From NCBI GenBank assembly GCA_038735125.1, contig JAVYNU010000010.1:1-61127 (forward strand): a stretch of DNA of 61,127 nt, written 5' to 3'. The stretch is from Ignisphaera sp. (GTDB lineage Archaea; Thermoproteota; Thermoprotei_A; Sulfolobales; Ignisphaeraceae). Of this stretch, positions 1 to 61,127 are shown in pieces; positions within the stretch are counted from its first letter, which is position 1; each line of letters begins with the position of its first letter. Position numbers and translations under genes: made by a program. The notes under the pieces are model-generated. The model ran no database searches. It was given only the letters and a program-made list of their open reading frames with translations, and was not told the DNA's origin.

Positions 1-161
1 ACTTCACAAAGCTGGCTGAAGATCTTGGCCACGCAAGTATAAAGGGTCTCAACCCGTACGACGTCTTTAAGGTTGAGATTAAGCCTCCGATTGGTGCTGC
101 TCTAACTGTTGAGAGGACTGTTCCAGCATCTCTAGCGTATGAAATAATAGATCTTGGCTAG
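1..161 (+). CDS. C-terminal end of an unidentified protein (partial)
   Basis: An open frame enters from the window edge and ends at TAG 159-161, giving about 52 residues that end in a helix-like segment (AYEIIDLG). The sequence is protein-like, with the run KPPIGAALTVER and no low complexity, but I do not recognise the family from this tail. Only the C-terminus is visible, so no function is given. A downstream open frame on the opposite strand (399 to 79) overlaps this end, which argues against that antisense frame being real. Confidence 0.6.
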   Translation, partial: FTKLAEDLGHASIKGLNPYDVFKVEIKPPIGAALTVERTVPASLAYEIIDLG

Positions 162-454
162 TCTTAGGAAAGGCTGTTGATGTGATTAGCTTGAAATTTG
201 AAAATAAAAATATTTTTTTATCCTTAAACACCTCTTCTGGTTTATCTTCTTCAGATTCTTCTCTAATTATCATATTTTTGAGTCTATAGGCTTCATTGTT
301 GTGGGCATTGTCATGCTCTACCTCTCCACTTTTCAAAGCGATGTATTGTTTTATGTGTTTATTGGCTTGGCTGTTGCGTGTCTTGCCATAGGTTTTCACA
401 TACTCTTCGCCCTAATACTACACCTAGCTAGGTCTAGGCGTAGATAGGCTCTGT
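162..454. other. Ambiguous 290-bp stretch, two competing short frames
   Basis: No gene is certain here. On the minus strand a 106-codon hydrophilic frame (399 to 79, GTG start) follows the chromate transporter but runs into the upstream plus-strand coding end and has no clear ribosome binding site. On the plus strand, GTG 301 to TAG 447 encodes about 48 residues with two hydrophobic segments and a basic tail (ARSRRR), like a tiny membrane protein. Each is the antisense of the other, so at most one is real. I slightly favour the plus-strand membrane peptide. Confidence 0.3.
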
Positions 455-1021
455 TCACAGATTCCAGACGCCTAGAAGCCCTAGTGCTAGGCCTGCTATT
501 GCTGATGCGATGATGAGTATTATTGGATCTACATCGAATATTGTGATTAATGCAAATACTGCTATGGCTATCACTGTTGTTGCTACTGTTGAGATTGGTT
601 GTAGCCCCTTGTATATGCCTCTAACAACTGTTAGCAGGGCTGCTGTGAAGAGGCCTATCACAGCTGCTCTAATCCCGTTCAAGACGCTTCTAACAATATA
701 GTTTTGGTAAAACCTCTGTAGCGCCATGGCTATGGCGAGTATTGTTAGGAATGCTGGTAGTATCACAGCTATTGTTGCTATGAGAGAGCCTATCGGGCCA
801 CAAGTTTTGTAGCCTATATATGTAGCGGCGTTAACCGCTACTGGCCCTGGGGTCGACTCTGCTATTGCAACAAGGTCTAGGAACTCCTCTTCGGAGAGCC
901 ACTGGTTGCGTACAACAACCTCGTATCTGAGAATGGGGATCATCGCCTGCCCACCGCCAAACATAACAGCGCCGATTTTCAAAAATGTTATGAAGAGTGT
1001 CAATAGTGTTGCTTCGCCCAA
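455..1021 (-). CDS. chrA: Chromate transporter family protein, short (single-domain) CHR
   Basis: This 188-residue, very hydrophobic protein has CHR-family hallmarks: a glycine-rich GGGQAMIP stretch near residue 22 and the TPGPV motif near residue 57, followed by about five membrane segments. CHR proteins of this length are half-size, one domain instead of the two in classic ChrA, and usually occur as adjacent pairs that work together at the cytoplasmic membrane to move chromate or a related oxyanion. No second half is seen next to it: the upstream neighbour is divergent and downstream there is only ambiguous sequence. The family is clear, but substrate and function as a singleton are not. 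Confidence 0.85.
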   Translation of the reverse strand: MGEATLLTLFITFLKIGAVMFGGGQAMIPILRYEVVVRNQWLSEEEFLDLVAIAESTPGPVAVNAATYIGYKTCGPIGSLIATIAVILPAFLTILAIAMALQRFYQNYIVRSVLNGIRAAVIGLFTAALLTVVRGIYKGLQPISTVATTVIAIAVFALITIFDVDPIILIIASAIAGLALGLLGVWNL

Positions 1022-1129
1022 GTCGATCCACCAGTCGATTGCAGTGGCTTGCCCAAAGCTTATCTGCTTTTATGCGGCAGTAGCTTGCTATTCGATCTGT
1101 CAACACTGTTTTTATAGTCTGGATAGCTA

Positions 1130-2305
1130 GTGTCTATTTATCGATCAGCGGTCTGTGGCATGGGTGTTTGCAGAGTCTGTGGAAAGTCTTCTAAGACTGT
1201 CAGCAGCGTTCTTGGTGTTTGCGTAGATTGTTTGAGGTCTAGAGCTGGGGAGGCACTGCCCATTGCAATGTCTGTTCACAAGTCGTATAGAATTGGTCTT
1301 GGGCTTCCCCTTGAGGCTCCGAAGAGCTATGAAGGTGCTAAATGCGGTTTTTGTGTAAACGAATGCATCGTACCCTTGAATGGGGCTGGCTTTTGCGGTG
1401 TTTGGACAAACAAAAGCGGTTTTCTACAGCCTGTCGAGGGTTTTGGCAAGGGGGTTCTGCACTACTATCTAGATCCTCTGCCAACAAACTGTGTTGCAAC
1501 ACCTGTTTGCCCTGCTTACACAGGTGCTGGCTACCCCAAGTACGCTGTTCGCAATGGTGTTGAGCACGGCTTTTACAACCTAGCTGTCTTCTTTGCTGGC
1601 TGCAACCTGGACTGCGTGTTTTGCCAGAATTGGGAGCATAAAAACATTGTTGTGGATGGTGCTCAGAGAGCGAGGTTTAGAGTGTCTGAGGAGGAGCTGT
1701 TCGAAGCGGCCATGGCGAGCAGGGTCACATGCATATGCTACTTTGGAGGGGATCCAGGACCCCACGCTGTATATGCTCTAAAGGTCTCTAGAAAGATTGT
1801 TGAAGAGGCTAGGAGAAGAGGTGCTGTAAAGAGGGTTTGCTGGGAGACGAACGGACTCGAAAACCCGCCTATAATGAGAGAAATGGCTAGGCTGAGTCTT
1901 GAGAGTGGGGGTATTGTCAAAATAGATTGGAAGGCTTGGACACCATCTGTCTACCAAGCCCTTACAGGTGTGGATGGCAAAAAAGCTGTTGATAGGATAA
2001 AAGAGAATGTGAAAATTGTCAGTGAAATGGCTAAGAAGAGGAGGGAGATACCGCTCTTGGTAATAAGCGTTCTCCTAGTCCCGGGATACATAGACGAGGT
2101 CGAGATAAGAGGAATAGCAGAGTATATAGCGTCTATAGACCCTGAAACCCCTGTGATATTCCTAGCCTTCCACCCAGACCACCTACTAAAAGACCTCCCA
2201 CCAACAAGCATATCACATGCCAAAAAAGCAATCGAAATAGCCCATGAAGCAGGCTTGAAAAGAGTTTACATAGGAAATGAGTGGCTACTTGGAAACTACT
2301 ACTAG
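1130..2305 (+). CDS. Radical SAM protein, PflA/AmmeMemoRadiSam-like, with N-terminal Cys cluster
   Basis: The protein has 391 residues. An N-terminal CxxC...CxxC ribbon (CRVC about residue 14, CVDC about 31) probably binds zinc. A second cysteine cluster (CGFC, then NEC and FCGVW) lies around residues 72-90. The radical SAM triad CNLDCVFCQNW (CxxxCxxC, about residue 158) binds the [4Fe-4S] cluster that cleaves SAM, and a glycine motif (YFGGDPGP, about 203) follows. The arrangement resembles pyruvate-formate-lyase-activating-enzyme-like proteins and the AmmeMemoRadiSam group. The substrate is unknown. The start may be GTG 1130 or the in-frame ATG at 1160, just before the zinc ribbon. It is divergent from the chromate transporter and stands alone. 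Confidence 0.8.
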   Translation: MSIYRSAVCGMGVCRVCGKSSKTVSSVLGVCVDCLRSRAGEALPIAMSVHKSYRIGLGLPLEAPKSYEGAKCGFCVNECIVPLNGAGFCGVWTNKSGFLQPVEGFGKGVLHYYLDPLPTNCVATPVCPAYTGAGYPKYAVRNGVEHGFYNLAVFFAGCNLDCVFCQNWEHKNIVVDGAQRARFRVSEEELFEAAMASRVTCICYFGGDPGPHAVYALKVSRKIVEEARRRGAVKRVCWETNGLENPPIMREMARLSLESGGIVKIDWKAWTPSVYQALTGVDGKKAVDRIKENVKIVSEMAKKRREIPLLVISVLLVPGYIDEVEIRGIAEYIASIDPETPVIFLAFHPDHLLKDLPPTSISHAKKAIEIAHEAGLKRVYIGNEWLLGNYY

Positions 2306-2478
2306 TTCTCCACAAGAGAAGACCTAGCTTACCAAGCGTAGATCAAGTTGTATCCAAGTTCTTTGCAACTTACATTTGAAAAAGGTGTTTGGCTTAGAAT
2401 ATGCAACTATATTTGCTGGCGCCATCAAATTTTAAAATTTGTATTTTTGTGTGCTATGTTTGTATTTAGGTGCTTTGC

Positions 2479-5049
2479 ATGAGCTATGCTGAGACAGATC
2501 TTGATATGGATTTGAGGTTTTCTAGGCTTGTTGTAAAAGTTGAAGAAGCTTCTGTAAGCGTTTGGCGTGGAGATAATCTTTTGCATAGGGTTGACGATGT
2601 TGCTAGACTCGATGTTGTTTGCGGCATTAGTATCTGCAGGCTTGTTGCTGTTACACGTGGTGGTGATAGGGTCGATGTTGTCTATTTTACTAGGAGAAAG
2701 GAGGAGGAGTTTAAGAGATTTGCAGACTCTTTCAACAAGGGGGCTAAGTTTGTTGTTGAGAGGGAGAGGGTTGAGAAGCCATCTGTAGGAACCTTGAAGT
2801 GGCTTTGGAGCATTCTAAGCAAATATAAAAAGGCTTTGGTGATAGGCGTAGCTACATCGATTCTCTTAACGGTCGTAGGGCTTTTACCGCCATATCTAAT
2901 GAAGATCCTCATAGACAGTGTTTTACTGGCTTCAAACCCCTCTATAGCGCTGTTCATAGCGATTATACTAACGCTTATTGCAACCCATATTACTATAGCT
3001 ATTACAACAACTTACCGCGGCCTCACACTCAGCAAACTAGGATACAAAGTTACTGTAGATCTTTCAGAGACCTTGTACCGCCACGTAATGAGCCTTGACT
3101 TGCCACAGATCGAGGCTATTGGTGTGGGTAGATTAACCTCAAGGATAGTTAATGATGTTAATAGCCTTAATTGGCTTCTTGTATGGGCTGTTCCAGCAGT
3201 CATTTCAAATAGCTTTAATATTGTTGCTGTTGGAAGCATCATGTTCTATATGGATGCTAGACTAGCTCTATTCATACTATTGCCAACACCAATAATAGCT
3301 CTGCTGGTTCTTCACTATAGGAAGAGATCTAGGTTTCTATGGCATGCAAATTGGCGTAGAAACTCAGAGCTCTACTCCAAAATCTATGAAACAATTCCTA
3401 ATTATCTCATCGTAAAGTCTTTTGTGAAAGAAGAGAATGAAGCGCAAGAATTTAGATTTCTTCTTGACAGAGTCTATGAAAGCAATGTTTCAATAGCTAA
3501 GCTAAACAATCTGACATGGCCCCTCCTAGGCTTTGTCTTAAATATTGCCACTGTCGGGATATGGTGGTTCGGCGGACTACAAGTGCTTAGCAAAAGAATA
3601 GAGCTTGGAACAATAACAGCTTTCATATCATATGCATCTCAGTTCTATGGTATTGTAAACAACTTGAGCAACCTTATACCAGCTATGCAACAGTCTCTCG
3701 TCTCTGCAGAGAGAATAAGAGAGTTGCTATCACTATCACCTACACTAAGAAGTGGGAAAGGACTCTGCATAGACAGGATAGAGAGTATAACGTTTAAGGA
3801 TGTAACTTTTGGCTACGACCCAAGAACGCCAGTTCTAAAGGACATCAACTTGGCTATTAGAAAGGACGAGAAAATAGCAATAGTTGGTAGAAGCGGGTCT
3901 GGAAAAACAACAATTGTAAAACTCTTGCTCAGATACTTCGACCCTGAAGAAGGGAGAATAACAGTAAACGACTATGATATTAGAGACATTGATCCAAAAT
4001 GCCTAAGGAGTAAAGTGGCTTATGTTCCTCAAGAAGTTGTTCTCTTCGACACAACAGTTGGCTACAATGTTGCTTATGGTGCAAAAGAGTATAATCCAAT
4101 AGAAATTGTGAGAGCATGCAAAATAGCAATGATACACGATGAAATAGTTAAAATGCCATTTGCGTACGATACTCAGCTAGGGGAAAGAGGCTCTCAGATA
4201 TCAGGTGGGCAGAGGCAAAGACTTGCAATAGCTAGAGCAATACTGCTAAACCCAAGTCTATACTTATTCGACGAAGCTACATCGAATCTTGATGTTATAA
4301 ACGAGAGAGAGATATTCATGGCCATAATGAATGTGACAAAGGATAAGACATCCATATTCATAACACACAACGTTTTTGAGGTTATATTAGCAGACAAGGT
4401 TATTGTGCTAGAAAATGGCTCTATAGTCGAAGAAGGAGATCCCATAACATTGCTACTAAACAAGAATTCCAAACTGTACAACATGTTTAAGGACCAGCTA
4501 ATAGGAGGTGATGTGAAAGAGATTCTAACACTAGTCGATATGACTAAGAAGGAGATGGAGAAGAAATCGCTGGAGATGAACATAGTTAAAGCTGAAGAAG
4601 TTAAGATTCTCCCATCAAATAAGTCAAAGGCGAAGGTAGATGTGATTTATAAAGGTAATTTATATAGAGACTTGACGCCCAAGTTGCTATTCCCAATAAC
4701 AGCAAGACACGTAGTAGGGCTCTATACAGATGATCAGAAAGAGATCCTTATAATCGATGATTATAGGAAACTTGATAAAGAATCTTTAGAAGTATTAGAA
4801 AAGGCCATCGAGTTTAATAACAAGATTTTCAAGGTTAGGAGGATTAGAAGAGTGGATTTCAAAGGAGATTATCTACTGTGGGAGCTGGAAACAAATAGTG
4901 GTCTAACAACTATTGAGACTTATGGGAGGAGAAGTATAATGATATTCAGAGATAAGATAATTATGAGGGATAGGCATGACAATCTCTTCGAGGCTTTACT
5001 AAGCGACTTAGATGAGAAGAGCTTAAAGATAGTTAGAGATATGTTGTAA
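2479..5049 (+). CDS. ABC exporter half-transporter fused to a C-terminal DUF1854 domain
   Basis: This is a large fusion of about 856 residues. An N-terminal domain of about 110 residues comes first, then an ABC type-1 six-helix membrane domain (about residues 115-400). The nucleotide-binding domain has Walker A GRSGSGKTT (about 471), signature SGGQRQR (about 575), Walker B LYLFDEAT and the ITH switch. A C-terminal segment of about 140 residues (YRDLTPKLLFPIT...IIDD...) looks like DUF1854. In bacteria DUF1854 is usually a separate small protein beside such a transporter, so this fusion makes the functional link explicit. The substrate is unknown. ATG 2479 is preferred over GTG 2470 because AGGTG lies 7 nt upstream of the ATG. 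Confidence 0.85.
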   Translation: MSYAETDLDMDLRFSRLVVKVEEASVSVWRGDNLLHRVDDVARLDVVCGISICRLVAVTRGGDRVDVVYFTRRKEEEFKRFADSFNKGAKFVVERERVEKPSVGTLKWLWSILSKYKKALVIGVATSILLTVVGLLPPYLMKILIDSVLLASNPSIALFIAIILTLIATHITIAITTTYRGLTLSKLGYKVTVDLSETLYRHVMSLDLPQIEAIGVGRLTSRIVNDVNSLNWLLVWAVPAVISNSFNIVAVGSIMFYMDARLALFILLPTPIIALLVLHYRKRSRFLWHANWRRNSELYSKIYETIPNYLIVKSFVKEENEAQEFRFLLDRVYESNVSIAKLNNLTWPLLGFVLNIATVGIWWFGGLQVLSKRIELGTITAFISYASQFYGIVNNLSNLIPAMQQSLVSAERIRELLSLSPTLRSGKGLCIDRIESITFKDVTFGYDPRTPVLKDINLAIRKDEKIAIVGRSGSGKTTIVKLLLRYFDPEEGRITVNDYDIRDIDPKCLRSKVAYVPQEVVLFDTTVGYNVAYGAKEYNPIEIVRACKIAMIHDEIVKMPFAYDTQLGERGSQISGGQRQRLAIARAILLNPSLYLFDEATSNLDVINEREIFMAIMNVTKDKTSIFITHNVFEVILADKVIVLENGSIVEEGDPITLLLNKNSKLYNMFKDQLIGGDVKEILTLVDMTKKEMEKKSLEMNIVKAEEVKILPSNKSKAKVDVIYKGNLYRDLTPKLLFPITARHVVGLYTDDQKEILIIDDYRKLDKESLEVLEKAIEFNNKIFKVRRIRRVDFKGDYLLWELETNSGLTTIETYGRRSIMIFRDKIIMRDRHDNLFEALLSDLDEKSLKIVRDML

Positions 5050-5067
5050 TGAATTGCAAATACATCA

Positions 5068-5766
5068 TCAAAATAGGAATGCTATGACAAGAACACTTAT
5101 TGCCATGAGTAGTTGGGCAAGAACAGTTTTTCTGCTGTATATTGGTTTGGGCATGTAGCTAAACTGTTTCAAGTATACCCCCTCTGTAAATTGGTCAACA
5201 ATTTCATCGCCTCTCACAAAGAGCATTGCCAGGGTTTTCCAAGAACTCTCCCCTTTTAGCCCATGTACATAGAGCATTTCGCTAGATTCCTTTAGAATCT
5301 GTGACGATATTCTCCAGAAGTATCCGATGGCTAGCGAAAATGTTTTTGATATTCTGTATGATAGGTGACACAGCTCGGATATGTTGATATTCTGCATCAA
5401 AGAGAATACTATGATAGATCCTATCTCAGCTCTTATAAAAACATCTAAGAAGGGTGTTAGCGATATAATTCCTCTGTTGATCCATGTGTATAGAAGGTTT
5501 GTGAGCCCCATCCAAGTGGCAGGTATAGAAGATACTAGTGCAGAGTATAGTAGTGAGCTCCCTATGCCAAACACCATATAGAACGCTATCAGCATTGAGA
5601 ATATGAATATCGATGCCGATGGGCTGTGCACAACAATGTATAGTGAGAGCACTGCAAACACAAGATGTAATATTGTTGATCCTCTCCTAGCGTCTGTAAA
5701 ACCATAGAGGAAGAGGGATCTCAGCACCAAGAGAACTAGTTTCGAGAACGCTTTTGAGATGCTCAT
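5068..5766 (-). CDS. ECF transporter T component (EcfT/CbiQ-like)
   Basis: This 232-residue membrane protein is the last gene of a minus-strand S-A-T operon. Several hydrophobic helices are followed by a cytoplasmic segment with YVHGLKGESS and VRGDE, matching the position of the coupling helices with short Ala/Val-Arg-Gly motifs that dock EcfT on its ATPases. It transmits ATP hydrolysis to the substrate-binding S protein. It starts 2 nt after the end of the ATPase gene, so translation is probably coupled. The sequence is divergent and context does much of the work in naming it. Confidence 0.75.
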   Translation of the reverse strand: MSISKAFSKLVLLVLRSLFLYGFTDARRGSTILHLVFAVLSLYIVVHSPSASIFIFSMLIAFYMVFGIGSSLLYSALVSSIPATWMGLTNLLYTWINRGIISLTPFLDVFIRAEIGSIIVFSLMQNINISELCHLSYRISKTFSLAIGYFWRISSQILKESSEMLYVHGLKGESSWKTLAMLFVRGDEIVDQFTEGVYLKQFSYMPKPIYSRKTVLAQLLMAISVLVIAFLF

Positions 5767-5768
5767 GG

Positions 5769-7058
5769 CTAGACCACCAAAGTTTTTGTTGCTATATACC
5801 CCAGCTCCTCACCATGGCTAGCAACAACAATTGCAGAGCCTCTTTGCTGTAGCATTGTCAAAAGCTTTATTACTGCAATAGAGTTCCAAGGGTCTAGACC
5901 AACAGTTGGCTCATCTATGAGAAGAGCCTTTGGCTGCCTGATGAATGCAGATGCTATTGCAAGTCTCCTTCTCTCCCCGCTGCTAAGAAATGCTATTGGC
6001 GTGTTTAAAGCATCTTCTAACCCAGCAATCCTTGCAATTTCCTTGTTCCACCCAATCTCATCGCCTGCTGTCGGATTGGATATGTAGTGCAGAGGATTTT
6101 CAGAAACTAGTTGAACACCTCTAACAAATCTTTTTACACTACCCCTACTCGGTTTTAAAATGCCTGCCAAGATTTTCAACAATGTTGATTTTCCTCTTCC
6201 AGAGCCTCCCCTAACCCAGATCAAGTCCCCTGAGAAAACATCGAATGAAATGCCCTTTAGTATATACTCTTTAGAGTCGGGATACTTAAACCATATGTTG
6301 TCGACCTCTATAACCTTTTCTGTGTCAGCATCAAATCTTTCAATATTTTTTATTGTGTATTCCAAAGCCTTGAAATCTTCATAGATTGGGGTCTCCATGG
6401 GATCGTCAAACATTGTTGCAATACCTTTCTCTATATATAGAATCTTGTTGGCGATTCCACGCCAAGAAAATATGTCATGATCGACAACAACTATTGTTTC
6501 GCCATACTCTGAAGCAAGTTTAACTGCCTCCACGACCTGGCGCCTAGATTCTCTATCTAGATAAGAGGTTATTTCGTCTATCAGAATTATCTTTGCTTTT
6601 GAAGCCAAAGCCTCTAAAAAAGCTATTCTCTGAGCCTCGCCAGCACTCAAATTTATTGATGAGTCAAAGAGCTTGTGGCTAACGCCAAGCCTCTTAGCCA
6701 TTTCCTCAACAGCTTTAGCATCTATGTCTATGCTCTTAAAGAGTATATCCATAGCTGGATAAGGAAATGATATTGAGTACCAAGGCTCTTGAGGTACATA
6801 GTAAAAATATTTTGAAGCCTCATAAGTATTGGAGATCTTATTTCCGTAGACAGATACAGATCCGGATAAAGACAGTCCATACAGCTCTCTTGCAATGCCT
6901 ATTAAGCTCCTCAAAAGAGTTGTTTTCCCAGATCCAGATCTACCGGTAACTAACAGTATTTCTCCACTGCTAAGAGAGAAATTTACATTTCTTAAAATTT
7001 CTTTTGTAGAGGAGTATACAGAGAGGTTTCTAACCTCTAGAGCCTTTAGCTCTCTCAA
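5769..7058 (-). CDS. ECF transporter ATPase, two ABC domains fused in one chain
   Basis: The 429-residue protein has two complete nucleotide-binding domains. Domain 1 has Walker A GRSGSGKTT (about residue 38), signature LSAGEAQR (about 137) and Walker B ILIDEIT. Domain 2 has Walker A GGSGRGKST (about 283), signature LSSGERRR (about 359) and Walker B LLIDEPT. This corresponds to EcfA and EcfA' joined in one polypeptide, as in several archaea. It powers the energy-coupling-factor importer formed with the flanking T and S proteins. Its start overlaps the end of the S gene by about 29 nt, indicating translational coupling. Confidence 0.9.
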   Translation of the reverse strand: MRELKALEVRNLSVYSSTKEILRNVNFSLSSGEILLVTGRSGSGKTTLLRSLIGIARELYGLSLSGSVSVYGNKISNTYEASKYFYYVPQEPWYSISFPYPAMDILFKSIDIDAKAVEEMAKRLGVSHKLFDSSINLSAGEAQRIAFLEALASKAKIILIDEITSYLDRESRRQVVEAVKLASEYGETIVVVDHDIFSWRGIANKILYIEKGIATMFDDPMETPIYEDFKALEYTIKNIERFDADTEKVIEVDNIWFKYPDSKEYILKGISFDVFSGDLIWVRGGSGRGKSTLLKILAGILKPSRGSVKRFVRGVQLVSENPLHYISNPTAGDEIGWNKEIARIAGLEDALNTPIAFLSSGERRRLAIASAFIRQPKALLIDEPTVGLDPWNSIAVIKLLTMLQQRGSAIVVASHGEELGYIATKTLVV

Positions 7059-7803
7059 TAAATTGCACCAATGGGTAGGACAATATTATGCCAGCTACAA
7101 ACTGCCCTATGTTAACAGGTATCTCAAATATCGCGGCTTGGGCCTCTCTGTGAAGTATGATCGGATTTGAGACAAAGTACTCGTATAGAAAATACCCTGT
7201 GACCATTATTAATCCGCCAACAGCCATTGATATGACGTATGGTTTTCCCCATATGGCTATGGATAGTACTGCAACTATTATAAATACCACGGCTATAACT
7301 ATCCATGCAATAGATGGTAAAACTATCCTAAGGTTTGGTATTGGTATAGAGAGTCCAAAGAGTGTTGTTGGAGTCCACGAGAACTCTACTCCAACACCAC
7401 CACCAAAAGACAATTCTGTAACAATAACAATAATTGCTAGGGTAGCTGCAAGAACAATTGCAAGAACTCTAATGATGTTGAGAACAGCTTTTCCATGGGG
7501 CTTTGAGCGAAGCCAATTCAAAAGCTTTGAAACGATGAACCCCTCCGAGAACTTTATGACAAATGTTGCTGGTGCGAAGTACCAGTAGCCAAGAGCCAGA
7601 TCTGCTAATGCAGGCCCTAGGCCAGAGGATATGGCTGTTACAAGTGGTGGTGCTATAAACGCAATTGTATATATGGCTGCTTCACCTAAGTTGAAGTAGC
7701 CGCCTGTTGCGGGAGTCTCTACAGTTAGCAGGACTGTGGCTACAAAGGTTATTATTGTATAGACAACTACTCTAATAACATCCTTTATTCCAACGCCTGC
7801 CAA
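7030..7803 (-). CDS. ECF transporter S (substrate-binding) component
   Basis: This 257-residue membrane protein is the first gene of the ECF operon. Residues about 30-80 contain the ECF S-component pattern TPATGGYFNLGEA, then SGLGPALADLALGYWYFAP and a conserved FVIKFSEG. This resembles S proteins that carry vitamins or cofactor precursors, but the specificity cannot be read from the sequence. A hydrophobic C-terminal half adds extra helices. Translation probably starts at TTG 7803, preceded by a GGTGAAGGTG ribosome binding site. TATA-like sequences lie about 28 and 45 nt upstream on the minus strand. Confidence 0.8.
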   Translation of the reverse strand: MAGVGIKDVIRVVVYTIITFVATVLLTVETPATGGYFNLGEAAIYTIAFIAPPLVTAISSGLGPALADLALGYWYFAPATFVIKFSEGFIVSKLLNWLRSKPHGKAVLNIIRVLAIVLAATLAIIVIVTELSFGGGVGVEFSWTPTTLFGLSIPIPNLRIVLPSIAWIVIAVVFIIVAVLSIAIWGKPYVISMAVGGLIMVTGYFLYEYFVSNPIILHREAQAAIFEIPVNIGQFVAGIILSYPLVQFIERAKGSRG

Positions 7804-7957
7804 ATTTTGCGCACCTTCACCAGTTTTTAGCCATGTTGCTATACAGAATATAATAAGCTTTAATCGAAATATATAATCGAAGTATCTAGTAAGAGAATTT
7901 ATGTGAGAGAGTGATTATAAGGTAATATACACGATTAGAAGTCGGCTGTGAAGCACT

Positions 7958-8212
7958 ATGAAATCTATTCACAGACTAAAAGATTTTGTCGCATATTCAT
8001 CGACCATCGCCTCCCCAATAATCACCATAGCAAAACTTGGTGCAGTAAAAGCCCCTGTATCTAGTGCTCTTATCGATTTTCTGAATTCAGAGCCTATGGA
8101 AAAAGCGCTAGCATATCTCATATTCAACTCCATAACAAGCACATTTTTTGTGTTGTTTATTGTGACAACAGCTCTAGTGAGAAGAGTGGGTAGAAACGCT
8201 GTTAAGGTTTAA
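7958..8212 (+). CDS. Hypothetical small membrane protein
   Basis: This 84-residue frame starts at ATG. It has one moderately hydrophobic N-terminal stretch and a clear C-terminal membrane helix (about residues 52-72) followed by a basic tail, VRRVGRNAVKV. It lies between the divergent ECF operon and the ParA-type ATPase, about 50 nt ahead of the latter in the same direction. I do not recognise a family. Its amino-acid composition is protein-like and no other frame competes. Confidence 0.5.
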   Translation: MKSIHRLKDFVAYSSTIASPIITIAKLGAVKAPVSSALIDFLNSEPMEKALAYLIFNSITSTFFVLFIVTTALVRRVGRNAVKV

Positions 8213-8260
8213 CTTGATAAAAGTTTAATAATCTTCTAAGAGGTGGCTAATTTGTGTTGA

Positions 8261-9160
8261 GTGATTTTTGTGCCAAAGGTCATTGCTATAGCAAATTACA
8301 AGGGTGGTGTTGGAAAAACCACACTTGCTAGTGTTGTTGCAGCAACGCTTTCTGAGAGGTTTAATAGAAAGGTTCTTGTTGTTGATGCCGATCCCCAGGC
8401 AAATATAACAGAGGTTTTTATCCCACCTACAAGCTTTGAGAAGCTTCTAGGGTATTCCAAGATGCAGCAAAAGGTGTTCTCAATCGAGTGGATTGCTGGG
8501 TCTGGAGAGCCTGTAGTCTATAGGGTTAGCGATAATCTAGCGATTATACCATCGAAGCCTGAGTACATAGGTCTAGTTAAATATGTTATAGTGCCTGCTG
8601 AAAGGGTCTACAGCCTTAGGAGCGATGTTGATCAGAGGCTTTCAGAATTTGATTACATAGTCTTGGATCTTCCGCCACAGATGTATGGTTTGATAGGGCC
8701 TCTGATAAAAATGGCTGATGCCCTGATATCCCCTGTGACAAAGACTAGCTTTGCTTTGACAGCTCTATACTATCTGATTAGAGATGTTAGGGGCTCTCCA
8801 CCAAATGATAAACCACCTTTTGTTGGGGCTGTCTTGACTAGATTTAGAACTATTGAGAAGATAAATATCGATGTTTATAGAAGGAGGACTAAAAGGGTTG
8901 TGGAAGAGGCTTACTCCTCCTATGGAATGAAGTGGGAGCTTGATGGCAAGATACCTTCACCTGTATTCGAAAACGTGTTTTTTGCACATCCAAAATTGGC
9001 TGATATAAGGGCTCTGCCATTTGACCCTAGCGAGAATGTTAGGCTTTTAAGGGTTTTGAGGGGGAAGGTGAAGTACTCACCGAGTATACTATTATTTGTG
9101 GAGCCTCTTGTCAAGGAGGTTGAGGAGAGGGTTGAAATAGCCCTAAAAACGCTACTGTAG
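8261..9160 (+). CDS. ParA/Soj-family P-loop ATPase
   Basis: The 299-residue protein has the deviant Walker A of the ParA/MinD class, NYKGGVGKTT (about residues 11-20), then VVDADPQAN (switch I/Walker A') and VLDLPPQ (Walker B). Such ATPases position DNA or protein cargo through ATP-dependent dimerisation. No ParB-like partner gene is adjacent, so its cargo is unknown. GTG 8261 is used: GAGGTG lies 15-20 nt upstream, and GTG 8270 is an in-frame alternative. The 3' end overlaps the convergent nitroreductase gene by 9 nt. Confidence 0.85.
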   Translation: MIFVPKVIAIANYKGGVGKTTLASVVAATLSERFNRKVLVVDADPQANITEVFIPPTSFEKLLGYSKMQQKVFSIEWIAGSGEPVVYRVSDNLAIIPSKPEYIGLVKYVIVPAERVYSLRSDVDQRLSEFDYIVLDLPPQMYGLIGPLIKMADALISPVTKTSFALTALYYLIRDVRGSPPNDKPPFVGAVLTRFRTIEKINIDVYRRRTKRVVEEAYSSYGMKWELDGKIPSPVFENVFFAHPKLADIRALPFDPSENVRLLRVLRGKVKYSPSILLFVEPLVKEVEERVEIALKTLL

Positions 9161-9676
9161 TGTATTTCCAAATGAGTTTAGATATGCAATCTCCTTGAGA
9201 TCCTTCCTAGGCTTTGGAGATGGCGATTCTGCTGGATACCCAACTGCAAGCATTGAAACCGGTATATAGTTAGCTGGCAAGTTAAGTATTTTCTGAATAT
9301 CTTCAACATTTCTAAGCGTTTGCAGCCACACAGTTCCAAGACCATATGCATGCGCAGCCAGCATTATGTACATTGTCGCATTTGCACAGTCAACATGATA
9401 AGAATCGGGCGAAACATCCCTATTACATGCTACTACTATACCCATTGGCGCCTCCTCTAATGGATACGTCCATCGATGGATCTTTGCGAGTTTACTCTTG
9501 ATCTCAGAATCGGAAACGACAATGAATATCCATGGCTGTCTATTTCCAGCACTTGGAGCATACCTAGCAACATCTAGAATCCTCTTCACAACATCTAGAG
9601 GAACAGGATCCTTCTTAAACCTCCTTATACTTCTTCTCGTCAGCAAAAACTTTATAAGAGTTTCCGTCTCTGACAT
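9152..9676 (-). CDS. Nitroreductase family protein
   Basis: A compact FMN-dependent nitroreductase-fold enzyme of about 174 residues. Family landmarks are RRSIRRFKKDPVP near the N-terminus, which contacts FMN phosphate, APSAGNRQPW, and a late GLGTVW followed by the AVGYPAE turn. These flavoproteins reduce nitro compounds, quinones or flavin-type substrates with NAD(P)H; the natural substrate is unknown. ATG 9676 is preferred over the in-frame TTG 9688 because GGTGGT sits 5-8 nt before the ATG and overlaps the TTG. Confidence 0.85.
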   Translation of the reverse strand: MSETETLIKFLLTRRSIRRFKKDPVPLDVVKRILDVARYAPSAGNRQPWIFIVVSDSEIKSKLAKIHRWTYPLEEAPMGIVVACNRDVSPDSYHVDCANATMYIMLAAHAYGLGTVWLQTLRNVEDIQKILNLPANYIPVSMLAVGYPAESPSPKPRKDLKEIAYLNSFGNTLQ

Positions 9677-9764
9677 TATAACCACCAATACTATCTGCTA
9701 AAGCCTAGAAATAAAAGCTTATGTTTAGCCAAATATATTCAGAGAAGAATAGGTGTAGGTTGTT

Positions 9765-10145
9765 TTGAAAAAGAAAAGTGTTTTTGCATCTGCTGACGGT
9801 GTTAGAATAGCCACTGAAATAGATAGTGTTGAGAGAACAGCTTTCTATAACATTTACGGGTTGGATGTTTGCACGTCTAAGTACAGAATGATAAGACTTC
9901 TAGATCTTCTGAATAGTCTTAGAGCATATATAGCATTGTATAAAACGCCTAGTAGAAGATTCGATAGTGGCTGTGTCACGATCTTGAGCGAGGACTCTGT
10001 TGGCTGGGAAATTGTGAAAAAACTCTGCAAAGAGAAGGGGCTTGAGAGTGATGAGGAGTGTGTTCAACATGTTCTAGACATAGTAACACAGCTTATACGT
10101 GATATAGTATCTTTTCAGTGGATAGAAATTGGCTCAGATAAGTGA
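9765..10145 (+). CDS. Conserved-looking hypothetical protein
   Basis: A 126-residue soluble protein with a TTG start and a weak upstream TAGGTTG. The C-terminal two thirds is predicted largely helical (WEIVKKLCKEKG, VLDIVTQLIRDIV). No motif is recognised. It ends 7 nt before the LysE-family gene, whose ribosome binding site (GAGGG) overlaps its stop region, so the two are probably cotranscribed. Confidence 0.55.
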   Translation: MKKKSVFASADGVRIATEIDSVERTAFYNIYGLDVCTSKYRMIRLLDLLNSLRAYIALYKTPSRRFDSGCVTILSEDSVGWEIVKKLCKEKGLESDEECVQHVLDIVTQLIRDIVSFQWIEIGSDK

Positions 10146-10151
10146 GGGCCT

Positions 10152-10799
10152 ATGGATCCTCTGGTCTCGCTGGCCATACAGACAATTATAGTGACACCCT
10201 CTGGCGCTCTAAGCCCTGGCCCTCTAACAGTGGCAACAATGTCTATTGGTGCAAAAAGTGGTTGGAGAGGTGGTGCCTTAGTGGCTTTTGGGCATATGCT
10301 GTTTGAGCTTCCATACGTTGTTCTACTCACTGCAATGTTTAGCAAAGTGGAAGAGGTTCTCTCAAGCTCTGTAGGCGGAGTTATAGCGGTTAGCGGAACA
10401 ATAATAATACTGTATTTTGCGTACATGCTACTAAGAGACTCCATAAAAGGCTTTAAGATGGGCAATAGCCAAAAGCGTGACTATGGCAACCCGATTGTCG
10501 TTGGCTTTCTCTTCACAGCTCTAAACATATTCTTCTTGATGTGGTGGATAAGCATAGGAATGTCGCTTATCTCATCCATAGCCTCTCTAGGACTCTCATC
10601 GATTCTCGTTATGTATCCTGCCCACGTCTGGATGGACTTCCTTTGGCTGGCTACAGTAGCTGAGGCCACTAGAAGAGGGTCTAGATTCCTTGGCGAAAAA
10701 GGCTATAGAGCTTTGCTGGGAGCCTTCGGCATTCTACTAATACTGTTCTCCTTCAACATCATTATGAAGAGGTTTCTTGGAATGGGAATAATGCCCTAA
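10152..10799 (+). CDS. LysE/RhtB-family exporter
   Basis: A 215-residue integral membrane protein with about six hydrophobic helices. The N-terminal region carries the family-typical SPGPLTVATMSIGAKSGW pattern near residues 22-40 (a helix followed by a G-x-R/K-x-G turn). LysE/RhtB proteins export amino acids or related small metabolites across the cytoplasmic membrane, but the substrate is not predictable here. It follows the 126-residue hypothetical gene closely. Confidence 0.8.
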   Translation: MDPLVSLAIQTIIVTPSGALSPGPLTVATMSIGAKSGWRGGALVAFGHMLFELPYVVLLTAMFSKVEEVLSSSVGGVIAVSGTIIILYFAYMLLRDSIKGFKMGNSQKRDYGNPIVVGFLFTALNIFFLMWWISIGMSLISSIASLGLSSILVMYPAHVWMDFLWLATVAEATRRGSRFLGEKGYRALLGAFGILLILFSFNIIMKRFLGMGIMP

Positions 10800-10855
10800 A
10801 CACTTATAACCTCTCTCAAGACTCGCTAAATACTGACAACAGGTGATGAACGTTT

Positions 10856-12004
10856 GTGGAGCTTGAGGAAACACATGTAACACCATGGGAAGCAGAGGCC
10901 TTTGTAGATTATGACAAGCTTGTAAAGATATTTGGGGCAAAGCCTCTAACAGATAAAGAGGCTTCTATGCTAGCAGAGGTTGCTGGGGAAACCCATTCAA
11001 TGGTGAGGAGAAGAGTCTTCTACTCTCATAGAGATTTTGACATCTTTCTAGAGGTCTTTAAATCTGGGAAAAGATGTGCTCTGTACACAGGTAGAGGACC
11101 TTCTGGGCACACCCACCTTGGGCATATACTGCCATGGATTTTCACAAAATGGCTACAGGATAGACTTGGTCTAGAGCTTTTCTTCCAGATGACTGACGAT
11201 GAGAAATACTGGCATGGGGACTTGGGCTCTCTAGAGGAGTTCAACAGTCTTGCATATGAGAATATACTGGATCTAGCTGCTCTAGGGCTTGACCCGGCAA
11301 AGACTCATGTGATAATAGACTCGGAAGACATCGGGTTTCTCTACCCCATTGCAATAAGAGTTGCAAAGAAAATAACCTATTCAACGCAGAGAGCTACATT
11401 CGGATTTACAGACTCTACGAATATTGGAATGATATTCTATCCAGTTCTCCAAATGTCTGTAGCGTTTTTGCCAACGGAGCTTTACCAAGAGCATGTAATG
11501 GTCTTGATCCCTGCTGGGATAGACCAAGACCCCTACTGGAGAATTGCAAGAGATATTGCACCATCCCTAAACTATCCAAAGCCAACACAAATACACAACA
11601 AGCTTCTTCCAGGTCTTGGAATAGGCGGCAAGATGTCGTCTTCAAAGCCAGAGACAGCTGTATACACCACAGACCCACCTGAAATAGCGATGCAAAAAAT
11701 TATGAGGTCCTATACAGGAGGTCAGCCAACAGCAGAGCTGCAGAGGAAATATGGTGGCAATCCAGATGCCTGTCCAGTCTACAAAATGTATGAAATGTTA
11801 TTTGAAGATGATGACAAGAAACTCTTGGAGAGATACCATGCATGCAAAACTGGTGCACTACTCTGTGGAGAGTGTAAAAAAGAGCTGGCAGAGAGGGTGG
11901 CAAAGTTTCTTAGAGATCACCAAGAGAAGAGGAGAAGAGCTGTGGATCAAGTGGAGAAATATCTAATCAGACACAAATTTGATGTCCCAAAGATCAGAAG
12001 GTAG
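10856..12004 (+). CDS. trpS: Tryptophan--tRNA ligase, archaeal type
   Basis: The 382-residue class I aminoacyl-tRNA synthetase joins tryptophan to tRNA-Trp. The HIGH-type motif is THLGH within GPSGHTHLGH (about residue 81) and the KMSKS-type loop is GGKMSSSKPE (about residue 260), both placed as in archaeal and eukaryotic TrpRS. Gly-rich substrate-site segments such as IPAGIDQDPYWR follow the family. GTG 10856 is preceded by AGGTGATG at 7 nt, an excellent ribosome binding site. The tRNA-Trp gene is also in this window, about 38 kb away. Confidence 0.95.
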   Translation: MELEETHVTPWEAEAFVDYDKLVKIFGAKPLTDKEASMLAEVAGETHSMVRRRVFYSHRDFDIFLEVFKSGKRCALYTGRGPSGHTHLGHILPWIFTKWLQDRLGLELFFQMTDDEKYWHGDLGSLEEFNSLAYENILDLAALGLDPAKTHVIIDSEDIGFLYPIAIRVAKKITYSTQRATFGFTDSTNIGMIFYPVLQMSVAFLPTELYQEHVMVLIPAGIDQDPYWRIARDIAPSLNYPKPTQIHNKLLPGLGIGGKMSSSKPETAVYTTDPPEIAMQKIMRSYTGGQPTAELQRKYGGNPDACPVYKMYEMLFEDDDKKLLERYHACKTGALLCGECKKELAERVAKFLRDHQEKRRRAVDQVEKYLIRHKFDVPKIRR

Positions 12005-12410
12005 ATTCAAGCAGAACTACTATTTCCACAGCGTCGTCGTCAGATAGCCCAAGCCTCTTTCTAATACATTCACTTGATATAAGCTCTACAACGCTAACAT
12101 CATGCACAGTTTTCGCGGATCTCACTATATACGACTCCATCTTGTCTGAGTTACCACTCTTTGCTATGTAGCATTTCCACACATATACATCTGCTAGACC
12201 GTTGAACGGCGGTTTTATTATTGCGTAGGGCTTTGTGTTATAGATGAACACTATTTTGTGTATAGACTCTTTGTCAAGCAGTACATTTAGTGTTCCTGGG
12301 AATGGTTTAAAGCCAAGCGTCTTCTCTATCTCCATGCTATATATCTCAACATATTTCCTCCCCTCGCCAATACCTTTAACTACTTTTCCTCTAAGCTCTA
12401 CCATCTCCAT
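11994..12410 (-). CDS. ribK: CTP-dependent riboflavin kinase (archaeal RibK, DUF120)
   Basis: The 138-residue protein matches the archaeal riboflavin kinase core: GKVVKGIGEGRKYVE, then GFKPFPGTLNVLLD, and a C-terminal LGLSDDDAVEIV similar to the family's LGLxDGDxV end. The enzyme uses CTP rather than ATP to phosphorylate riboflavin to FMN. It is the catalytic domain alone, without the winged-helix found in some archaeal RibK. Its 3' end overlaps the convergent trpS by 11 nt. ATG 12410 lies about 24 nt from a TATA-like box on the minus strand, which suggests a leaderless or nearly leaderless message. Confidence 0.88.
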   Translation of the reverse strand: MEMVELRGKVVKGIGEGRKYVEIYSMEIEKTLGFKPFPGTLNVLLDKESIHKIVFIYNTKPYAIIKPPFNGLADVYVWKCYIAKSGNSDKMESYIVRSAKTVHDVSVVELISSECIRKRLGLSDDDAVEIVVLLESTF

Positions 12411-12427
12411 ATCGCTTCATTGCATCA

Positions 12428-12455
12428 TTTATATAAGCATAAAGCTTAAATCTTT
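12428..12455. promoter_or_regulatory. Shared divergent promoter region between ribK and the nucleoside phosphorylase
   Basis: Two TATA-like boxes lie in the 60-bp divergent gap: ATTTATATAAG (12428-12438) and GCTTAAAT (12443-12450). The first is about 24 nt from the ribK start on the minus strand. The second is about 26 nt from the TTG/GTG start of the phosphorylase gene on the plus strand. Both distances fit archaeal TATA-to-start spacing. Confidence 0.5.
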
Positions 12456-12472
12456 GCATGGTCTAATTTTTC

Positions 12473-13207
12473 TTGGTGAGAAGATTGACCGGGCCTATAC
12501 ATATAAAGGCTAGGAGAGGGGATGTTGCAGAGAGGGTAATAATTGCTGGAGACCCTGCAAGAGTAGACCAGGTTGCTAAAATGCTTGAGAATCCTAGGAT
12601 AGTTAATACGAATAGGGGTTTCACAATATATACTGGCTCATATAAAGGCGTTCCAATATCTGTTGCTGTCCATGGCGTTGGTCATCCATCCTCTATGCTG
12701 GTTGTTGAAGAGTTGGCAATGCTGGGAGCAAAGGTTGTTGTCAGATTTGGCACTTGTGGGGCGATGGTTAAGGGGCTTAGAATAGGCGATATAGTTATCC
12801 CAACAGCTGCTGCCTACTACCCTGGGGGTGCGTTCTACCAGTATCTAAAAGAGAATGTGTGCACAGCAACAGCGCCGAGCTTCGAGGTTCTGAAGATCCT
12901 TGTTGAAGAGACTCAGAAGGTTGGTGTAAACTATGTTCTAGGACCTGTCGTCAGTAGCGATGCTTTCTATGCTGAGGACCCCGAGTTCGTTAGGAAGTGG
13001 ACGAGCAGAGGTGTTGTAGCTGTTGAGATGGAGTGTGCAGGTCTCTTCATGCTGGGCGCCATGAGAAATCTGAAGACAGGAGCACTACTAATGGTTAGCG
13101 ACTCTCTCGTAGAGGAACTTGGCTTTGCATCAGCTGAGGAGCTGAAAGGCTATGTTGATAGGGCGGCTAGAATAGTTTTAGAGGCTCTTACAAGGGTTAG
13201 CGTATAA
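12473..13207 (+). CDS. Purine/uridine nucleoside phosphorylase (PNP/UDP family)
   Basis: The 244-residue phosphorylase splits nucleosides with phosphate into free base and ribose-1-phosphate. Signatures include GDPARVD (phosphate site, about residue 26), VRFGTCG (about 92), and VAVEMECAGLFMLG (about 178), which holds the ribose-binding Met-Glu. Members are hexameric cytosolic enzymes. In archaea with type III RuBisCO, such enzymes feed ribose-1-phosphate toward ribulose bisphosphate; that link here is inference, supported only by the RuBisCO gene 12 kb away. The start is TTG 12473 or GTG 12476. Confidence 0.88.
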   Translation: MVRRLTGPIHIKARRGDVAERVIIAGDPARVDQVAKMLENPRIVNTNRGFTIYTGSYKGVPISVAVHGVGHPSSMLVVEELAMLGAKVVVRFGTCGAMVKGLRIGDIVIPTAAAYYPGGAFYQYLKENVCTATAPSFEVLKILVEETQKVGVNYVLGPVVSSDAFYAEDPEFVRKWTSRGVVAVEMECAGLFMLGAMRNLKTGALLMVSDSLVEELGFASAEELKGYVDRAARIVLEALTRVSV

Positions 13208-13208
13208 C

Positions 13209-13529
13209 CTATGCAATTCTTAAAAGAATGTTGCAACTCTTCAAAGTCTTATAAACAATGTCGGCGATTTTAACAACATCCTCAGCTTTTTCACCCTCGA
13301 CATGTATCTGAATAACAAATTTTATTGATACCCCGATAAGTGTATGTGAAAGCTGATGCGAGGCTTCAACTGGGATTACCTTCACCAAGACATTGTTAGA
13401 TGCACATGCAAATGAAGTTTGAGATCCTGTACAACCCCCACCTAGCTCTATTCCCTCTCTAAGCTTTGCTATGCACATCTGCTCCTCAGGCAAACCTTGT
13501 AACGAGGCTTCTATAACAATCCTAAACAT
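13209..13529 (-). CDS. Hypothetical protein
   Basis: A 106-residue soluble alpha/beta protein read from ATG 13529, convergent with the phosphorylase and separated from it by 1 nt. A Gly-Gly-Gly-Cys-Thr-Gly turn around residue 31 and a long strand-helix C-terminus (FVIQIHVEGEKAEDVVKIAD) are visible. The shape (strand, helix, strands, helix) is loosely like KEOPS subunit Pcc1 but I see no decisive motif, so I leave it unnamed. Divergently upstream is the herA-nurA pair. Confidence 0.55.
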   Translation of the reverse strand: MFRIVIEASLQGLPEEQMCIAKLREGIELGGGCTGSQTSFACASNNVLVKVIPVEASHQLSHTLIGVSIKFVIQIHVEGEKAEDVVKIADIVYKTLKSCNILLRIA

Positions 13530-13623
13530 GGCTACAAAAACCTTCTGGCGTTTTAATTTCCGCTTTATTTAATATGCAATCCCCTTTATAACTCTTCTCT
13601 TCAGTTTTGCATGCTTAGATAAT

Positions 13624-15291
13624 ATGATAGTATATTTCCATATTAGGCATACAACCTTTTATCCTACAAACTTTCGCTTTGCTCTCAAAAATATTAGCAC
13701 ATTAATATCTCAAACCTCTTGGTTGATATGCTTGTGGAGTTGGAATCCTAGGGATATTGGTAGACTTGTCGGTGTCATAACATCTGGTGCTAGGGCTTCT
13801 CTGGCACCTGTTAGAATATCTAGAGATGCGATGGACTATGTGAAGGATGAGATGCTGGCAATAGTGGATGATTTCCTAGAGGGTAGGAGGTTTCTCGGAG
13901 TATTTAAGAGTGGCACTAAAAAGGATCTTGCTATAGATGCTAATGCACTTCCAACAGTTTTCGACCCTGGGAAAAGCCATAGCTTCTCAGCACCTCTCAT
14001 GCATAGCTATGTCGAGATTATAGGGGAGATAAGCCCTGGTGGTGGAATATTTCTGAGTTTCGCTATTCCAAGACCTGGTAGCCATGTTTATACGGTTGAG
14101 GGGGGAGATATATTATCAGGTATACTAAAGCTTCCCCAGGGACTTTTCATAGGTTATCATAAGTTCGCTAATCTCGAGATAAATGTCAATCCAATTGCAT
14201 TAGACTATCACATAGCTGTTTTAGGTGCAACAGGATCTGGAAAATCTAGATTAGTGAAAGCAATTATAGAAGAGGTTTTGAGGAAGACACCAAACTATAG
14301 AATAATAATATTTGATCACACAGGTGTTGACTACGCTGACTCGTCTAGGTGGATAGGCTTTGAAAGCTCAATATCAGTTATAGACTCTTCAAATATTGTT
14401 CTAGAGCCAGATGTTATAGCTGATATAATTGTTGATCAGATGGGTTTGAGGAGATCCGAGTACCAAGATTATGTCTATGGGGCTGTGATAGAGTATATTA
14501 GGGGTGTTGTTGAGGAGCTGGAAAATCCATTGCAACAGGCAAAGACAAGGAGTTTCGGGAGAAGAAATGGGGATATAGAGCTTGGGGAGTTGCTGAAAAA
14601 GTATAGAGAGTTCAGCTCAAAGGGGTTGTTCAAATGGGACTTTAAACAATTTGTCAAGGTTCTCGAAACATATCTGCAAGCTATGAATGCTAGACAACAA
14701 ACAGTTGAAAAAATGAGGCTATTGCTATACACAAGGGTTGGCAAGGCATTTTTCGAGCAAAACCTGTCTAGAAGATCAACAGTTGTTGATGATGTTGTCG
14801 CAGATCTTTTCAACAGCACAAAGAAGGTTGTAATAATCGATTTATCGACAGAAGTAGAGTATGCTGCTAAGAATGCTATTGTATATCAATTTGTTAAGAA
14901 GATCTGGGACACTATTCTATATAGGAGGAGTAGAGCCAACATAATCGCTGTTGTTGATGAGGCTCACAACTATTGCTGTGCCTATGGATGTGAGCCTGCC
15001 AAAGACATTATTGCTAGGACTAGTAGAGAGGGTAGGAAATGGGGATTCGGACTAATCCTATCATCGCAGAGAGTCATAGATCTTGCACCAGAGATTAGAG
15101 GAAACATAAACACTGTTTTCTTCTCGCGTATGCAGACATCTGGAGACTATAATGAGTTGAGGAATTGGCTTGAGGGTGTGGAGTATATGGAGTATACACT
15201 TCCACTTCTATCGCCAAGAGAATTCTTCTTCACAGGGCTTGGCAATCCACTTAGAAGACCGTTGCTGGTGAGGGTCAGGGATGTTGCATGA
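13624..15291 (+). CDS. herA: HerA-type bipolar DNA helicase/translocase
   Basis: The protein is up to 555 residues. An N-terminal barrel-like region begins near IGRLVGVITSGARA (about residue 44). The HerA/FtsK-type ATPase core has Walker A GATGSGKSRL (about 201), Walker B IAVVDEAHN (about 445) and the SREGRKWGFGLILSSQR arginine-finger region (about 463). HerA forms a hexameric ring that pumps DNA and works with the nuclease NurA in end resection. ATG 13624 sits about 35 nt after a TATA-like CTTTATAAC; in-frame TTG codons at 13723 and 13732 are later alternatives. It overlaps nurA by 11 nt. Mre11 and Rad50 are not adjacent, unlike many archaeal HerA-NurA loci. Confidence 0.85.
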   Translation: MIVYFHIRHTTFYPTNFRFALKNISTLISQTSWLICLWSWNPRDIGRLVGVITSGARASLAPVRISRDAMDYVKDEMLAIVDDFLEGRRFLGVFKSGTKKDLAIDANALPTVFDPGKSHSFSAPLMHSYVEIIGEISPGGGIFLSFAIPRPGSHVYTVEGGDILSGILKLPQGLFIGYHKFANLEINVNPIALDYHIAVLGATGSGKSRLVKAIIEEVLRKTPNYRIIIFDHTGVDYADSSRWIGFESSISVIDSSNIVLEPDVIADIIVDQMGLRRSEYQDYVYGAVIEYIRGVVEELENPLQQAKTRSFGRRNGDIELGELLKKYREFSSKGLFKWDFKQFVKVLETYLQAMNARQQTVEKMRLLLYTRVGKAFFEQNLSRRSTVVDDVVADLFNSTKKVVIIDLSTEVEYAAKNAIVYQFVKKIWDTILYRRSRANIIAVVDEAHNYCCAYGCEPAKDIIARTSREGRKWGFGLILSSQRVIDLAPEIRGNINTVFFSRMQTSGDYNELRNWLEGVEYMEYTLPLLSPREFFFTGLGNPLRRPLLVRVRDVA

Positions 15292-16510
15292 AGATGAAGA
15301 GATTTCTGGAAAATCAATAGAGCTCACAGACGAAAACCCTGAGTTGACAACGGCTCTAGTTGAGGCTGCAAAGGATATTGTAAGCAAGGTCTATGCTAGT
15401 TATGCTAAGCCTGCTCTAGAGAATAGGGATAAAATTAGAAGATTTCTCGAGATTAGGAGGTTCCCTGGATCCGCAGAACAGGGTGGTAGAATAGTCGTAG
15501 CTGTTGATAGTACATGGAGCAAACCAACACTAGAGGTAGTGTCCGGAGTCTTCGGCGTTATAGTCTCTGGATATGTTGTTGTCGGCCCAAGTGGCACCTC
15601 ATCATATGAGATATGCAGGGTATCATCGATCGTTGGAAACAGCGAGAAATATGTGAATACAGCCATAGAAGTTTATGCAAAGACTTTAGAGTATGACACA
15701 GCTTTAAAGGCCCTAGATAAACATAGTTATGCTGATATGGTTATGCTTGACGGCTCTCTCTACTTCTCTACCCGCCCTTCGTTCTTTAACCCAGCTAAAC
15801 ATGTCGATGAGAGTTGCCTAGAAAATATCAAAGAAATCGACGAGCTCATATCTATAGGGTCATCAAAGTTGTTGAGGTTATTTAAAAAGGCATCTGATCT
15901 TGGAATACCTGTAGTTGGAGTTGTTAAAAGGGTTTCAAGCAGGTTTATAGCATCCTATATCGAGGAGCTTGACAACGAGCTTGCTAGGCTATTGAGGAGA
16001 CTAAATGACAAGGTTATACTTAGCTATGTTCTTGAGCCAGGAGAATTCACTGTTATAAGCAGCTATCTGGATATATTTAAGAAGCATCTCAACATAATGA
16101 AAAGATCGTCAAAAGCATCAAAACAGAAAAGGATACAAGCAATACTGGATGTGCTTGAAACGTGTTCGAGTGGAAAAGCTGTTGATGAATTAAAGAATCT
16201 CTGTGATGTTATGAGAGAAACTGCTATAGTCTTCTACAAACCGGTTAGCGATATGGTATATCCCCAGGCTATAAGACTAGATGTGTATCCAAGGTCAAGA
16301 ATAGAAGAAGTCATAGAATATGTAACGCATAACACATCTCAAAATGCTGTACCAATACCAATAGACTATGCTGATAGATTCATAAGACTTGAAACAGCAT
16401 CGTTGAAGAGACTGTATAGACTCATCATGGCATATGGTGCTGAGGCTGGAGGCGATGCACAAATAGCACTTGGTTTAACAAATCCTCAGAAAAGCTATTT
16501 ATTTACCTAA
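15281..16510 (+). CDS. nurA: NurA-domain 5'-3' nuclease
   Basis: The 409-residue protein has the NurA pattern. The first catalytic aspartate motif is VVAVDST (about residue 70), then MLDGSL (about 156), and a VGVVKRVSSR basic motif lies around residue 210. A charged linker occupies residues 245-300. NurA is the Mn-dependent nuclease partner threaded through the HerA ring. GGTGAGGG precedes the ATG, and the start overlaps the last codons of herA, so the two are cotranslated. The C-terminus ends with LGLTNPQKSY, similar to other NurA ends. Confidence 0.85.
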   Translation: MLHEDEEISGKSIELTDENPELTTALVEAAKDIVSKVYASYAKPALENRDKIRRFLEIRRFPGSAEQGGRIVVAVDSTWSKPTLEVVSGVFGVIVSGYVVVGPSGTSSYEICRVSSIVGNSEKYVNTAIEVYAKTLEYDTALKALDKHSYADMVMLDGSLYFSTRPSFFNPAKHVDESCLENIKEIDELISIGSSKLLRLFKKASDLGIPVVGVVKRVSSRFIASYIEELDNELARLLRRLNDKVILSYVLEPGEFTVISSYLDIFKKHLNIMKRSSKASKQKRIQAILDVLETCSSGKAVDELKNLCDVMRETAIVFYKPVSDMVYPQAIRLDVYPRSRIEEVIEYVTHNTSQNAVPIPIDYADRFIRLETASLKRLYRLIMAYGAEAGGDAQIALGLTNPQKSYLFT

Positions 16511-16683
16511 ATACCGATAAACATTATCTGCTCACAACTGCCTTGGGTATGCAATAACAAATCTAGTATCTGTTTATATAATTAGTATACTGGCTCTATG
16601 CCAAATCTTCATATTATATTATGCTCTAGGAAACATAGAGTTTTTATTTTTCCACAATAATATACTTTGAGGTGACATAATCA

Positions 16684-17574
16684 TTGATCAGAGCACTACC
16701 CTCTTTGCTTCTTATAGCATTATTTGTGTTGTTCATAGCTGGCACAAGCACAAGTGTTACCGGTGTAGCTTCTTTAAAACCCCTTACACACATTTATATA
16801 GACTCTAACGGTATTGCCCATGTAAGAATAGAGATGAGTTTAAGCATTGGTGTAAACACTGTTGTCCTGCCTGTGGCGCCTGTTATTGAGACTATCACCG
16901 TCGTTTTAGGCGGCCAAGAGTTGCCGTTTCTCTATGACGATAAATCAAATACTCTCTATATAGTCTCAACAGTCAATGCAAGTTGTGTTGTTGACTATGT
17001 GGCGAATGTTAGTATTAAGGATAACGTCTTTTCCCTTTCTCTATCTAGGGAATATGTGTACAGATTGTATCTAGCCCCGAACATAATTTTGCTAACTGTG
17101 CCAAACAATATTTCCTATTATGGCTACGTCAACAACTCTATACTCTACATAGAATTCTCAGACGAGCCCACAATAAATTATATTGTTAAGGAGCCTACAC
17201 AATCACAACAATTTACTACCCCAGCAACTGCGCCAAAAACCTTTCAACCATTGCCACACATCGTCTTCATAATCATTGGTGTGGCACTAGGAGCAGCCGC
17301 GCTCTTCATACTCTATCTGTATATGTCTAGAGCTAGAAGTAGAGGAGAAAGAGAGTTGGAACTTCTAAGCGATATCGATTTAGCTATTCTGAAAAGCCTT
17401 GAAAAAAGAGGTGGATCGGCACTTCAATCAGAGTTGCAGAAAGACGTTCCTGTTCCGAGAACCACGTTGTGGAGGCATGTGAAAAAACTTGAGAAGCTTG
17501 GCTATGTGAGGATAGAGAAGGTTGGGTTGCAAAACAAGGTGGTTTTAGTTAAGAAACCTCGCTCGAGCTCTTAA
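16684..17574 (+). CDS. Membrane-anchored winged-helix transcriptional regulator
   Basis: The domain order of this 296-residue protein is clear. A signal peptide or first helix (residues 5-28) leads to a beta-rich extracellular domain (about 30-165), a Thr/Gln/Pro-rich linker, one membrane helix (about 195-217), then a cytoplasmic winged helix-turn-helix (about 228-290) with LKSLEKRGGSALQSELQ and TLWRHVKKLEKLGYV. This one-component layout would pass an outside signal directly to DNA. Related proteins exist in haloarchaea and crenarchaea with unknown ligands. TTG 16684 is preceded by GAGGTGAC at 7 nt. The 3' end overlaps the convergent moaD-moaE fusion. Confidence 0.8.
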   Translation: MIRALPSLLLIALFVLFIAGTSTSVTGVASLKPLTHIYIDSNGIAHVRIEMSLSIGVNTVVLPVAPVIETITVVLGGQELPFLYDDKSNTLYIVSTVNASCVVDYVANVSIKDNVFSLSLSREYVYRLYLAPNIILLTVPNNISYYGYVNNSILYIEFSDEPTINYIVKEPTQSQQFTTPATAPKTFQPLPHIVFIIIGVALGAAALFILYLYMSRARSRGERELELLSDIDLAILKSLEKRGGSALQSELQKDVPVPRTTLWRHVKKLEKLGYVRIEKVGLQNKVVLVKKPRSSS

Positions 17575-18271
17575 CCCTCTTACCATCTCCAATTACATAG
17601 TATTCTCCATCCTCTCTCTTCTCAAGCTTGAATATAGGAACCTCATGCTTAACCCTCTCTAAAACCTTCGTCAAAGTCTCTAACGCCTCTTTTCTATTCC
17701 TCGAAGCAACTATTATACAAAGGGTTTTTTCACCAGGTTTAGCAACACCAACTCTATGCATAATCTCAATCGCTTTGATGTTCTCATTAACACTCTCCTC
17801 CATAGCTATCCTCTCCAAGGCCTTTGTGGCATAAGGTTCGTAAGCATCGTAAACAAGTTCTCTAACCCTATACCCATCTACAACATCCTTGACAACACCA
17901 ACAAAAATTGCTATTGCTCCTATACCCTCACCACTAAGATTCGCCAAAATGTCTCTAATCTTAGACTCTATGTCCACATCCCGATCATCTACAAAGAGCT
18001 TGACACTAACATGTTTTGAGCCGCCTGATACAGGTGGTAGAAGGGCTATTTCGTCTCTCTCACTGATTTTGGTATTCATATCAGCAACAATTCCATTGAC
18101 CATGATAATTGGATCGATGTAATTTAAAATTTCCCTCATCCTAGGATTAATTCTAATTAGAATATCCCTTAGCTCTTCGATAGTTATACTACTTTTTTCC
18201 ACTTGTATCTCAATTTCATTTGAGTTGAAAATATCTCTAAAAAGGGAAAACAATTTTATTCTGATCTTCAT
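17549..18271 (-). CDS. moaE: MoaD-MoaE fusion, molybdopterin synthase
   Basis: About 240 residues contain both halves of molybdopterin synthase. The N-terminal 85 residues are a ubiquitin-like MoaD ending in ALLPPVSGG. The rest is MoaE, with GAIAIFVGVVKD, LVYDAYEPYATKALE, a HRVG motif and a C-terminal ...VPIFKLEKRE that carries the catalytic lysine region. The MoaD diglycine, which must become a thiocarboxylate at a free C-terminus, is internal, so the chain must be cut after GG or the fusion is inactive. The product would supply molybdenum or tungsten cofactor to enzymes such as the formate-dehydrogenase-like protein at 37.8 kb. ATG 18271 has GGAGGT upstream. Confidence 0.88.
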   Translation of the reverse strand: MKIRIKLFSLFRDIFNSNEIEIQVEKSSITIEELRDILIRINPRMREILNYIDPIIMVNGIVADMNTKISERDEIALLPPVSGGSKHVSVKLFVDDRDVDIESKIRDILANLSGEGIGAIAIFVGVVKDVVDGYRVRELVYDAYEPYATKALERIAMEESVNENIKAIEIMHRVGVAKPGEKTLCIIVASRNRKEALETLTKVLERVKHEVPIFKLEKREDGEYYVIGDGKRVKSSSEVS

Positions 18272-18427
18272 CAGTCGAAACCTCCCCAATCACCTAATCA
18301 TTTCACCTTACGAGCTCATCACCGGAACTCCTTAATATTTAAAGCTTAATAACTACCTATTTCCTAGGACTATAGGAGAGGCGTTTTTATAAGCTTATGC
18401 AATGTATCACCATATTTGGTGCTGTAA

Positions 18428-19144
18428 ATGAACTTATCTAAGAGAATAGCCAAAGTAGCGGAGGCATTTTCTACAATACTCATCCTGGTTATGATCAGCA
18501 TAGTAATTTTTCTATTTAGAAAAACGTTCATACGCTTCTTCTTTAGCATCAACTTCCTCCTTGCATCCTTTCTAATATCGTTTATAGCATCAGTTTCTAT
18601 AGTGCCAATACCATACACATACATAATCTTCCTGATAGCTTCTCTCTATAAAATGAACTTGGGATACATAATGCTATTATCTATTTCAAGTGGCCTAGGT
18701 TCTGCGCTTGGAGAAGCTATTGCATGGGCTGTTGGAAGGGTTAGCAGAATTGCTTTGAGGAACACAGGATATTTTAATAGGTTAGAGAGTCTTCTGAAGC
18801 TTGTCGAGATATGGGGTTATAAAGCTGTTGCTCTGCTTGTTTTTCTATTCGCTTTCACCCATCTCCCGGACAAGGTTCTTTACATACCACTTGGCATGAT
18901 GGGGTATAGCATTTGGAGGGTGATGCCAGTTACCTTTTTGGGGAAGTTTCTAATGATATTGGTTATCTTATTGGCTGGTAGGGCTGTTGGATTTATTGGA
19001 GAACATCTGGTGGAGAACGAGGTTATTGTTTTCGTTTTTTCAACGACATTACTTATTGGTATAATGGCTATCACCTTATTTGTTAGATGGGATGACATGT
19101 TATTGAAGTATCTACAGAAGAGATCTGTGATTAGAAAAATCTAG
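18428..19144 (+). CDS. DedA/VTT-domain membrane protein
   Basis: A 238-residue polytopic membrane protein. A long hydrophobic N-terminus precedes a VTT-type core with SIVPIPYTYIIFLIASLYKM and GSALGEAIAWAVGRVSR (about residues 55-110), then LFAFTHLPDKVLYIPLG and a late LGKFLMI helix. This matches the DedA/SNARE-associated family, whose members flip lipids or affect membrane homeostasis. A TATA-like TTTTTATAAG lies about 35-45 nt before ATG 18428. Confidence 0.7.
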   Translation: MNLSKRIAKVAEAFSTILILVMISIVIFLFRKTFIRFFFSINFLLASFLISFIASVSIVPIPYTYIIFLIASLYKMNLGYIMLLSISSGLGSALGEAIAWAVGRVSRIALRNTGYFNRLESLLKLVEIWGYKAVALLVFLFAFTHLPDKVLYIPLGMMGYSIWRVMPVTFLGKFLMILVILLAGRAVGFIGEHLVENEVIVFVFSTTLLIGIMAITLFVRWDDMLLKYLQKRSVIRKI

Positions 19145-19220
19145 TGTTTGTTAATGGTTGGCATTAATTCAATGAAAAGTTTTTATTTTTGAAACCTTTA
19201 TTAACTAATGCTGTGGGATA

Positions 19221-20714
19221 ATGGACAAAATAGTGATTTTAGCATTTGACCTTGGCGCATCCAGCTGTAGAGCAATGATAGGTTTCGTAGATGAGAAGGA
19301 GAAGACTATTAGTGTTGAAGAGCTTTATAGATGGCCAAACTTTATGGTGAAAGTTGGTGACAGTCTCTACTGGGATGTTCTAAGGATATGGCATGAGATG
19401 AAGACTGCAATTAAACTTGCATATAGAAAGTATGGCAAGGATCTTGTTTCGATAGGTGTTGATACTTGGGGCATAGACTTTGCTTTACTAGATGAGAGAG
19501 GGATGCTTATAGAAAATCCACATACCTATAGAGATCCGAGGACCGAGGGTATGATGGAAGAGATTTTCAAGAGAGTCCCTAAGGAGAAAATATATGAGAG
19601 AACAGGTATACAATTCATAAGAATAAACACCTTGTATCAGATATTCTCCATGGTCTACTATAATGATCCAAAACTTAGAATAGCTAAGACATTCCTCATG
19701 ATACCAGACCTCTTTAACTACTGGTTAACAGGCGAAAAATTTGCTGAATACACAGAAGCCACAACAACACAGTTCCTCGACCCAGGCGCAAAGAAATGGA
19801 CATTCGACATTTTAGAGGTTTTGGGTGTTCCCACACACATATTCCCAGATGTTATAGAGCCTGGAACAAGGATTGGAAAGATAAATCCGAAGCTTGCCTC
19901 TGAACTCGACATACCAAAGGAAATAGATGTTGTTGCACCTGCTACACATGACACAGCTTCAGCCATTGCAGCAGGGCCCATGGTCTCCGAGGATGTTGGC
20001 TATGTAAGTTCTGGAACATGGTCTCTGGTTGGTGTTGAACTTCCCCACCCACTAATCAACAGAAAAGCTATGGAGTACAACTATACTAACGAGGGTGGGG
20101 CATTCAACACAATAACGTTTCTGAGAAATGTGCAGGGTATGTGGATAGTTGAGGAAATTAGAAGGGTTTTGGCTGACAAAGGCCAGCAACCATCATATGA
20201 AGAGATTTTGAAAATGGCTCAAGAGGCAAAGCCATTCACAGCCTTTATCGACCCAGACTACGAAGGGTTTATAGCACCAGAAAACATGATAGACGCGATA
20301 ATGTCTTATCTTGAGAAAACCGGGCAGAAAAAGCCTCAGGGACTTGGAGAACTATTTAGAATTGTTTTCGAGAGCCTCGCCTTAAAGTATCGACTTGTCT
20401 TTGAACAAGCTGAGGATCTTCTTGGAAGAAGGCTCAGGGGGATAAACATATTTGGCGGGGGCTCTAGAAACTGGTTCTTGAACCAGCTAACAGCCGATTT
20501 CACAAACAAGGTTGTTTATGCCGGTCCTGAGGAGGCAACATCTATAGGAAATGTCCTTCTACAGGTTGCTGGACTTGGTATAATAAAGTCATTGAAAGAG
20601 CTTAGAGAATATGTTAGAAACTCCTACAAAGTTAGAGTTTTTGAACCTAGACATGGCGGAGAACATGAAGAGGCTTACGAAAGATTTTTGAATATAATAG
20701 GCTATGCGAGGTGA
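19221..20714 (+). CDS. rhaB: Rhamnulokinase-like FGGY carbohydrate kinase
   Basis: The 497-residue protein has the two actin-like domains of FGGY kinases. The N-terminal phosphate loop reads FDLGASSCRAM, where RhaB typically has DLGASSGR. IQFIRINTLYQ and IPDLFNYWLTG with YTEATTTQ are strongly RhaB-like. The C-terminal ATP site is INIFGGGSRNWFLNQ (about 419). Known RhaB enzymes phosphorylate L-rhamnulose to rhamnulose-1-phosphate. No rhamnose isomerase or aldolase is in the window, so the true sugar may differ. It overlaps the next kinase gene at their junction. Upstream TATA-like sequence is GTTTTTATTTTT. Confidence 0.85.
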   Translation: MDKIVILAFDLGASSCRAMIGFVDEKEKTISVEELYRWPNFMVKVGDSLYWDVLRIWHEMKTAIKLAYRKYGKDLVSIGVDTWGIDFALLDERGMLIENPHTYRDPRTEGMMEEIFKRVPKEKIYERTGIQFIRINTLYQIFSMVYYNDPKLRIAKTFLMIPDLFNYWLTGEKFAEYTEATTTQFLDPGAKKWTFDILEVLGVPTHIFPDVIEPGTRIGKINPKLASELDIPKEIDVVAPATHDTASAIAAGPMVSEDVGYVSSGTWSLVGVELPHPLINRKAMEYNYTNEGGAFNTITFLRNVQGMWIVEEIRRVLADKGQQPSYEEILKMAQEAKPFTAFIDPDYEGFIAPENMIDAIMSYLEKTGQKKPQGLGELFRIVFESLALKYRLVFEQAEDLLGRRLRGINIFGGGSRNWFLNQLTADFTNKVVYAGPEEATSIGNVLLQVAGLGIIKSLKELREYVRNSYKVRVFEPRHGGEHEEAYERFLNIIGYAR

Positions 20715-20719
20715 TTCAA

Positions 20720-22177
20720 GTGAGTAAACAATTATTTATTGGAATAGACGTTGGTAGTAGTGGTGTTCGTGTAGAGGTATATGATGTAGAGGGGAACCTT
20801 ATATCAGCTGGAAAAGCTGGTATATCAAAGCAAACTGTTGAGGAGTGGATCAAGGCAATAGACGAGGCCATGCCAACAGTTGTGAAGAACTGTACCGATT
20901 GCGAGAAGCATGTGTCGGTAGACAGCACATCAGGAACATTCATAGCAATTGACAAATTTGGTAATCCGCTCTACGGCCCTGTTATGTACTACGAAAAGAG
21001 AGGTGATGTCTTTGAAGAGATTAGGAATATCGAGGCTGTTAACGAGCTTTCAAAACGTGGTGTTAGCGTTGATGCCTCATCACCTTTCGTCAAAATGCTC
21101 TATATAAGAAAAACTCTTAGCAATATATATGATAATGTATACAAATTTGTCCCTGCAGCAACATGGCTACTCTACAAGCTTTGCTATGACGAGGGAGAGC
21201 AATGGGAAGATATTAAAGCTGATTATACAAATGCATTAAAATTTGGTCTAGACATACTCTCAACACCTCCAAAATGGTTTGAACCTCTATACAACTCTAT
21301 AGGCATTGAAATAGACAAGCTCCCCGATTTAGCTCCATCAGGAGAGTTTATATGCAGAGCTAAGAGCCGTATCGCACAGAGAATGGGTCTACACAATGCA
21401 AGTGTGTACCAAGGTATGACAGATGGAAATGCAGCTGCATTAGCTGGGGGGGCCCTTAGAAAAGGAGATGTAAACATCTACACAGGATCGACAACAGTAC
21501 CCAAAATATCTGTTGACAGAATAGTTATGCACCCAGCTATATACTACCACATACACCCCCTAGATGGGTACCTAGCAGGCTCAGCAACAGGATTCACGGG
21601 CGCCTACCTAACATGGATCTCAGAAAAAGTCTTTGGATTATCTATAGAAGAGGCTTTTAGATACATCGAAGCTGTTGAGGCTGGGACAGAATATCTCTTC
21701 TTCCCATATGGAGATAGAGGACCATTCTATGACCCAAACCTTGCCCCAGCACTCATAAACTTTGTTATGTATGACCAGTCAAGGGATATTGTTATTGGTA
21801 GAATATTGAGGAGTGTGGTACTTGGAATAACAATGCTTGAAAACTTCTACATAGATTTATTCCAAAAACTATTTAATGTTAGGATAAGCGAAGTTAATCT
21901 AACGGGTGGTGCTACTAAATCCAAGCTTTGGAATAGGATAAGAGCATCTGTATATGAACGAAGAATTTTTGTACACGGGGATCTGGTTGGTATTGGGACA
22001 ATAATACCCATTCTATATAGAAACAAGATATACACCAGCATAAATGAGATTAAACAGAGATTTCTAAAACCAGTAGAGTTTGTTGAACCAGATGCTGAAT
22101 TAACGAGAATTTACAGAGGGTTCAAAGAAAACTTTGAGAAAAAATGGATAAAGCTGCAAGAGCTCTACAAGGCATAG
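20720..22177 (+). CDS. FGGY-family carbohydrate kinase (xylulokinase/ribulokinase-like)
   Basis: A second FGGY kinase of about 485 residues directly follows rhaB. The N-terminal phosphate loop is FIGIDVGSSGVRVEV. SVDSTSGTFIAID, QGMTDGNAAALAGGA (catalytic Asp region, about 236) and NLTGGATKSKLWNRIRA (ATP site, about 392) are visible. Substrate assignment is not possible from sequence alone. GTG 20720 is preferred over GTG 20711 because GAGGTGATT lies immediately upstream of it, inside the end of rhaB. Two different FGGY kinases in one operon suggest catabolism of more than one sugar, or an isomer pair. Confidence 0.8.
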   Translation: MSKQLFIGIDVGSSGVRVEVYDVEGNLISAGKAGISKQTVEEWIKAIDEAMPTVVKNCTDCEKHVSVDSTSGTFIAIDKFGNPLYGPVMYYEKRGDVFEEIRNIEAVNELSKRGVSVDASSPFVKMLYIRKTLSNIYDNVYKFVPAATWLLYKLCYDEGEQWEDIKADYTNALKFGLDILSTPPKWFEPLYNSIGIEIDKLPDLAPSGEFICRAKSRIAQRMGLHNASVYQGMTDGNAAALAGGALRKGDVNIYTGSTTVPKISVDRIVMHPAIYYHIHPLDGYLAGSATGFTGAYLTWISEKVFGLSIEEAFRYIEAVEAGTEYLFFPYGDRGPFYDPNLAPALINFVMYDQSRDIVIGRILRSVVLGITMLENFYIDLFQKLFNVRISEVNLTGGATKSKLWNRIRASVYERRIFVHGDLVGIGTIIPILYRNKIYTSINEIKQRFLKPVEFVEPDAELTRIYRGFKENFEKKWIKLQELYKA

Positions 22178-22191
22178 ACCTAGTGTAGAAA

Positions 22192-24735
22192 CTATCCAAT
22201 TTTAAATATTTTTATGGCTATATCCTTGTCAAGATCCTTAATAACAATCTCAATTCTTCCACCAGACACATCGACCTTCTCTTCGTGTACCACAGCACCC
22301 TGGTATGTATCCCAAAACTCAATTTTGTAGACACCATCCTCTAGATTGCTTAGAGATATTGTAACATTCTCCATCTTATCTATGGTAACATTGTTTACCG
22401 CATTCCACCAGTTATAGTCTTTATTTCTAATCCAAAGCATGACAAAGGTTCTATTGCCTAGTGCTAATGCCTGGATCTTTGCCTTAGCATAGACAGCATT
22501 TTCGATTCTTATGTAGTCCCATGTAAACCAGTCAACACCATCATTATCTATTTTAATAATATGCTCACCAGGCCCTAAATCAACTTCAACATCTACCCCA
22601 TATTCATTTGCCTCTCCATCACTTTTACCATCCTTATCAGGTAGAGCGAATTCTTTAACCTTCACTCCATCAACATGTATGCTGGCTATTGCCCCTCCCC
22701 TCCCAACAGAGTTTATATGTATGATAAGCCTTCCCTTTTGAAGTATGGTGACACTGAATACAGGGTTTAAGAAGTTTTGATAGTGACTCTTTCCATATAT
22801 GAAGCTACTTAATAACGATAAATCGCCTTCTATAGACCCATTCGGATTGATAACATATTTATTCTGTTTTTGCTGACCACCCCCAGGCGTGATCCACCCA
22901 GCTACAGGATATATCGTTATGTTCGATACATAACCTTTATCTGTGGTTGCGTTCTCTACCACTACATTGACTTTATTTAATCCACTTTTTATAGGGTCTA
23001 AACCATTTAAAAAGTTGCTTAGGGCCTTAAAATGATAGAATAGATTATACTTCTCTATCTGGGTATCCCACCACCAGCTCATAGCAGAGATTGGCGAGCC
23101 TGCAAATATGGAGCTCCAGAGCCCCTCATGCAAACCGACACCACTCTTATCTAGAACCCAATAAGGCGTTCCGGTGAAGCCTGGGTATCCAATCCATCTG
23201 TAGTCGTCTCCGAACTCGGTTATAACAATGGGTTTGCCATATTTTACTCTCAGAGATTCTATGATCTCTGGAAATGCTGATGCGATATCTTTGAGTCCTG
23301 ATGGACCATATCTATGAACAGTTATAATGTCTATTGTATCTAGTTGCCATACCCTCGGCTCAGAGTTGTAGTCTGCTAGGCTAATTGTAACAGCTCTTTT
23401 GTATGGATCCAAGGACTTTACATAGGAGCCTAGGTTGGCTACCCACGAGACAAAGCTATCTCTTGCTTGGTTAAAGTTTGTAGTTAGGTCCGCCTCGTTT
23501 GCAAGTTCCCACGCAATTATGTTTGGCAAGTACCCCCACCTGGCAACAGCGTATCTTATCCTGTCCTTGAAAACATCCATGGCTTTCTGATTGCCCCAAA
23601 ACTGTTCTGGGGAATCCAGAAGACCACCGTTTTTAACATTATAGGGGTTGTCGCTCCATTTGCTTGCTAGCTCGTCATGCCACATGAAAACAAATATTAT
23701 GTATATATCGTATTTTCTAGCAAACTTCAATATCTCATCTAGCCTAGCAGCAGATGCCAAGTCGTATGAGTGAAGCCTGTTCCACTCTAGGTTGAGGGAC
23801 CATGGCACAAGACCTATTCTAACAACCTTCACACCACTGCTACTCAATCTCTCAAACCAGCTTCTGTAAAATGATATTGATGTGCTTGTCTTAGGTGCCC
23901 ACGCTAAGTCTAGCCCAATAAGAATCTGTGAAGAGCCATTGTCGAATCTTATATACCCGCTATCCTTATCAAAATGTGCAAAACCCTTCAACGATTTATT
24001 GCAACTCTTCACATAGATCTCTAGGGTATTGCTTCTAATCTCAACATCCTTGCTCTTAGCAATTAAAGCAACTTTGTATACTCCCTCAGCCTGTGGTGTG
24101 AATCTTATGCTCCAGTGTGGCTTTCCCATAAACACGACAAGATCTTCATTTGGTGACACATTTTGAATTTCATAGTCTTTTGTATAGAATGCTGGAATCG
24201 CCAATAATTTGTTATCTGGTGTAAGAATGGTTGCATAGACATCTATTTCACTACTGTCAAAAGGATTAGAATATTTTATACCACTAACATTAAAGTTTAT
24301 TTCGACGATATCATAACAAGAGGCGTTCTGGGTGTAACTACTCACCTCAATAGATGGTACAACACTAGTTGGTGATGTCGTGGACTGAGTTGTCTGAAAT
24401 GGCGTAGGTGTACTGGTAGTCTCTCTTATTTCTGTACTTGTAGGAGTCATGATATAAGATGGGGCTATTGTGCTACTTAAAAATGTTGTGTTTAAGGGTT
24501 TTATTGTGATGCTGGACGAAGCTGTAGGTGTTTGTAACTGTGTTATTGAGGAGGTGGCTGTTTCTATTGTTGGTGTTGACATTGTTTGTATCGACTGTGT
24601 TGATGGTGTGGAGGTGGTTGTTACTGATATGCTGGGTCTATTTGTATAGAGAACTATGTAGTAGATTAGCACCCCAGTAACTATTAGAGCTATTACAGCT
24701 GTTGCCACGACAAGCTTCTTTATCACATTGATCAC
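22192..24735 (-). CDS. Surface-anchored glycoside hydrolase (GH5-like, DUF5060-type N-domain)
   Basis: The chain has 847 residues. An N-terminal membrane anchor (about 6-29) is followed by a Ser/Thr/Pro-rich linker of about 90 residues, a beta domain like DUF5060 (about 145-250), and a TIM-barrel clan-A glycosidase (about 260-580) with acid/base Glu in IIAWELANEAD and nucleophile Glu in PIVITEFGDD. The C-terminal beta domains include a carbohydrate-binding-like segment (SIHVDGVKVKEF...LGPGEHIIKI). It would cut external beta-glycans at the cell surface. A TATA-like TATAAAAA is about 30 nt upstream of GTG 24735, fitting a leaderless start. The neighbouring sugar kinases may use its products; that is inference. 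Confidence 0.82.
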   Translation of the reverse strand: MINVIKKLVVATAVIALIVTGVLIYYIVLYTNRPSISVTTTSTPSTQSIQTMSTPTIETATSSITQLQTPTASSSITIKPLNTTFLSSTIAPSYIMTPTSTEIRETTSTPTPFQTTQSTTSPTSVVPSIEVSSYTQNASCYDIVEINFNVSGIKYSNPFDSSEIDVYATILTPDNKLLAIPAFYTKDYEIQNVSPNEDLVVFMGKPHWSIRFTPQAEGVYKVALIAKSKDVEIRSNTLEIYVKSCNKSLKGFAHFDKDSGYIRFDNGSSQILIGLDLAWAPKTSTSISFYRSWFERLSSSGVKVVRIGLVPWSLNLEWNRLHSYDLASAARLDEILKFARKYDIYIIFVFMWHDELASKWSDNPYNVKNGGLLDSPEQFWGNQKAMDVFKDRIRYAVARWGYLPNIIAWELANEADLTTNFNQARDSFVSWVANLGSYVKSLDPYKRAVTISLADYNSEPRVWQLDTIDIITVHRYGPSGLKDIASAFPEIIESLRVKYGKPIVITEFGDDYRWIGYPGFTGTPYWVLDKSGVGLHEGLWSSIFAGSPISAMSWWWDTQIEKYNLFYHFKALSNFLNGLDPIKSGLNKVNVVVENATTDKGYVSNITIYPVAGWITPGGGQQKQNKYVINPNGSIEGDLSLLSSFIYGKSHYQNFLNPVFSVTILQKGRLIIHINSVGRGGAIASIHVDGVKVKEFALPDKDGKSDGEANEYGVDVEVDLGPGEHIIKIDNDGVDWFTWDYIRIENAVYAKAKIQALALGNRTFVMLWIRNKDYNWWNAVNNVTIDKMENVTISLSNLEDGVYKIEFWDTYQGAVVHEEKVDVSGGRIEIVIKDLDKDIAIKIFKIG

Positions 24736-24837
24736 CCATGAGAGAAGATCTTTTTGAAAATTTTTATACTTTCATTCTATCTGGAAATTAAGAATATGAA
24801 TTGGCGGCACAGTTTCTTTGTATTCTATTTTTATATT

Positions 24838-25617
24838 CTATTCACGAATTTGTGAAATACGTTTGAGTAGAATTGAAATCAAATATTTTGTTGATTGGGA
24901 TGCCTTGAACGGTAGAACTATTTTTGCATCTCTCTTCGCTTCTTCATCTGCATCGCCGACGGCAACCCCTATCCCAACTGTTTTAATCATGTCCACATCT
25001 GTGACGCTATCACCAATTGCTATAGCTTTTTCTAGATCTAACCCCATTTTCTCTGCGACAATTCTTATTGCACTGCTTTTGCTGCAGTATCTTGGGTATA
25101 TGTGTAGCACATAGCCTGTATATAAAGCGTATATACTTGGATATTTCTCCATAATATTCTTTTCTAGTTCTCTGGCCTTGCTAGGATTGGATTTTACATC
25201 ATCTGGCACGTGAAAGGCTCTATCGCATAGCCTATATAAATTGCTTGCCGATCTCTTCAAATGGAACTCCTTTTCTATTTCATCTACAAGCGGATCGAGG
25301 TTTTCTCTACATATCTTTATGAGCTCTTTATGCAATTGTATCACACAGCCATTCTCAGCTATGAATATCGGTGAAAGACCTAGATACCTCTGCAACGTTA
25401 AAACAGTTGGGTAGGCATTTCCGGAAACAAGACACACTGGAATGTTATATTCCATAACCTTCCTGAGAAGCTCTATAAGCTCCAAATCTATTACATAAGA
25501 ACCTCTCTCAATTGTCAGAACACCATCTATATCGATAAATATTGCTGATGGTCTGCCATCTTTTAGAGATTCAAGTAGCTTCTTCTCAACATTGTTATTC
25601 AATAGCGAAACACCCAA
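24838..25617 (-). CDS. HAD phosphatase, archaeal phosphoglycolate phosphatase type
   Basis: The 259-residue protein has the HAD nucleophile motif IFIDIDGVLT (about residue 26), CLVSGNA (motif II), and AIAIGDSVTDVDM (motif IV, about 200) with a C2B-type cap containing IYALYTGYVLHIYP. This matches archaeal phosphoglycolate/sugar phosphatases. It follows the RuBisCO gene by about 60 nt on the same strand. RuBisCO oxygenase activity makes 2-phosphoglycolate, so the pairing supports phosphoglycolate as the substrate, though sugar phosphates remain possible. TTG 25617 is the longest start; TTG five codons later has a better-placed GGGTG. Confidence 0.8.
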   Translation of the reverse strand: MGVSLLNNNVEKKLLESLKDGRPSAIFIDIDGVLTIERGSYVIDLELIELLRKVMEYNIPVCLVSGNAYPTVLTLQRYLGLSPIFIAENGCVIQLHKELIKICRENLDPLVDEIEKEFHLKRSASNLYRLCDRAFHVPDDVKSNPSKARELEKNIMEKYPSIYALYTGYVLHIYPRYCSKSSAIRIVAEKMGLDLEKAIAIGDSVTDVDMIKTVGIGVAVGDADEEAKRDAKIVLPFKASQSTKYLISILLKRISQIRE

Positions 25618-25675
25618 AAACTAGCTAAAGGGTTTTGTGATAAAAAAGAAAGTGGGTTTAGATTAAAAATTTTGT

Positions 25676-27022
25676 TTATATGGGTCTTACAGTTCCCCAC
25701 TTCTCCAAGGCTCTTCTAAGCTCTTTGTGATCTCTTGCATAATCCTCTAGTGGAATGCCCTTTGAGATTGCTTCTAGAGCCTGTCTAACAGCAGCCGCTC
25801 CTGCTCTTGGCCCATCTGGATGCCCTATCGTACCGCCGCCAATCTGCATCACAAGATCCTTGCCTAGCACCCTAACAACCTCTGGCAACGTACCTGGGTG
25901 TAGACCACCAGATGATACTGGAACTGCAGGCTTTATTGATCCAAATTCCTGCTCTAGGTGGTATATGTCGTCTGGATCTGGCTTGAATGGATTTTCTCTC
26001 AACACCTTCGCATTTCTAATAACGTCTATGGTCTTAGCCTCTAGCTTTCCAACTTCTGGTGTTCCAATGTGCAGCTGGTCAACACCTATTATCCTGAACA
26101 ACTTTGCTAGTGTGAACATCGATATTCCGTGGTATGGATTTCTAGTAATAGCTGCATGCATTGCTCTGTGGGCGTGTATTGCAAGTCCATACTCCTCGGC
26201 CTTGTCCCTTATGTATGTTAGGGCTGACCACCCAGTTATGACAACGTCTACCATGATGTATGGGTTTCCATAGTCTGCTACGAGCTTTAGCCTCTTCTCC
26301 ATTTCTCTAACATCTGCTGTTATGTTTGCGAACCATACCTTCCTCTCTCCAGTCTCCTTCTCAACCTTGTCGATGATCTTCATAATCGACTTTGCCCTTG
26401 CCTCAAACCTGCAGTAACTGGGCGAGACAAGATTCTCATCATCTTTTATGTAGTCCATGCCGCCAGACAGTATCTCGTAGGCTAGCTTCTCAACCTCATC
26501 TGCTGTGTAGCCAACCTTAGGCTTTGGAACTGTACCAACAATAGGCCTGTCATAAACTTTGAAAATGTCTCTAACCCCGCGCAAACCCTTTACAGGCCCT
26601 TTGAAATACTTGACGAAGTCTAGAGGCATGTAGATGTCCTCAACCCTCAGCCACTTAGCCCTCCTCATACCGAATATGTTGCCAGCAACACTAGCGAGGA
26701 AACCTGGCATATTGCCCTCCTCAAATAATTCAGCTGGGTAGGCTATCCTCACAAGCCAGCTGCCATCACCAAGATCCTTGAAGAAGTATGCCCTGCCCTT
26801 CAGCTTCTCAAGCCTGTTCTGATCATACCAAACATATAGTGTTGTCCAGGTACCGGTGCTACTCTCAGCAGCAATACCCCCAGCAACATCCTCTATAGAG
26901 AAGCCCTCTGCAGGTGTAACTCTAAATGTTAGGATAACATCCTTCTTGGGGTCTGGAACATAGCTTTTGTCGACCCATGCATGATATGGCTCAAACTCTT
27001 CTTTAGGCATATCTTTTCCCAC
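25676..27022 (-). CDS. rbcL: Ribulose-1,5-bisphosphate carboxylase/oxygenase, type III
   Basis: A full-length RuBisCO large subunit of 448 residues with all expected active-site residues: GTVPKPK (Lys167, Lys169), the carbamylated lysine in YIKDDE (Lys193, with Asp195 and Glu196), HAHRAMH (about 283-289), loop-6 lysine in GTPEVGK (Lys326), SSGG (about 370) and the GGGTIGHPDGP phosphate loop. The sequence style is archaeal form III. Form III enzymes act in AMP or pentose-bisphosphate salvage, making two 3-phosphoglycerates, rather than a Calvin cycle; no phosphoribulokinase is seen. GTG 27022 is 23-27 nt from a TATA box, so the mRNA is probably leaderless. Confidence 0.95.
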   Translation of the reverse strand: MGKDMPKEEFEPYHAWVDKSYVPDPKKDVILTFRVTPAEGFSIEDVAGGIAAESSTGTWTTLYVWYDQNRLEKLKGRAYFFKDLGDGSWLVRIAYPAELFEEGNMPGFLASVAGNIFGMRRAKWLRVEDIYMPLDFVKYFKGPVKGLRGVRDIFKVYDRPIVGTVPKPKVGYTADEVEKLAYEILSGGMDYIKDDENLVSPSYCRFEARAKSIMKIIDKVEKETGERKVWFANITADVREMEKRLKLVADYGNPYIMVDVVITGWSALTYIRDKAEEYGLAIHAHRAMHAAITRNPYHGISMFTLAKLFRIIGVDQLHIGTPEVGKLEAKTIDVIRNAKVLRENPFKPDPDDIYHLEQEFGSIKPAVPVSSGGLHPGTLPEVVRVLGKDLVMQIGGGTIGHPDGPRAGAAAVRQALEAISKGIPLEDYARDHKELRRALEKWGTVRPI

Positions 27023-27037
27023 GACTCTTACAGCTTT

Positions 27038-27052
27038 TCTTATATATATTTC
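27038..27052 (-). promoter_or_regulatory. TATA box of the RuBisCO operon
   Basis: The minus strand reads AAATATATATAAG about 25 nt upstream of the GTG start of rbcL. Position and sequence fit an archaeal core promoter driving a leaderless rbcL-phosphatase transcript. Confidence 0.6.
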
Positions 27053-27146
27053 TTACTGAAAATAAAATTATGTTCAAGTATAACAATTCTGTAACAGTTC
27101 ACACTCCAATAAAAAGCTTTATAAGATCTCCAAGACATTAATATTG

Positions 27147-29018
27147 TTACTGAACTTGGTATGCTTCTGCTGTTTTCGTTAGTCCAATACTGTTAGGGTC
27201 TATCAGTAGAACTGTGTCGATGTCTATAATAAGAATGTTGTTTCTATACATTCCTACCCTATTGCCATAACCTTGAATGTTTTGTATGACAAGCTGTATA
27301 GGTATGTTTGTATAGCTAGAAAAGCCTGTTTTCAGTGAGCCAACAAAAATCTTTACATATTGATATGTGTGACACTGTATTTTGGCATATTTCCAGACGC
27401 CGCTAAACACTATGTACAACCTTGAATTATTGTTATCTACTGCGACACCTGCTATAGAGTACATGGATGTTCTCCACAAGGATTTTACATAACCGGTTGT
27501 CGTATTGAACAGCAACACCATCACACCCCCACCATTATCCAAAGCTGTAAAAACTATGGAATCTCTATAAATAGCTGATGAGGTGTATTCATACAGTTTA
27601 AAACCATCCAAAGACACATTCACTATGTTATGAGTAGACAAATCAAATACACAGATGTGATTGCTATATCCACCTGGAAAAACAACTATCTTGCTACCTA
27701 CAATATTAGTGGTGGCACCAATGCCAATTGTTTTGCAACCATGTGTGGCAGAGGACCATCCTAGGGGATCCCAAGAGAATATACCGCTTTTATTAACCAT
27801 GTAAAGTCTGTAGTTTTGGGTGTCATAGGTTATGGTTGTGGAGCCGTCAAAGCGTGAAGATGCGTTAATAATGAAAACAGGTTTGAGAAATTCTAAGCTA
27901 ATAGAGGAAAGATTGTAGAAAGCGATTTGCATCAAATCCCCCAGTCCAACTATAAGAGAGTCAAATAGAGAATCACTAAAATATCCGAGGATAGACGCTG
28001 AAATGTTATAGATTGTGTATATAAACATTTGTTGAGATTGAAGAACGAGAGTGATGTTAACTAAGTGTAGAGGTACGCCATCTTTGATGGGATAGTAACA
28101 TGCGATGGTGAAAAATCCTTGTAATGATGTAGTTGTAGAGACATTACAATAGTTCGAAATGTTTGTGCCATTCATTAGGGTAGCTATATAGACAGGGGTA
28201 TTTGTATTGAAAGTGATTGTAATGTTTATCTTGTATGCCTTCAGGGTGTTGTTAAAAAGAATCAGGTCAGTAAAATAGGTGTAGAAGCTTGTCAACGTAT
28301 AGATGTTTTTGTTAGAATTACTATTAATGCTAGCATTGTTATGGAGAATGTTTATGGTAGCGTAAGTAGCTTCTGCTGAGATAGGATACAAATGCATAGC
28401 TTTACCTTTTCTTATTATTGGAATGGCTACTCTTCCTACCCATGTCTCTGTCCCATTACCTGTACGTGGCTCTAATTTCACAATAAATGTCTCGCTATAG
28501 CTTGTTTTCTTTGGTATTATAATGGTTGTTATTGGTGATGCTTCTATCGCTAAAGATAGTGTTGCTGGTTCTTGACCAGTCTTAACAGCTATCACTGCTT
28601 GAGTGGCAGGTGGTATTGCAAAAGGCAACTGTAGTTGCCTATACTGTGTATTGCCTATTGCTACAAGTATGTTTATGGATTTGTTTAATCTTGATACTAT
28701 TGTATATGAGCCATCTCTATACACTATTGCAATAGATACTACAAGTATTGATTTAGATGCTTGATTATCTATAAAAATGGTTGTATGGGTACCATTGTAA
28801 CTCCAACTAGCATCAACACTTCTTACTGTAGATGACGACTCTTGTAGACTACCTACCTTGCTTATTACCTCTTGACTCAGCGTCCCAAACCTCTCTATAG
28901 ACGCTATGTAAAGAGCTATGAATAGAACCATTATGGCAATGAGAATTACAGCGCCTATAACGGCTGAAATACCGCTAACCAATCTTCTGGGCTTTTGCAT
29001 ATGCCGTACCCCCATCAA
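27147..29018 (-). CDS. Large type IV pilin-like secreted protein
   Basis: A 623-residue protein with a class III signal peptide near the N-terminus: basic KPRR, then LVSG before ISAVIGAVILIAIMV, the archaeal prepilin-peptidase cleavage context plus pilin assembly helix. The rest is an extracellular region rich in Asn-x-Ser/Thr sequons. Its last third looks like short beta repeats with regularly placed aromatic residues (about 400-600), perhaps propeller-like. It is far larger than an ordinary pilin, so it may be a tip adhesin or pseudopilin. It overlaps the next upstream pilin-like gene by 44 nt on the same strand. Confidence 0.65.
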   Translation of the reverse strand: MMGVRHMQKPRRLVSGISAVIGAVILIAIMVLFIALYIASIERFGTLSQEVISKVGSLQESSSTVRSVDASWSYNGTHTTIFIDNQASKSILVVSIAIVYRDGSYTIVSRLNKSINILVAIGNTQYRQLQLPFAIPPATQAVIAVKTGQEPATLSLAIEASPITTIIIPKKTSYSETFIVKLEPRTGNGTETWVGRVAIPIIRKGKAMHLYPISAEATYATINILHNNASINSNSNKNIYTLTSFYTYFTDLILFNNTLKAYKINITITFNTNTPVYIATLMNGTNISNYCNVSTTTSLQGFFTIACYYPIKDGVPLHLVNITLVLQSQQMFIYTIYNISASILGYFSDSLFDSLIVGLGDLMQIAFYNLSSISLEFLKPVFIINASSRFDGSTTITYDTQNYRLYMVNKSGIFSWDPLGWSSATHGCKTIGIGATTNIVGSKIVVFPGGYSNHICVFDLSTHNIVNVSLDGFKLYEYTSSAIYRDSIVFTALDNGGGVMVLLFNTTTGYVKSLWRTSMYSIAGVAVDNNNSRLYIVFSGVWKYAKIQCHTYQYVKIFVGSLKTGFSSYTNIPIQLVIQNIQGYGNRVGMYRNNILIIDIDTVLLIDPNSIGLTKTAEAYQVQ

Positions 29019-29487
29019 AAACGATCTTTACACTTGCATAACTCGCATTTCTGACATTGCATATAGCTACAAAAGCTGTGTAATATGGCACGATAATAGG
29101 GTTTGAATATGTTAAAGGTTTTACAGAATCATTGAATGCTATACTACAATTAGCCAAACTCTCGTTAACATAGATAGAGTAAATCTGTACAGGCATAGAA
29201 CCTGTAGAAGCTAGCACAACAAGTTTTTGTCCTGAAATGTAAGAGGCTAAGATGGTCATAGACGAGCTTTTCAAAGATTCTTCAAATGCTTTTGAAAGCG
29301 CATTGTAATAGGAATTTGCAATATAGTAACTATGTATGAATATTAATACACCAGCTGCCATTGTTATTATAGCAACTATTACTGTAGCCACATACTCGCT
29401 GACACCACGCAAACTAGGATCCCAAGTTATAGAGTCTGCAAAAAGGTTAAAAAGAATGTGGATTTCAGTTTTAGAACATATTTTCAA
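28975..29487 (-). CDS. Type IV pilin-like protein
   Basis: Up to 170 residues. The segment SLRG followed by VSEYVATVIVAIITMAAGVLIF is a class III prepilin signal with the hydrophobic assembly helix. Before it the frame contains about 25 residues that would be unusually long for a leader, so translation may begin at an internal codon such as the TTG just before LRG. The mature part has Asn-linked glycosylation sequons (NES, NCS, NAS). It is divergent from the plus-strand pilin operon and forms a two-gene unit with the 623-residue protein. Confidence 0.65.
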   Translation of the reverse strand: MKICSKTEIHILFNLFADSITWDPSLRGVSEYVATVIVAIITMAAGVLIFIHSYYIANSYYNALSKAFEESLKSSSMTILASYISGQKLVVLASTGSMPVQIYSIYVNESLANCSIAFNDSVKPLTYSNPIIVPYYTAFVAICNVRNASYASVKIVFDGGTAYAKAQKIG

Positions 29488-29568
29488 TTATTTGAAGAAG
29501 ATGAATTCTCCGGATAATCGCTTACCAAAATTATGTTTATAAATCTGAGCAAACTATAGTATATAATT

Positions 29569-30030
29569 GTGAGAGAGATGGGCCTTATTAGATGTTGTTT
29601 GAAGGGTGTATCTCCAGTAATAGCAACTATAATACTCATACTAATAACCGTTTCGGCAGGTGTTTTACTCTGGCTATGGATATCTACTTTTGCGTCCTCA
29701 TCACCAATAGGACAAAACCAAGCCCTTAGAGAGAGAATGAAAATAGAGGCTGTAAATGTAAATATGACTGGAAAGAAAATCATCGCGTTTGTTAGAAATG
29801 TTGGCGACGTACCTATTCAGATAGTCACTGCATATATATTAGACATAAACGGAAATGTGGTAGATGTGCAAGAAATAAATGGAACAAGCATTACACCAGG
29901 AAAGCTAGCTAAAATATCAATAGATATCTCAAGAGCAGACACAGTTATGGTTCCAGGCTTTAGCTATCGACTAAAGCTTATTACATCTAATGGTGTGGAG
30001 AACGAGTATATATTTGTCTATTCATCATAA
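29569..30030 (+). CDS. Archaeal type IV pilin
   Basis: This 153-residue prepilin has a short basic leader ending LKG, followed by VSPVIATIILILITVSAGVLL, the canonical archaeal type IV pilin N-terminus, and a small beta-rich head (about 60-153). Prepilin peptidase would cut after the glycine and the helix would pack in the fibre core. GTG 29569 lies about 27 nt after a TATA-like GTTTATAAAT; ATG 29578 is an in-frame alternative. It heads the operon encoding the assembly ATPase and platform proteins. Confidence 0.85.
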   Translation: MREMGLIRCCLKGVSPVIATIILILITVSAGVLLWLWISTFASSSPIGQNQALRERMKIEAVNVNMTGKKIIAFVRNVGDVPIQIVTAYILDINGNVVDVQEINGTSITPGKLAKISIDISRADTVMVPGFSYRLKLITSNGVENEYIFVYSS

Positions 30031-30085
30031 TAGTTAAAATATAAGGTAGTTATAAAGTAACTGAAGGTGATATTACGAAGCTGTA

Positions 30086-31648
30086 GTGATATTCATGCTT
30101 ATTGATAAGAGCTACGAAGCTGTAGAGGGTTATAAAATTGGTTTTCGTGGAATAGTGGAAGTATCAATTGTCAAGGGATTAGATGGTAAACTAAGGTATT
30201 TTGTTAGAGAGCCTGACTTAACCTCTTTTCTCGAGGAACTTAGGAGGAGGGTTGTTGAGACTATTTTTAACGATGTTGAGATGTTGAAGAGACTTTCAAG
30301 CTTCAATGGCTTTGATGATGGCTATGAATATGCAAATGATGTGGTGTATAACCTCTGTAGAAAGTTTTTCGGTAGAAAGAGATGTGAAGATTCAAAGAGT
30401 TCACTTGATCGAGTTGTTTACTATGTTCTCAGAGATTTTGTTGGCTATGGAGAGATAGATCCATTCATTAGAGATCCTGAGATAGAGGATATAACATGTG
30501 ATGGCGTTGGCAGACCTATTCATGTTTTTCATAGAAGATATGAGTGGCTAGAAACAAATGTTGCTCTATCTCCTGAAAGGCTCAACTCTATTGTGAAGAA
30601 ACTTGCTTATAGAGCTGATAGAGAGGTTTCTATTGCTCAACCAATTGTAGAAGGTATTTTGAGGCCAGAGGGCTATAGGGTGCACATAGTTCTTGATATA
30701 GTCTCTACACACGGCCACAGCTTTACCGTTAGAAAGTATAGAGAGAGACCCTTCTCAATAGTTGAGCTAATAAATAGTGGTATGCTAGACCCCGGCGTGG
30801 CCTCGTTGGTATGGCTAGCAGCTGAAAATAAGCAGGGAATAGTGTTCTACGGTCCAACGGGATCGGGCAAGACAACACTATTAAATGCTGTTGCAATGCT
30901 ATTGCCATCTGAACTAAAGATAGTTTCTGCAGAAGATACACAGGAAATTAGATTGCCATTCCATGAGAACTGGATGTCCATGGTATCTAGACTGAGTAGC
31001 GATCCAAACATCCAGAATGTTACTCTCCAGGCACAAGTTGAGGCTGCTATGAGGCAGAGACCAGATGTTCTAATACTTGGCGAGATAAGGTCTAGAGAAG
31101 CCTATAGCTTTTTCCAAGCTGTTTCAACAGGTCATGGAGGGCTAACAACGATTCATGCAGAAAACGTGGAGTCTCTAATTAGAAGACTCTCTTCACCGCC
31201 AATGAATGTGCCAGTATCTCTTATAGCATCTGCAAAGCTTTTTGTACAAATTCAGAGACTTTTGTATAGAACTAGCATTGTGAGGAAAGTCACATACGTG
31301 CATGAGATCTGGGACTATGATCCAGCAACAAATAGGATTACCATAAAGCTTTTATGTAAATGGGATAGAGAGTCTGATTCCTGGCTCTTTAACTTATCTG
31401 AAAGCAGGTTATTGAAAGACATTTCACAACTTCTTTTGACAAGTTATGAGGATATTTTAGAAGATCTAGTTAGGAGAGCAACTTTGCTTCTCTACGCAGT
31501 TAAGAAGGAAATGGACGTTATTCAAATACATAGTTTAGTGAGAAGATATAGGAGAGATCCAGTAACAACATATCTAGAGGCTGTAAAATTTGTTGAAAAG
31601 CCATATAGATTCAGAATTGTTGATGAAATTGAGAAGAAAGCTATATAG
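30086..31648 (+). CDS. Type IV pilus assembly ATPase (GspE/VirB11 superfamily)
   Basis: The 520-residue secretion ATPase has the expected order. A variable N-domain precedes YGEIDPFIRDPEIEDI and PIHVFHRRYEW (about 120-155). Walker A is GPTGSGKTT (about 257), the Asp box is SAEDTQEIRLP, Walker B is LILGEIRSREA, and the His box is GHGGLTTIHAE. It hydrolyses ATP at the cytoplasmic face to extract pilins into the fibre. GTG 30086 is the longest start; ATG 30095 is close behind. Its 3' end overlaps the next gene by 26 nt if that gene starts at 31623. Confidence 0.9.
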   Translation: MIFMLIDKSYEAVEGYKIGFRGIVEVSIVKGLDGKLRYFVREPDLTSFLEELRRRVVETIFNDVEMLKRLSSFNGFDDGYEYANDVVYNLCRKFFGRKRCEDSKSSLDRVVYYVLRDFVGYGEIDPFIRDPEIEDITCDGVGRPIHVFHRRYEWLETNVALSPERLNSIVKKLAYRADREVSIAQPIVEGILRPEGYRVHIVLDIVSTHGHSFTVRKYRERPFSIVELINSGMLDPGVASLVWLAAENKQGIVFYGPTGSGKTTLLNAVAMLLPSELKIVSAEDTQEIRLPFHENWMSMVSRLSSDPNIQNVTLQAQVEAAMRQRPDVLILGEIRSREAYSFFQAVSTGHGGLTTIHAENVESLIRRLSSPPMNVPVSLIASAKLFVQIQRLLYRTSIVRKVTYVHEIWDYDPATNRITIKLLCKWDRESDSWLFNLSESRLLKDISQLLLTSYEDILEDLVRRATLLLYAVKKEMDVIQIHSLVRRYRRDPVTTYLEAVKFVEKPYRFRIVDEIEKKAI

Positions 31649-32522
31649 CATTTCACAGATTTCTAAATCCCCATTTGAAAAACTTATTATAATGGCTCTA
31701 AAATTCTTCAAAATTGATTTGGAGACAATGGTAATCGGATCTGGAATTGCAACAAGCTATAGGAAATATGTTGAAAGGTCCTCAAAGATCTTATTACTAG
31801 TATTCCTAGTCTCCTCCATCTCATCAGCGTTCTTTGCTTTGTATATGTTTGCCTCGCCTTTAGCTATAGTACTATTGACTCTTGCTATACCACTTCTAAT
31901 AGTATTGCCTATTGCGATGGCGTTGACCATATTTATACCAATCATTCTTTATAGTAATAGAGGAGAGGTTGTAGAGTCTAAAACACTACAGCTACTACTA
32001 GCACTTTCTCTTCTAGGCGCCTCTGGACAGAGTATATATAGAATTCTAGAGTCTCTCCCAATTGTTTTGGGAAGAGACTTTAAGTTCTTCTCTGTTGAGA
32101 TAGACCTAGCTACATCACTTATCAAAGCTGGTGTCCCAGCTGATGAAGCTCTGAAGAGAGTTGCTAGCATAACTCCGTCTCAGACACTAAGAGAGTTGTT
32201 TTCTTCACTGGCTTCGGCAATAGCCATTGGGGGTGGGGTTACAGACTTGTTATCAAGTCTTTTAGAGAGATATGTAAGCAGATATAGTATTAGGATTGAG
32301 AGAGCTGTAGAGACTTTGAATGTTTATATGGAGGTATATGTCGCAGTAGCATTGCTAATACCAGTACTCGTAGGGTCTATAGCAGCGCTTCTGTTAATAT
32401 ACCCAATTAGCTGGCTATCATTTGATGCTCTTATGATCCTAACAACACTTCTTCTAGTTCCTACAGCCTCTGCATCCATAGTGGTTTTATCAGATGTTAT
32501 AGTGTCTAGGATGAGACCTTGA
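31623..32522 (+). CDS. Type IV pilus platform membrane protein (TadB/TadC-like), first half
   Basis: About 299 residues with a basic N-terminus, a first cluster of membrane helices (about 50-115), a cytoplasmic helical domain carrying LATSLIKAGVPADEALKR (type II secretion F signature), and two C-terminal helices. It anchors the assembly ATPase in the membrane. ATG 31623 is preferred to TTG 31590; both overlap the ATPase gene. Many crenarchaeal pilus platforms are a single protein of about 500 residues, whereas here the function is split between this gene and the next. Confidence 0.75.
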   Translation: MKLRRKLYSISQISKSPFEKLIIMALKFFKIDLETMVIGSGIATSYRKYVERSSKILLLVFLVSSISSAFFALYMFASPLAIVLLTLAIPLLIVLPIAMALTIFIPIILYSNRGEVVESKTLQLLLALSLLGASGQSIYRILESLPIVLGRDFKFFSVEIDLATSLIKAGVPADEALKRVASITPSQTLRELFSSLASAIAIGGGVTDLLSSLLERYVSRYSIRIERAVETLNVYMEVYVAVALLIPVLVGSIAALLLIYPISWLSFDALMILTTLLLVPTASASIVVLSDVIVSRMRP

Positions 32523-33424
32523 GAAAGGAGCCAAGGGTAATAGTGCTCTCTGTAATTGTTATGTTGCTGGGGCTCATATTACCGCTGATAGTGTTGCCTC
32601 TAATCACAAAGTTAATTGGTTTCAATTTTTTTAGGGGTATCAGAGGTCTGTATATAAAGGTAAGATTCTATTATATACCGATACCCGTTCTCCTCTCCCC
32701 AGACTCTTACACCACGATAGGGTGCATAATCTCATTCACTATGTTATCCATTTACCTGCTTTTCAAAGAGGATATAGAGACTAGGAGGAGGCTGGGCAGG
32801 CAGACACAGGATTTTATAACTGTATTATCTTCATATGTCAGGGCTGGTGTTCCCATGTCCAAGGCTGTGGAGCTTTCATCAAACGCTGTTGGCAAACCTC
32901 TCCAAGACTATCTAATTAGGTTCGCTAAGCTTATTCAGCTTGGTTTCGACCCATTTAAAGCATTTGAAACTGTTTTTGGCGATGTTCCCAGAGAGGTCAA
33001 AGCTGTTCTCTCTTGCTTACCTGTGGGATTTGTAAGTGGTGGTAGGGTTGCAGAGGTTCTGTCAATTGCTGAGAGGTTCTCTTTTCAGTTATCAAGATTG
33101 AATGAGTTGAGAAGAACAAGGCTAGAGGGTTACAAAGCACTTTTATACCTAACAATCTTCGCATATGTCATGGGAAGCATAATAACGATAGTGTTACTTT
33201 CATACATAGCTAAAGCGGCTTTTTCAACACCATTTGCTAGAGCTTCAATAGATATATACTATACACTCTCTCTTTACTACATCTCAACAATATTCATAGC
33301 GGTGATATCTTCTATAGCTATTAGCAGAATGATCTACGGCGAGATTGTGCCATTCTTAAAATACTCGGCTATAGCAATACTCGCATCATCACTAATATTC
33401 TCACTTGTATATGCATTTATATAG
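32519..33424 (+). CDS. Type IV pilus platform membrane protein (TadB/TadC-like), second half
   Basis: The 301-residue partner of the preceding gene overlaps it by 4 nt (TTGA start-stop overlap). Two N-terminal helices lead to a cytoplasmic type II secretion F domain with ITVLSSYVRAGVPMSKAVEL (about 100-120) and PVGFVSGGRVAEVLSIAERF, then three C-terminal helices. The repeat of the AGVP motif in both proteins supports a paralogous pair, like bacterial TadB-TadC. Confidence 0.75.
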   Translation: MRKEPRVIVLSVIVMLLGLILPLIVLPLITKLIGFNFFRGIRGLYIKVRFYYIPIPVLLSPDSYTTIGCIISFTMLSIYLLFKEDIETRRRLGRQTQDFITVLSSYVRAGVPMSKAVELSSNAVGKPLQDYLIRFAKLIQLGFDPFKAFETVFGDVPREVKAVLSCLPVGFVSGGRVAEVLSIAERFSFQLSRLNELRRTRLEGYKALLYLTIFAYVMGSIITIVLLSYIAKAAFSTPFARASIDIYYTLSLYYISTIFIAVISSIAISRMIYGEIVPFLKYSAIAILASSLIFSLVYAFI

Positions 33425-33470
33425 ACTTGTTCTAAGTCCATAAACAAAAGCCTGTTCCCAGGCTTCAAAA

Positions 33471-34181
33471 ATGGTTTCGGTGCGTGTACTATCATTTGAT
33501 GTCTGGGACACTATACTGGATATAAATAAAATGTTTAGCTTTATTGCCTCGAGACTTGCCGTCCATATTCCAAAAGTAGATGTTGCGGAGGTTTTAGAGG
33601 TTATTAGAGTTGTTTATGATAAATGTAAATTGAGGAGAAGGTTAGGGGAGATAGACGGCTTTGACATAGTCATAGAGTCTCAGAATATGCTTGCAGAAAG
33701 ACTTGGGATTGAAACAAACAAGGTTTTAGAGGCTATTTCAGATGCATTTGCATCTGCAGACCCCAAAGACATCATATTTGGAGATGTTATAGACACTCTC
33801 GAGCTTTTGCATAGACTTGGATTCAAGCTTGGGGTGATAGGCAACACAGTTTTCTGGAGTAGCATATACACAATAGACCTTCTCAAAAGACTTGGCATAT
33901 ACAATATATTCGAAGCCCTAGTCTTCTCTGACGAGACAAGGATAAACAAGCCTGATAGAAGAATATTCTTCATTTTCGCAAAGAAAATTGGGGAAGAGCC
34001 TAAAAGAATTGCACACGTTGGAGATAGTGTTATCGAGGATGTTGGGGGTGCATTATCTGCTGGTATGAAGGCTATTCACATAGACAGGAGGAGAGGGAGA
34101 AACAAACTGGTCTTAAAGGATCTTGGACTTGCATTGATAGGCGAATTTCCACAGATTATAGAGGTTTTAGAAGAGCTTTAG
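33471..34181 (+). CDS. HAD-superfamily hydrolase (subfamily IA-like)
   Basis: The 236-residue protein carries the HAD nucleophile motif LSFDVWDTI (residues 7-15), a helical cap, LGVIGNTVFW (motif II, with Asn after Gly), NKPDRRIF (motif III lysine) and IAHVGDSVIEDVGGALSAGM (motif IV). It is a small-molecule phosphatase or dehalogenase-type hydrolase of unknown substrate. The Trp after FDV is less usual than the Phe-Asp-x-Asp-Gly pattern but retains both aspartates. It is probably monocistronic between the pilus operon and the aldo-keto reductase. Confidence 0.8.
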   Translation: MVSVRVLSFDVWDTILDINKMFSFIASRLAVHIPKVDVAEVLEVIRVVYDKCKLRRRLGEIDGFDIVIESQNMLAERLGIETNKVLEAISDAFASADPKDIIFGDVIDTLELLHRLGFKLGVIGNTVFWSSIYTIDLLKRLGIYNIFEALVFSDETRINKPDRRIFFIFAKKIGEEPKRIAHVGDSVIEDVGGALSAGMKAIHIDRRRGRNKLVLKDLGLALIGEFPQIIEVLEEL

Positions 34182-34254
34182 CTATGTAAACATCGCAGTC
34201 TTTTTCATATGCGAAAAAATCTTAAGTTTTAAGAGTGAGAAAAGTTTTCTACTG

Positions 34255-35235
34255 GTGGAAGCTTTGGATTACACAACGCTTGGAAAGACGAGAGAAAAGA
34301 TCTCGAGAATAGGTTTGGGTGCATGGCAGTTTAGTGAAGCTTGGGGTTTGACAGAATATGAAAAAGCCAAGAGTGTTATTGCCAAGGCTGTTGAACTTGG
34401 TGTAAACTTCTTTGATACAGCTATGGCATATGGGCTTGGCCTAAGCGAAAGTGTTTTGGGGAGGGCGCTAAGAGAGATTGGTGTTAAGAGGGATGAGGTG
34501 ATTGTTACAACAAAAATAATGCCAGAGTTTCTAAACCCTGAGGATGTATTTAAGGCGGTTGACCACTCAATAAAGATTCTGGGCCTTGGATACATAGATG
34601 GTCTATTAGTTCATTGGCCACCCATTTGGCATAACTACCCAACTAGAATGTACGCAAAGTATCTGGAGAAACTTGTCTACATGGGTAAAGTTAGATACCT
34701 AGGCCTAAGCAACTACCCCGTAGAGCTTATTGAAAGCTTTAGATCAAGTCTATCAAGAGCCGATGTAGAGATCTTTCAATATAGATACAACCTGGTTGAG
34801 AGATGGGCCGAGGAAGAGATAATACCATACGCAGAAAAACATAATATAACATTACAAGCGTGGAGTCCAATAGCAAAAGGTGCTTTAACAGGGAAGTATA
34901 CGCCTGAGAATCTACCCAAGTTCACAGATGTTAGAGCGAGAGAAGCTGTGTTTCATCCACAGAACTTTGAAAAGATATGGACGCTGGTGCAACTAATCAA
35001 AAAGATTGGGGACAAATATGGCAAGACACCAACACAAGTAGCATTGAACTGGCTCATAATGTCAAGCCCTGTTGTAGTCCCAATACCAGGGGCAAAAAGC
35101 CCTGAACAGGTAGTGGATCTCGTTGGATCTGTTGGCTGGAGGCTAAGTTTCGAAGACTGGGTTGCAATAGATGAACTTAGCAAAGCAATCAGAATAAGCT
35201 ATTCCCTAAACTACACATTGCACACAATAAATTAA
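34255..35235 (+). CDS. Aldo/keto reductase
   Basis: A 326-residue TIM-barrel oxidoreductase with the AKR catalytic tetrad in place: Asp and Tyr in FFDTAMAYGLG (about 53-63), Lys in VTTKIMPE (about 86), and His in DGLLVHWPP (about 120). C-terminal VVPIPGAKSPEQV matches the NADP phosphate-binding loop. It interconverts a carbonyl and an alcohol; the substrate is unknown. GTG 34255 starts the family-typical MxxxxLGKT stretch without extra residues. Confidence 0.88.
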   Translation: MEALDYTTLGKTREKISRIGLGAWQFSEAWGLTEYEKAKSVIAKAVELGVNFFDTAMAYGLGLSESVLGRALREIGVKRDEVIVTTKIMPEFLNPEDVFKAVDHSIKILGLGYIDGLLVHWPPIWHNYPTRMYAKYLEKLVYMGKVRYLGLSNYPVELIESFRSSLSRADVEIFQYRYNLVERWAEEEIIPYAEKHNITLQAWSPIAKGALTGKYTPENLPKFTDVRAREAVFHPQNFEKIWTLVQLIKKIGDKYGKTPTQVALNWLIMSSPVVVPIPGAKSPEQVVDLVGSVGWRLSFEDWVAIDELSKAIRISYSLNYTLHTIN

Positions 35236-35507
35236 AGCAGGATTTTTGTAAATACATATAAAATGTTAAGAAATTGTGCAGCAATTCTCTATTAAATTTT
35301 TGTTATCTTTTTAATAGAATTGTCCATAGCGATGTCAATGTTGTTTGCGTCTTTAGCTCCTTAACTTTGACGAAAATTATATTGATGTTTTTCTGCTATA
35401 AAATGAAATAATGTGCCATCATATTAATGTTGTCTTTAGCATGACATTATTGGTTAACTATAATGACTTTTTAAACATTATTGCATAAGATATTTTTGAG
35501 ATTGCAC
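35236..35507. other. Intergenic region with AT-rich hairpin and Elp3 promoter
   Basis: No gene is seen. An inverted repeat CTATTAAA (35289-35296) / TTTAATAG (35310-35317) could form an AT-rich hairpin about 55 nt after the aldo-keto reductase stop, of unclear role. A TATA-like CTTTTTAAAC (about 35467-35476) lies about 30 nt before ATG 35508 and is the likely promoter of the Elp3 gene, leaving a leader of only a few nucleotides. Confidence 0.45.
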
Positions 35508-36947
35508 ATGGCCTTGAAGATTAGAGAGAATGTTATAAGACCTACTAGAACCCTTTCTGGAGTGACTATTGTAGCTGTGATGACAAAGCCATTTCCATGT
35601 CCACATGGAAAATGTATTTACTGTCCTGGTGGAGTAGAGTATGGAACTCCGCAGAGCTATATAGGCAATGAACCAGCTTTGATGAGGGCTATTCATGTTG
35701 GTTTCGACCCCTATGAGCAGGTTAGACTTAGGCTAAGACAATATCTTAGCATGGGCCATGTGCCAAGCAAAGTAGAGGTCATTGTCATGGGTGGCACATT
35801 CACTGCTCTGCCTAGGGACTACCAGCTGTGGTTCATTACAAACATTTTTGAGGCTGCCAACAGATTTCCAGAGCCGAAGCCAGAGAAGATGCCAAGTATT
35901 GAAGAGGCTCATGAGAGAAATGAGATAGCTTCTATCAGAGTTGTTGGCCTTACCCTCGAAACAAGGCCTGACTGGGCAAAGGAGAGAGAAGCTGATTGGA
36001 TACTATACCTAGGGGCTACAAAGGTTGAGATAGGTGTTCAAAGCATCTATGACGACGTTCTTCAAAAGGTTAGCAGAGGCCACACTGTGAGAGATGTTGT
36101 AGATGCTACCAGAGTACTGAAGGACTCTGGATTCAAGGTTGTGTACCACATTATGCCAGGTCTTCCGGGTTCGGATAGAGATAGGGATATTGAAATGATT
36201 AGAGAGATTTTTGAGAATCCTGACTTTAGACCAGATATGCTTAAGATATATCCAACGCTGGTCATTGAAGGAACTAAGCTTTACGAGATGTGGAGAAATG
36301 GTCTCTACAAGGCGTTGACAGATGAAGAGGCTGTTGAGCTCATCTCAGAGTTCTACAGATTTATACCAAAGTGGGTAAGGGTTATGAGGATCCAGAGAGA
36401 CATTCCAGCACCACTAATAGTGGCAGGACCCAAGAAGGCTAATCTGAGAGAGCTTGTCGAGAAGAGAGCACTTGAGAAGGATATAAAGATAAATGAGATT
36501 AGGTTTAGAGAGGTTGGGAGACAGGAGATATTCAGAGGTGTAAGACCATCAAGAATAGAGATGACCAAGGAGGTTTATGAGGCTAGCCAAGGAACAGAGA
36601 TATTCTTGGCTGCGGAAGATGCTGAGAACAATGTGCTAGTTGGTTTACTCAGGCTTAGAATACCATCGGCCAAGTCGTACAGACCAGAGATAGACTCTTC
36701 AACAGCAATTGTAAGAGAATTGCATGTATATGGCCCTCAGATACCAATCGGAGATCACGATGAAGATGGTTGGCAACATCGTGGCTGGGGCTCGAAACTC
36801 CTTGTTGCAGCCGAGGATATTGCTAGATATGAGTTTAGCTGTAGAAAAATACTTGTACTTTCGGGTGTTGGTGCAAGAGAGTATTATAGAAAGCATGGGT
36901 ATAGAAGACCTTCTGGCTCTCCATATATGGCTAAAGAACTTAGATGA
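35508..36947 (+). CDS. elp3: Elp3, tRNA wobble-uridine modifying radical SAM/acetyltransferase
   Basis: About 479 residues. The radical SAM domain begins with the Elp3 cluster motif CPHGKCIYCPGG (CxxxxCxxC) and contains LTLETRPDW and VEIGVQSIYDDVL. The C-terminal GNAT acetyltransferase domain has RELHVYGPQIPIG and HRGWGSKLLVAAEDIA (acetyl-CoA loop), ending with EYYRKHGYRR. Elp3 adds a carboxymethyl-type group to U34 of tRNAs. ATG 35508 is preferred over upstream TTG 35481 because the TATA box is about 30 nt before it and the family N-terminus begins there. Archaea carry Elp3 without the other Elongator subunits, as here. Confidence 0.93.
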   Translation: MALKIRENVIRPTRTLSGVTIVAVMTKPFPCPHGKCIYCPGGVEYGTPQSYIGNEPALMRAIHVGFDPYEQVRLRLRQYLSMGHVPSKVEVIVMGGTFTALPRDYQLWFITNIFEAANRFPEPKPEKMPSIEEAHERNEIASIRVVGLTLETRPDWAKEREADWILYLGATKVEIGVQSIYDDVLQKVSRGHTVRDVVDATRVLKDSGFKVVYHIMPGLPGSDRDRDIEMIREIFENPDFRPDMLKIYPTLVIEGTKLYEMWRNGLYKALTDEEAVELISEFYRFIPKWVRVMRIQRDIPAPLIVAGPKKANLRELVEKRALEKDIKINEIRFREVGRQEIFRGVRPSRIEMTKEVYEASQGTEIFLAAEDAENNVLVGLLRLRIPSAKSYRPEIDSSTAIVRELHVYGPQIPIGDHDEDGWQHRGWGSKLLVAAEDIARYEFSCRKILVLSGVGAREYYRKHGYRRPSGSPYMAKELR

Positions 36948-36951
36948 TGTG

Positions 36952-37680
36952 TCAAATCCTGCTCTTTAGCACCACTACATAGACATTTCTATTATCTTGT
37001 TTAATATACCATGTATACCCACTCGAAGCAACCACCATATACGAGCTTTTTATAGTCTCAACAAGCTCTTTTAAGTCATATAGGTAGTAAACCCTTTTGA
37101 AATATCCTCTTCTGCTTCTCCAAAAAATCACATATCTCCTCAAATACCCTAGCGTGCCAAAGAGTGTAGAAAAGGTGTTGAAAAGAGTTCTCAAAGCAAA
37201 TCTTCTATGTCTCCAAGACCACACAGTCACAACAAATATGCCCAACACCTTTAGGATCCTCCTAGCCTCTGAAAATAGCATAGACAAAAAAGGCTTTGGA
37301 ATATGGTGAACAACAGCAATAGCAAGGATAGCATCGAAGGAGTTGCTTCTGAAAGGTGTTTTCAAAGCATCTGCCACCACAGCATCACCAAGTACATTGA
37401 ACTTATTGATGGTGTATCTAGCCATGTGAGCCATTGTCTTTGAGATGTCGAGACAAACAACATATCCACCATTTCTAAGAGCCGCTGCTACACCGTTTAT
37501 GCAAGGACCTGAGCCAAGATCTAGAACAGCTTTCCCCTTAGCAATGGCTGCTATGATCCATGGCCTCTGCCTCCAAAAACTATAGCTAACGCCTATAGCG
37601 TTATACGAAACGATGTTGGTTATGAGATCTCTTATATCCCTCCTCAGTTGCTTATGAAAATTCATCAGATATCCCAGCAC
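36952..37680 (-). CDS. Class I SAM-dependent methyltransferase
   Basis: The 242-residue Rossmann methyltransferase has motif I VLDLGSGPCING (about residue 54), the acidic post-I VVCLDISKTM, and FDAILAIAVVHHIP (motif IV). The sequence resembles the Trm9/UbiE-like group. In yeast, Trm9 completes the modification begun by Elongator, so the convergent placement next to elp3 is suggestive, but convergent genes are not cotranscribed and the substrate is unproven. GTG 37680 is the longest start; ATG 37665 is an alternative. Confidence 0.8.
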   Translation of the reverse strand: MLGYLMNFHKQLRRDIRDLITNIVSYNAIGVSYSFWRQRPWIIAAIAKGKAVLDLGSGPCINGVAAALRNGGYVVCLDISKTMAHMARYTINKFNVLGDAVVADALKTPFRSNSFDAILAIAVVHHIPKPFLSMLFSEARRILKVLGIFVVTVWSWRHRRFALRTLFNTFSTLFGTLGYLRRYVIFWRSRRGYFKRVYYLYDLKELVETIKSSYMVVASSGYTWYIKQDNRNVYVVVLKSRI

Positions 37681-37807
37681 ACATCATGTGGGGTTCAGTG
37701 CATGAAGGGATCATCATGTATTTGCCTTGGTCTGGAAGGAATTGTATGCTTGCAATACTTAAATTGCTTTATTATAATCACATCATTACATAGCTTATGT
37801 AAATACA

Positions 37808-39841
37808 TTGCTTAAATTAGGATTTGCTAATATATTTTCATTGGTGCGATCTAGATTGACTTCAAGAATTGTTTGCCCTTTTTGCGGATATGGTTGCAGT
37901 ATTTACATAAATAAAGAAAATGGTTCTACATATGGCTATGGATGCTTCAAAGGCTCATTAATAATGAATCTTATATCCCCATCTACCAGAGTTCTATATC
38001 CATATGTTAGAAGAGGCGATATCTTCTCAGAAGCCACATGGAGTAGCATCTTAAATGATATAGCTACAGAGCTGAGGAAGATTGTTAAGGTGTATGGAGG
38101 CTCTTCTATAGCTTTTATAGGATGCTCTCAATGTTCTAACGAAGAAAACTATTTGATTCAGAAGCTTGCTAGATTTCTTGGAAGCAATAATATAGATAAT
38201 TGTGCAAGGCTATGCCATGCAATAAGCGTTGACGTCCTTGCTAAATCGCTTGGGTTTGGAGCTCAAACAAATCCTTTCTCAGATCTATTGTATTCAAAGG
38301 CTATTCTTATAATTGGCTATAATCCTGTTGCTACACATCCCCCTCTAGCAGCCTTGATTTTAGAGGCTAAAAAGAGGGGTGCCAAGATAATTGTAGTTGA
38401 TGTTAGGAGGAGTGAAACAGCCGGATTGGCTGATATATTTATCCAGGTAAGTAGACCTGGGGAGGACTATAAGCTTCTTCTCTGCATGGCAAACATAATA
38501 ATCTCTAGCGGATTATATGACAAGAGTTTCGTTCTTCGAATGACGGAGGGTTTCGAGGAATTCTATCAAATTGCAAAACTTTACAATGTATCAAAATGTG
38601 AGGAGCTTGGCGTTGAGAAGAGCTTGGTTGAGGAGGCAGCAAAAGAGTTTGCTTTGGCTGGTTGCGGCTCTATACTATGGGGAATGGGTGTAACACAACA
38701 TGTGACAGCGTGGAACAATGTCTCGGCTATAGTTAATCTGGCTCTGCTTCTAGGCTATATTGGTAGAAGAGGCTGTGGATTGTATCCTGTGAGGGGTCAG
38801 AGCAATGTCCAGGGCGCTTGCGATATGGGTGCACTACCAAACTATCTTCCAGGCTATATAAGGGTTGAGGACGACCACAAGAGAAAGCTATTCCAAAATG
38901 TGTGGAACATCGATAACATTCCAAGTGAACCGGGGTACACAAGCATCGAGGTTTTTGAAAAGGCTTTAAAGGGGGATATAAGGGCTCTATTCATAATCGG
39001 TGAAAACCCTGTCATAAGCCACCCAAACTCGGCAATAGTTAGAAAGGCTCTTCAGAACATCGAGCTTGTGGTTGTTCATGAAATTAGATGGAGTGAAACC
39101 ATACAGTACACAGACTATGTGCTGCCTGTAGCAGCTCGTATTGAAAAGGAGGGCTCTTACACAAGCTCGGAGAGGAGGGTTCAATGGTCATACAAGGTGC
39201 TGGATCCGCCGGAGAAGGCACTACCAGACTGGGTTATAATTGAGCGGCTAGGTAGAATGATCGGGTTAAGCAACTGGAGAGAATATGGATCAGTAGAGGA
39301 CATAACCGTTGAAATAAGTAGTGTAGTGCCCATATACAGAGGTATTACACCACAGAAACTAAAAGAAAATGAAAATGGCGTTATATGGCCTTGCAAAAAT
39401 GGTGAATGCATCTCCAGGTTATACCAAAACGGATTTGAAACACCTTCAGGCAAGGCAATGTTTTCAAAGATTGTAAACAAAGAAATGGACAACAAGAGAG
39501 GATACCTCACATTAACAACATACAGATCTGGTCTATGCTATAACACATCTCTATGTATAGACAACAATGCTGATGTTGCAATAATAAATAGGTTTGATGC
39601 AAAAACCATGGGGATAGATAATGGGGATTTAATAGAAATTGAGACAGAGTGTGGCAAAGAAATGTTCTATGCTAGAACTGATGATAAGGTTCCTAGAGGG
39701 GTTGTAGCTATTCCGTGGCATAGAAAAGCAAATATGGTTACATGTGTTAACACTGAAGGAGATTCTGGTTATACGCAGCCTTTAAAGAGTATTAGAATCA
39801 TTAGTGTAAGGATTGTGCAAAAGAATCAAACTGATAGATAA
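37808..39841 (+). CDS. Formate-dehydrogenase-like molybdopterin oxidoreductase catalytic subunit
   Basis: The 677-residue protein is an FdhA/FdhF-type enzyme. An N-terminal [4Fe-4S] motif CPFCGYGC...GCFKG (about 24-45) is followed by the active-site segment DNCARLCHAISVD, where the cysteine before His is the Mo/W ligand (FDH-H has selenocysteine there), then GFGAQTN. A bis-MGD binding core follows, and a C-terminal domain with VYAxxxDxVPRGVVAIPWH-like residues closes the fold. The ligand residue is an ordinary cysteine codon. No iron-sulfur or membrane partner gene is adjacent, so electron acceptor and substrate are open. TTG 37808 is the longest start; GTG 37844 or TTG 37856 are possible. 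Confidence 0.82.
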   Translation: MLKLGFANIFSLVRSRLTSRIVCPFCGYGCSIYINKENGSTYGYGCFKGSLIMNLISPSTRVLYPYVRRGDIFSEATWSSILNDIATELRKIVKVYGGSSIAFIGCSQCSNEENYLIQKLARFLGSNNIDNCARLCHAISVDVLAKSLGFGAQTNPFSDLLYSKAILIIGYNPVATHPPLAALILEAKKRGAKIIVVDVRRSETAGLADIFIQVSRPGEDYKLLLCMANIIISSGLYDKSFVLRMTEGFEEFYQIAKLYNVSKCEELGVEKSLVEEAAKEFALAGCGSILWGMGVTQHVTAWNNVSAIVNLALLLGYIGRRGCGLYPVRGQSNVQGACDMGALPNYLPGYIRVEDDHKRKLFQNVWNIDNIPSEPGYTSIEVFEKALKGDIRALFIIGENPVISHPNSAIVRKALQNIELVVVHEIRWSETIQYTDYVLPVAARIEKEGSYTSSERRVQWSYKVLDPPEKALPDWVIIERLGRMIGLSNWREYGSVEDITVEISSVVPIYRGITPQKLKENENGVIWPCKNGECISRLYQNGFETPSGKAMFSKIVNKEMDNKRGYLTLTTYRSGLCYNTSLCIDNNADVAIINRFDAKTMGIDNGDLIEIETECGKEMFYARTDDKVPRGVVAIPWHRKANMVTCVNTEGDSGYTQPLKSIRIISVRIVQKNQTDR

Positions 39842-39879
39842 TTAGATGCAAAAAGCTATATATACCTTGTTTAAATCTA

Positions 39880-39943
39880 TGAATGTTTTATACATATTCA
39901 ATAATGTACTTATAGTGCTATACTTATATTCTATAAACATTCA
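39880..39943. promoter_or_regulatory. Inverted repeat upstream of the pst promoter (candidate operator)
   Basis: TGAATGTTTTATA (39880-39892) and TATAAACATTCA (39932-39943) are near-perfect inverted copies 39 bp apart. Between them TACTTATA occurs twice (39907-39914 and 39921-39928). The right arm ends about 8 bp before the TATA box of pstS, a position suited to an activator or repressor. A role in phosphate control is inference from location. Confidence 0.45.
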
Positions 39944-39949
39944 TTAGCA

Positions 39950-39961
39950 AGATTTATATAC
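39950..39961 (+). promoter_or_regulatory. TATA box of the pst operon
   Basis: AGATTTATATAC lies about 40 nt before the pstS ATG, predicting a transcript start near 39980 and a short leader with GGGGT close to the start codon. Confidence 0.55.
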
Positions 39962-39994
39962 TTTTATCCTTAGACATAGACCCTGGGGTAAAAG

Positions 39995-41146
39995 ATGAAC
40001 AGAAAAGCTTTGGTAACAATCATAATAGCGATTATTGTTGTAGCTGTACTCTCATACCTATTCATAAAGACTGCACCTCCATCTGCCTCCCCCCAAACAA
40101 CAATGACTCAAACAACAAGAACAACGATAACAACACAAACACCTCAGACCACATACAATGTTATAATCCAAGGAGCTGGTTCCTCACTTGTGTATCCACA
40201 GCTAAATGAGTGGATCCAATTGTTCTATTCTCAAAAAGGTATAAAGGTTAGTTACCAATCTGTGGGAAGTGGTGCGGGTCTAAGCATGTTCTTCCAGAAT
40301 GTAACCGACTTTGCCTGTTCGGATCCGCCTCTATCGAGAGATATGTGGTTAAAGTATAATGGAAGTGTTTTACAGATTCCTTGGCTTGCTGGAGCAGTTG
40401 CAATAGTATACAATGTGCCTGAAATCCCTTCTAACTACATCTTGAAGCTTGATGGATCTGTTTTGGCAGATATTTACAAGGGATCTATAGTTTACTGGGA
40501 TGATCCAAGGATAAAAAGCCTCAACACTGACATAGCAAATAAGCTTCCACATGAAGAGATAAGACCTGTCTATAGAACCGATGCGAGCGGGACAACAGAG
40601 GTATTCACAACATTTCTATACAAATCAACTAATGGTTCGTGGCCTAAAGACCTCGTAGGGAAAACCGTTAACTGGCCTGTTATATCATCTGGTAGGAGTG
40701 TGGGTAGCAAGGGCAGTGAGGGAGTAACCCAGATAGTTATGCAAACACAATATACCATTGGATATGTTGAGTGGAGCTATGCAATACTAAATAACCTTCC
40801 TGTTGCTGCAATAAAGAATGCTGCAGGGGTTTTCGTGACGCCATCCAATAGTTCGATAATAGCCTCTCTAGAAAAAGCCACTTTACCTCAATCGCCACTC
40901 AGCGACTTTAGCGAAGATGCGTATCAAATTGTTTATGCTCCTGGCGAAAATAGCTATCCCATAACAGCGCCAACACATATAATACTATGGAGGAAATATG
41001 GGGATTCGACAAAGGCTTTGGCGATAAAGGAGTTTCTGAAGTGGGTTGCTGAAGAAGGTTATAAACACATTATACAAGGATATGTTGCACCACCTGAGAA
41101 TATCAGAAACCTTTTAATTGGGGCTGCAAACATAATATCGTCTTAG
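39995..41146 (+). CDS. pstS: Phosphate ABC transporter substrate-binding protein PstS
   Basis: The 383-residue protein has an N-terminal membrane anchor (about 5-24), a Thr/Gln-rich linker, then a PstS fold. VIIQGAGSSLVYPQLNEW and YQSVGSGAGLSMF contain the phosphate-binding Ser/Gly residues, followed by FACSDPPLS, and DASGTTEVF with VGSKGSEGVTQ form the second half of the site. It captures inorganic phosphate outside the membrane for PstCAB. Monoderm archaea anchor it by the N-terminal helix. It is the first gene of pstSCAB-phoU. Confidence 0.93.
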   Translation: MNRKALVTIIIAIIVVAVLSYLFIKTAPPSASPQTTMTQTTRTTITTQTPQTTYNVIIQGAGSSLVYPQLNEWIQLFYSQKGIKVSYQSVGSGAGLSMFFQNVTDFACSDPPLSRDMWLKYNGSVLQIPWLAGAVAIVYNVPEIPSNYILKLDGSVLADIYKGSIVYWDDPRIKSLNTDIANKLPHEEIRPVYRTDASGTTEVFTTFLYKSTNGSWPKDLVGKTVNWPVISSGRSVGSKGSEGVTQIVMQTQYTIGYVEWSYAILNNLPVAAIKNAAGVFVTPSNSSIIASLEKATLPQSPLSDFSEDAYQIVYAPGENSYPITAPTHIILWRKYGDSTKALAIKEFLKWVAEEGYKHIIQGYVAPPENIRNLLIGAANIISS

Positions 41147-41157
41147 GGCAAGACATT

Positions 41158-42075
41158 ATGAGGATTAGTAGAAAAGACATGCTATTTTTCCTAACACTCA
41201 TACCCTTCTCGATTTCTCTCCTAGCCATACTTGCTATAGCTATTCTTGTCCTTATTTCAAGATCTTTTGATGCTTTAAACACCTTTGGTTATAGCCTCTT
41301 CACAACCAGTGTATGGGATCCTGAACACGGTAGATATGGTCTTTTAGCACCGATAATAGGCTCTATAACAACATCTATTCTGGCTACAGCAACGGCACTC
41401 ATATTTTCAGTGCCACTAGCTATTCTATTAGCTGAGTATTTACATGATTTGGTTAGAGATGTTCTATCGTCTATTGTCGAGCTTATGAGTGGTGTGCCAA
41501 CAATTATATATGCTATGTGGGCATCTATGTACCTAGCACCAATATTGAAAACCTATGTTATGGATCCTCTAAGCATGTACATATCCTTCATACCCATATT
41601 CTCTTGCAAACCAGTCACAGCTTTCACATTATTTTCTGCAGGAATATCCATAGGGATATCGATAACACCTTACGTTACTGCAATGATATTTGAATCTTAT
41701 GAGAGTATCCCAATAACCTATAAGGAGGCTTGTCTAGGCATTGGGGCAACAAGATATGAAACGATAAAGGTGTTGCTATCGCTAGCAAAACCGGCTATAA
41801 TAGCGTCGGTTATACTTGGATTTGCAAGAGCTTTGGGCGAAACAACAATTGCTGTGACAACAATTGGCAACTCAATGTATCTAGGCTCGTGCATATTTTC
41901 GCCAGGGTATACAGTCTCTGCTCTAATAGCTTCTCAGTTTAGCAATGCTTACCTTTATAGGTATGCAGAGTCGGTTCTATACACATCTGCATTGGTTGTC
42001 CTAGTTATTGCAATTATCCTTAGCTTTATTGGTCTGTCTTTAATGAGTAGGTGGAGGAGGAGGGTAGTTGTATAA
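41158..42075 (+). CDS. pstC: Phosphate ABC transporter permease PstC
   Basis: The 305-residue membrane protein has six hydrophobic segments and the permease coupling loop EACLGIGATRYETIKVLLSLAKPAI (about 194-218, EAA motif region), then GFARALGETTIAV, a hallmark of Pst permeases. It pairs with PstA to form the channel. It starts 11 nt after pstS and ends overlapping pstA. Confidence 0.92.
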   Translation: MRISRKDMLFFLTLIPFSISLLAILAIAILVLISRSFDALNTFGYSLFTTSVWDPEHGRYGLLAPIIGSITTSILATATALIFSVPLAILLAEYLHDLVRDVLSSIVELMSGVPTIIYAMWASMYLAPILKTYVMDPLSMYISFIPIFSCKPVTAFTLFSAGISIGISITPYVTAMIFESYESIPITYKEACLGIGATRYETIKVLLSLAKPAIIASVILGFARALGETTIAVTTIGNSMYLGSCIFSPGYTVSALIASQFSNAYLYRYAESVLYTSALVVLVIAIILSFIGLSLMSRWRRRVVV

Positions 42076-42913
42076 GTGGAGAAAAGCAAAGGATAGAATA
42101 TTCTTTGCTGTAATATTGATACTGTCTATCATAGCCATCACACCAATCATACACTTGATAGTTGTAACCCTAGCCAACGGACTGTCAGTTATTCTTAGAG
42201 CTGGCCCTAGCTTCTTCACAAGCATCCCACCAACCCCAACATCAAAAGAGGTTGGTGGTATAGCACCATCGCTGGTAGGCTCCCTAATGCTAACAGCACT
42301 AGCCCTCCCAATAACAATTGTGATAGCCTTGTTCTCTTCCATCATGGTTAACGAGTTTCCTAGAAACCCCCTGTCTATAGCTGTTGATGTTGTTGCAAAG
42401 TCTTTGGCCAGTATCCCAACAATAGCAGTCTCAATGGTTGTATACCTCCTCATTGTAGTTCCCATGAGAACCTTCTCAACACTTGCAGGTGCCGTAGCGT
42501 TAACAATAGTTTCTCTCCCATATGCATACACATACTTCTCAACATATCTGCGCTCAGTACCAGAGATATATAGGGAAGCTGCATACTCTATAGCTATGTC
42601 TAGGTGGGAAACAATCATAAGAATTTTTCTACCTATTATAAGAAGAGGTTTTTTGGTAGCAGTTCTTATGACCATGGCTAGAATACTCGGCGAAACAGCC
42701 GCGCTACTATTCACCGTTGGGAGGTATAGAATAGGTGTATCAACATCTATTCTGGGGCCAACAGATGCACTACCACTTCTAATATTCGACTATATACTCA
42801 CCCCCTACAGAAACTTCCAGGAGATTGCGTGGGGTGCTGCTGCACTGTTGTTACTTGCATACCTAATTATTTTCATTGCTACTAAACTTGCTGTTAGAGA
42901 GGTGAAGTTGTAG
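42068..42913 (+). CDS. pstA: Phosphate ABC transporter permease PstA
   Basis: The 281-residue permease has REAAYSIAMSRWETIIRIFLP (EAA loop, about 175) and MARILGETAALLFTVG, the matching PstA signature. TTG 42068 overlaps the pstC stop and is preceded by a strong GGAGG-type ribosome binding site. The stop TAG shares its last base with the pstB start. Confidence 0.92.
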   Translation: MYKWRKAKDRIFFAVILILSIIAITPIIHLIVVTLANGLSVILRAGPSFFTSIPPTPTSKEVGGIAPSLVGSLMLTALALPITIVIALFSSIMVNEFPRNPLSIAVDVVAKSLASIPTIAVSMVVYLLIVVPMRTFSTLAGAVALTIVSLPYAYTYFSTYLRSVPEIYREAAYSIAMSRWETIIRIFLPIIRRGFLVAVLMTMARILGETAALLFTVGRYRIGVSTSILGPTDALPLLIFDYILTPYRNFQEIAWGAAALLLLAYLIIFIATKLAVREVKL

Positions 42914-43662
42914 TGTATGCTGTTGAGATGGAGAATGTCAATGTATATATAGGTGATAGACACATACTAAAGAACATAAGTTTGAGGATACCGTACAATT
43001 CCATCTATGTCATTATGGGTCCCTCAGGCTCTGGGAAAACAACCATCCTAAGAGTTATAAACAGGCTTATAGATGTAAATCATGATGCTAGAATCGAGGG
43101 TGTAATAAAAGTCCTAGGCTTTGATGCGCTGAATAAGGATCCATATGAACTTAGAAGATATATAGGGATGGTGTTCCAAACCCCTAACCCGTTTCCACAT
43201 ATGACCATATATGAGAATGTTGCAATAGCTGCGAAAATTAACGGTGTTGCTAAGAATAGGAAAGACCTCGATGCTATTGTCAAATGGGCTCTTGAAAAGG
43301 CTATGCTTTGGGATGAGGTTAAAGATAGACTCCATGACTATCCTCACCAGCTTAGCGGGGGACAGAAACAGAGGCTCTGCTTAGCAAGGGCGCTTGCCAT
43401 GAAGCCAAAGCTTCTATTGTTAGACGAGCCAACAGCAAACATAGACCCTGTTAATGCTAGAAAACTTGAGGAGGCTATAGTATCTCTAAAAGATGAGATT
43501 ACAGTCATTATGGTTACGCACTACCCACATCAGGCAGCAAGAGTTGCAGACTACGTAACAATAGTGTATGATGGTAGGGTTGTTGAACAGGGGCCAGCCA
43601 ACCAAATATTTTTAAGGCCATCCACAGAACTTGCTCAAAAGCTTTTGAGAGGCGAGATATAG
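42913..43662 (+). CDS. pstB: Phosphate ABC transporter ATP-binding protein PstB
   Basis: The 249-residue ATPase has Walker A GPSGSGKTT (about 37), Q-loop GMVFQTPNPFP, signature LSGGQKQRLCLARALA (about 143), Walker B LLLLDEPTANIDP and H-loop THYPHQA. QTPNPFP is typical of PstB. GTG 42913 overlaps the pstA stop by one base and has GAGGTGA 6 nt upstream. Confidence 0.95.
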   Translation: MYAVEMENVNVYIGDRHILKNISLRIPYNSIYVIMGPSGSGKTTILRVINRLIDVNHDARIEGVIKVLGFDALNKDPYELRRYIGMVFQTPNPFPHMTIYENVAIAAKINGVAKNRKDLDAIVKWALEKAMLWDEVKDRLHDYPHQLSGGQKQRLCLARALAMKPKLLLLDEPTANIDPVNARKLEEAIVSLKDEITVIMVTHYPHQAARVADYVTIVYDGRVVEQGPANQIFLRPSTELAQKLLRGEI

Positions 43663-44286
43663 TTGTCTCTAACTGTTTCAGAACTTGAGAAACTCAAAGT
43701 GATATTGCTTCACATGGCTGAAAACACCAGGGCTATAGCCAGGCACACAATGAATCTGTTTTTAGCTAATAGTTTAGAGGATAGAAAGAGACTCTGGAAA
43801 GAGATAGATGATTTATCGATGATATTAGATAAAATTAGAAGAGAGTTTGTAACAGAGGTTCTGGTTTTCATAGCTAGGAGACAGCCCCTGGGAAAGGAGC
43901 TTCTATCAGCACATGCATTAATAAGCATAGCATATGATGTGTATAGAATATCTCGTTACTGTAGAGAAATAGCACGAATAGACTCTTTACTAATGCCAGT
44001 CTCCGCCATATCAACTATCCAAAACATTTCTAGCATATTTAAAGAAGCTCTAAAGGCATTGGATGCTGCACTAAGTGATCTTGTAGACTTTTCGCCGAAG
44101 AGAATTGAAATAGTTAATGAGGTTGATAACCATGTTGATAAAGAGTACCAGGATATACTAAGAGAGATAACAACTAGTGATGTTGTTTCAAGAGAGAAGG
44201 CAGTAAAGGCGCTGATAATGAGACATATAGAGAGAATAGTTGACCATGCGCAGTATATAGAGCAGCACTTATCAGAGGTTATATGA
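43663..44286 (+). CDS. phoU: PhoU-family phosphate transport regulator
   Basis: The 207-residue all-helical protein forms two three-helix bundles, with a metal-binding E/DxxxD-type motif near EVDNHVDKEYQD (about 150) and a late HIERIVDHAQYIEQH. It starts directly after the pstB stop, with GAGGCGAG upstream of TTG. PhoU restrains Pst uptake when phosphate is plentiful. Confidence 0.88.
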   Translation: MSLTVSELEKLKVILLHMAENTRAIARHTMNLFLANSLEDRKRLWKEIDDLSMILDKIRREFVTEVLVFIARRQPLGKELLSAHALISIAYDVYRISRYCREIARIDSLLMPVSAISTIQNISSIFKEALKALDAALSDLVDFSPKRIEIVNEVDNHVDKEYQDILREITTSDVVSREKAVKALIMRHIERIVDHAQYIEQHLSEVI

Positions 44287-44380
44287 GTCCTAAGCAATTT
44301 CTTGTTATGTTCAATTAATTCTACCTTATCATTATATTTTTACAGTTCCTCATACTACTAATCAGCATTACATTTACAAA

Positions 44381-45721
44381 ATGTTTATTACCTTTGTAGC
44401 ATTCTCCTCTTTTAATGAGGTTAATGAGATTATGTGCGATGCTGAGGAATTGCTGATGAGGATTAGAGAGAGCGTTCACATTGATTCGAATAGAATTATC
44501 AGATTTGATAATGTTGATAGTATAAGTTTATTTGACAATTTTAGAAGCTGTGTTATAGAGTCTGTGGTAGGAAATGACATATCAACTATCTATCATTGGA
44601 TTTCCCATACAAAGAAGATTCTTGATGAGTTAACCAAGCTTCTCAATATCCCTGGCTATACCTTCTCTAAAGAATTCTCATCATTTTTGTTAGACCCTTT
44701 TCAACATCTAAAGAAAAAGATATTTAACTATGCCTATGATCTTGTTAGGAAAGGTATGGGGCTAGAGGATTTCTATTCCAAGGTGCTCCAAGCAATCACA
44801 ACATCTATTAGAACTAATTTGAGGAGCTGTTATCAGATATGGGCACTGGCCTCTATAATGAAAATCTTAGGCGGAATGGGCTACACCATTGCCTATCCAG
44901 AGAACAGATATCTAAACTTTGATCGGAGTGGAAAACAGAAGCTTGGGGTTATACCACCAAACTTTATTTTGTTCAATATTGGAAAGGGCTATTTGAGTTT
45001 TTTCCATGAAGCTCCAAGGCCTCTTAGCTGGGAGGATACAAGTGATTTGCAGAAGGTCTGGGGTTTGTATACTGCTTTGAGACTTGATGTCATGGTGTAT
45101 AGTGGAAGGGTTCTAGACATAGTTAATTTATCTAATAATCCACCAATCGAGAGACCACAGGTGATATTAGAGTTCAAGGAGTTAGAGGATTGGTGGAAAA
45201 GAGCAAGGGATCTTAGAGGCTATTTCAGAAAACCTCTAACAGCCGAGGAGTGGAAGTCCAAATGGATTGAAGGTCTTTTCGAGGGGTTGGGAGAGGCGAT
45301 GAGCATTAAGAAAACTGAGGTTAGGAGAAGGATTGAGGAGGGGTCGTCTCTGAGAGTAAAAGAGTATCAGCTTATTCTCCTCTACAAATCCACCTACAAG
45401 CCTAATAGGATTGTTCTTGTATCGAGGAAGGAGATTCCAGCTAATATAAAGAAATGGCTTTTGGATGCTGGGATAGATGTTATAGACTCTGTTGAATTTA
45501 ATGAAATGAAACTTGAAGATGTGGCTCAGATTCTAGATGGATTCGTGTCATTTGGCTCTGTAAACAATGTTGTGATAGAGGTTTCTAGAGATGTTGCAAA
45601 AAAGCTTGAGGATATTAGGAGGTTGCTAGGGTTTAAAGACCTAAACGAGGTTCTTGATTATCTTTTTAAGGTCTTTAACGCTAAGAGTGGGGGTAATGAC
45701 AATAACTTTCTCTATAAATGA
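44381..45721 (+). CDS. Candidate PD-(D/E)XK-type protein in an XPB-Bax1 operon, unnamed
   Basis: A 446-residue protein of no family I can name. The N-terminal half is helical. In the middle, LRLDVMVYSGR (Asp, about 231) followed by RPQVILEFKEL (Glu-x-Lys, about 266) has the spacing of a PD-(D/E)XK nuclease core. The last 50 residues (VVIEVSRDVAKKLEDIRRLLG...LNEVLDYLFK) resemble a ribbon-helix-helix module. It overlaps the following XPB-like gene by 26 nt or more, so it is part of that operon and probably of the same complex. ATG 44381 is used; an internal ATG before CDAEELL is possible. Nuclease activity is inference. Confidence 0.6.
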   Translation: MFITFVAFSSFNEVNEIMCDAEELLMRIRESVHIDSNRIIRFDNVDSISLFDNFRSCVIESVVGNDISTIYHWISHTKKILDELTKLLNIPGYTFSKEFSSFLLDPFQHLKKKIFNYAYDLVRKGMGLEDFYSKVLQAITTSIRTNLRSCYQIWALASIMKILGGMGYTIAYPENRYLNFDRSGKQKLGVIPPNFILFNIGKGYLSFFHEAPRPLSWEDTSDLQKVWGLYTALRLDVMVYSGRVLDIVNLSNNPPIERPQVILEFKELEDWWKRARDLRGYFRKPLTAEEWKSKWIEGLFEGLGEAMSIKKTEVRRRIEEGSSLRVKEYQLILLYKSTYKPNRIVLVSRKEIPANIKKWLLDAGIDVIDSVEFNEMKLEDVAQILDGFVSFGSVNNVVIEVSRDVAKKLEDIRRLLGFKDLNEVLDYLFKVFNAKSGGNDNNFLYK

Positions 45722-47336
45722 GAAACTTAACAACGAGTTTTTCTCAGAATTGGATAAGATAGCAGATATTGTGAAATACGATGTGGAGTCACATACATGG
45801 ATATATAGATTAAATCCTGCCAAGGTCTCTTTCTATGGATTTGAAAAAACTATAGAATTTATTGTAAATAAGCTTGGGATAAACATACCGTTAAGAGCAT
45901 TGGAGCATCTTAAAAAGATTTCTTCTGAGCCTATCCATGTATTCGTTGATCTGAAAGATGATGCGCTACATCTATACCCATTGAATACAAGTGTTCTGGG
46001 TTCACTACTTGAGATGGGGATTGTAAGATATGATCTAATTTCCAAAGTGTTTAAAGCAAGGATAAGAGCTCTACACATGATTCTTGATCATCTTAATGAG
46101 GGTGGATATAGAGTTAAGCTGGGATTTCAGATAGATTACAGAGCATCTTTTAAATCATTTTTTAGCATCGCTCTTAAAACCTATCAGGAGGAGGCCTATA
46201 AAGCGTGGAAGGAGGCTGGATGCAGGGGTATTGTTGTTATGCCTGTTGGTGCTGGGAGAATGGCTATAGCTTTAAAGGCTATTGATGAACTGAAGGTCAG
46301 AACTGTTATCCTTGTTCCAAGCATAGATTCTTTATATAAGTGGGTTGGCTACCTAGTCAAGTATCTGAATGTCTCTCTCAAGGATATTGGCGTCTTTGGT
46401 GGTGGGAGAAGGGAGATTAAAGAGATAACAGTGATGACATATGACATGGCATCTTCCAACCTATGGAAAGTGCCAACTTATTTCGGTTTGCTGATAGCCG
46501 ATGAGTGCCACTTTGCTGTTAGCGATACCTATAGAAATGCATTAAACAATGTTACAGCTCCATATAGACTAGGCTTGACCCAAACCCCGAATAGAGATGA
46601 TGGGCTACACAGATACTATAAAGCTGTTCTTGGGCCAATAGTCTACAGCATAAGCTTGAATGAGTTTCGCGAAAAGAAATGTTTTAGGAGTCCAAAGGGG
46701 TTTATAGTTCATGTCGGGCTATCTAGAGAGGAGTATGAAGAATATAAAAGACTTATGAAGATGTATCTAAATTATTGTAGATCTGTTTACCCAAGTACTA
46801 GAGACATTGGAGAAAGGTTTAGAAGAGTTTTGGAGCTGAGTCCATTAGATCAAGGGGCCAGAGAGGCGCTGAGAGCTAGGCTAAAAGCAAGGAAAATAGT
46901 TTTGAACATTGATAGAAAGATCAGGGTTGTGGAACGTCTTTTGAAGAGGTTTGAAAACGAGAAGATTTTGATATTTTCTAAGTATCCAGGGGTTGTGAGG
47001 AGAATAGCTAGACAACTTCTTATTCCCAGGATATTGCCTGATACTCCAGAGGATGAGAAGAGGGTTTATCTCAAGATGTTCAGATATGGCGATATAAGGG
47101 TCTTGGCTACATCGATAATCTTTGATAAAACATTTGACAACTTTCCAGAGCCAAATGTGGCAATAGTTGTGAGTGGTGTGATACCTGGTAGAGACTACGT
47201 TAAGAGGATACTCGAAATACTTAAGCCTGGAGACAAACAGCCTCTACTAATAGAGATAGTCACTAAAATTGGTAAGATAGAACCATCAATAGAGATGAAA
47301 GAAGCTGAACAAAATATGCAGGTGGCCAGTCAATGA
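45696..47336 (+). CDS. XPB/Rad25-like SF2 helicase with altered Walker A
   Basis: About 546 residues. The N-terminal region resembles the XPB damage-recognition domain. The SF2 core has a Q-motif-like YQEEAYKAW (about 163), motif I PVGAGRM (183-189), motif II DECH (269-272) and motif III LGLTQTP (292-298), with late VSGVIPGRDYVKR near motif VI. The invariant Lys-Thr of Walker A is Arg-Met here, so ATP hydrolysis is probably weak or lost; motif III also departs from TATP. It is followed with a 4-nt overlap by a Bax1 gene, the usual XPB partner in archaea. ATG 45696 with GGGGGT upstream is preferred over 45654. Confidence 0.78.
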   Translation: MTITFSINEKLNNEFFSELDKIADIVKYDVESHTWIYRLNPAKVSFYGFEKTIEFIVNKLGINIPLRALEHLKKISSEPIHVFVDLKDDALHLYPLNTSVLGSLLEMGIVRYDLISKVFKARIRALHMILDHLNEGGYRVKLGFQIDYRASFKSFFSIALKTYQEEAYKAWKEAGCRGIVVMPVGAGRMAIALKAIDELKVRTVILVPSIDSLYKWVGYLVKYLNVSLKDIGVFGGGRREIKEITVMTYDMASSNLWKVPTYFGLLIADECHFAVSDTYRNALNNVTAPYRLGLTQTPNRDDGLHRYYKAVLGPIVYSISLNEFREKKCFRSPKGFIVHVGLSREEYEEYKRLMKMYLNYCRSVYPSTRDIGERFRRVLELSPLDQGAREALRARLKARKIVLNIDRKIRVVERLLKRFENEKILIFSKYPGVVRRIARQLLIPRILPDTPEDEKRVYLKMFRYGDIRVLATSIIFDKTFDNFPEPNVAIVVSGVIPGRDYVKRILEILKPGDKQPLLIEIVTKIGKIEPSIEMKEAEQNMQVASQ

Positions 47337-48601
47337 CCCTAGGCCTGTTCGATATACCACTTAAAGAATTTGAGGAAGGACTCTACAAACCAAGATATTT
47401 GGACACACTTTCTGATCAAGACTTAGTCAACTCCATTATACAGTTTTACAGCTCTATTGTCGGTATGAGGTTTGGAGATGTTGATTGGAATGAGCTAAGA
47501 ATAGCTATTGGAGATAGACAACTCTTTAAAGCTATAAGAAAGATTATGACAGGATTTTATACTCCTCTACGCGATATGAAAGTATGCGATACACCTGTAT
47601 CCCCCAAGGTTCTGAGGATACAAGCTTTTCAGCAAATCAATAAGAGGTTTGGTGGCTTTGCATCTTCAGAGAATAGACGAAGGATTATAAAAAACGTTAT
47701 ACATGCTCTTCGCCTTCCAAAGTCAATAGAATTAGATGAGGTTTTGTGGTGTGATGAGATAGACAAAGCTGTCATCAAGAAAGTTGAGGAGCCTTCTGTA
47801 GATAAGGTGGTGAAGGAATACAATTTACAAGTTTTCAATACATTGTGCAGAAATAGTATCTATATTGTTATATACTTTGGAGAAGATTGCCCAGCCAAAG
47901 ACATTATAAGATCCATCAATAGAAGCTCGAAGCTCTATGGAATTCTATGGGACGCTAAATACGCAAACAATGGCTATACAATCATGATTGAGGGTCCTAA
48001 GAGACTATTTGGCAAGGCATCGAGATATGGCTACAGAATAGCACAAACACTTTTAACAATCATCCCACTTTTGCGTGATTGCAAAGCTTATTGGTACATA
48101 GATGCAATTCTATATGCTAAATGGGCGGATATTAAGGTTCGTATGCTATCTAACGATATTGTTCCCCAGCTTTCGCTTGACCACTGGCTCTTAATAAAAC
48201 CTGTGTTTGATAGTAACATTCTTGAGAGAATATATGAAGCGTTGAAGGTGCTGGGACTCAAAATATCTAAGTGTGAAGATCCTGTAATAATCAATGACAC
48301 TATTTATATGCCTGACTTCGAGATTAGAGCCAATAACGATATTTTCTACGTAGAGGTTATAGGTTTCTGGAGAAGGGAGCTCGCTGAGAGAGTGGCAAAG
48401 AGACTTTCATTTATATCAAAAATAGTTAATAACATCATGGTTATAGCCGAAGAACCATTAAAAGAGTTTTTAGATGGTATAGAAATATTCACAATATACT
48501 ATAGAATTATTGATGGAGTTCCTAGAGCTCCTTACAAAAAAATAGTTGATTATATAACGAAAGGAATGACCAAGAAAAAGTCTCACACTAAAATAGTATA
48601 G
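47333..48601 (+). CDS. Bax1-type nuclease (DUF790), XPB partner
   Basis: The 422-residue protein carries the Bax1 nuclease motif near its C-terminus: MPDFEIRAN (Asp, about 323) and FYVEVIGFWRRELAE (Glu, then Gly-Phe-Trp), a PD-(D/E)XK variant typical of the family. N-terminal residues (LYKPRYL) also match Bax1 style. In archaea Bax1 cuts DNA beside bubbles opened by XPB, forming a minimal excision-repair machine. The 4-nt overlap with the XPB-like gene supports a complex. Confidence 0.82.
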   Translation: MTLGLFDIPLKEFEEGLYKPRYLDTLSDQDLVNSIIQFYSSIVGMRFGDVDWNELRIAIGDRQLFKAIRKIMTGFYTPLRDMKVCDTPVSPKVLRIQAFQQINKRFGGFASSENRRRIIKNVIHALRLPKSIELDEVLWCDEIDKAVIKKVEEPSVDKVVKEYNLQVFNTLCRNSIYIVIYFGEDCPAKDIIRSINRSSKLYGILWDAKYANNGYTIMIEGPKRLFGKASRYGYRIAQTLLTIIPLLRDCKAYWYIDAILYAKWADIKVRMLSNDIVPQLSLDHWLLIKPVFDSNILERIYEALKVLGLKISKCEDPVIINDTIYMPDFEIRANNDIFYVEVIGFWRRELAERVAKRLSFISKIVNNIMVIAEEPLKEFLDGIEIFTIYYRIIDGVPRAPYKKIVDYITKGMTKKKSHTKIV

Positions 48602-49258
48602 TGCACCTCAGTCTCAGTGTTCTTGACTATGATTTCTCCTAGCACTTTTACCCTATCTAAAAATAACATTTTTGTGCCAGCGACAAGGGTTACGCTTTAT
48701 TCGCAGATCACGTACCATCTCTGCACCTTTTTGCTTAGCCAAGATAACATATCTCCTCATCACAACCATTAACATTATTGTTATTAGAATCGTTGTAACA
48801 AACAGTGAAATCAACCATCACGAACCACAATGAAACCAGAACCCCTCTTGGCGGAAGCAACCGTTTAGACATCAGCTATTCTCCGATATAAAAAGATATA
48901 ATAATGAAATATTCAACTTTTTCCAGAGGCTATATGGTGTACTAGCAGAATTGCGGTTAATATTGCCATAAACTTGCGTATTAGTAGATTGCTATGGATC
49001 TTTAAACCCAGGGCTGAGGAAGGATCAGTTACATTAGATGTTATTCTGTGATTGACAGAGATTTTTGTGAAGCTATGAACACTTGGCTAAAAGCGGGTAA
49101 AGCATGTATCAGGCTCTGGATGCATACCAAGTACCCCAATAAGGATGCTAGACAAAGCAGAGGAATTAAAAATGGAGTGAAGCAAGCATCAAAAATATTT
49201 AAAAGTAATTAGATATATCGATCAGACTTGAAATCCCCGCCGAACGTGAGCCAATATT
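48602..49258. other. 657-bp gene-poor gap, one possible 53-codon minus-strand gene
   Basis: No convincing long gene is present. On the minus strand, TTG 48814 to TAG 48653 encodes 53 residues: an N-terminal hydrophobic helix (LFVTTILITIMLMVVM) followed by a basic tail. It could be a small single-pass membrane protein but has a weak ribosome binding site. The right half (48950-49230) contains short disconnected frames and looks like decayed or non-coding sequence. Confidence 0.3.
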
Positions 49259-49927
49259 ATGTTAACTAATAAGCGGCATCTAGATTGGTTGATAAGGTTT
49301 ATCAGATTTAAGCTTTGGTGGCTTAGAGCAAGGCCTATAAATGATGAGTTGCTTGTTGAGCTCTCCAACAGAATAGCAATGAGAATAGGCACAAAGCCTT
49401 TTAAAAATATCAAAGAATCGGATGTACAATTCTATAATGCGCTTGTGTTTGGAATGTCATGCAGAACAGTTGTTGTGACTAGTGCTCTTCGCAGTCTCTC
49501 AATAGATTATATAGAGGCTGTATTGCTACATGAATATGCCCATTGTAAATTTAGACATAGCATAAAGATAGCATTCATTGCTATAGCATTACTCTCTATA
49601 GTTGTTGGTGCAACTATTTATATTCTGCAATTCATAGAATCAATAATAGATGTGGTATTGATAATAACAATGTTCATAGCTATGTATATCATTATTCAGA
49701 TAATTCTAAGATATATAGCAAGAAGATACGAATTAGAGGCTGATCTCTTTGCAGTATCACATGCCTCTAATCCTTGCTCCTATCTAAAACTTCTCATGTT
49801 TCTTAGTCAAGGAGAGAAAAGTAAAAGAGGTGTTTCTTCAGAGCTTTTCTCCGCACACCCCCCAGCGATCACCAGGGTAGAAACTATTATAACAAGCTTC
49901 CCACAGCTAGTCAAATGCTTAGAGTAG
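49259..49927 (+). CDS. M48-family membrane metalloprotease (HtpX-like)
   Basis: The 222-residue protease has the zinc motif HEYAH (HExxH, about residue 92) followed by two membrane helices and the third ligand Glu in RRYELEADLFAV (about 164). SAHPPAITRVE is the M48 C-terminal motif. It is compact: the first helical anchor of classical HtpX is missing and the N-terminus is basic and amphipathic. It probably degrades damaged membrane proteins with its active site in the cytosol. Confidence 0.85.
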   Translation: MLTNKRHLDWLIRFIRFKLWWLRARPINDELLVELSNRIAMRIGTKPFKNIKESDVQFYNALVFGMSCRTVVVTSALRSLSIDYIEAVLLHEYAHCKFRHSIKIAFIAIALLSIVVGATIYILQFIESIIDVVLIITMFIAMYIIIQIILRYIARRYELEADLFAVSHASNPCSYLKLLMFLSQGEKSKRGVSSELFSAHPPAITRVETIITSFPQLVKCLE

Positions 49928-49931
49928 TACG

Positions 49932-50068
49932 TGGTGGGCCCGGGGGGATTTGAACCCCCGACCTACGGGTCTCTCCTCAACGCTCCAGCCTCCTCTCATC
50001 CCATGCGGTCGACAGACCCATAGAGTCTAGCTGGAGCCCGCCGCTCTACCTAGCTGAGCTACGGGCCC
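49932..50068 (-). tRNA. tRNA-Trp(CCA) with 60-nt intron
   Basis: Read on the minus strand: acceptor GGGCCCG pairs with CGGGCCC, D-arm starts GCTC, anticodon stem is GCGGG/CCCGT and T-arm is GGGGG/CCCCC. Removing the intron gives the seven-base loop CTCCAGA, with anticodon CCA (Trp) and G37. Discriminator A is followed by an encoded CCA. A relaxed bulge-helix-bulge can be drawn: a CTCC/GGAG helix with three-base bulges AGC and AGA, each cut after its second base, which gives the mature loop. Confidence 0.92.
49971..50030 (-). ncRNA. tRNA-Trp intron with box C/D-like guide elements
   Basis: The 60-nt intron contains GCTGGAGC (49982-49989), an 8-nt complement of the anticodon loop, preceded by GGGATGA (6 of 7 match to box C) and followed one base later by TTGA (box D-like). 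The fifth base before TTGA pairs with C34. A second element GGGTCT pairs with the 3' anticodon stem and is followed one base later by TCGA; the fifth base before TCGA pairs with C39. Euryarchaeal tRNA-Trp introns guide methylation at exactly 34 and 39. The D-like boxes are imperfect, so function is uncertain. Confidence 0.4.
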
Positions 50069-50389
50069 TCCAAATTTCATCTAGGTAATAGTCGTTGCCT
50101 CCCAGCCTTTATATACTCTTCTGCTTATGCGTAAAGACCTCTCACCCAAATTTAGCATTGCATGCCAATAAATGAAAGCACATATGGACATGTCTACAAC
50201 AATCAAATGCTTAGAAGCTCTAAAAGGATGAATACAATGAACTTTGGCGTACCTGTATCATTAACACTCTTATTGATCTCTTTATTTACATAGCACCACA
50301 TTATCATTGTAGATTTGAAGAAAGGATTAAATAAAAACATTGATTATAGTACATTCATTTACCAAAGCTGTTGAAAATCAGGTAATTAG
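50069..50389. other. tRNA-Trp promoter region and otherwise empty gap
   Basis: The minus strand carries AGTATATAAAGG (about 50107-50118), a TATA box about 44 nt upstream of the tRNA-Trp 5' end, predicting a leader of about 18 nt. From 50120 to 50389 I see only short AT-rich frames and no supported gene. Confidence 0.5.
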
Positions 50390-50911
50390 TCAATCAATTC
50401 GCGGTTCCAACACCTCCTTCGAAAACGTTATAAACTTATTGAAGGCTATATGTGCCAAGAATCCTGCGTCCAACTGTGGCTCACCACCTTTAAAAGCCTC
50501 TTCTTTATAGTGATATGCTAAAACTTCTCCCACAAAGAGTTCGTGATCTCCATATAGATGCTCACCAATTACCTTGCACTCAAGATTTGCTAAAGCATTT
50601 TCTATTATCGGGGTTCTTATCTTCGATGGATTGCCGAAAACTATCCTTGTTTTAGCGATTTTCGATGGGCCATGTTCGGATCCTGTTACCCAAACATCTT
50701 TTAGCATGTTCACATTTGGAACACTTACAACAAATTCTTTATACTTCTTCACAAGTTTGTAAGTGTATCTAGTTGGAGCAATAGAAACAGCGACTATAAA
50801 GGGTTTTGCTGATACTACTGTTACCCAATCTGCAGCCATAACATTTACCTCTTCGCCAAGCCTTCCCGAGACAATTAAATATGTTCTCAGTGGATACAAT
50901 AATCTGTACAT
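50390..50911 (-). CDS. Flavin reductase-like FMN-binding protein
   Basis: About 173 residues of the flavin reductase (split-barrel) family: LRTYLIVSG, NVMAADWVTVVSAKPFIVAVSIAP (FMN contact region, about 25-50) and a long helical-strand region ending GFLAHIAFNKFITF. Members bind FMN and reduce it with NAD(P)H or act as partners of monooxygenases. ATG 50911 is preferred over the GTG five codons upstream because GGGGTGAGG sits immediately before it. Confidence 0.83.
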   Translation of the reverse strand: MYRLLYPLRTYLIVSGRLGEEVNVMAADWVTVVSAKPFIVAVSIAPTRYTYKLVKKYKEFVVSVPNVNMLKDVWVTGSEHGPSKIAKTRIVFGNPSKIRTPIIENALANLECKVIGEHLYGDHELFVGEVLAYHYKEEAFKGGEPQLDAGFLAHIAFNKFITFSKEVLEPRID

Positions 50912-51290
50912 AGCCTCACCCCACAATAGTTAATCAGATGCAAATAAAAATGCTTATGAAGCATCTTTATCTTTTGCTGTAAAGCTAGAGCATGTTGCCC
51001 ATGGAGGTTGTGAGACATCGCTTATCTGAGAAGCAGCTCAAGCTATCCAATGTTGAAAATTTTAGAATGTCACATATTTCATATTGTTACTATCCCTAGA
51101 GCTAAGCTAAGTAATAGCTTTCTTGAAGATGAAAGGATATGGTGTTGTTATGTGGACTTGAGATCTCATTTGCCAACATTTAGAAGTAAGCTTGTTGTTG
51201 CAGTACTTCTCACGGGTGTTTTCTTGCAAACATTTAGAAAAAGTTTAGAAAGCTGTGCCAGTTGGTAGAGGTATTAGCTGGTGCAATAAG
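50912..51290. other. 379-bp gap without a convincing gene
   Basis: Plus-strand short frames occur (for example ATG 51002 with about 33 codons, and 51050-51268), but none has recognisable features and they overlap in different frames. The stretch may hold the promoter and leader of the M20 peptidase gene and possibly decayed coding sequence. Confidence 0.3.
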
Positions 51291-52544
51291 ATGCTTAAGG
51301 ATGCTTTGAATAGAATTGATGGAATGCATGAATATGCTGTAAAGCTTCTAATGGATATCATATCGAAGAGGGGTGTAAATCCTGATTATGGTGGTGAAGG
51401 CGAATATGATAAAGCGATGTACATTCTCGAAGTTGTCAAGAGCTGGGGTCTTGGCGAGACCAAGACAATTTATGTGAATGATCCTAGAGCTAAAAATGGT
51501 GTTAGACCAAACATACTGGTCTTTATTAGGGGTGAAACTAGCGAAAAGCTTTGGATAGTATCACACTTGGATGTTGTGCCACCTGGGGATCTAAATGCAT
51601 GGACCATTACAAAACCCTTTGAGCCCAAGTTTATTGATGGAAGGGTTTATGGAAGAGGTGCTGAAGACAATGGACAGGCAATAGTATCGTCTCTTCTAGC
51701 AGCAAAAGCTGTTGTTGATGCTGGGGCCAAGCCTAGGAGAACCATTGTACTTGCTTTTGTTAGTGATGAGGAGGCTGGCTCTAGATATGGAATGGAATAC
51801 ATTGTCAGTAACTATCCAGAGCTTTTCAGTAAAAATGATGTTGCTCTGGTTCCAGACTATGGGAAAAGTGATGGGAGATTCATAGAAGTTGCTGAGAAGA
51901 GTATCCTTTGGCTAAAAATCAGGTTCAAAGGCTTTCAGATACATGCTAGCACTCCACATAGAGGTGTTAATTCACATAGAATTGCTACAGAGTTTCTACA
52001 TCTGATGAACATCCTTATAGCAAATAGATTTGGATCAGAAAACCCCTTATTCGACCCTCCATACACAACCTGCGAACCAACAATGGTTAGAAACACAGCC
52101 GAGTCACCAAACATTATTCCAGGAGAGCACGAAGTTGTTGTAGACTGTAGGATACTACCTGAGCACCCCGTTGATGAGCTTCTAAAGAGCTTCAAAAACA
52201 TTGCTTCTACTGTAAAAGAGATGTTTTTAAAAGAGATTGAAAAGAATGTCTATCCAGATATCGAGATTGAAACAATAAACAAATTCAACGCTCCACAACC
52301 AACACTTGTAGACTCTCCAATAGTAAAAACATTAATTCAAGCACTAAAAGAGCTAAGAGGTGTAGAGCCCGTCATTGGTGGGATTGGAGGTGGAACATTA
52401 GCAGCAAGCTTCAGAAAATTGGGTATACCAGCAGTTGCATGGGCAACACTAGACAATACCGCCCATATGCCAAATGAGTACAGCAAGATAAACAACTTGA
52501 TTGAGGATGCAAAAATAATAGCATACCTGATGCTAAAATCATGA
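51291..52544 (+). CDS. M20-family metallopeptidase (ArgE/DapE/CPG2-like)
   Basis: About 417 residues of the M20 fold. Metal-site residues are visible in IVSHLDVVPPG (His-Asp), YGRGAEDNGQA (bridging Asp), VSDEEAGS (catalytic Glu-Glu) and the late LDNTAHMPNEY His. The dimerisation domain lies around GFQIHASTPHRGVNSH (about 215-235). The family removes acyl groups or cleaves small peptides; the substrate is uncertain. ATG 51291 with GGTG upstream is preferred over GTG 51255. Confidence 0.85.
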   Translation: MLKDALNRIDGMHEYAVKLLMDIISKRGVNPDYGGEGEYDKAMYILEVVKSWGLGETKTIYVNDPRAKNGVRPNILVFIRGETSEKLWIVSHLDVVPPGDLNAWTITKPFEPKFIDGRVYGRGAEDNGQAIVSSLLAAKAVVDAGAKPRRTIVLAFVSDEEAGSRYGMEYIVSNYPELFSKNDVALVPDYGKSDGRFIEVAEKSILWLKIRFKGFQIHASTPHRGVNSHRIATEFLHLMNILIANRFGSENPLFDPPYTTCEPTMVRNTAESPNIIPGEHEVVVDCRILPEHPVDELLKSFKNIASTVKEMFLKEIEKNVYPDIEIETINKFNAPQPTLVDSPIVKTLIQALKELRGVEPVIGGIGGGTLAASFRKLGIPAVAWATLDNTAHMPNEYSKINNLIEDAKIIAYLMLKS

Positions 52545-52626
52545 AGTTTCATTGGGATTCAACCTCTTCAAATTTTTTGTTCCCTAGTTTAATCACTGAT
52601 TCCAAACCGACTATTGTTTACAACTG

Positions 52627-52926
52627 AAAGCCTCGCCGTTTATGGCGGGGATGGCGAAAAGTTTTAAACTGTTTTTGGTTGTTAGGAGGATTGGCGTAGT
52701 TAGGCATAGAGTTGATTGGAGATGGTGGGCAATGAGGGTTTCCCAACCCTAATCATAATGATGGGGGTTGGCCCCGAGCCCAAGGCAGTGAGAGTACTGC
52801 TTGAGATGGAGGGATCTCTGACCACCCTCGACTGCCCCACAAATGACAGATGTAAACAGGAATAGATGCGGGGGAACCGATGAATCGCCTCAGGAACCCT
52901 CGCCCTTCAGGGCGGGAGGAGGTTAG
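52627..52926 (+). mobile_element. TnpB-less IS200/IS605-type relic (MITE-like)
   Basis: About 300 bp without an open frame, bounded by two related hairpins: CCTCGCC-GTTTAT-GGCGGGG (52631-52650) at the left and CTCGCCC-TTCA-GGGCGGG (52899-52916) then AGGAGGTTAG at the right. These are the end hairpins of crenarchaeal IS200/IS605 elements carrying tnpB. The GATGCGGGGGAACC...ATGAATCGCC run before the right hairpin resembles the sequence that follows tnpB in Sulfolobus elements; this is from memory, not a search. Neither tnpA nor tnpB remains. Confidence 0.6.
52742..52926 (+). ncRNA. Candidate omega-RNA (reRNA) scaffold of the IS605 relic
   Basis: A densely structured GC-rich stretch: CCAACCC/GGGTTGG (52743-52749 with 52765-52771), GCAGT/ACTGC (52785-52789 with 52796-52800) and the terminal CTCGCCC/GGGCGGG hairpin (52899-52916). 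Omega-RNAs of TnpB occupy this right-end position, with the guide being host sequence just after the element, here from about 52927. No TnpB gene is in the window. Confidence 0.4.
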
Positions 52927-52987
52927 ACAATCACATATAGCTTAAGTTTCATTGGTCTGGTTCTGACCTTGGCAATTAGATCTTTGT

Positions 52988-53623
52988 CTACGGAGTTTGC
53001 ATGCCTCTGAGAATCTCTAGATGATCCTCTACATTCTCTTCCCTAGCCCTTGCATCTAGATAGCTCTGGTCTATTCTATCTTTCCACATGGCATAGAGCC
53101 AATAGGCCTTGTCTCTATCCTCTGTAGACCCCCAATACTTCCATCCAACGAGATACATTATTATAAGCTCTTCTATAGGTTCTAGATAGGCATGCTGGTT
53201 ATCTATTATAATTTTTGTTGGCTGGGCCCTTCTTCTGTAAACTGTTGAGACGATATCTATAGATTTTAGCTGGAGAATTTCATAGGTTGGTAGAAATCCT
53301 CTGCCAATCCTCTCTGAAAACCTCTCTAGAAATAGCTCCAATACCTTTCTTGCTTTCTCTCCCTCAACGATTACATCTACATCCATAGTTCTATAAACCC
53401 TCCCAGTATATATTTCCACAGCAAACCCCCCTGTAACAACAATTCTTCCAATCCCCATCTGCTCAAATGCGCTGTTTAGCCATGCTATGAAAAATAGATA
53501 CCTTTTACCCTCATCATAGATCCCTTGAAGCCTTGGAAAAATCCTCTCTATAAAATCTCCATAGAGTTTTTCAACAATCTCTTCTACATCTTTATCTCCA
53601 ACACTCTTTGAAACCCTCTCCAC
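52988..53623 (-). CDS. Nucleotidyltransferase-fold protein, candidate toxin
   Basis: A 211-residue protein with a nucleotidyltransferase core: VVTGGFAVEIYTGRVYRTMDVDVIVEG (about 60-88) gives the Gly-Gly and Asp-x-Asp elements, and a later strand (SIDIVS, about 121) may supply the third acidic residue. The C-terminal half is helical and charged. This resembles AbiEii- or MNT-like nucleotidyltransferases of toxin-antitoxin modules. GTG 53623 has GAGGTG 5 nt upstream, inside the preceding small gene. The C-terminal stop is about 60 nt from the IS605 relic. Confidence 0.65.
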   Translation of the reverse strand: MERVSKSVGDKDVEEIVEKLYGDFIERIFPRLQGIYDEGKRYLFFIAWLNSAFEQMGIGRIVVTGGFAVEIYTGRVYRTMDVDVIVEGEKARKVLELFLERFSERIGRGFLPTYEILQLKSIDIVSTVYRRRAQPTKIIIDNQHAYLEPIEELIIMYLVGWKYWGSTEDRDKAYWLYAMWKDRIDQSYLDARAREENVEDHLEILRGMQTP

Positions 53624-53772
53624 TCAACCACCTCAATATACAGACTTATAAGCTCCTTACCTGTTTTGGCTAGCCTTACTAGATCGTCTAGGTTTCTTCT
53701 CGAAACCCTGTATCTACCCCTGCTAGTGTAAGAAATCTTGAACACCTCTCTAAATTTATTGCTAGGATACAT
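53584..53772 (-). CDS. Small partner of the nucleotidyltransferase, candidate antitoxin
   Basis: This 62-residue basic protein has a helical middle (LDDLVRLAKTGKELISLYIEVVEW). It overlaps the nucleotidyltransferase gene by 40 nt in the same direction, the upstream-small/downstream-NTase arrangement seen in several toxin-antitoxin pairs. It has no recognisable domain. ATG 53772 begins it. Confidence 0.5.
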   Translation of the reverse strand: MYPSNKFREVFKISYTSRGRYRVSRRNLDDLVRLAKTGKELISLYIEVVEWRGFQRVLEIKM

Positions 53773-53828
53773 AGATTTGAGCCTCCAAAGAGGGGTTGTG
53801 CATCTTGGCTCTGACTCTTTTTACCGCC

Positions 53829-54506
53829 CTATATTCTTTTTATTGCTAGTCCTGGTATATACAGTTTCTTTTCTATTCTGTTTAGTATCTCGCTTAAAAA
53901 TAGTGTTATGACTATATAGAATATTGCTATGATGGTGTATATCTCTATGTATGCAAATGTTTTTGAGGCTATCCACTTCCCTGTGTAGACAAGCTCGGGC
54001 AAGGCAACGAAATATGCTATAGAGCTGAATTTCAGTAGGTATATCAGCTCATTTGAAAGCAGTGGCATGGCTATTCTAAGGGCTTGGGGCATAACAACAT
54101 TTGCCAGTACACCAAGAGTATTTAATCCAAGAGAGTATGCAGCTTCCCACTGCGTTCTTGGGATAGAGCTTATTGCTGTTCTCCAATACTCTGATTGGTA
54201 AATAGCCGAGTTTAAACCCATTGCCACAACACTTGCTGAGAATGGATCTAGTTTCACACCGATTTGTGGCAATGCATAGTATATGAAGAAGAGCTGTACA
54301 ACCATGGGGGTTCCTCTCACAAGCTCTACTAGCAACATTATCAATGCTTTTATTGGCTTTGGCGAAGATGCTCTTAGAATTGCTATGAGAGCCCCTCCGC
54401 CGAGGCCAATAGCAAAAGAAATGAATGTCACTTCAAGTGTTAGAATTAGAGCAGATAGCAACTCTGAACCATAGTTTGTGAAAATCCTTAGCACTTCCTC
54501 AATCAT
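53829..54506 (-). CDS. Polar amino-acid ABC transporter permease
   Basis: The 225-residue permease of the HisM/GlnP type has YQSEYWRTAISSIPRTQWEAAYSLGLNTL with the EAA coupling loop, and an earlier VELVRGTPMVVQLFF (about 64-78), the signature of amino-acid permeases. It is the last gene of a four-gene minus-strand operon and overlaps the ATPase gene by 4 nt. Confidence 0.9.
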   Translation of the reverse strand: MIEEVLRIFTNYGSELLSALILTLEVTFISFAIGLGGGALIAILRASSPKPIKALIMLLVELVRGTPMVVQLFFIYYALPQIGVKLDPFSASVVAMGLNSAIYQSEYWRTAISSIPRTQWEAAYSLGLNTLGVLANVVMPQALRIAMPLLSNELIYLLKFSSIAYFVALPELVYTGKWIASKTFAYIEIYTIIAIFYIVITLFLSEILNRIEKKLYIPGLAIKRI

Positions 54507-55267
54507 CTATGCAACCTCTCCATCCTGTATAGCTCCATTAGCTTTGAAACAAAGGCTCTTGTCCTCTCCTTCTCAGGATTGAGCAAAATCTTTTCTGGAG
54601 GGCCACTCTCAACTATTGTACCATCCTCCATAAACACAACCTCATCTGCTACCCTCATAGCAAACCCGAGCTCGTGGGTAACAATAATCATTGTCATTCT
54701 CTTTTCAGATAACTTTTCAAGAACCTTCAAAACCTCTACAGTAAGCTCTGGATCTAGGGCAGAGGTTGGCTCGTCTAGGAGTAGAAGCCTCGGGTTCATT
54801 GCTATAGCCCTTGCTATTGCAACCCTCTGTTGCTGACCACCAGATAGCTGGGCTGGATACTTGCTCCAAAGATCCTCTGTTATCCCAACTGACAAGAGAG
54901 CCTCGGCCGCAACCTTCTTGGCCTCCTCTCTACCCATCTTCTTAACCTTTACAAGACCCAGCATAACATTTTCTATTGCAGTCAAATGCGCGAATAGATT
55001 GTAGCTCTGAAACACAAACCCTATCTCCTGCCTAATTCTGTGAATATCTATGTTCCCACTTGTTATATCTATTCCATCGAATATTATCCTCCCCCTATCA
55101 GGCTTTATCAAAAGGTTCAGACATCTTAGAAGAGTTGATTTTCCAGAACCCGAAGGCCCTATGATTACAATTGTCTCCCCCTCGGGTACAGATAGGCTAA
55201 CACCCTTTAGAATGTGTTGTTTACCAAAGTATTTGTGGATATCTATAGCCTCTAACAATACCTTCAT
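54503..55267 (-). CDS. Polar amino-acid ABC transporter ATP-binding protein
   Basis: The 254-residue GlnQ-type ATPase has Walker A GPSGSGKST (about 35), Q-loop GFVFQSYNLF, signature LSGGQQQRVAIARA (about 143), Walker B LLLLDEPTSALDPE and H-loop THELGFA. It overlaps both flanking permease genes by 4 nt, indicating tight translational coupling. Confidence 0.93.
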   Translation of the reverse strand: MKVLLEAIDIHKYFGKQHILKGVSLSVPEGETIVIIGPSGSGKSTLLRCLNLLIKPDRGRIIFDGIDITSGNIDIHRIRQEIGFVFQSYNLFAHLTAIENVMLGLVKVKKMGREEAKKVAAEALLSVGITEDLWSKYPAQLSGGQQQRVAIARAIAMNPRLLLLDEPTSALDPELTVEVLKVLEKLSEKRMTMIIVTHELGFAMRVADEVVFMEDGTIVESGPPEKILLNPEKERTRAFVSKLMELYRMERLHR

Positions 55268-55914
55268 ATCGACCCACCATAGCCCAGCAAAGCTATTTTC
55301 TTGTGTATTAGATTGGCGGTATATGATATGCTAAGACATATTATTATGTATAGAATTGATACAGATATTAAGGGGAGGGCATATTCCATTCTAGCGTTAG
55401 CCAAGTTTATTGCAACAGTGAATATCTCTACAACCCCTATAGCATAAGCTATTGACGAATCCTTTAGAATCGTTGTAAATTCGTTTAGCAAAGCCGGGAT
55501 AGATAGCAATATCACTTGTGGGAAGATAACATTGCGAAATGCATCCCATCTGCTAAAACCTATTGAAAGAGCGGCCTCAAATTGTCTAGCAGCAACAGCT
55601 TCTATAACACCTCTAAAAATCTGTGACTGGTATGAGGAGCTTATAATCCCAAGTCCAACTATAGCGGCAACAACATTATCTATTCTAAAACCGTAGAACA
55701 CTATAAAAAGCATTAGAACAGGTGGGATGCTACGGAAAATCCTTGTGACATAGTCTATCACCTTAGCTAAGAAACCACCAAGAACTTGTAGAAAGGCTAG
55801 CAACGAGCCAAGTGCAAGACCTAGTGAAAAAGCTCCAAAGGACAGTAGAAAGGTGTTTGCAATACCATTCAAAGCTATGAATGAAATTGTTTGAAAAAGT
55901 TGTGCAAGGCTCAT
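55264..55914 (-). CDS. Polar amino-acid ABC transporter permease (second)
   Basis: The 216-residue permease is homologous to the other permease in the operon: VTRIFRSIPPVLMLFIVFYG (about 57-76) and FRGVIEAVAARQFEAALSIGFSRWDAF with the EAA loop. The two probably form a heterodimeric channel for an amino acid whose identity the sequence does not show. Confidence 0.9.
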   Translation of the reverse strand: MSLAQLFQTISFIALNGIANTFLLSFGAFSLGLALGSLLAFLQVLGGFLAKVIDYVTRIFRSIPPVLMLFIVFYGFRIDNVVAAIVGLGIISSSYQSQIFRGVIEAVAARQFEAALSIGFSRWDAFRNVIFPQVILLSIPALLNEFTTILKDSSIAYAIGVVEIFTVAINLANARMEYALPLISVSILYIIICLSISYTANLIHKKIALLGYGGSI

Positions 55915-55921
55915 CTGGACT

Positions 55922-56686
55922 CTAGCCCGTGTATTTAGAGACTATAGCATCCCACTCACTACTATTAAGAATCTCATTCAAAGCCTTGTTTATCTGATCC
56001 AAAAGCTCTTTGTTGCCTTTTCTAACAGCTATTCCATACTCTTCACCAGTTTGTATAGTTGCTGTCACCTCAACATTGTATTTCTTTGCAAGAGCCTTGG
56101 CCACGGGAGAGTCTACTAAAACGGCATCGACCCTGCCATTAATAAGGTCTTGAACTGCTAGTGTGTATGAGGAATACCTCTTAATATTTATGCTAAGCCC
56201 CTTATTGACATATTCGTCGAGAAGCTCCTCAGCCGTGGTACCACTTTGAACACCAACAACATGGTTGGCCAGGTCCTCTATAGACGACGGCCTATAGGAA
56301 GACCCCTTAACAACTATTATAGCCTGATCAGCTTTCCAATACGGTATACTAAAATCAACTCTCTTAGCCCTCTCCTCAGTTATGGTCATACCAGATATAA
56401 CAACATCCACTTGACCCTGTTCAAGAGCTGGTATAAGCCCATCGAAATCCATGCTCACAATCTGAACCTTGTACCCAAGCTTATTGGCTATAGCCTTAAT
56501 CAAGTCAATGTCTATGCCGACAACCTCATTATTACTCTCATTTATAAATTCAAAGGGCGGAAAATCAGGCGAGGTACCAACTCTTAAGACTTTTTCTGCA
56601 GGCTTTGAGAAAACCAAGTAATAGGCTGCAAAGGCAACTATCGCAACAAGTATGATAGCCACTATTACGTATAGCCATCTACTCAT
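55922..56686 (-). CDS. Polar amino-acid substrate-binding protein, membrane-anchored
   Basis: The 254-residue binding protein (SBP_bac_3 type) begins with a membrane anchor (about 4-27) and continues with LRVGTSPDFPPFEF, VGIDIDLIKAIANKLGY, DGLIPALEQGQVDVVISGMTITEERA and VGVQSGTTAEELL, the amino-acid-binding family pattern. It is the first gene of the operon, with a TATA-like ACTTTTATACC about 40 nt upstream and CAGGTATA near the start. Confidence 0.92.
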   Translation of the reverse strand: MSRWLYVIVAIILVAIVAFAAYYLVFSKPAEKVLRVGTSPDFPPFEFINESNNEVVGIDIDLIKAIANKLGYKVQIVSMDFDGLIPALEQGQVDVVISGMTITEERAKRVDFSIPYWKADQAIIVVKGSSYRPSSIEDLANHVVGVQSGTTAEELLDEYVNKGLSINIKRYSSYTLAVQDLINGRVDAVLVDSPVAKALAKKYNVEVTATIQTGEEYGIAVRKGNKELLDQINKALNEILNSSEWDAIVSKYTG

Positions 56687-57320
56687 TGCTATATACCTGC
56701 AAAGATTTTTTGATTGGGTATAGGTATAAAAGTTTTGATAAAAACCAATCCTTTGACCGTTGTTTTAAGCTTCATATAGGTTTGTAATGGTTCAATACCT
56801 ATACCTCTCTCCACAACACCTTAGCACTTTTTAGTGCCCATTCTGAAAAACATACCAATAAATTTCACCAAATTTTTATTGAAAACAAAAGTTGTATCAT
56901 GTAGAGCAAGGGTATTGTAGACTGTGATCCCTTAGTTGCCATTCTAATGCAAAATCCTATTAGCAACTTTGATGTTGTTAACACCAATATATTTGCATTA
57001 ATTGCTGTGATATGACCTACAATAATTTTTCCAACAAATATGGATACTGCAATAGCTAAGGTGTATCTAAAGAATGTGTACTGGTTACTGAAACATTTTA
57101 AACAAACCTTGAGACATTTTCTTTGTGTTCGAGATAGTCCGATATTTTGTTATATGCATCTTTGAAGTCATTGCATAGGGTTTTTATACCGTGTTTTTGC
57201 ATCAATGAATTTGCGCCAAAAACCTAGCTAATGTTTCATGATCAAGCACATGCTATGTATTTAAGAGCCATACTATACTTTTTTCTTACCTCTGCTTTAT
57301 AATATGATATTATGTTAGCG
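56687..57320. other. 634-bp gap left of the tRNA-Arg repeat
   Basis: It contains the promoter of the amino-acid transporter operon and an inverted repeat GGTATAGGTA / TACCTATACC (about 56717 and about 56800) that could be an operator. The middle carries a probable frameshifted gene remnant (56865-57202, listed separately). Otherwise it is AT-rich with no gene. Confidence 0.4.
56865..57202 (-). pseudogene. Frameshifted remnant of a small membrane protein gene
   Basis: ATG 57202 opens 34 soluble, helical codons (DFKDAYNKISDYLEHKEN) to a TAA near 57100. In the next frame a further run, starting before that stop, continues for about 80 codons with two hydrophobic segments (YTLAIAVSIFVGKIIVGH and NILVLTTSKLLIGF) to TGA at 56865. 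Joined by one frameshift they make one plausible protein of about 115 residues. No family is recognised. Confidence 0.35.
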
Positions 57321-57359
57321 TTGTGGCGGGCCCGGGGGGATTCGAACCTCCGACCACCG
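57321..57359 (-). repeat. Left direct repeat (attachment-site copy), partial tRNA-Arg 3' end
   Basis: It matches 60982-61020 except at 57349 (T instead of C), which would break a T-stem pair. Weak similarity continues a few bases further, but no anticodon arm, D-arm or 5' acceptor follows, so it is not a working tRNA. Confidence 0.8.
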
Positions 57360-57362
57360 ACT

Positions 57363-57506
57363 TCAGTGGCTTTGCTTCTCTGCTTTTCGTATGTATTCGC
57401 TACATAGTTCTAGTATTCCCTTGTAGTCGTCTGATGAGATATCGTCTCCTACTCTAAGCTCTAGGAGGCTTCTACACTCTTCTTCGCCGAGCCTGAGCCT
57501 GGCCAT
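57363..57506 (-). CDS. Small orphan protein at the element's left edge
   Basis: ATG 57506 to TGA 57363 gives 47 residues, largely helical and charged (ECRSLLELRVGDD, YKGILELCSEYIRKAEK). GGTGA lies just before the ATG. It ends 3 nt inside from the attachment repeat. Its position is where a split integrase N-terminus would lie in SSV-type integration, but I see no integrase motif and the frame does not run through the repeat. Confidence 0.45.
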   Translation of the reverse strand: MARLRLGEEECRSLLELRVGDDISSDDYKGILELCSEYIRKAEKQSH

Positions 57507-57567
57507 GGGTTCACCACTTACTTGTTTACTGTTGCTCACATAATTATGCCTTGCCGGCTCTTGGTTA

Positions 57568-57858
57568 GTGGGGAGCGCAGTGTCTCTTGTTGTGGAGAGT
57601 GATAGGAGCGTTGAAGCAGGGGTGAAGCAGAGGTACACAGTGTACGTAAAGCCATCGAAGAAGGTAGTCGTTACCAGACCGGGTTCAGAAGCAAGCGTAT
57701 CATTACATGTAGAGTCGAACACCAGTCTAGAAGTCCACTTATTCGTCGAGGGACTAGAGCCGACCATAGCAACCTACACTCTTTCACCGCAGAGGGAATA
57801 TATACCGTTCACTTCGAGCCTGGAGCTCCTAGTGTCGCATAACGTTATAATAAACTAA
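57568..57858 (+). CDS. Small beta-rich hypothetical protein
   Basis: A 96-residue frame from GTG 57568. Alternating hydrophobic residues (RYTVYVKPSKKVVVT, ASVSLHVESNTSLEVHLFV) suggest an immunoglobulin-like beta sandwich. Family unknown. It has no membrane segment. It is the only convincing plus-strand gene in the element and is GC-richer than flanking DNA. A minus-strand frame over it (to 57767) is judged a shadow. Confidence 0.5.
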   Translation: MGSAVSLVVESDRSVEAGVKQRYTVYVKPSKKVVVTRPGSEASVSLHVESNTSLEVHLFVEGLEPTIATYTLSPQREYIPFTSSLELLVSHNVIIN

Positions 57859-57921
57859 TAATAAAAATAACTAGATATATGGTCTTGAAAATTGGGAAAA
57901 AATAGAAAATGAGTTGGGATA

Positions 57922-58731
57922 TTAGCTGTTGCTAAAGCTTATTGTTACTGGGATATTCCAATGAACCGAGTAATCCCACTCCCACCAACACCAGAACAAG
58001 AAACAACTCTGGTACCAATGTCTGAATCCAGCAGCAGGGCCAAGTTCTATTGTATACGTTTGAGTGCCTGGATATGTTGGATATGTTTTGATATAAGCTA
58101 CTGTAATTTCAAATGTCCATGCAGCTCCTAGTTCTGCAGAACTTGGTGGAGGTTCGTTGCAGTGCCAGAACTCCCAATGGCTCTTGGGGTAAACGTCTGT
58201 TAGAGACCATGATACACCATTTGCGCGCCATGATGTTGACTGAGTATAGCTCGCAGTGATGGCTGGCCCATTCTTAGATATTGAAGCTGATACGCTAAAC
58301 GTTTCACTCCAACTTTGTGCACAACTTGTTTGAGATGACTGCGGAATCAAGTTGTAAATGCCAAAGACACCATATTTATCATAGATATATGGGCCAACGC
58401 CTCCACCAGTAGCACTTTGACCTGCTTTTCCAGCAACAGTAAATCCATCATTATTGCTTGAGGGATTTACAGGATCGACAATATCTCTCAAATACACTGC
58501 ATACCATTCATGATATCCAGCCTGTGTATATCCAGCGAATTTATATACTTCATAGTAATAATATATGTTACCATAAGAACTACTTTGATAGCCATAACCA
58601 ACCAATATCAAATTCCAATTTTGTTGTGTCACACCAGCATTTACATCAGGCAAGCATAGTATTGCTAACAGGCCTAAAAGAGCTAGCAGAACCGACAGAT
58701 GCGCTCTGCCTATCGCCCTCATCATACTCAC
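57922..58731 (-). CDS. Secreted protein of unknown function
   Basis: The 269-residue protein has a clear signal peptide (hydrophobic LSVLLALLGLLAILCL, then Ala-Gly after residue about 32). The mature part is rich in Tyr, Trp, Ser and Gly (YGNIYYYYEVYKF, HWEFWHC, LFWCWWEWDYSVHW) with few charges and several Cys, consistent with a stable extracellular beta protein. GTG 58731 is preceded by GGAGGTGA, which overlaps the stop of the upstream gene, so the two are translationally coupled. Function is unknown; a secreted toxin or antimicrobial is possible but unproven. Confidence 0.7.
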   Translation of the reverse strand: MSMMRAIGRAHLSVLLALLGLLAILCLPDVNAGVTQQNWNLILVGYGYQSSSYGNIYYYYEVYKFAGYTQAGYHEWYAVYLRDIVDPVNPSSNNDGFTVAGKAGQSATGGGVGPYIYDKYGVFGIYNLIPQSSQTSCAQSWSETFSVSASISKNGPAITASYTQSTSWRANGVSWSLTDVYPKSHWEFWHCNEPPPSSAELGAAWTFEITVAYIKTYPTYPGTQTYTIELGPAAGFRHWYQSCFLFWCWWEWDYSVHWNIPVTISFSNS

Positions 58732-58735
58732 CCCT

Positions 58736-59461
58736 TCACCTCCCAGGTACTAAATCATTTTCTGCTTTTACAACTAACATTAGGGTATTAAGCAATGCCT
58801 TTTGGATTGCATCATCTATGTTGTTGAAGTCGTCGATATGCACTGTGCCTGTAAAATCGATTGGAACTAGCCGCCCATCTATGTTCCTATATGTCCTGCC
58901 TACAACGATTAACAAATTCTGTGATATGGTTTCGGCTCTTCCATCTTTATACTGTTTTGTGATTGTAACTCTAGATTCGCTAATGTAGCTGAGTGGTGGG
59001 TCAAATAATTTACTAATACTCTGAATTACTCTTGAATCATTTGCTACAAAAAGTATGTAGTTGCTGCCTCGTGCAAGTCCACGAAGAACATCGATGTTTC
59101 TAGCAGAAGAATTTATCTCTTTCAACACCTCCTCGTCTAACAGATTCAATATGACTATAGACGGCTTCCAAAGTTCGCTACCAGCAAGCGTGGATACACT
59201 ACCACATCTTGTTGTCGAAGCGTTAATGTTCTTATAAGTCAAGATTTTCTGCAGGTTTTTGTACAGCACACTGCTATTGTGTTCTACAACTATGAAGCTC
59301 CATTTATTAAGGAGTTGCAAATCAATACCAGCTTCAACGTCGCTTTTCGGGATTACACTATTTTCCTTGCTTGCAATTGCAGATGAATATATCAAACCAC
59401 CAATTATTGACAAGCCTATGACAATCAACACTATGCTAACCTTATTATTTAGCCTAATCAT
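58736..59461 (-). CDS. Membrane-anchored extracellular protein of unknown function
   Basis: About 241 residues with one N-terminal membrane helix (VSIVLIVIGLSIIGGLIYSSA) and an alpha/beta extracellular region with Asn-glycosylation sequons (NSS, NAS, NDS). The pattern WSFIVVEHNSS, PSIVILNLLDEE and NYILFVANDSR suggests a Rossmann-like receiver fold. TATA-like GTTATAAA is about 27 nt before ATG 59461, so the start is probably leaderless. It is the first gene of a pair with the secreted protein and may be its chaperone, anchor or immunity factor; that is inference. Confidence 0.65.
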   Translation of the reverse strand: MIRLNNKVSIVLIVIGLSIIGGLIYSSAIASKENSVIPKSDVEAGIDLQLLNKWSFIVVEHNSSVLYKNLQKILTYKNINASTTRCGSVSTLAGSELWKPSIVILNLLDEEVLKEINSSARNIDVLRGLARGSNYILFVANDSRVIQSISKLFDPPLSYISESRVTITKQYKDGRAETISQNLLIVVGRTYRNIDGRLVPIDFTGTVHIDDFNNIDDAIQKALLNTLMLVVKAENDLVPGR

Positions 59462-59731
59462 AGAAGACAACTTTACACCCCAAGTTATAAAGTTAAGGTA
59501 AGAAAGTTAAAAAACTTTTATGACAGTATTTGTTTTCCCTCTATAGCAATGCTTTTTACTACAGGCCTTCGTATGCCTATTATATTTACTTCCCTCTCCA
59601 CTCCTCATAGCCTACACCACTGGTTTCCACAGATTTGAATGTTGGAGTGTTGCTTGAAATGAATATTTATACGATATAGCTATGGGTGTGATGGTCTTGT
59701 GTTTTTCCGCTGAGAGAATAGCTCTCGGGGT

Positions 59732-59929
59732 TTACCGCTGGTACTTGAAGTAGGTGTTGTCGTTCTTCTTGTTCACGTGTTCTTCGGGCACAACGAGGTG
59801 TTTGGTAATTGCACGTGCTTGTGCGGGGTTGTAGTTTACCTCTGCTACTAACTCTCCATAGATGGTTTCTAGCCTAAATCCCCCGGTGTTATCGGGGTAG
59901 ACAGCTATATATAGTATTAGTGGCGATCC
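59732..59929 (-). pseudogene. Open extension after an in-frame TAG (possible readthrough or second half)
   Basis: Directly after the TAG stop of the winged-helix gene, the same frame stays open for 65 codons to TAA at 59732. The translation is protein-like (YIAVYPDNTGGFRLETIYGE, then AITKHLVVPEEHVNKK) and GC-rich like the gene before it. No ATG, GTG or TTG occurs near its beginning. It therefore looks like the original C-terminus cut off by a nonsense mutation, or a stop that is read through. Combined length would be about 273 residues. Confidence 0.5.
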
Positions 59930-60556
59930 CTAAGCTAGCCGTCCCATGGTTTTAAGTATGTAGTGTATTTTCCTCGCTTCTCTGTAACTGTCATGGAAGC
60001 ACGCCTTTATTAGGCCGCCTACTGGCTGCACGTGTACGAACTCCTGCCTGAAGCCCATATCCCGAAGTATTTCCGCTAGCCTTTCGGAGCGGAAGTAGTG
60101 GTAGTTGGGTTTAGCCTTCTTCTCCCAGTAGATGAATATGTCGTCAATCCACAGTACCCATCTTCCATTCTCCCGCGTGCCTACGAGGGTGTGCTGTATT
60201 AGCCCCAGCGCTCTTCGTGTCTGACCCTGCTCTACTAGCCTTTCAGCAATGCGAAGCACCCTCTTGACAGCTAGTGGAATGGTCTTCTCCCTTGCGGTGC
60301 CTCTGCCTTCTGCTTCCGAATCCGTGGCAAGTGTCTCTAGCAATTGTTTGGCACCCTTCCGGCCGCTTCTAACCCGTTTAGCATCTATTAGCTCTAGGAT
60401 TAGCTCCTCATCGTCTACAGCGGTGTAGTACCTGCCCTGCCTCTTCACGATTATTCCCTTGTTCGCCATCATCTCGATGAGGTCTCCGACCGTGCCGTTG
60501 CTCACCTCCCTGCGTTTGAAGAACTCGTAGATGGCCTTTATGTCGGTGAAGCTCAT
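59930..60556 (-). CDS. Winged-helix-like protein of an integrated element, function unknown
   Basis: 208 residues to TAG 59930. The N-terminal about 60 residues (IKAIYEFFKRREVSNGTVGDL, then GIIVKRQGRYY) look like a winged helix. The middle is basic (RVRSGRKGAKQ). The C-terminal part holds a conserved-looking VLWIDDIFIYWEKK and FRSERLAEILRDMGFR. The base composition is much richer in G+C than most genes in the window, fitting recent acquisition. I see no recombinase tyrosine motif. It might be a replication or regulatory protein. See the in-frame extension downstream. Confidence 0.6.
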   Translation of the reverse strand: MSFTDIKAIYEFFKRREVSNGTVGDLIEMMANKGIIVKRQGRYYTAVDDEELILELIDAKRVRSGRKGAKQLLETLATDSEAEGRGTAREKTIPLAVKRVLRIAERLVEQGQTRRALGLIQHTLVGTRENGRWVLWIDDIFIYWEKKAKPNYHYFRSERLAEILRDMGFRQEFVHVQPVGGLIKACFHDSYREARKIHYILKTMGRLA

Positions 60557-60579
60557 TCCTCTATCTCGTAGAAAGCTGC

Positions 60580-60768
60580 TTAGGAGGAACCAGATGACGT
60601 ACTGTATCCCATTGATGAAAGTCTAAATATATTATAGTAGCTTAGCAGTATGTGCAGGTAATTCACTACCTCTACTGGGAGGCTATGCGGCAGTATGACG
60701 AGCATTAGGTTTATGGTGCCGAGAACCTCGTTGAACGTACTCCTAGCGATAACTTGGAATGGGTACAT
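60580..60768 (-). CDS. Possible small hydrophobic protein
   Basis: A 62-residue frame from ATG 60768 with a hydrophobic middle (TINLMLVILPHSLP, NYLHILLSYYNIF). It precedes the winged-helix gene on the same strand. Its tail (GYSTSSGSS) looks out of frame, and another frame continues hydrophobic sequence toward the next gene, so this may be a frameshifted remnant. Confidence 0.3.
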   Translation of the reverse strand: MYPFQVIARSTFNEVLGTINLMLVILPHSLPVEVVNYLHILLSYYNIFRLSSMGYSTSSGSS

Positions 60769-60789
60769 CCCTAGTTTGTTTTGTTTTCT

Positions 60790-60819
60790 AGGAACCCCCT
60801 ATACGGGGGTTATGTTCCT
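60790..60819. repeat. GC-rich palindrome near the right end of the element
   Basis: AACCCCC-TATAC-GGGGGTT (60793-60811) is a perfect 7-bp hairpin nested within AGGAAC...GTTCCT. The half-site CGGGGGTT recurs at 60827-60834. It lies about 165 bp from the attachment repeat. It could be an operator, terminator or origin-type site. Confidence 0.5.
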
Positions 60820-60981
60820 CTCTTGCCGGGGGTTGATACGGCATAAGCATCAACAGCATAATAATTATCATCAACAACGGTATCAATAATGCTTGGTAAT
60901 GTTTTAGAGCTAATAACCTATAACCCTTCTAGAAAATAGGTATAAAAACTTATCGGGAACTGCCTCAATTCTTTGTATGTT

Positions 60982-61020
60982 TTGTGGCGGGCCCGGGGGG
61001 ATTCGAACCCCCGACCACCG
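60982..61020 (-). repeat. Right direct repeat (attachment-site copy) within intact tRNA-Arg
   Basis: This is the 3' half of the intact tRNA-Arg(CCT), identical to 57321-57359 at 38 of 39 positions. It marks the right boundary of the integrated element. Confidence 0.8.
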
Positions 61021-61062
61021 GCTTAGGAGGCCGGCGCTCTGTCCTGGCTGAGCTACGGGCCC
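60985..61062 (-). tRNA. tRNA-Arg(CCT)
   Basis: On the minus strand, acceptor GGGCCCG pairs with CGGGCCC, the D-arm starts GCTC, the anticodon stem CCGGC/GCCGG encloses loop CTCCTAA (anticodon CCT, Arg), and the T-stem is GGGGG/CCCCC. Discriminator G is followed by an encoded CCA. No intron. A TATA-like AAAAATAAAAACC (about 61084-61096) lies about 28 nt upstream. Confidence 0.95.
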
Positions 61063-61083
61063 GCTAGATCTGTTTGTGCCTAG

Positions 61084-61096
61084 GTTTTTATTTTTT
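61084..61096 (-). promoter_or_regulatory. TATA box of tRNA-Arg
   Basis: The minus strand reads GAAAAAATAAAAACC centred about 28 nt upstream of the tRNA 5' end, typical of crenarchaeal tRNA promoters. Confidence 0.5.
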
Positions 61097-61127
61097 CATA
61101 GGCTTGCTTGAATAGTATTGCGTCTTC

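Follow-up and report, generated by a model that had tools for sequence, protein, structure and literature searches.

Organization of the locus

The window, which is the whole stretch of 61,127 nucleotides of Ignisphaera sp. DNA analysed here, carries on its forward strand, at 44381-48601, a tight unit of three genes that we name A (nuclease-like), X (XPB-like) and B (Bax1). The three open reading frames, at 44381-45721, 45654-47336 and 47333-48601 (all +), lie where the original prediction had put them. Gene A most likely begins at the ATG at 44432, where the alignments of its relatives also begin and which follows, 10 nt downstream, a Shine-Dalgarno-like GAGGT (44417-44421, +) read from the sequence. 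Its likely coding region (44432-45721, +) would thus specify a 429-aa candidate PD-(D/E)xK nuclease. For gene X the most likely start is the ATG at 45696, giving a coding region of 546 aa (45696-47336, +) for a putatively ATPase-dead XPBII-like protein (Pfam ResIII, 4e-19). With these refined starts, the predicted overlap of A with the XPB-like gene from upstream is retained, measuring 26 nt. Gene B (47333-48601, +) encodes Bax1 (DUF790; Pfam E 2e-42) and overlaps X by 4 nt. The overlapping reading frames suggest that A, X and B are translationally coupled.

Other features of the window are worth recording. A pst-phoU phosphate uptake operon occupies 39995-44286, between a molybdopterin oxidoreductase gene and the triplet; pstB/phoU-type genes also precede A in one of the related genomes described below (G024), and are not found there in two others (G034 and G052). 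At 13624-16510, a HerA-like ATPase gene (DUF87) overlaps a 409-aa open reading frame (15281-16510), making a HerA-nuclease pair plausible. On the reverse strand, at 49935-50068, a tRNA match extends over 134 bases; this exceeds the length of a plain tRNA and suggests an intron-containing tRNA gene.

Gene X: an XPB-like protein with degenerate motor motifs

The original prediction described an XPB-like protein with Arg and Met codons in motif I, a retained DECH and a TQTP motif III, and all of this holds at the codon level. Motif I (degenerate Walker A; 46248-46262, +) reads GGT GCT GGG AGA ATG, that is GAGRM, where the loci containing only an X-B pair end in GKT. Alignment with relatives places the retained motif II, DECH, at 46500-46511 (+), and motif III at 46575-46589 (+) is LTQTP, being LTATP in active relatives. 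The degeneration goes further than had been noticed, since motif V and the QRxGRxxR arginine motif of motif VI are also gone: the former (47124-47156, +) is DKTFDNFPEPN instead of the DEGVDVPDA of active relatives, and the latter (47196-47228, +) is YVKRILEILKP instead of YVQRLGRILRP. X therefore has the DExH of motif II, and lacks both the GxGKT Walker A and the motif VI arginines that characterize active XPB/XPBII helicases of superfamily 2 (SF2). The residues lost are invariant across 27 XPBII/XPB-like relatives, and with the NCBIfam XPB model X reaches 142.9 bits, far under the cut-off of 610.

Motif I with its Lys and Thr, motif V and the arginine residues in motif VI are all required by SF2 helicases. 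Since all three motifs are degenerate in X, ATP hydrolysis by this protein is very unlikely, and the earlier reading of a non-hydrolysing XPB gains support from these losses and from their occurrence in a recurring triplet.

The losses are unevenly distributed along the protein. Among 94 positions of X that are invariant in active relatives, the triplet proteins retain 33% of those within motifs I, V and VI and 65% of those outside them (permutation test, p 0.0009), and of the positions matching the contacts that XPB makes to Bax1 in the S. tokodaii XPB-Bax1 complex (PMC7293015), about 70% are retained. Taken together, these values indicate that it is the motor that has been lost from X, and not the protein as a whole; the retention of the contact residues likewise suggests that the Bax1 interface is not the part that was lost. 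An AlphaFold prediction of X made from 3 sequences reached a pLDDT of 44, and an intact fold is assumed here.

Gene B: Bax1 with an eroding active site

B is homologous to DUF790 over its whole length, matches the Bax1 chains of the PDB at E 7e-17 and lies beside an XPB-like gene. One PDB chain that matches Bax1 lengthwise, in entry 8gy8, is labelled "Putative translation initiation factor (IF-2 homolog)", and is apparently a mislabelled Bax1. The VRR-Nuc-like nuclease motifs of B lie at 48212-48370 (+) and read SNILERI (SSIEESI in the pair loci, with a Glu to Leu change), MPDF, which keeps the catalytic Asp, and YVEVIGFW, which is also kept. The catalytic Asp of Bax1 is D301 in S. solfataricus (PMC7293015), and it aligns to the PDF motif, which has the Asp in the window and a Thr in G024 (PTF). 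In place of SSxEE the window has SNILE, and G034 and G052 have TRADT; in these last two genomes GFW has also become NYW. Because these motifs are eroded in the triplets and kept, with minor variation, in intact X-B pairs, the nuclease activity of Bax1 in the triplets is doubtful and probably lineage-dependent.

Gene A: a candidate nuclease of an undescribed family

Seven residues of A are invariant over 23 homologues with 17-70% identity: E193, R217, D219, E247, K249, Y318 and P324, numbered from the Met at 44432. The key sites are E193 (45008), D219 (45086) and E247-x-K249 (45170/45176). D219 stands in an RLD context in the window and in RPD in relatives, and the resulting order E…RPD…ExK is that of PD-(D/E)xK nucleases, the upstream acidic residue being also present. 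The AlphaFold model of A (mean pLDDT 78.9, pTM 0.78) has a helix-rich N-terminal part; D219 opens one predicted strand, E247 and K249 end the next, adjacent strand, and a helix-strand-helix-strand succession follows, as would be expected of a PD-(D/E)xK fold. On the basis of its motif and predicted secondary structure, A is likely a PD-(D/E)xK nuclease, and the nuclease candidacy already proposed for it is strengthened by the invariance of the Asp, the ExK and the upstream Glu over such diverged homologues. As for the ribbon-helix-helix tail that was also proposed, one member of the alignment has RHH_3 at E 0.16 and the predicted helices at 385-398 and 403-420 are compatible with such a domain, which gives this assignment weak support. 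The claim of two nuclease-like proteins in the operon stands for A as a candidate and may be overstated for Bax1, whose Asp is replaced by Thr in one triplet and whose other motifs erode in all of them.

Nothing above cut-off was obtained for A from Pfam, NCBIfam or PADLOC, and PHROGs yielded no match. When profiles of A were searched against PDB sequences, chance matches alone came up, and Foldseek comparison of the A model with PDB and BFVD yielded nothing at E<=0.001. Weak Foldseek matches to Cdn1 and to a receiver domain were rejected, none of them reaching that threshold, and a relationship to Bax1 was discarded as the profile comparison was empty.

A is present in 86 of the order's 214 genomes (about 40%, a few being remote partial matches) and in 59 of 398 genomes sampled from the phylum (15%), with no relatives in viral contigs. 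Its remote homologues, of about 370 aa, have mainly the C-terminal core in common with it. Proteins of about 370 aa from Thermoproteota (L138-L142 and L144-L148) carry the pattern EF…RPD…ECK…Q(x3)Y without any Pfam or NCBIfam match, and would constitute an undescribed PD-(D/E)xK-like family remotely related to A. At about 60 other A loci neither X nor B is nearby and no neighbour is constant, A being usually solo. Given that A occurs without adjacent X-B in more than 80 other genomes of the order, a platform formed by X and B would not be general to A.

Recurrence of the triplet and of the intact pair

Ignisphaera are archaea of hot springs, and the A-X-B arrangement was found in four of the 11 genomes of the genus: G000 (the genome of the window), G024, G034 (contig C70) and G052. 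The G052 triplet spans two contigs, which we read as one operon because they share an exact 127-bp end. X-B pairs without an adjacent A were found at seven loci, in G034 (contig C13), G074, G092, G044, G061, G013 and G010, so that G034 carries both forms, a triplet with a dead X and a pair with an intact one. Motif I of the A-linked X proteins is GAGRM, GASRM, PERRR and PERRR, and motif VI is absent from all four, while the DEC of motif II is kept in each of them. In the pair loci without A, GKT and QRLGRILRP are present in 7/7, and the 20 Sulfolobaceae-type XPBII sequences, each adjoining Bax1, are all intact. In one of the other genomes (G066, C1:392860-393965), a Sulfolobaceae-type Bax1 beside an intact XPBII matches in two pieces in different frames, possibly owing to a frameshift.

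A canonical Walker A is thus kept in none of the four triplets. As the loss recurs in 4/4 homologous triplets of separately assembled genomes, a sequencing error is excluded and the substitution in X is not a local one. The original prediction had proposed a survey for recurrence of the triplet with the R-M substitution: the triplet does recur, and the R-M pair occurs in two of the four, the other two having R-R. Close relatives of X were found in Ignisphaera and a few neighbours, in a search that covered 147 of the order's 214 genomes; the searches with A and DUF790 covered 214/214. A single-protein scan of the genome contigs with X gave no match.

The second XPB with intact GKT that had been proposed to exist in the same genome, which is 99.9% complete, was located at C1:500221-501600. 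It has GTGKT, DEVHH, SAT and QRLGRILRP, is not adjacent to Bax1, and belongs to the general archaeal kind of XPB (XPBI-type) rather than being an XPBII with its motifs intact. No second Bax1/DUF790 was found in a search of this genome, and the DUF790 search places no other Bax1 in three of the four triplet genomes.

Origin and selection

The triplet X proteins form one clade in the tree (support 100/100), and group with the intact X-B pairs (100/100), being members of the XPBII lineage by ancestry. The triplet B proteins also form one clade (support 100), nested beside intact Ignisphaera pairs. All the losses thus trace to one origin, and the association of motor loss with A counts as a single evolutionary event, not four, which later split into two states.

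Between the G034 and G052 triplets, both with PERRR, dN/dS is 0.14/1.27 for A, 0.19/1.20 for X and 0.17/1.33 for B; dS is saturated for wider triplet pairs, which were excluded. The ratio after motor loss is thus 0.11-0.16 across A, X and B, which is clear purifying selection on all three genes. A is the best conserved of the three proteins among triplets, with 59-76% identity, X having 43-72% and B 36-73%.

G000, G034 and G052 have a common locus in which a methyltransferase and a molybdopterin oxidoreductase precede A-X-B; in the window the pst operon stands between the molybdopterin oxidoreductase and A. In G098, the methyltransferase, A and an amidohydrolase follow each other with no X-B between, and in G034 the amidohydrolase comes after A-X-B. 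By this comparison A is the resident gene, behind which X-B has been added or lost. In the A tree, the triplet pairs and G098/G074 form a three-way split with no branching order, so the tree does not give the order of events.

Proposed mechanism and alternatives

The explanation that we prefer, to which we give about an even chance, is that an inactivated XPBII-Bax1 paralogue has been retained in the role of a platform that binds DNA for A independently of ATP. A crenarchaeal XPBII-Bax1 pair would have been duplicated and, on a single occasion in the lineage of Ignisphaera, would have come to lie immediately behind A; Walker A, motif V and motif VI, and with them the XPB motor, would have been lost and the unit retained under selection. 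X would still fold like XPB and, with no ATP cycle, still bind Bax1 and DNA, the X-B pair recognizing DNA structures such as a fork, a bubble or a lesion. This platform would present DNA to A, which would make the main cut, possibly with the help of Bax1 where its active site survives, and the intact XPBI encoded elsewhere in the genome would keep the general XPB work. The more specific version, in which the dead XPBII and the fading Bax1 deliver A to branched or damaged DNA as an excision-type repair complex without XPB ATPase, is put forward tentatively, as something we consider possible but would not bet on.

The motor-less X-B unit might also have a repair role of its own, with the dead XPB acting as a chaperone or inhibitor of Bax1 and A being only a co-transcribed neighbour. 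XPB breaks and regulates Bax1 homodimers (PMC7293015), the Bax1-interface residues of X are retained and A is solo in most genomes, all of which fit such a role; however, motor loss is found only beside A and in none of the seven unlinked X-B loci, and the three genes remain adjacent where the flanking ones differ, so we regard it as rather unlikely. A decaying, functionless paralogue that chanced to sit behind A would account for the faster evolution of triplet X and B relative to their intact relatives (stem branches 0.58-0.87) and for the erosion of the B nuclease motifs in a different way in each lineage. Nevertheless, the dN/dS values given above disfavour decay (0.13-0.16 for lineages that separated once the motor was gone), every reading frame is open in the four genomes, whose proteins are 36-57% identical, X retains residues beyond its motor motifs at about twice the level seen within them, and the triplet holds the sole Bax1 in 3/4 genomes, which makes it distinctly improbable. 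Of the suggestion that this is a decayed paralogue with an active XPB elsewhere, then, the second half is supported by the intact XPBI-type gene and the first is disfavoured.

A defence complex had also been suggested, and an antiviral module would agree with the patchy occurrence of the triplet within the genus and with weak PADLOC matches of X to the SF2 helicases of PbeA and restriction systems. These matches are common to any XPB-like helicase, though, and PADLOC gives none for A or B; the neighbours are housekeeping genes in conserved chromosomal synteny, and A is a widespread chromosomal gene that lacks viral relatives, so that this proposal is not upheld and seems to us highly improbable. 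That X hydrolyses ATP by a non-canonical mechanism is barely credible: the DEC of motif II is indeed kept in 4/4 copies, but the motif I Lys and Thr, most of motif V and the motif VI arginines have been lost together.

The XPB motor is thought to be central to the role of XPB. An XPB that selection has maintained without its motor, and that is tied to a nuclease, would constitute a natural separation of functions and show what XPB does without ATP; G034, with active and dead copies in one genome, offers a matched comparison. The A family is also a candidate for a repair or recombination nuclease still missing from those archaea in which DNA repair is poorly understood. XPBII-Bax1 is already known, but the searchable literature yielded no paper describing an XPB without its motor or the Bax1 of Ignisphaera, nor any account of such a unit, maintained by selection, in one operon with an undescribed family of nuclease-like proteins.

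Comparison with known systems

Several known systems resemble parts of this operon. A is like the members of the PD-(D/E)xK superfamily (Hjc, RecB-like, VRR-Nuc) in its E…RPD…ExK order and predicted strand-strand-helix, and differs in that neither profile nor fold searches connect it with any named member, for which reason it is filed as nuclease-like. X belongs to the same SF2 fold family as the general archaeal XPB (XPBI-type), with about 30% identity, but the latter has intact motifs and no linkage to Bax1. In AddAB, AddB is an inactivated helicase-fold subunit kept for DNA recognition beside a nuclease, and it is the nearest analogue of X, in function only; AddAB is a bacterial SF1 system with another nuclease, and homology is not claimed. 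There is also the crenarchaeal XPBII-Bax1 helicase-nuclease complex known from S. tokodaii and S. solfataricus (PMC7293015, PMC7672443), with which X-B shares adjacent genes, homologous proteins, the Bax1 nuclease domain and a largely kept interface region, and from which the triplet differs in the loss of motifs I, V and VI, the partly eroded Bax1 active site and the extra upstream gene A.
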